Source of the DNA: Circinella minor
Lineage: Eukaryota; Mucoromycota; Mucoromycetes; Mucorales; Lichtheimiaceae
Assembly: GCA_016758965.1 (NCBI GenBank)
Contig: JAEPRB010000508.1
Coordinates: 78 to 16,329 of the forward strand
DNA length: 16,252 nucleotides
Direction of reading: 5' to 3'
Below the pieces are notes generated by a model. The model did not search any database, was not told the origin of the DNA, and saw nothing but the letters and a program-made list of their open reading frames with translations. This document shows positions 1 through 16,252 of the stretch, piece by piece. The translations under genes and the position numbers were made by a program. The stretch's first letter is position 1. Each line of letters begins with the position of its first letter.

Positions 1-2817
1 AAAACAGAACACGCGTAATTTTTTTTTTAAAAAACTAATATTATTAAAAAAAAAAAAAAAAAGTCAAAAGATTAGTGAAAAAACTTCTGATTTAACACCC
101 CCACCATCACAACAAACCGAATCCATGCAATCAGAAGAACAACAATCACAACCAAAAGAAGAAAAAGAAGAAAAAAAAAAGAAATCGATTGAACCTACTT
201 TATCTTCACCATCTTTAGTACGAGAAGAATCACAACAACAACAAGAACCTGAACCTATGTCAGATCAATCACTGACAGAGAAATCGTTTCATTCTTTGGA
301 ATTATCACAACAAAAACAAGAACAAACAAAACATGAATCATCATCGAAAGAACAACCTTTATTACAATCACAACCATTAAAAGAAGAATCTGTAGAAGAA
401 ATCCCATCATCCGAGGATATAAAAACACCATCAACAAAATCTATTCCTCCTACAGTCACTCCATCAAATGGACCTGTATCAACTAAAACAACAACAACGA
501 ATAATGTAAACGGTTTACCCACAACACCATTAAAAAATAATGAACCTACTACACCCTCATCACCCCATACGGCTGGAAATTTAAAGAAGAAGGTAAGAAG
601 GAAAAAAAGGGATGGATAAACAAAAAGAAAAAGAAAAAAAAATATATATTTTTATATGAAAAGAAAAGGTTCTTTTCCATTGATTTATATATATATATAT
701 ATATATACATGATAGACAAGAACAGCATCCCCTTCTCCTTCATTATCACGATTAAATGCGAATATGACACGCGATCAAGTTAAATATAGTGGTGCCATTA
801 TGCGTAATTTGAAAAAACACAGAGATGCAGCACCTTTTTTACATCCTGTGGATTATATGAAATTGAATGTACCTGATTATCCAAAAATTATCAAACATCC
901 TATGGATTTGAATACAGTAGATCGTAAATTAGTACATGGTGACTATGAGGATGTGGAAGATTTTATTTCAGATGTTCGACTTGTTTTTAGTAATTGTTAC
1001 AAGTTTAATGGTCCTGAAGCCATGATTTCTATGCTTTGTCAAAATGTGGAATCTGCTTTTGAAAAGAGTTTGAGACAAATGCCATTATCGAAAGAGGTAT
1101 ATATATATATAAAGGAGAGGGATAAAAACAGAGGAATGCTTTATTTATATTTGTTTATTTTTATTTTAGCCATTGTCACCACGACCTAGTCCAATGGCAG
1201 ATGGTAAAGATAGTATTCATCCTATTAGTAAATTATCACAAAAACGTGCTCGTTCACCCATTCAAACCATGCGACGTATATCTGAAGATGTACGACCTAA
1301 ACGAGAAATTCATCCACCTCCTTCTAAAGATTATCCTGAACCAATGACCAAACGTCGTAATCCAAGAAAAAATGATATTCAAATGAAATTTTGTACACAA
1401 GTACTTCGAGAATTACGCAAGTCAAAGTATAGAAATATTAATTACCCATTTTTACATCCAGTCGATATTGTTGCACTTAATATTCCAGATTATCCATCGA
1501 TTGTGAAACATCCCATGGATTTATCCACCATTGAAAGAAAATTACAAGAAGGAGATTATGATAATGCCGATGAATTTGCAAGTGATATTCGATTAATGTT
1601 TCATAATTGTTACTTATATAATCCTCCTGTTACTCCAGTGAATAAAATGGGTCATGAATTGGAAAAAGTATTTGAAGATAAATGGAAACAAAAACCAGAA
1701 CCTGCTCCACCAGAACCTGAAAAACGTCCTACACCTCCACCTCCACCAGCAGCACCTATTCGAGCACCTCCAAAAGAAGAATTTGTTGAAGAAGTAGAAT
1801 CGGAAGGGGATGGTAAACTTTAATTATTTGAGTTGGGGAGGGGGGTTTTTTGAATAATTTGTATATAAAATAATAACTTTTTATTATTATTTTGAAAATA
1901 GATCGTGATTCAAAGATTGCTGAATTGGAACGTACTGTAGCTGCTATTACACAACAAATTAATTCTATGAAATCTACAAAGAGAAAGAAACCTGAACGAG
2001 GTACAAGTAAAGCTACACGTGGAGGACGATCGGCACCTACAAAAGAAAAGAAATCATCGACTGCTCCTGCTGAAAAACGACGACGTGTAGCAAAACCTAA
2101 AAAAGAAGAATTACCTGAATTTACATTTGAACAAAAGAAAGATCTTAGTGAACGTATTAATAATTTGACAGGTGATAAATTGAATACGGTTGTAAGCATT
2201 ATTCAAAGTTCAATGCCTAATTTAGATGGAGTAAGTTATTTTTTTATTTTATTGTATTTTTTTGGATTTGAGATAGAAGGGTTTGAGGGGTGTTTTTTTT
2301 TTTTATTAAAAGTTTTGGATATTAAAAAAAAAATTATATATATATATATATATATAATAGCAAGGACAAGAGGAAATTGTATTGGATATTGATTCACTGG
2401 ATCGTCGGACACTATACAGTTTGCATGAATTTGTTACTGGGAAATCCATGTTACCAAAAAAACCAACTGCAAGACGAGCAAGAACACATTACTCGGAACA
2501 TGAATCAAATCAAAAAATTAAAGCATTGGAACAAACTTTAGAAAAGTTTAAGGAACAAAATGCTGGTAAGATTGGGAAAGGCACAGTGGGGGGGGGAGGG
2601 GGAATGATTCTATTGATAAGAAATTCATTATTATTATTTTTTTCATTTATTATATATAATAGCTGGAGGATCAAGTGGTAATGTTCAACAACATCAACAA
2701 TCACATCATCATCATCATCAATCCCATCGAACACAACATTCTTCAAGTGAGAGTGATTCAGAAAGTTCATCTGGATCAGATTCAGATGATTCAGGAAGTA
2801 GCTCAGATAACATGTAG
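1..2817 (+). CDS. bdf1: BET-family double bromodomain protein (Bdf1-like), 5'-partial
   Basis: Chromatin reader that binds acetylated histone tails through two bromodomains. Fungal Bdf1 acts with TFIID and SWR1. Exons that keep one frame are 64-592, 716-1096, 1170-1812, 1902-2230, 2361-2565 and 2663-2817. Counting from the ATG at 125 gives 726 residues. Bromodomain 1 is about 176-277 (APFLHPVD, acetyl-lysine-binding Asn254 in NCYKFN). Bromodomain 2 is about 353-457 (YPFLHPVD, Asn434 in NCYLYN). A basic linker (KRRNPRK), a proline-rich stretch (about 458-490), a short coiled coil and an ET domain (about 568-635, split by an intron at 2231-2360) follow, then His- and Ser/Asp-rich tails. The frame stays open upstream of ATG 125 with protein-like sequence. 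A likely intron at 15-63 (GT, CTAAT branch site at 35-39, AG) suggests that the true start lies left of the window. The paired bromodomain plus ET order makes the family assignment secure; the start is not. Confidence 0.93.
15..63 (+). other. Probable 49-nt intron at the truncated 5' end of bdf1
   Basis: GT at 15-16, a branch-site-like CTAAT at 35-39 and AG at 62-63, with a T/A-rich body. Splicing joins bases 1-14 to 64 in the frame used by the ATG at 125, with no stop codon. Other acceptors at 70 or 75 are possible, so the exact 3' border is unsure. Confidence 0.5.
686..707. repeat. (TA)11 in bdf1 intron 593-715
   Basis: TA x 11, 8 nt before the exon at 716. Confidence 0.9.
2335..2356. repeat. 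(TA)11 in bdf1 intron 2231-2360
   Basis: TA x 11, only 4 nt before the exon at 2361. Confidence 0.9.
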
Positions 2818-3395
2818 ATACCAAATATATTCACATATAATAATCCCATTAAAAAAAAAACACACCCCCACACCCCACCCCCTCCACCTTCACCTCCATT
2901 TTGCACACAATTCACAATTGATTTTAAACATATAAAGAAATATAACTCATATATCACTCTTTTTTTTTTAAAAAAAAAAAATCTCTCTGTCACTTATATA
3001 AATATATAGCTTTTTTTTTTTTTTTTTTTTTTTTTTACATATATCATTCATCAACCCTTTTCCTCTCTTATTTTTGAATCCTTTTCTCAATTATATATAT
3101 ATATATATATATTCCCTGCTCTAGGTTATCCTGAAGACAAAAAAAAAAAAAGAAGCCTATTTGAGTTAAAAAAAAAGATATTAAATCAAAATATATATAT
3201 ATATATATATAAAGAGGGAAAGAAAAGAAAAGAATCTATTGAGAGAGTATTCAAATGTTATCTTTTTTTTTTTTGTTTACCCTCGAAATGATATTTGGAT
3301 TAATTATATATGGATTTGATGTAAAAGAAGAGAAGGTAGGGAAAAGGGGGGGGGGATAATATATTTTTTTTTTTTTTAAAAAAAAAAAGAGTGAA
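2818..3395. other. Convergent 3' spacer between bdf1 and the EB1 gene
   Basis: No gene is seen. The stretch holds low-complexity DNA: a C-rich run near 2862-2895, mirrored T and A runs near 2961-2981, a run of 26 T at 3011-3036, two (TA)10 tracts at 3092-3111 and 3192-3211, and a run of G near 3347-3355. It must contain the 3' UTRs and cleavage sites of both converging genes, but I see no clear AATAAA on either strand. Confidence 0.7.
3011..3036. repeat. Run of 26 T
   Basis: Uninterrupted T homopolymer in the bdf1/EB1 spacer. Long T or A runs of 10 or more recur in nearly every spacer and intron of the window. Confidence 0.9.
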
Positions 3396-4755
3396 TTAAA
3401 AAGTTTCATCATCATAATCATCATGTTCTCCAGGTATCTCATCTTCGGGAGGTACTTCAAAACCCTCCTATAAAATAATTTTAAAAGAATAAATCATCTA
3501 ATTTATATCCCATTGAATCATTCCAAAAAATAAAAAAAATAAAAAGACAATTTACCTCTGTGCTATACAAAATAGCTTGAATTTCTTTCATAATGGGTAA
3601 TTCAACATGACCAGGTTCTTGTTGTTCAGCAGCATCAAGTTCTTCTTGTACTAAAATTTCAATATCACGCAATTTACCAAAATAAAAATCACGTTCCTTT
3701 TCCAATCCATCAACTGTCATTTTAAGTTCTGATATTTGTTTATTCAATTCAATAATCATAGAGGCGGATTGATCTGATCCACCACTACCAGCTGAAACAC
3801 GTCCACCTGTTGCAGTACGACTTGTGTTTCGTACTTAAAAATAAAAAAATTTTATTTAGTTTTCTTTTTTTTTTTGAACTTTGTTTCCAAAATTTATAAT
3901 AAATGATTTATTTACCTGTTGAACCAGCTGCTGTTCTACGAGTACCAGTAGCACGCATTCCACTACCTGCACCAGCACTAACACCAGGTTTACCCTTACG
4001 ACGTGCTAATGGGTCATATGCACCACCAGGGAAGTTTTGATCCCAATAACGTTTCACCCATTGCATAAACTCCAAATTATCTTGGAATTTACATTTCATC
4101 AATTTATCAACAGGTACCACTTTATCAACCCTGAACGAAAAAAAAAAAAAAAAAAGATGTTGTTGTTGAGTTGGAGTTGAACTAACTTTCTATTGGGTTC
4201 CATTCGTTTCTTTTTTTTTTTTTCCAAATTATAAATCAAAAAAAAAAACTTACTTGTGTTTATTAAAACAATGTTGTAATACCTTATAATTACCAACATA
4301 TTCATATTCATGTTTGGTATCAAACTTGACTTTACTTAAATGGACATCACCTAAACAATATTTTAAATTTATTATTCAATTCTTTTTTTTTTTTTTTTTT
4401 CCTTTTCCTTTCCTTTTTTTTTTTTCGGGGCTCATCCCCCCTTTTTTCCACTCATCCACTTTCCCCATCTCGTTGTTGTTTTTTTTTTCTTTCCTTACCA
4501 TAGATGGAATCCATAATTTGGCAATAGGCGGCACCTTTCATAATATTATCATTTCATATACATAGTATTAGACGTTATAAAATTCAAACAAATAAATTAT
4601 TTTCATCATGAAATAATCTCGAAAAAAAAGTCTATTTCCAGAAAAAAAAAAAAAAAAAACTTTTTTCTACCTGTGCCAGCTTGTTCAATTTTTGTATAAT
4701 TAAGATGACATAAATCGTTAATCCAAGCCAAAAGTTCAGTACGTGATTCACCCAT
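3396..4755 (-). CDS. EB1/Bim1-family microtubule plus-end tracking protein
   Basis: Tracks growing microtubule plus ends and recruits other +TIPs; yeast counterparts are Bim1 and Mal3. Six exons read 4755-4671, 4534-4499, 4350-4254, 4130-3916, 3833-3556 and 3467-3396 (260 residues, usual for the family). Residues 1 to about 105 form the calponin-homology domain (starts [14 protein letters not shown]; later [23 protein letters not shown]; ends with [11 protein letters not shown]). A Gly/Ser/Thr/Arg-rich linker runs to about 170. The coiled coil and EB-homology region is about 170-237 and contains [15 protein letters not shown]. The tail is acidic and ends DDYDDETF, close to the EEY/F ending of EB1 proteins. 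All splice borders use GT-AG and keep frame. Exon 2 is only 36 nt. Start: first ATG, matching the family N-terminus. Confidence 0.94.
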
Positions 4756-4778
4756 TATATTTGGTTACAACAAACAAA

Positions 4779-4815
4779 AAAATAATAATAATAATAATAT
4801 AATAATAATAATAAT
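4779..4815. repeat. (AAT)n microsatellite in the EB1 5' leader
   Basis: AAT triplets with one interruption lie just upstream of the EB1 start codon. The same triplet recurs at about 11190-11218 (kinase intron), near 13141-13161, and as coding polyN in the Whi3-like gene. Confidence 0.8.
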
Positions 4816-4926
4816 AGCAATAAAATAATAAAAAAAAAATGAGACGGAAATACAAAAAAAAAAAAATATGTTACCCAGTGTGGTTCCCCCTGGTGACTTT
4901 CGAAAAAAAAAAGAGTAAAATAACTT

Positions 4927-5060
4927 ACCTGCTGTCAAGATTCTTTTTTTACCTTAAATGTATTTCAAATTCTTTATTCTTCATAAACACGTGTCTTTTT
5001 TTTTTTTTTTCCCTCAAACACAACACGTTTTTTTCTTACATATTCTTATATAAGCTACAT
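4927..5060 (-). promoter_or_regulatory. Probable EB1 promoter and leader
   Basis: On the minus strand a TATA-like TTATATAAG lies at about 5048-5056. A palindromic ACACGTGT (E-box core CACGTG) lies at 4987-4994, and a strong splice-donor match (AGCAG|GTAAGT) has its G at 4928. Their order upstream of the EB1 ATG fits a promoter followed by a transcribed leader. No good acceptor is seen between the donor and the ATG, so a leader intron is not proven. Confidence 0.4.
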
Positions 5061-5079
5061 AGGCTTTTACTGTTATAAA

Positions 5080-7759
5080 ATAAAAAGATGTCAACTCTAA
5101 TATTTAAGGAGTTTGACTAAGATCACGATCGAAATTTTTTTTTTTTTTTAGCATAAATTTTCAATCCAAAACATGAGCCGTTTCTTGAGTACATTATTAT
5201 GAATGAATCACACATATATATAGAATTATATCTCTAGTAGTTCATAACACTATTTATCTTATATGATTTATTAAAATAACCAAAAAATAAAATAAAATAT
5301 CAATTATTATTTGTATAAATTAAAAGAGTTGATGAAGTAGTACATTTATTTTACGTAGGATGAAAAAAAAAAAAAAAAAAAGCAAATTTATTATGTTCAT
5401 CTGCCTCTCTGTACGTAGTAGTTCATTTACATGCATTATGCACTGAACCTTAACTCATATTTATACAGATTCTCTATTTGGATATTCTATCTGTAAATAC
5501 TATATAATTTACACAATCATTCTAAATCGAAAGACTGTAAAATTTATCTCCATAGAAGATATTGCCTATGGGATATAAATAACCCGTATAGAAATGATAA
5601 GAATTTAATACTCTACAAACGTACAGTTTTGTTCCTTTAGGTGATATACTACTATACGTACCTTTTTTTCTAATACACCTATTATCTCACATTTTTACAA
5701 TATTTACACTAAAGACAAAAACCATTTAATCCCATTACTCCTTTTCCATTTCATCAATTGATTATTTCTTTCATACCCACCACACATAATCAAATCCATT
5801 GATACTCACAAAAAAAAAAAACATTGCGTAACTTTTGTGTATATACAAACATGTAATCAGGATTATGTTACATAGTATATCACTTCTTTACTATGTTACT
5901 CACAACATAGGTCATATATAATATTCCCCAATATGAATCTTATTATTTGAATATGTTTCTTTCAATTGACAGTATTCTTTTTCTTTTTTTTTAATGATAA
6001 TTGGTAAAAGCAGTGTTTATCCCTCTCTAATTAGCCATAATAACTCCATAACGCATCATGTACGTACAATGTAATTGAAATACTAGTTTTTTTCTTAAAA
6101 AAAAAAAAGTTGCTTGTTATCATCTGGGTGATTGTAGAAAATTGTGTGATATAACCAAATAAAAAAAAAATCATTCATCTATCAAGAACACATTTCCTTT
6201 ATCTTTTTATATACAATTAATTCATCACCTCCACACAACATAGTACTATACTCTCCTGTAGATTAATAATAATCATAGTTATATAAAGTATCATACGTAC
6301 ATCCATTTTTACGTACGTATCGATTAAATTCTACTCATTTTAAATTCATAGAAATAATTAAAGTGTACGTATATAATATACTCTGCAATAAACAACCATT
6401 GGCCAAAAATGATTTTTAATATCTAAACCAAGTCTCAACAAAAGAGTCTTCTTTCATTGACTTGTTTTCAAAAAAAAAAAAATTAACAAACGTGCTATGT
6501 TTCATGATGACAACCTAATAGTACATTGAGTTTTTGCCATGATATGTATCGGTTGCGATTGCTTTCTTGATATTTATACTTCTTTTATGAGAGTACGTAC
6601 GTATTTTCATGGATGATACAAGGATATTTAAAAATAGAAATATCTATTGCTCCTTTCATGGTTGATTTCCCTCCCCCCCCCCGGTTGGGAAACGAACATA
6701 TAAAGTGTAAAAATTAAAAAGATTATACCTTAATACGTACATTGAGAGCCATTCCTGTTCTACATTTTCAGAGTAAAAGATCATTTCACTCACCATATAA
6801 AAAACCTACTTGTAGCAATTTCATAAAATTTACGTACTTACGAATATCTGAAGCCTCATACTCTCAAGTATCGATATGTGACTATGGACAATACTATTAT
6901 TCACAAAACATTGGAATACCCACTTAAGGATTAGACCCCATAAGCATCCTGTAATCTGTTAGATTGAATTATTGCATACCAAGTGAGTGAGTGATGTGAC
7001 TCAGTATAGTATTTTTCACAAACAACTGTATTTGAACAGTTTTTAGAATCGTTTGTTTGGTCTTTACAGCAGATATTTTTATCTCATGTTTTTATAAGGT
7101 GTCCTATTTAAGTTTTATTATCGGGTAGCTCCCAATGCGTTTCGACATTTGGCTCAAAATCAAAATTGTAATGCTCGTTTTTTTTTTTTTTTTACATGCA
7201 ACTAATTCAATTTCTCATGATGTCTCACTTCATTTTTTATTTCTGGTGCGCACCCCCACCACAGCTTCTCAACGTTGTAAATGGGCTTATGTTTTATTTT
7301 CCAACCTATTCCCCCCATTGGAAATATAATTAAATGCAACCAAAGTGTATATCACCATTCATATGAGTAAAAATTCTCTACCAATTTTACATGGTTACTC
7401 TCTCTTTTTTTTTTTTTTATTCTTTACCGTACACCATCCCATTAGGTTAATTGTACCATGTTTATTTCCAGTCACTTGTTAAATTTAAAAACATTTTCAA
7501 ATTAAAAAAAAAAAAAAAAAACGCGTTCTAAGGTGGGTAATGAAAAAATTTGAACACGAGACCTCTATTTTCCCAAAAGTTCCTGTAATTTTTTGTATCA
7601 CCATCAAACATCTCCTATTATAGACCGAAACTCACATATTTCACCTTTCTCCCCCTCCCAAACAATAATAATAAAAAAAAAAAAGGGAGATCCACTTGTA
7701 TATATATATAAATAATTTTACAATAAAAATGTACAGCGAACAATGCCGTTCACAAAATG
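5080..7759. other. Gene-free stretch of about 2.7 kb with TACGTA cluster
   Basis: No reading frame here resembles a protein, and I found no tRNA B-box, snRNA or rRNA-like segment on either strand. Open frames at 6742-6927 and 7135-7329 are short and low-complexity. From about 5350 to 6840 the palindrome TACGTA recurs about a dozen times. Perfect inverted repeats occur at 5492-5498/5507-5513 and 6293-6300/6313-6320. The left two thirds has fewer long homopolymers than the rest of the window. Confidence 0.6.
5352..6836. repeat. Cluster of TACGTA palindromes
   Basis: TACGTA starts at 5352, 5412, 5655, 6061, 6294, 6310, 6314, 6366, 6594, 6598, 6734 and 6831; some are extended to GTACGTAC or TACGTACGTA. 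I found none elsewhere in the window. The function is unknown: transcription factor sites, a methylation target or a decayed repeat are all possible. Confidence 0.75.
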
Positions 7760-7765
7760 TTTATT
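7760..7765 (-). terminator. AATAAA polyadenylation signal, eL41
   Basis: TTTATT on the plus strand reads AATAAA on the minus strand, about 130 nt past the eL41 stop codon. Position and match fit a cleavage signal; not tested. Confidence 0.45.
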
Positions 7766-7892
7766 ATAGATAAGATTTTATACAGAAACACATCATTCTT
7801 GAACAAAATAGACTTGAAAAAAAAAACGTTGAATAGTGTAACATGGATAGAAAGCGACAAGAGTTTCTTTTTTTTTTTTTTAATCGAGTCGT

Positions 7893-8110
7893 TTATTTGG
7901 ATCTAGCTCTCATCTTTCTTCTCTTGGCTTTAAGACGTCTTTGGCGCTTCTTCTTCCACTTATCTCTCACTATAATATTAATAAATGGATGGAATCAATA
8001 TATGTTTCGTATGGATGGATGAATTGAATGGATGGATGGGTACATATATATATATATATATATATAGATTCTTCTACATAGATGTTTTGGGGATGGATTT
8101 TTTCCTTACT
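7893..8110 (-). CDS. RPL41: 60S ribosomal protein eL41 (25 residues, intron-split start codon)
   Basis: Smallest ribosomal protein, a single basic helix at the interface of the two ribosomal subunits. Coding exon 2 is 7969-7893 and reads TG followed by 24 codons and TAA. The protein starts RDKWKKKRQRRLK after Met and ends RRKMRARSK, an almost exact match to the family in sequence and length (25 residues). No ATG stands before the Arg codon. Instead an acceptor (TATAG at 7974-7970) precedes TG, and a donor (A|GTAAGG) has its exonic A at 8110, so splicing builds A|TG in a good AAAAAAATG context. The 140-nt intron holds a (TA)11 tract and ATGGATGG repeats. It diverges from the RNPS1-like gene. 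It is too short to be found by ORF length filters. Confidence in the protein is high; the donor choice is slightly less sure. Confidence 0.92.
8012..8066. repeat. ATGG/TGGA repeats and (TA)11 in the eL41 intron
   Basis: Imperfect tetranucleotide repeats (ATGGATGG units) at about 8012-8040 are followed by TA x 11 at 8045-8066. Both lie inside the eL41 intron, so the plus-strand open frame across them is not a gene. Confidence 0.8.
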
Positions 8111-8356
8111 TTTTTTGAAGTTTTTATGAGAAAGCTTAAGGAAATTTCAAAATTTGGGCTGGGACCGCAGCCAGCTTTAAGCACTTTTCGCGATACCAAA
8201 ATTTTTTTTAAAATAAAACCACGTCACTCTAGCTCCGAATATTTTTTTTTTTTTTAGCGTCCCCTTTTTCGGAATGAAAAAGACCAGGTTTTAAATATTT
8301 AACTCAACCTTTGTACATGTATATATTTATATATATATATAAAAACGATGGATTGG

Positions 8357-8390
8357 GTTTCTATGGTAATCAGCTTGTTGCTATGACAAC
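8357..8390. promoter_or_regulatory. Tandem near-match RFX X-boxes
   Basis: GTTTCTATGGTAAT (8357-8370) and GTTGCTATGACAAC (8377-8390) each resemble the RFX-factor X-box (GTHRCC-AT-RGYAAC type) with one or two departures, and lie exactly 20 bp apart. Fungal RFX proteins include Crt1 and Sak1. Binding is inferred only. Confidence 0.4.
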
Positions 8391-8925
8391 AAAACCTAGA
8401 AATACACCATAGATACAAAGTTTTTTTTTTTTTATAATAAGTTAAATAGGAAAGGGCGGGGAGAGAGAGATGGATAGTGTTATTTTTTAGTTTACAAAAA
8501 AAAAAAAAGGAGGGTTTTTAAAAAAAAGTCTTTTTCATGATTGTTCTATGTTCCCAAGTAATATATCTAGGAAATAAAATGGACTTAAAACAATTAACGA
8601 AACCATCCTATTGATTTTTCCTCATTATTTTATGTAAAAAAAAAAAAAATGAACACTCTACATCGATGGATGATAAACATACACTATGGACTTTTTTTTT
8701 TTTTTGGTCGTGATGAAAAGCAAATTCCTATCATTATTATTATTCTCACCTCATCATTCTATTCAATTGGACTCGTTTATACATATTTAATGATATTTTG
8801 ATATACCTAGAGAATAAAAAGAAGGGAGGAGACTGTATCAATAGATTTATTGTTCTTTCGCATGACAGGGAAAAAAAAAATATCCAAGTAGAGTCACGAA
8901 AGAATCAGTACTAAAGGAGAGAGAA

Positions 8926-8940
8926 TTTGCGCAAACCAAT
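8926..8940 (+). promoter_or_regulatory. TTTGCGCAAA palindrome plus CCAAT box
   Basis: A 10-bp perfect palindrome runs directly into a CCAAT box, about 75 bp before the RNPS1-like first exon end. CCAAT is the HAP/NF-Y site in fungi. The location fits a proximal promoter element. Confidence 0.45.
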
Positions 8941-9013
8941 GCTAAAATTTCACTTGCGCTTTTTTCGAGTTTCCTTTTTCTTCTCTAACCAAAAAAAAAA
9001 AAAAAAGAAAAGA

Positions 9014-9075
9014 ATGTAAGCATCGATTTAATATGAATCTTTATCAAAGCAATAATAACAATAACACACACACAC

Positions 9076-9109
<34 letters not shown>

Positions 9110-9481
9110 GTCTGTCTGTATGTCTGTATGTATTTAAATAGGGCATCTTCGCGTCATTCACGATCACCGTCACCTCCAAGACGTCGTCGTCGATCGCCTT
9201 CCTATAGTCGATCGCGTTCAGCATCTTATTCTTCACGTTCACGATCTCCTCGTCGATCCGTTTCTCCACCTCCAACAAAACATACCGTATTAATCACCAA
9301 CCTGACGCGTAATGTCACAGAAGAACATGTTAAGGAAATTTTCTCACAATTTGGTACTATTCGTGAAGTTGATTTTCCATTGAATACAAGATGTAAGACT
9401 TTTTTTTTTTTTTTTATTATTTCATTTTTCAGTTTTTTTTTTTTCAATCTATCGACTTTCTATATAGGATTGTTAATACTA

Positions 9482-9518
<37 letters not shown>

Positions 9519-10273
9519 AATTATTTAGTGAATACCAATAGTGGAAGAGCTTATATTGAATATGAAACAAGAGATGATATGGATAAAGCGATTAGTTATA
9601 TGAACGGGGTAAGATATATTTATATTTGATTGAGCTAACTGATTAGAATTATTACTATTACCAATATATTATGAAAGAAACAACCAAAAAAGAAAAAAAA
9701 AATACTAAAATAAATAAATAAATAAACAGGGTCAATTGGATGGTAAATATCTTGAAGTGGCTGTTGCACCACCTCCACGTCGTCGATCACCATCACCAGC
9801 TCCTCGTCGTAGAAGTAAGTCAATGAAAAGAAAAGAAAGGAATTAAAAAAATGGGAATTTATTAATAACTTTATATTTATATAGGATATTCGCCTCCTCC
9901 ACGTTATCGACGTGCCCCACCTCCACGTATGCGTCGTGATCGATATCGTCCTGGTCGTCGATCATCTCCATCGCGTTCTCGTTCCCCTCCACCACGTCGT
10001 GGTCGTCGTTACTCATCTTATTCACGTAGTCGAAGTTACTCTCCACGTCGTAGTTATTCTCGCAGTCGTAGGTATTCAAGTGACAGAAGTTATTCTCGTG
10101 GACGTAGTTATTCTCGAAGCCGTTCGCCACGCAGTCGTAGCCGTAGCCGTAGCCAAAGTTATGATAGCCGAGATTATAGCAGAAGTCGAAGTGTATCACC
10201 TATTCCCAAAGGTTCTTCAAGTCGTGCAAGAAGTCGAAGTCCTATAAGCCGAAGCCCTAGTCCCAGACGTTAA
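9014..10273 (+). CDS. RNPS1: RNPS1-like RRM/RS-domain splicing factor (EJC/ASAP periphery)
   Basis: RNA-binding, Ser/Arg-rich splicing activator; RNPS1 joins SAP18 and Acinus/Pinin in ASAP/PSAP complexes at the exon junction complex. Exons: 9014-9015 (AT of the start codon), 9142-9392, 9529-9608, 9730-9814 and 9885-10273, giving 268 residues. An N-terminal RS stretch (1-46) leads into one RRM (about 47-125) with RNP2 VLITNL, the RNPS1-like LTRNVTEEHVKEIFSQFG, RNP1 GRAYIEY, and GGQLDGKYLEVAVAPPPRR. The C-terminal half is Pro/Arg- then RS-repeat-rich (SYSRSRS units), expected to be phosphorylated by SR kinases. A donor at 9016 and acceptor ending at 9141 join AT to GGCA to make ATG GCA. The alternative is an unspliced start at ATG 9128 (MYLNRASS), less likely because that stretch looks like an intron end. 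A general SR protein is the alternative identity. Confidence 0.9.
9064..9109. repeat. Compound (CA)12-(TA)n microsatellite in RNPS1-like intron 1
   Basis: CA x 12 at 9065-9088 is followed by a TA tract ending near 9109, then TGTC/TGTA repeats, all within the first intron. Confidence 0.9.
9485..9512. repeat. (TA)14 in RNPS1-like intron 2
   Basis: TA x 14, ending 16 nt before the exon at 9529. Confidence 0.9.
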
Positions 10274-10669
10274 AATTTTTTTTTTAACATGAAGCAACCT
10301 TTTTTTTTTTTTTTTTTTTATATATATATATATAAACAAGAAACATACAGCAAAGGCAAAAAATATCATTGGATAAATTATAAAGATGAAGGAAGATGAT
10401 AGTGGAAGAGTAATAAAACAAATATATTATTATTTTTTATTTTTTATTATTAGTATCTTGTAGAATGGATTCTTTTTTTTTTCTTTTTTGTGTCTCTCAC
10501 TTTTGGTATATAATAATATTTCATATGGTTCTTCTTCTTCTTTTTTTTTTTCATCATTTTTAGTAATAATGAAAAGAGAAGACTTTTTTTTTTTAGCTAT
10601 TGTTGCTTTCAAAAAAAAAAAAAAATTGTAATAAATGGGGGAGGAAAGCGATAAACGGTATGGGAAGTG
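10274..10669. other. Convergent 3' spacer between RNPS1-like gene and TKL kinase
   Basis: T-rich, low-complexity spacer with no coding frame that I trust. It holds long T runs (about 10301-10319), a TA tract at 10319-10334, and an AATAAA at 10412-10417 that suits the plus-strand RNPS1-like transcript. TTTATT copies near 10436-10450 could serve the minus-strand kinase transcript. Confidence 0.6.
10412..10417 (+). terminator. AATAAA polyadenylation signal, RNPS1-like gene
   Basis: Exact AATAAA hexamer about 140 nt past the stop codon of the RNPS1-like gene. Confidence 0.45.
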
Positions 10670-10954
10670 TTAATTAAAGTAAGTGGATAAACGTTCCACT
10701 ACATGAGTCATAGAAGGTCGCTATTAAATAGAATAAGAGTCATGATCAATTTTTTTTATTTTTCATGGTTAAAAAATATCAAGTGAAATGGGTATATATA
10801 TATTATCTTACCAGTCGTGAATCACCTTCCCACATTTCAGTAATAAGCACCAATAAATTACGTGGGTAATAATTTATAAGTTTAGCAAGTGGAGGTCGAC
10901 AATCTTCATCTCTCACTTTGACATATAATTGATGCTCGGATAAATCTAGTAAAG

Positions 10955-10994
<40 letters not shown>

Positions 10995-11708
10995 TCAATA
11001 TTATGATACCAAGAGAAACTACTTTCCCCTCATCCGTTTCTCTAAAGATGATCTTATTTTAATACCTTGGTATGGATATCCATATTCGTTCCAAGTTAAG
11101 ATTTCCCAAAATATAAGACCGCATGCATAAACCTATAAGCAATATACATCATGTGGCATACAATCGGGGTGTTATGTTAGATTAGAAATAATAACAATAA
11201 TAATAATAATAATAATAAGAATCACTTGCATCGACTTTTTCCGTGTAACTTGGTTTTTGTGACCAAAACTCTGGAGCTTGCCAATTCGGAGTACCACATT
11301 GAGTATGCATCATTGCATTGGATTTAGGTCTTATACGAGCTAATCCAAAATCATTCACCTTGGCGCGGTCATCTCCGGAAATCTAAAACATTTATATCTT
11401 TCTATATCAAAATACAATTTTCTTCGCTTTCGAATAGATAATATAATATATATCTACATACTAATATATTCATTGATTTTAAATCACGATGGATAATAGA
11501 TGGGCGTCGTTGATGAAGATATGATACACCTAAAGCAATATCATACATATACATGACTTGCTGCGCAAAAGTTGGCTTTTTATATTTTCTTATAACATCG
11601 AATAAATCTCCTTTTGTACATAACTCTGTAATAATACAAAGATGTTGTGGATTTGTACATACACCAATGAATCGAATCACGTTTTCATGTCGCAGTTGTC
11701 TATATCAT

Positions 11709-11739
<31 letters not shown>

Positions 11740-12518
11740 CATGAATCCTTTTTTTTTCCTTGGCAAGAAACAAAGACCTATCATTTTTACTAATCACTTC
11801 TCTCTTATTCTCTCGTTTTGAAATCTCCTACTTACTTTAATACTTGAATTTCATGTTTAATTTCTTGTAAATCCATTTCATTAAATTGAGTAAGACGTAG
11901 TTCACCAATAGCCACAGGTTCCCCTTTATGCATTCCAGCATAACAATCCTTAAATCCTCCACAACCTAAACGTCGACCAATTTGTAACTCATGATAAGGG
12001 ATATCTAATCCATGACTTCCATCTAAAAATAATGCTGAAAATTCACGCGAATTCAATTCCAATCTTTGTTGTTCGGCTGTCAAAGAAGAGACAGGCTGTA
12101 ATTCATCATCAAAAAGTAGAGGTGTAGAAGGTGCTGGAATAGGTCGTGTGTCTTCTTTCTAAAAAATATATATAAATGACCCATTATAGTGTATAAGAAG
12201 TGATCCTCTATTCTTGTTTTGTGTGGCATCCTTTTGCTTTTATATATACTTTACCCAATTAATTAATCCTTCAATCAAATCTGTTTTAGTTCCTTCAGTA
12301 GAAAGACCTCTATCTTGACAAAATTGAACAAGATCCGCAAGTACCATTCGATCAAGGTAGTGCCGGTCAACGGACTACATTATTCACTTTTAGTAATTTT
12401 TTTTTTTTTTTTAAGAGAAACAACACACAGACCCTAATTTTATTTATATACGAAATAAATATATTATATTTACCTCTAATGAAGGATCAATATGTCGTTG
12501 TGTCGTTTTATATATCAT
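10670..12518 (-). CDS. SAP-like domain plus TKL-type protein kinase with displaced catalytic lysine
   Basis: Predicted Ser/Thr (TKL-group) kinase, 376 residues. Exons: 12518-12474, 12374-12255, 12158-11836, 11699-11462, 11382-11230, 11132-11066, 10945-10812 and 10720-10670. Residues about 20-55 resemble a SAP motif (LADLVQFCQDRGLSTEGTK, then DLIEGLI), a putative DNA/RNA-binding helix pair. The kinase domain spans about 110-370: glycine loop LGCGGFKDCYAG (119-130), beta-3 VAIGEL (137-142) with Gly140 where lysine is expected, catalytic HRDLKSMN (233-240), NDFG (252-255), a WQAPEFW activation-segment end, and VDVYACGLIFWEI. Lys125 in the glycine loop is placed as in WNK kinases and may replace the beta-3 lysine. 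Exon 5 to exon 6 keeps frame only with a GC-AG intron. The first exon is the least certain part. Substrate and pathway are unknown. Confidence 0.88.
10956..10977. repeat. (TA)11 in kinase intron 6
   Basis: TA x 11, 10 nt from the next exon on the minus strand, next to a (GA)n tract at about 10977-10994. Confidence 0.9.
11133..11229 (-). other. GC-AG intron in the kinase gene
   Basis: Minus-strand donor reads GTCGAT|GCAAGT and acceptor TTATAG|GTTTAT. Joining them gives VDVYACGLIFWEI, the expected kinase sequence. Using the nearby GT at 11225 shifts the frame and destroys the match. GCAAGT is the common form of a GC donor. The intron holds an (AAT)n tract. Confidence 0.8.
11709..11730. repeat. 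(TA)11 in kinase intron 3
   Basis: TA x 11, 9 nt from the next exon on the minus strand. Confidence 0.9.
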
Positions 12519-13299
12519 AGTAATTATTTTTCCCCTCAAAAAAAAAAATCCAGCAAAACCAAAAAAAAAAAAAAAAAAGAAAAAGAACCTAACGAACAGT
12601 TAGAAAAAGGTATCAAGATAAAAAAGAAAAAGAATGAACGGGAGGAAGAGAAAAAAGTTGTTCAACCTTTTTTTTTTTTGTATTTTGGTAATGGGTTGAT
12701 CAAGAGACCAATGTCATGTGTATCGCCACTTAATAAACAAGCGGCACACGGATAGTATGATAGCATCATTTTGTACTTTAGATGTGCAACCAAATAGTGC
12801 CACTTTTTTTTTTTTACTACCGTCACAACCTTATAATAAAAAAAAAAGCTACGCACCGTTTTTTTTTTTTTTTTTACTAAATATATTATTCGGTTGTTAA
12901 AAGTGTTGTGATTTATAAATATAAAAGAGAGAGTCCTATTTGTTGGAGGTCAGAAGATCCAAGTAAATAACACAAAAGGAAAGCTATCAAAAATAAATAG
13001 AAAAATCACGGGTAAAAAGTAGAGCAATCCTCACATCTGTTTCCCAAAAAAAAAATTTAGAGGGTGTTTTTTTATTTTATTTTATTACTTAGAAATGTAA
13101 CACAATGACTGTATTTGTAAGCAAATGGAAACAAGTTTATAATAATAATAATAATAATAATAGATGGAATAATAATAAGAAAATAAGTGAGAAAAAAAAA
13201 AGATATCAGGTTGTTTTGTTTTAATACGCAAAATTATACAAAAAAAAAGAAATGAAAGTTTTACATGCTTTGTTTGGAAAAAAAAAATATGAGTTGTAT

Positions 13300-13340
<41 letters not shown>

Positions 13341-13805
13341 GTACGTTGTGTGCGTGTATATATTTGTTGGTTGGAAAAAAAAATAAGTGAGTTGTGGAAA
13401 AAGTAAAAGTTATATGAATAATAATAAGTGCTTTGTTTAAAAAAAAATATGAAGGAAGAAAAAAAAAGGGACATCCAGGACCCTTGATTAGATCCTTAAA
13501 TTAATATGCGATAATTATATGAAAGAGTGAATGTTTGTTTGTGTGTGTATATAAAAAAAAAAGGGCAAAAAGATAAGAAGAAAAGAGATATAACGAGATA
13601 TAAAAGAAGAAATAAAAACAAAATAAAAGAATTACACGTTATGAAAAAATGCATGTCTTTGAATGACTTGAAGGAGGGGGGGTGTATAATAAGAAGAAAG
13701 TGATAATAATAATAAAAAATAATAATATTAAAAAAAAAAAAGATGGGAAGAATAAAAAAGCTATTATATGTACAATTCCTTTCCTTTTTTTTTTTTTTTT
13801 TTTTT
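12519..13805. other. Spacer: kinase promoter side and 3' region of the Whi3-like gene
   Basis: Both neighbours are on the minus strand. The kinase-proximal part has a plus-strand CCAAT at 12708-12712 about 190 bp from the kinase start, and several A/T runs. The Whi3-proximal part is very A-rich on the plus strand, with an uninterrupted run of 38 T at 13301-13338 and an (AAT)n tract near 13141-13161. TTTATT (minus-strand AATAAA) occurs near 13071-13085, which would imply a 3' UTR of about 0.7 kb if used. Open frames at 12492-12755, 12662-12856 and 13496-13948 are homopolymer-driven and not convincing genes. Confidence 0.55.
13301..13338. repeat. Run of 38 T
   Basis: Longest homopolymer in the window; on the minus strand it would be an A38 stretch downstream of the Whi3-like stop codon. 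Confidence 0.9.
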
Positions 13806-14544
13806 TTACATGGGAAGATCAAACATAAAACTATCACCACCTTTTTTGCTGTTACTGTTACTGCTACTACTACTACTATTGTTACTACTACTTGTAGTAG
13901 CTGTCGTCGTCGTGGTTGTTGTTTGACCCATGGTAGTATTCGTACCATTAGGTTTTGTAAACAATGGATTCTTACTAAAAGATAATCGAATACCTCCTTT
14001 CACTGAATTACTCAATGTATGACCTTGTAATTCATTCATTGCTTGAGTTGCATAAACAACATCTTCAAATTCGACAAAACACATGGGACCTTGTTGATTT
14101 TTGGAACGGAATAACAATCTTTTAAAATTGATACATTTGGAAAACAATTGACGTAATTCATCCTCACTTGTAAAAGGGGGTAAGTTACCAACATACAATG
14201 TATTACAGGGTGGATTTTGATCTGCAGGGTTGTTGCTATTACTATTACTGATACTACCTCGGAAATGAGTGGGAGATGGAATTCCTGTAGTTGTTGTAGG
14301 TGTGGATGGTCCATTACCAGTAGATGTTGATGCTGTTGTGATATTATTGTTATTGTTTGTTCCATTCGAATTATTATTATTATTATTATTATTATTGATC
14401 AACAAAGAGTTCATGCGTGAACTTAAAATGTCCGTATTGACGTGACCATTGGCTACAGCAGATTCGAAAAACGAAGATGAGTTTCCATTCGTAAGACGGT
14501 TATCTACAACAGGAGATGATTTTGAAAGGTAACCAAATGGATCA

Positions 14545-14576
<32 letters not shown>

Positions 14577-16098
14577 ATGCTGATGATTATGATTGGAATG
14601 TTGATGTTGATGATCCATTGCTCCAGGAACTGCTGTTGGAACTGCTGATGATGGATCTTGTTGTTGTTGTTGTTGTTGAACTAATCCTTGAATACCTACA
14701 CGATTTGTTGGACGTGGATATAAACTAAAAGCACGTGGAGAGACAACAAGATCGTTACTTCGTGCATCAAATGATTGTGAACGCAAATTGAAGAATGGAT
14801 CATTAAAGCCACCATTGGATGATGAGTTAAGTGAGGTAGATATTGTTGCTGTTGAAGTATTCAAACTATTTGAATTACTTGTGCTAGTAGTAGGAGTTGA
14901 TGAACCATTAGCCAGTGGATGGTCATTAAAAGGATCCGTCTTATAATCAGCAGGTGATAATAAATCGCTTGGTAAAGGCGAGAACGTATCATAAGCTGTC
15001 GGAGGAGGATGTAAACTCATCTTTCTTGACAAAATACTGAGCGGAGATGAACCAGTCTCCGCAGCGGCAGCAACAGCAGCAGCTGCTACCGCTGCTTGAT
15101 GATGATGGTGATGATGTTGAGAAGGTTGTTGTTGATGTATATGATGTTGATGAATATTATGTTGAGAATGCTGAAGTTGTGAAGGTGTTTGATGAAGTGG
15201 ATGCTGTGATGATGATTGTTGAGAATGATGCTGTGTTTGTTGTTGTTGTTGTTGTTGTTGTTGTTGCTGTTGTTGAGCTGCTGCTGCTGCTGCTGCTGCC
15301 GCGGCAGAGGATCCACCTGAAATTGAAGGATGTGCGTTTGGTACAATTGAACCACGTTTAATATGCAGATTCTTCTTTGCCATTTCCGCTTTGAGCACAG
15401 AGCCTTTGTCATTGTCGATCCTTTTACCACTTAATACTTCAACAGCTTCCAAAGCTTCTAAACGTGTACGGAACCTTGCAAATCCAATCTATTCATTTTT
15501 ATTTTTAAATTAATTCATTTGCCTTTAATATAATTTTGTTTGGTACCTAAATTTTCATAAAAAAAAAAAAAAAAAAAAAAAAAATTTGCAAATTTACCAT
15601 TTGTTTTTTGTTTATTCCATTATTCATATTCATGGCATTTAATAGATTATTATTATTATTATTATTATTATTGGTACTATTCATATTATTCGTGGATGAT
15701 GATGTAGATGATGCTGTAGTAATAGTATGTGTTGCAGTTGTATTGAGAGTGGTTGAAATATTATTCATTGATGTAGTAGTAGTATTTTCGTCGTCCTGAT
15801 CCTTACAATGCCATTTCAAAGAAGCAGCTTCAAAACCAGGTGAAAAAGTAAACATATTTTGAAACTCTCGTTCCAACATATCGTCTGGAAAACCAACTAC
15901 AAAGATGGTTGTTACATCCTCTGGATTACTACTTATACCATTGGAAGCATGATGTTGTGGCTGTGATGGTGGAGGTGAACAATTATTAGGTGGAAAGAAT
16001 GATGATGCTGGAGATGCAGAAAGTGGATGCACAATACGAAAATCGTTTGGAGCGACCGAGAAGGCCGAGCTACCCATTAGGGAAGTTTCAGTTGTCAT
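13806..16098 (-). CDS. Whi3-like two-RRM RNA-binding protein with polyQ/polyN tracts
   Basis: Likely cytoplasmic mRNA-binding regulator; yeast Whi3 binds CLN3 mRNA, and in Ashbya the polyQ tract drives condensates. Two exons, 16098-15598 and 15488-13806, give 727 residues; the intron is 109 nt, GT-AG, in phase 0. RRM1 begins at about 62 ([19 protein letters not shown]), is interrupted by an Asn/Ser/Thr-rich insert at about 100-167, and resumes at 168 with [16 protein letters not shown], ending near 212. Then come polyAla (229-238), 13 Gln (239-251), His/Gln-rich segments, and nine Asn near 14370-14396. The C-terminal RRM2 (about 595-680) is Whi3-like: [33 protein letters not shown]. The protein ends MFDLPM. 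The start is the first in-frame ATG; upstream out-of-frame ATGs exist. A general RBPMS/Whi3-superfamily name is the cautious option. Confidence 0.9.
15237..15305 (-). repeat. Coding (CAA)n/(GCA)n tracts: polyQ next to polyA
   Basis: Thirteen Gln codons, nearly all CAA, directly follow ten Ala codons, mostly GCA. Near-pure codon repeats suggest growth by slippage, so length is probably variable between strains. Confidence 0.9.
15559..15584. repeat. Run of 26 A in the Whi3-like intron
   Basis: On the transcribed strand this is U26 starting 13 nt after the exon end, just downstream of the 5' splice site. It may act as a U-rich splicing aid (TIA-1/Nam8 type), which is inference. Confidence 0.85.
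15646..15672 (-). repeat. Coding (AAT)9: polyAsn inside the RRM1 insert
   Basis: Nine identical Asn codons. An equally long pure tract encodes nine Asn at 14370-14396 in exon 2. Confidence 0.9.
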
Positions 16099-16252
16099 AA
16101 AGGGAGAAAAAAGCAGAAGAAGAAGTCAGTTGTATTCTCCATCGCACACATACCATTTTATGACGACTACACCATAACAAACTACTGTACCTTGTCGAGA
16201 TCGTCTGTTTCGGTTATGTCCTTCCGAAATCTTCAACACTGCTAAGTGTTTT
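16099..16252 (-). promoter_or_regulatory. Whi3-like leader/upstream region with out-of-frame ATGs
   Basis: Upstream of the start codon the minus strand has a pyrimidine-rich stretch (about 16101-16125) and three ATGs, at 16174, 16156 and 16142, all in frames other than the main one. The last two short frames run across the main start codon. They matter only if the transcript begins upstream of them. A weak donor (CAAG|GTACAG) lies at 16190 with no convincing acceptor. Confidence 0.4.

Follow-up and report, generated by a model that had tools for sequence, protein, structure and literature searches.

The window, by which is meant the whole 16,252-nucleotide stretch of Circinella minor DNA that was analysed, carries a kinase gene that is the main subject here. 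It also carries recognizable neighbours of that gene, as follows.

764-2389, plus strand: BET-family gene, presumably Bdf1-like; adjacent frames match two bromodomains plus a BET domain (Pfam)
3484-3759, minus strand: EB1-like C-terminal motif (PF03271; Pfam); probably belonging to the gene for a microtubule plus-end protein
9128-9538 and 9929-10273, plus strand: RRM match and RS-rich frame (Pfam; frame translation); together probably an SR-type splicing factor gene, adjoining the kinase gene
13809-15452, minus strand: frame rich in Gln, Asn and His, containing an RRM domain (Pfam); presumably Whi3-like

Next to the last of these is a further frame (15550-16098), which has a Pfam match below cut-off only.

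The kinase gene itself extends from 12518 to 10670 on the minus strand and consists of eight exons, which together encode a 376-amino-acid product with a single stop, found at the end. Those exons can be described individually.

12474..12518, minus strand: exon 1; start ATG at 12518, GTAAAT donor, in frame; proteins P0001 and P0002 start alike
12255..12374, minus strand: exon 2, SAP domain; AG acceptor and GTAAAG donor; residues 24-50 match PF02037
11836..12158, minus strand: exon 3, covering the linker, the glycine loop (Lys125), beta-3 (Gly140) and helix C (Glu158); AG acceptor and GTAAGT donor; conserved columns
11462..11699, minus strand: exon 4, hinge region and HRDLKSMN catalytic loop; splice model and conserved columns
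11230..11382, minus strand: exon 5, NDFG and GTPNWQAPE, then a GC-AG intron (GCAAGT donor)
11066..11132, minus strand: exon 6, the VYACGLIFWEIL segment; splice model
10812..10945, minus strand: exon 7, C-lobe; splice model
10670..10720, minus strand: exon 8, RPSMTHVVERLSTYFN*, including the stop codon; splice model

The introns are of the GT-AG type, with the one exception being the GC-AG intron that follows exon 5. The frame runs on across that intron into DVYACG, as is seen also with P0001 and P0002. Pfam, as applied to the 376-residue protein, recognizes a SAP domain at residues 24-50 (25.3 bits versus a cut-off of 23.9) and a protein kinase domain at approximately residues 113-371. Within the organism's own genome, i.e., an assembly of 46.6 Mb in 619 contigs, the segment running from the glycine loop to helix C matches once at E up to 1. 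The closest relative among the matches listed is a 95% identical protein of Zychaea mexicana (Mucorales, Lichtheimiaceae).

The relocated lysine and its conservation

The interval 11836-12158 corresponds exactly to exon 3 and, on the minus strand, reads LGCGGFKDCYAGMHKGEPVAIGEL. Its glycine loop is GCGGFKDCY, that is, a loop in which the third glycine has been replaced by Lys125, and its beta-3 strand is VAIGEL, with the usual lysine position there held by Gly140. These are the two substitutions that an earlier, sequence-only reading of this DNA had pointed out, and the numbering which it used agrees with the 376-residue model. Upon alignment with human WNK1 (a reference sequence identical to PDB 5w7t over 262 residues), K125 falls on K233 and G140 on C250, i.e., the same two columns. 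The kinase otherwise keeps helix-C Glu158, HRD Asp235, Asn240 and DFG Asp253, and the motifs that the same reading had described as intact (HRDLKSMN, NDFG and APE) are indeed all present, as encoded by exons 4 and 5.

A wrong gene model or a sequencing error could, in principle, give rise to such an oddity. No point in support of an artefact was found, however, and several stand against it. Both changed motifs sit within the one exon, and splicing thus can neither create nor remove the change. The letters are identical in the Zychaea mexicana protein, which comes from a separate record, and the change recurs throughout a family of 275 relatives. Sequencing error and mis-splicing are ruled out on these grounds, that is, on exon structure, on the Zychaea protein and on family-wide conservation, leaving artefact as an explanation with next to no probability.

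Those relatives were obtained from three protein searches (E up to 0.001), which returned 651, 665 and 1656 proteins, respectively, with scoring in the last of these confined to the 7987 candidates sharing the most words. The best 120 of each, once duplicates were merged, came to 282 proteins. Of these, P0157, P0158 and P0165-P0169 carry the beta-3 lysine in its usual place and none in the loop; these seven, which fall outside of the loop-lysine clade in the tree, were removed before counting, leaving 275. Among rows possessing a letter at the position in question, the loop lysine is kept in 270 of 271, with the exception, P0152, being a predicted protein whose start lies within the loop. At beta-3, glycine is found in 121 of the relatives, alanine in 67, serine in 55, cysteine in 23, and threonine and glutamine in one each, with gaps in 7. 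The residue there thus is a small one (G, A, S or C) in 266 of 268 rows, and in the two others, P0112 (Thr) and P0059 (Gln), the predicted protein seems to lack the beta-3 segment. Homologues keeping a beta-3 lysine were looked for, and the family rows with that residue number 0 of 268. A motif scan of the 113 proteins newly added by the third search found the loop lysine in all 113, along with alanine (49), serine (44) or cysteine (20) at beta-3. Nearly invariant as well across the 275 are the helix-C glutamate (269/270), the HRD aspartate (264/265), the catalytic-loop asparagine (265/265) and the DFG aspartate (270/270). The WNK-like relocation which the sequence-only reading had seen in a single protein is therefore a near-invariant property of a family.

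As judged from the matches listed, that family is found in several early-diverging fungal phyla, an aphelid and Basidiomycota. Sources named among those matches include Mucorales, Mortierella relatives, Calcarisporiella, Endogone, Basidiobolus, Massospora, Coemansia and Dispira, and there are arbuscular mycorrhizal fungi as well (Rhizophagus, Gigaspora and Ambispora). The aphelid is Amoeboaphelidium protococcarum (Aphelidiomycota); also listed is a transcriptome protein, P0127, labelled Partr, which I take to be the aphelid Paraphelidium. Basidiomycota are represented among the matches by Cryptococcus, Trametes and Coprinopsis, and also by Rhodotorula, Phakopsora and Tilletia, these latter three presumably being members of Ustilaginomycotina and Pucciniomycotina. 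No ascomycete names are seen among the best 120 of each search. Some other fungi, e.g., Mucor fragilis, have more than one family protein among the matches listed. The relocation probably became established ahead of the divergence between the aphelid, the early-diverging fungi and the Basidiomycota sampled here.

Two further observations concern individual members. Compared with Mucoromycota-type members, those from Basidiomycota, along with Calcarisporiella P0129, have a helix C with about four fewer residues. As both types occur in Calcarisporiella, with P0031 and P0129 assigned to one each by the tree, an old duplication followed by differential loss is suggested. Separately, P0113 of Furculomyces boomerangus, a family member with alanine at beta-3, has PF01876, presumably the RNase P p30 family, in the same predicted protein, which may be a real fusion or instead a joined gene model.

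Relationship to TKL and WNK kinases

WNK kinases, as represented by human WNK1 (PDB 5w7t), share with the fungal family, in the same columns, a lysine at the third loop glycine, lack of the beta-3 lysine, the helix-C glutamate, HRD, and the aspartate and glycine of DFG. They differ in having DLG or DMG rather than DFG, and cysteine or asparagine at beta-3 rather than glycine, alanine, serine or cysteine; the SAP domain of the query kinase is a difference as well. In overall sequence, moreover, the fungal family lies on the TKL side. With the TKL kinases (plant CTR1, PDB 3ppz; MAP3K12; TNNI3K; RAF) it is the reverse. That is, these are nearest in terms of sequence or fold and are found on the same side of the tree (TNNI3K being outside of the tree), but the ten TKLs in the tree keep lysine at beta-3, with none in the loop.

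Trees were built without the two changed columns. A first tree contained long branches, including EGFR and own-genome kinases; in a second, seven rows were dropped; and in a third, WNK3 and OSR1 were added and MAP3K12 was put back. The loop-lysine family forms one clade (support 100/100), separate from a WNK clade (100/99), and as the two are apart in all of the trees, membership of the kinase within WNKs, a placement looked for explicitly, is rejected. Support for the split of TKLs plus family from WNKs plus STE-side kinases goes from 89/91 in the first tree to 96/96 in the third and final one. For the second and third trees, the tree program flagged the WNK and STE branches, which meet, as long.

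Other comparisons point in the same direction. Once the two columns are left out, profile scores are 166-223 bits for ten TKLs, 134-159 for three WNKs and 98 for PAK1, although this excess of TKL over WNK scores is in part selection bias, since seven of the ten TKLs scored came from the family-member search. A fold search placed CTR1 and TNNI3K on top, and a second look again placed CTR1 on top, with the other rows mostly tyrosine kinases; no WNK is among the best 50 rows of either, which is uninformative either way. The nearest solved kinases by sequence are TKLs, below an EGFR construct that heads the list. Outside of the changed residues, closest kinship of the family with TKL kinases, at the level of the TKL group, thus is supported by the split, by the column-free profile scores (with their selection caveat) and by CTR1 as best fold match, consistent with the TKL-not-WNK assignment that had been made from the sequence.

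The same reading had suggested that the arrangement evolved independently of WNKs, and here the outcome is more mixed. The best trees do place the family with TKLs. Approximately unbiased (AU) tests, on the other hand, leave a clade of family plus WNK unrejected, with p of 0.241, 0.147 and 0.211 for the three trees, and the data to this extent are compatible with a WNK sister relationship. Descent from a common ancestor, i.e., a single move of the lysine with the family's TKL look being secondary, would account for the same two columns being changed as well as for WNKs coming next after TKLs in profile score. But the best trees join the family to lysine-bearing TKLs and WNK to STE (96/96), all ten TKLs outscore all three WNKs even with the columns removed (if with biased sampling), and DFG in the family contrasts with DLG or DMG in the four WNKs that were compared. 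Common descent therefore seems unlikely, roughly a one-in-eight proposition, and a relocation arising independently of WNK is favoured from these sequence comparisons.

Predicted catalysis, chloride and the SAP domain

The reading considered here to be quite probable, as drawn from sequence and from analogy with studied kinases, is that of a SAP-bearing fungal TKL kinase, found once in this genome, in which the lysine that positions ATP has shifted out of beta-3 into the loop and catalysis would otherwise be standard. The lysine's new location would be the loop's last glycine position, where beta-2 starts. From there Lys125 most likely would reach the alpha and beta phosphates of ATP and would pair with helix-C Glu158, both as K233 does in WNK1; loop lysine and helix-C glutamate are each nearly invariant in the family. 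The small beta-3 residue, in turn, would leave room for Lys125, and HRD Asp235, Asn240 and DFG Asp253 would serve in their standard manner.

Precedents exist in other kinases. In WNK1, a beta-2 lysine takes over the role of the beta-3 lysine, and its mutation abolishes activity (PMC10211241). POMK shares with the fungal family a beta-2 lysine replacing the missing beta-3 one, mutation of which likewise abolishes activity, but equivalents of HRD and DFG have migrated in POMK as well, while they are canonical in the fungal family (PMC10211241). Protein kinase A (PKA) engineered to have alanine in place of its beta-3 lysine and lysine in place of a loop glycine displays approximately 400% of wild-type activity, whereas loop lysine in combination with beta-3 methionine or histidine falls short of similar activity (PMC5130182). 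The family has this PKA-type combination of loop lysine and small beta-3 residue, with alanine itself in 67 members, and the loop lysine accordingly may be expected to compensate for the beta-3 lysine that was lost.

These proteins might instead be pseudokinases, that is, scaffolds or ATP-bound switches lacking phosphoryl transfer, with the loop lysine merely stabilizing the fold. The missing beta-3 lysine would fit such a role, as would the TKL group having the most pseudokinases, predominantly in plants and fungi (PMC10211241). The new lysine, though, coincides with the WNK position in 270 of 271 rows, PKA with the same arrangement is highly active (PMC5130182), and pseudokinases are marked by uncompensated loss, while here a loop lysine is present and the HRD and DFG aspartates are kept. 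As the helix-C glutamate, HRD aspartate, catalytic-loop asparagine and DFG aspartate all are nearly invariant, a working enzyme is the likelier reading, and I would give the pseudokinase only about one chance in ten. The earlier suggestion of a probably active enzyme thus gains support both from conservation and from the PKA precedent. I infer, in addition, Ser/Thr specificity.

WNK1 binds chloride at its active site, and the unusual place of its lysine may permit that binding; the L369F variant of WNK1 is chloride-insensitive (PMC7606576). At the position of WNK1 L369, the query and all 270 relatives with a letter there have phenylalanine, and control by chloride in the style of WNK1 therefore would not be expected in the loop-lysine family. 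Two true WNKs exist in the same genome (G000:C18:52874-53515 and C44:170452-170979, L019 and L020), with GKGAYK loops and VAWN at beta-3. These have DMG-T versus the DLG-L of human WNK1, so two chloride-site leucines are replaced in these fungal WNKs, and their methionine at the L369 position indicates that the DLG leucine is not universal among WNKs.

SAP domains are of a DNA-binding type, and the presence of one here suggests action at DNA or chromatin, i.e., a nuclear role. In precomputed Pfam annotation, SAP is found in 36 of 120 proteins (the best 120 of 651). Of nine distant members that were scanned, two (Coprinopsis P0263 and Rhodotorula P0197) have SAP matches below the Pfam cut-off, and the other seven have none at E up to 0.05. 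A transcription-activation screen in Laccaria has a TKL-ccin kinase among unconventional activators with nuclear localization (PMC5604158). It is left out of account for the nuclear role, as its orthology to the query kinase is uncertain and as the authors of that screen expect a good number of false positives. A more ambitious proposal may be entertained, though as a long shot: that the WNK site was invented a second time, independently, by a TKL family present in most of the fungal phyla sampled, that the beta-3 cavity serves as a regulatory site for ions or water, and that a SAP kinase at chromatin would in this manner sense ionic or osmotic state directly.

Earlier descriptions and implications

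A survey from 2007 describes Wnk as unique among functional eukaryotic protein kinase (ePK) families in having no beta-3 lysine; it also mentions a comparable shift of charge, to arginine, in the CAK-chloro subfamily (PMC1821047). Members of the loop-lysine family go in databases by the names TKL protein kinase and TKL/TKL-ccin, and the so-named proteins of Coprinopsis cinerea (P0263) and Rhodotorula toruloides (P0197) are family members by tree. In the expression, phosphoproteome and activation-screen tables in which TKL-ccin occurs, no remark on the lysine was found, and a study of Cryptococcus kinases has three TKL kinases, with the word lysine absent from its main text. The fungi-specific lineage of kinases, or FslK, is like the loop-lysine family in being fungal and near TK/TKL, but losses in Ustilaginomycotina and Pucciniomycotina, along with an expansion in Agaricomycetes, are described for it (PMC3937382). 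With the loop-lysine family present in Tilletia, Phakopsora and Rhodotorula, FslK as an earlier description of it is set aside based on distribution. No report of fungal TKL kinases with a lysine relocated in this manner was recognised in the open-access literature, as judged mostly by title and start of abstract, with subscription papers mostly outside of that scope.

What appears to be new is the occurrence of WNK-type lysine relocation in another kinase group, and there as a widespread, conserved fungal family. A second such family, one that is apparently independent, old and widespread, would mean that evolution can arrive at the relocation repeatedly and not just by accident. It would also open the reason for the lysine's move to study in a natural setting, along with the role of the empty beta-3 site, the need for small residues there and the question whether ion sensing follows from the relocated geometry. 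Surveys that demand a VAIK lysine, meanwhile, may be classing active fungal kinases as pseudokinases, and the active site in question is a fungal one, distinct from those of canonical human kinases.
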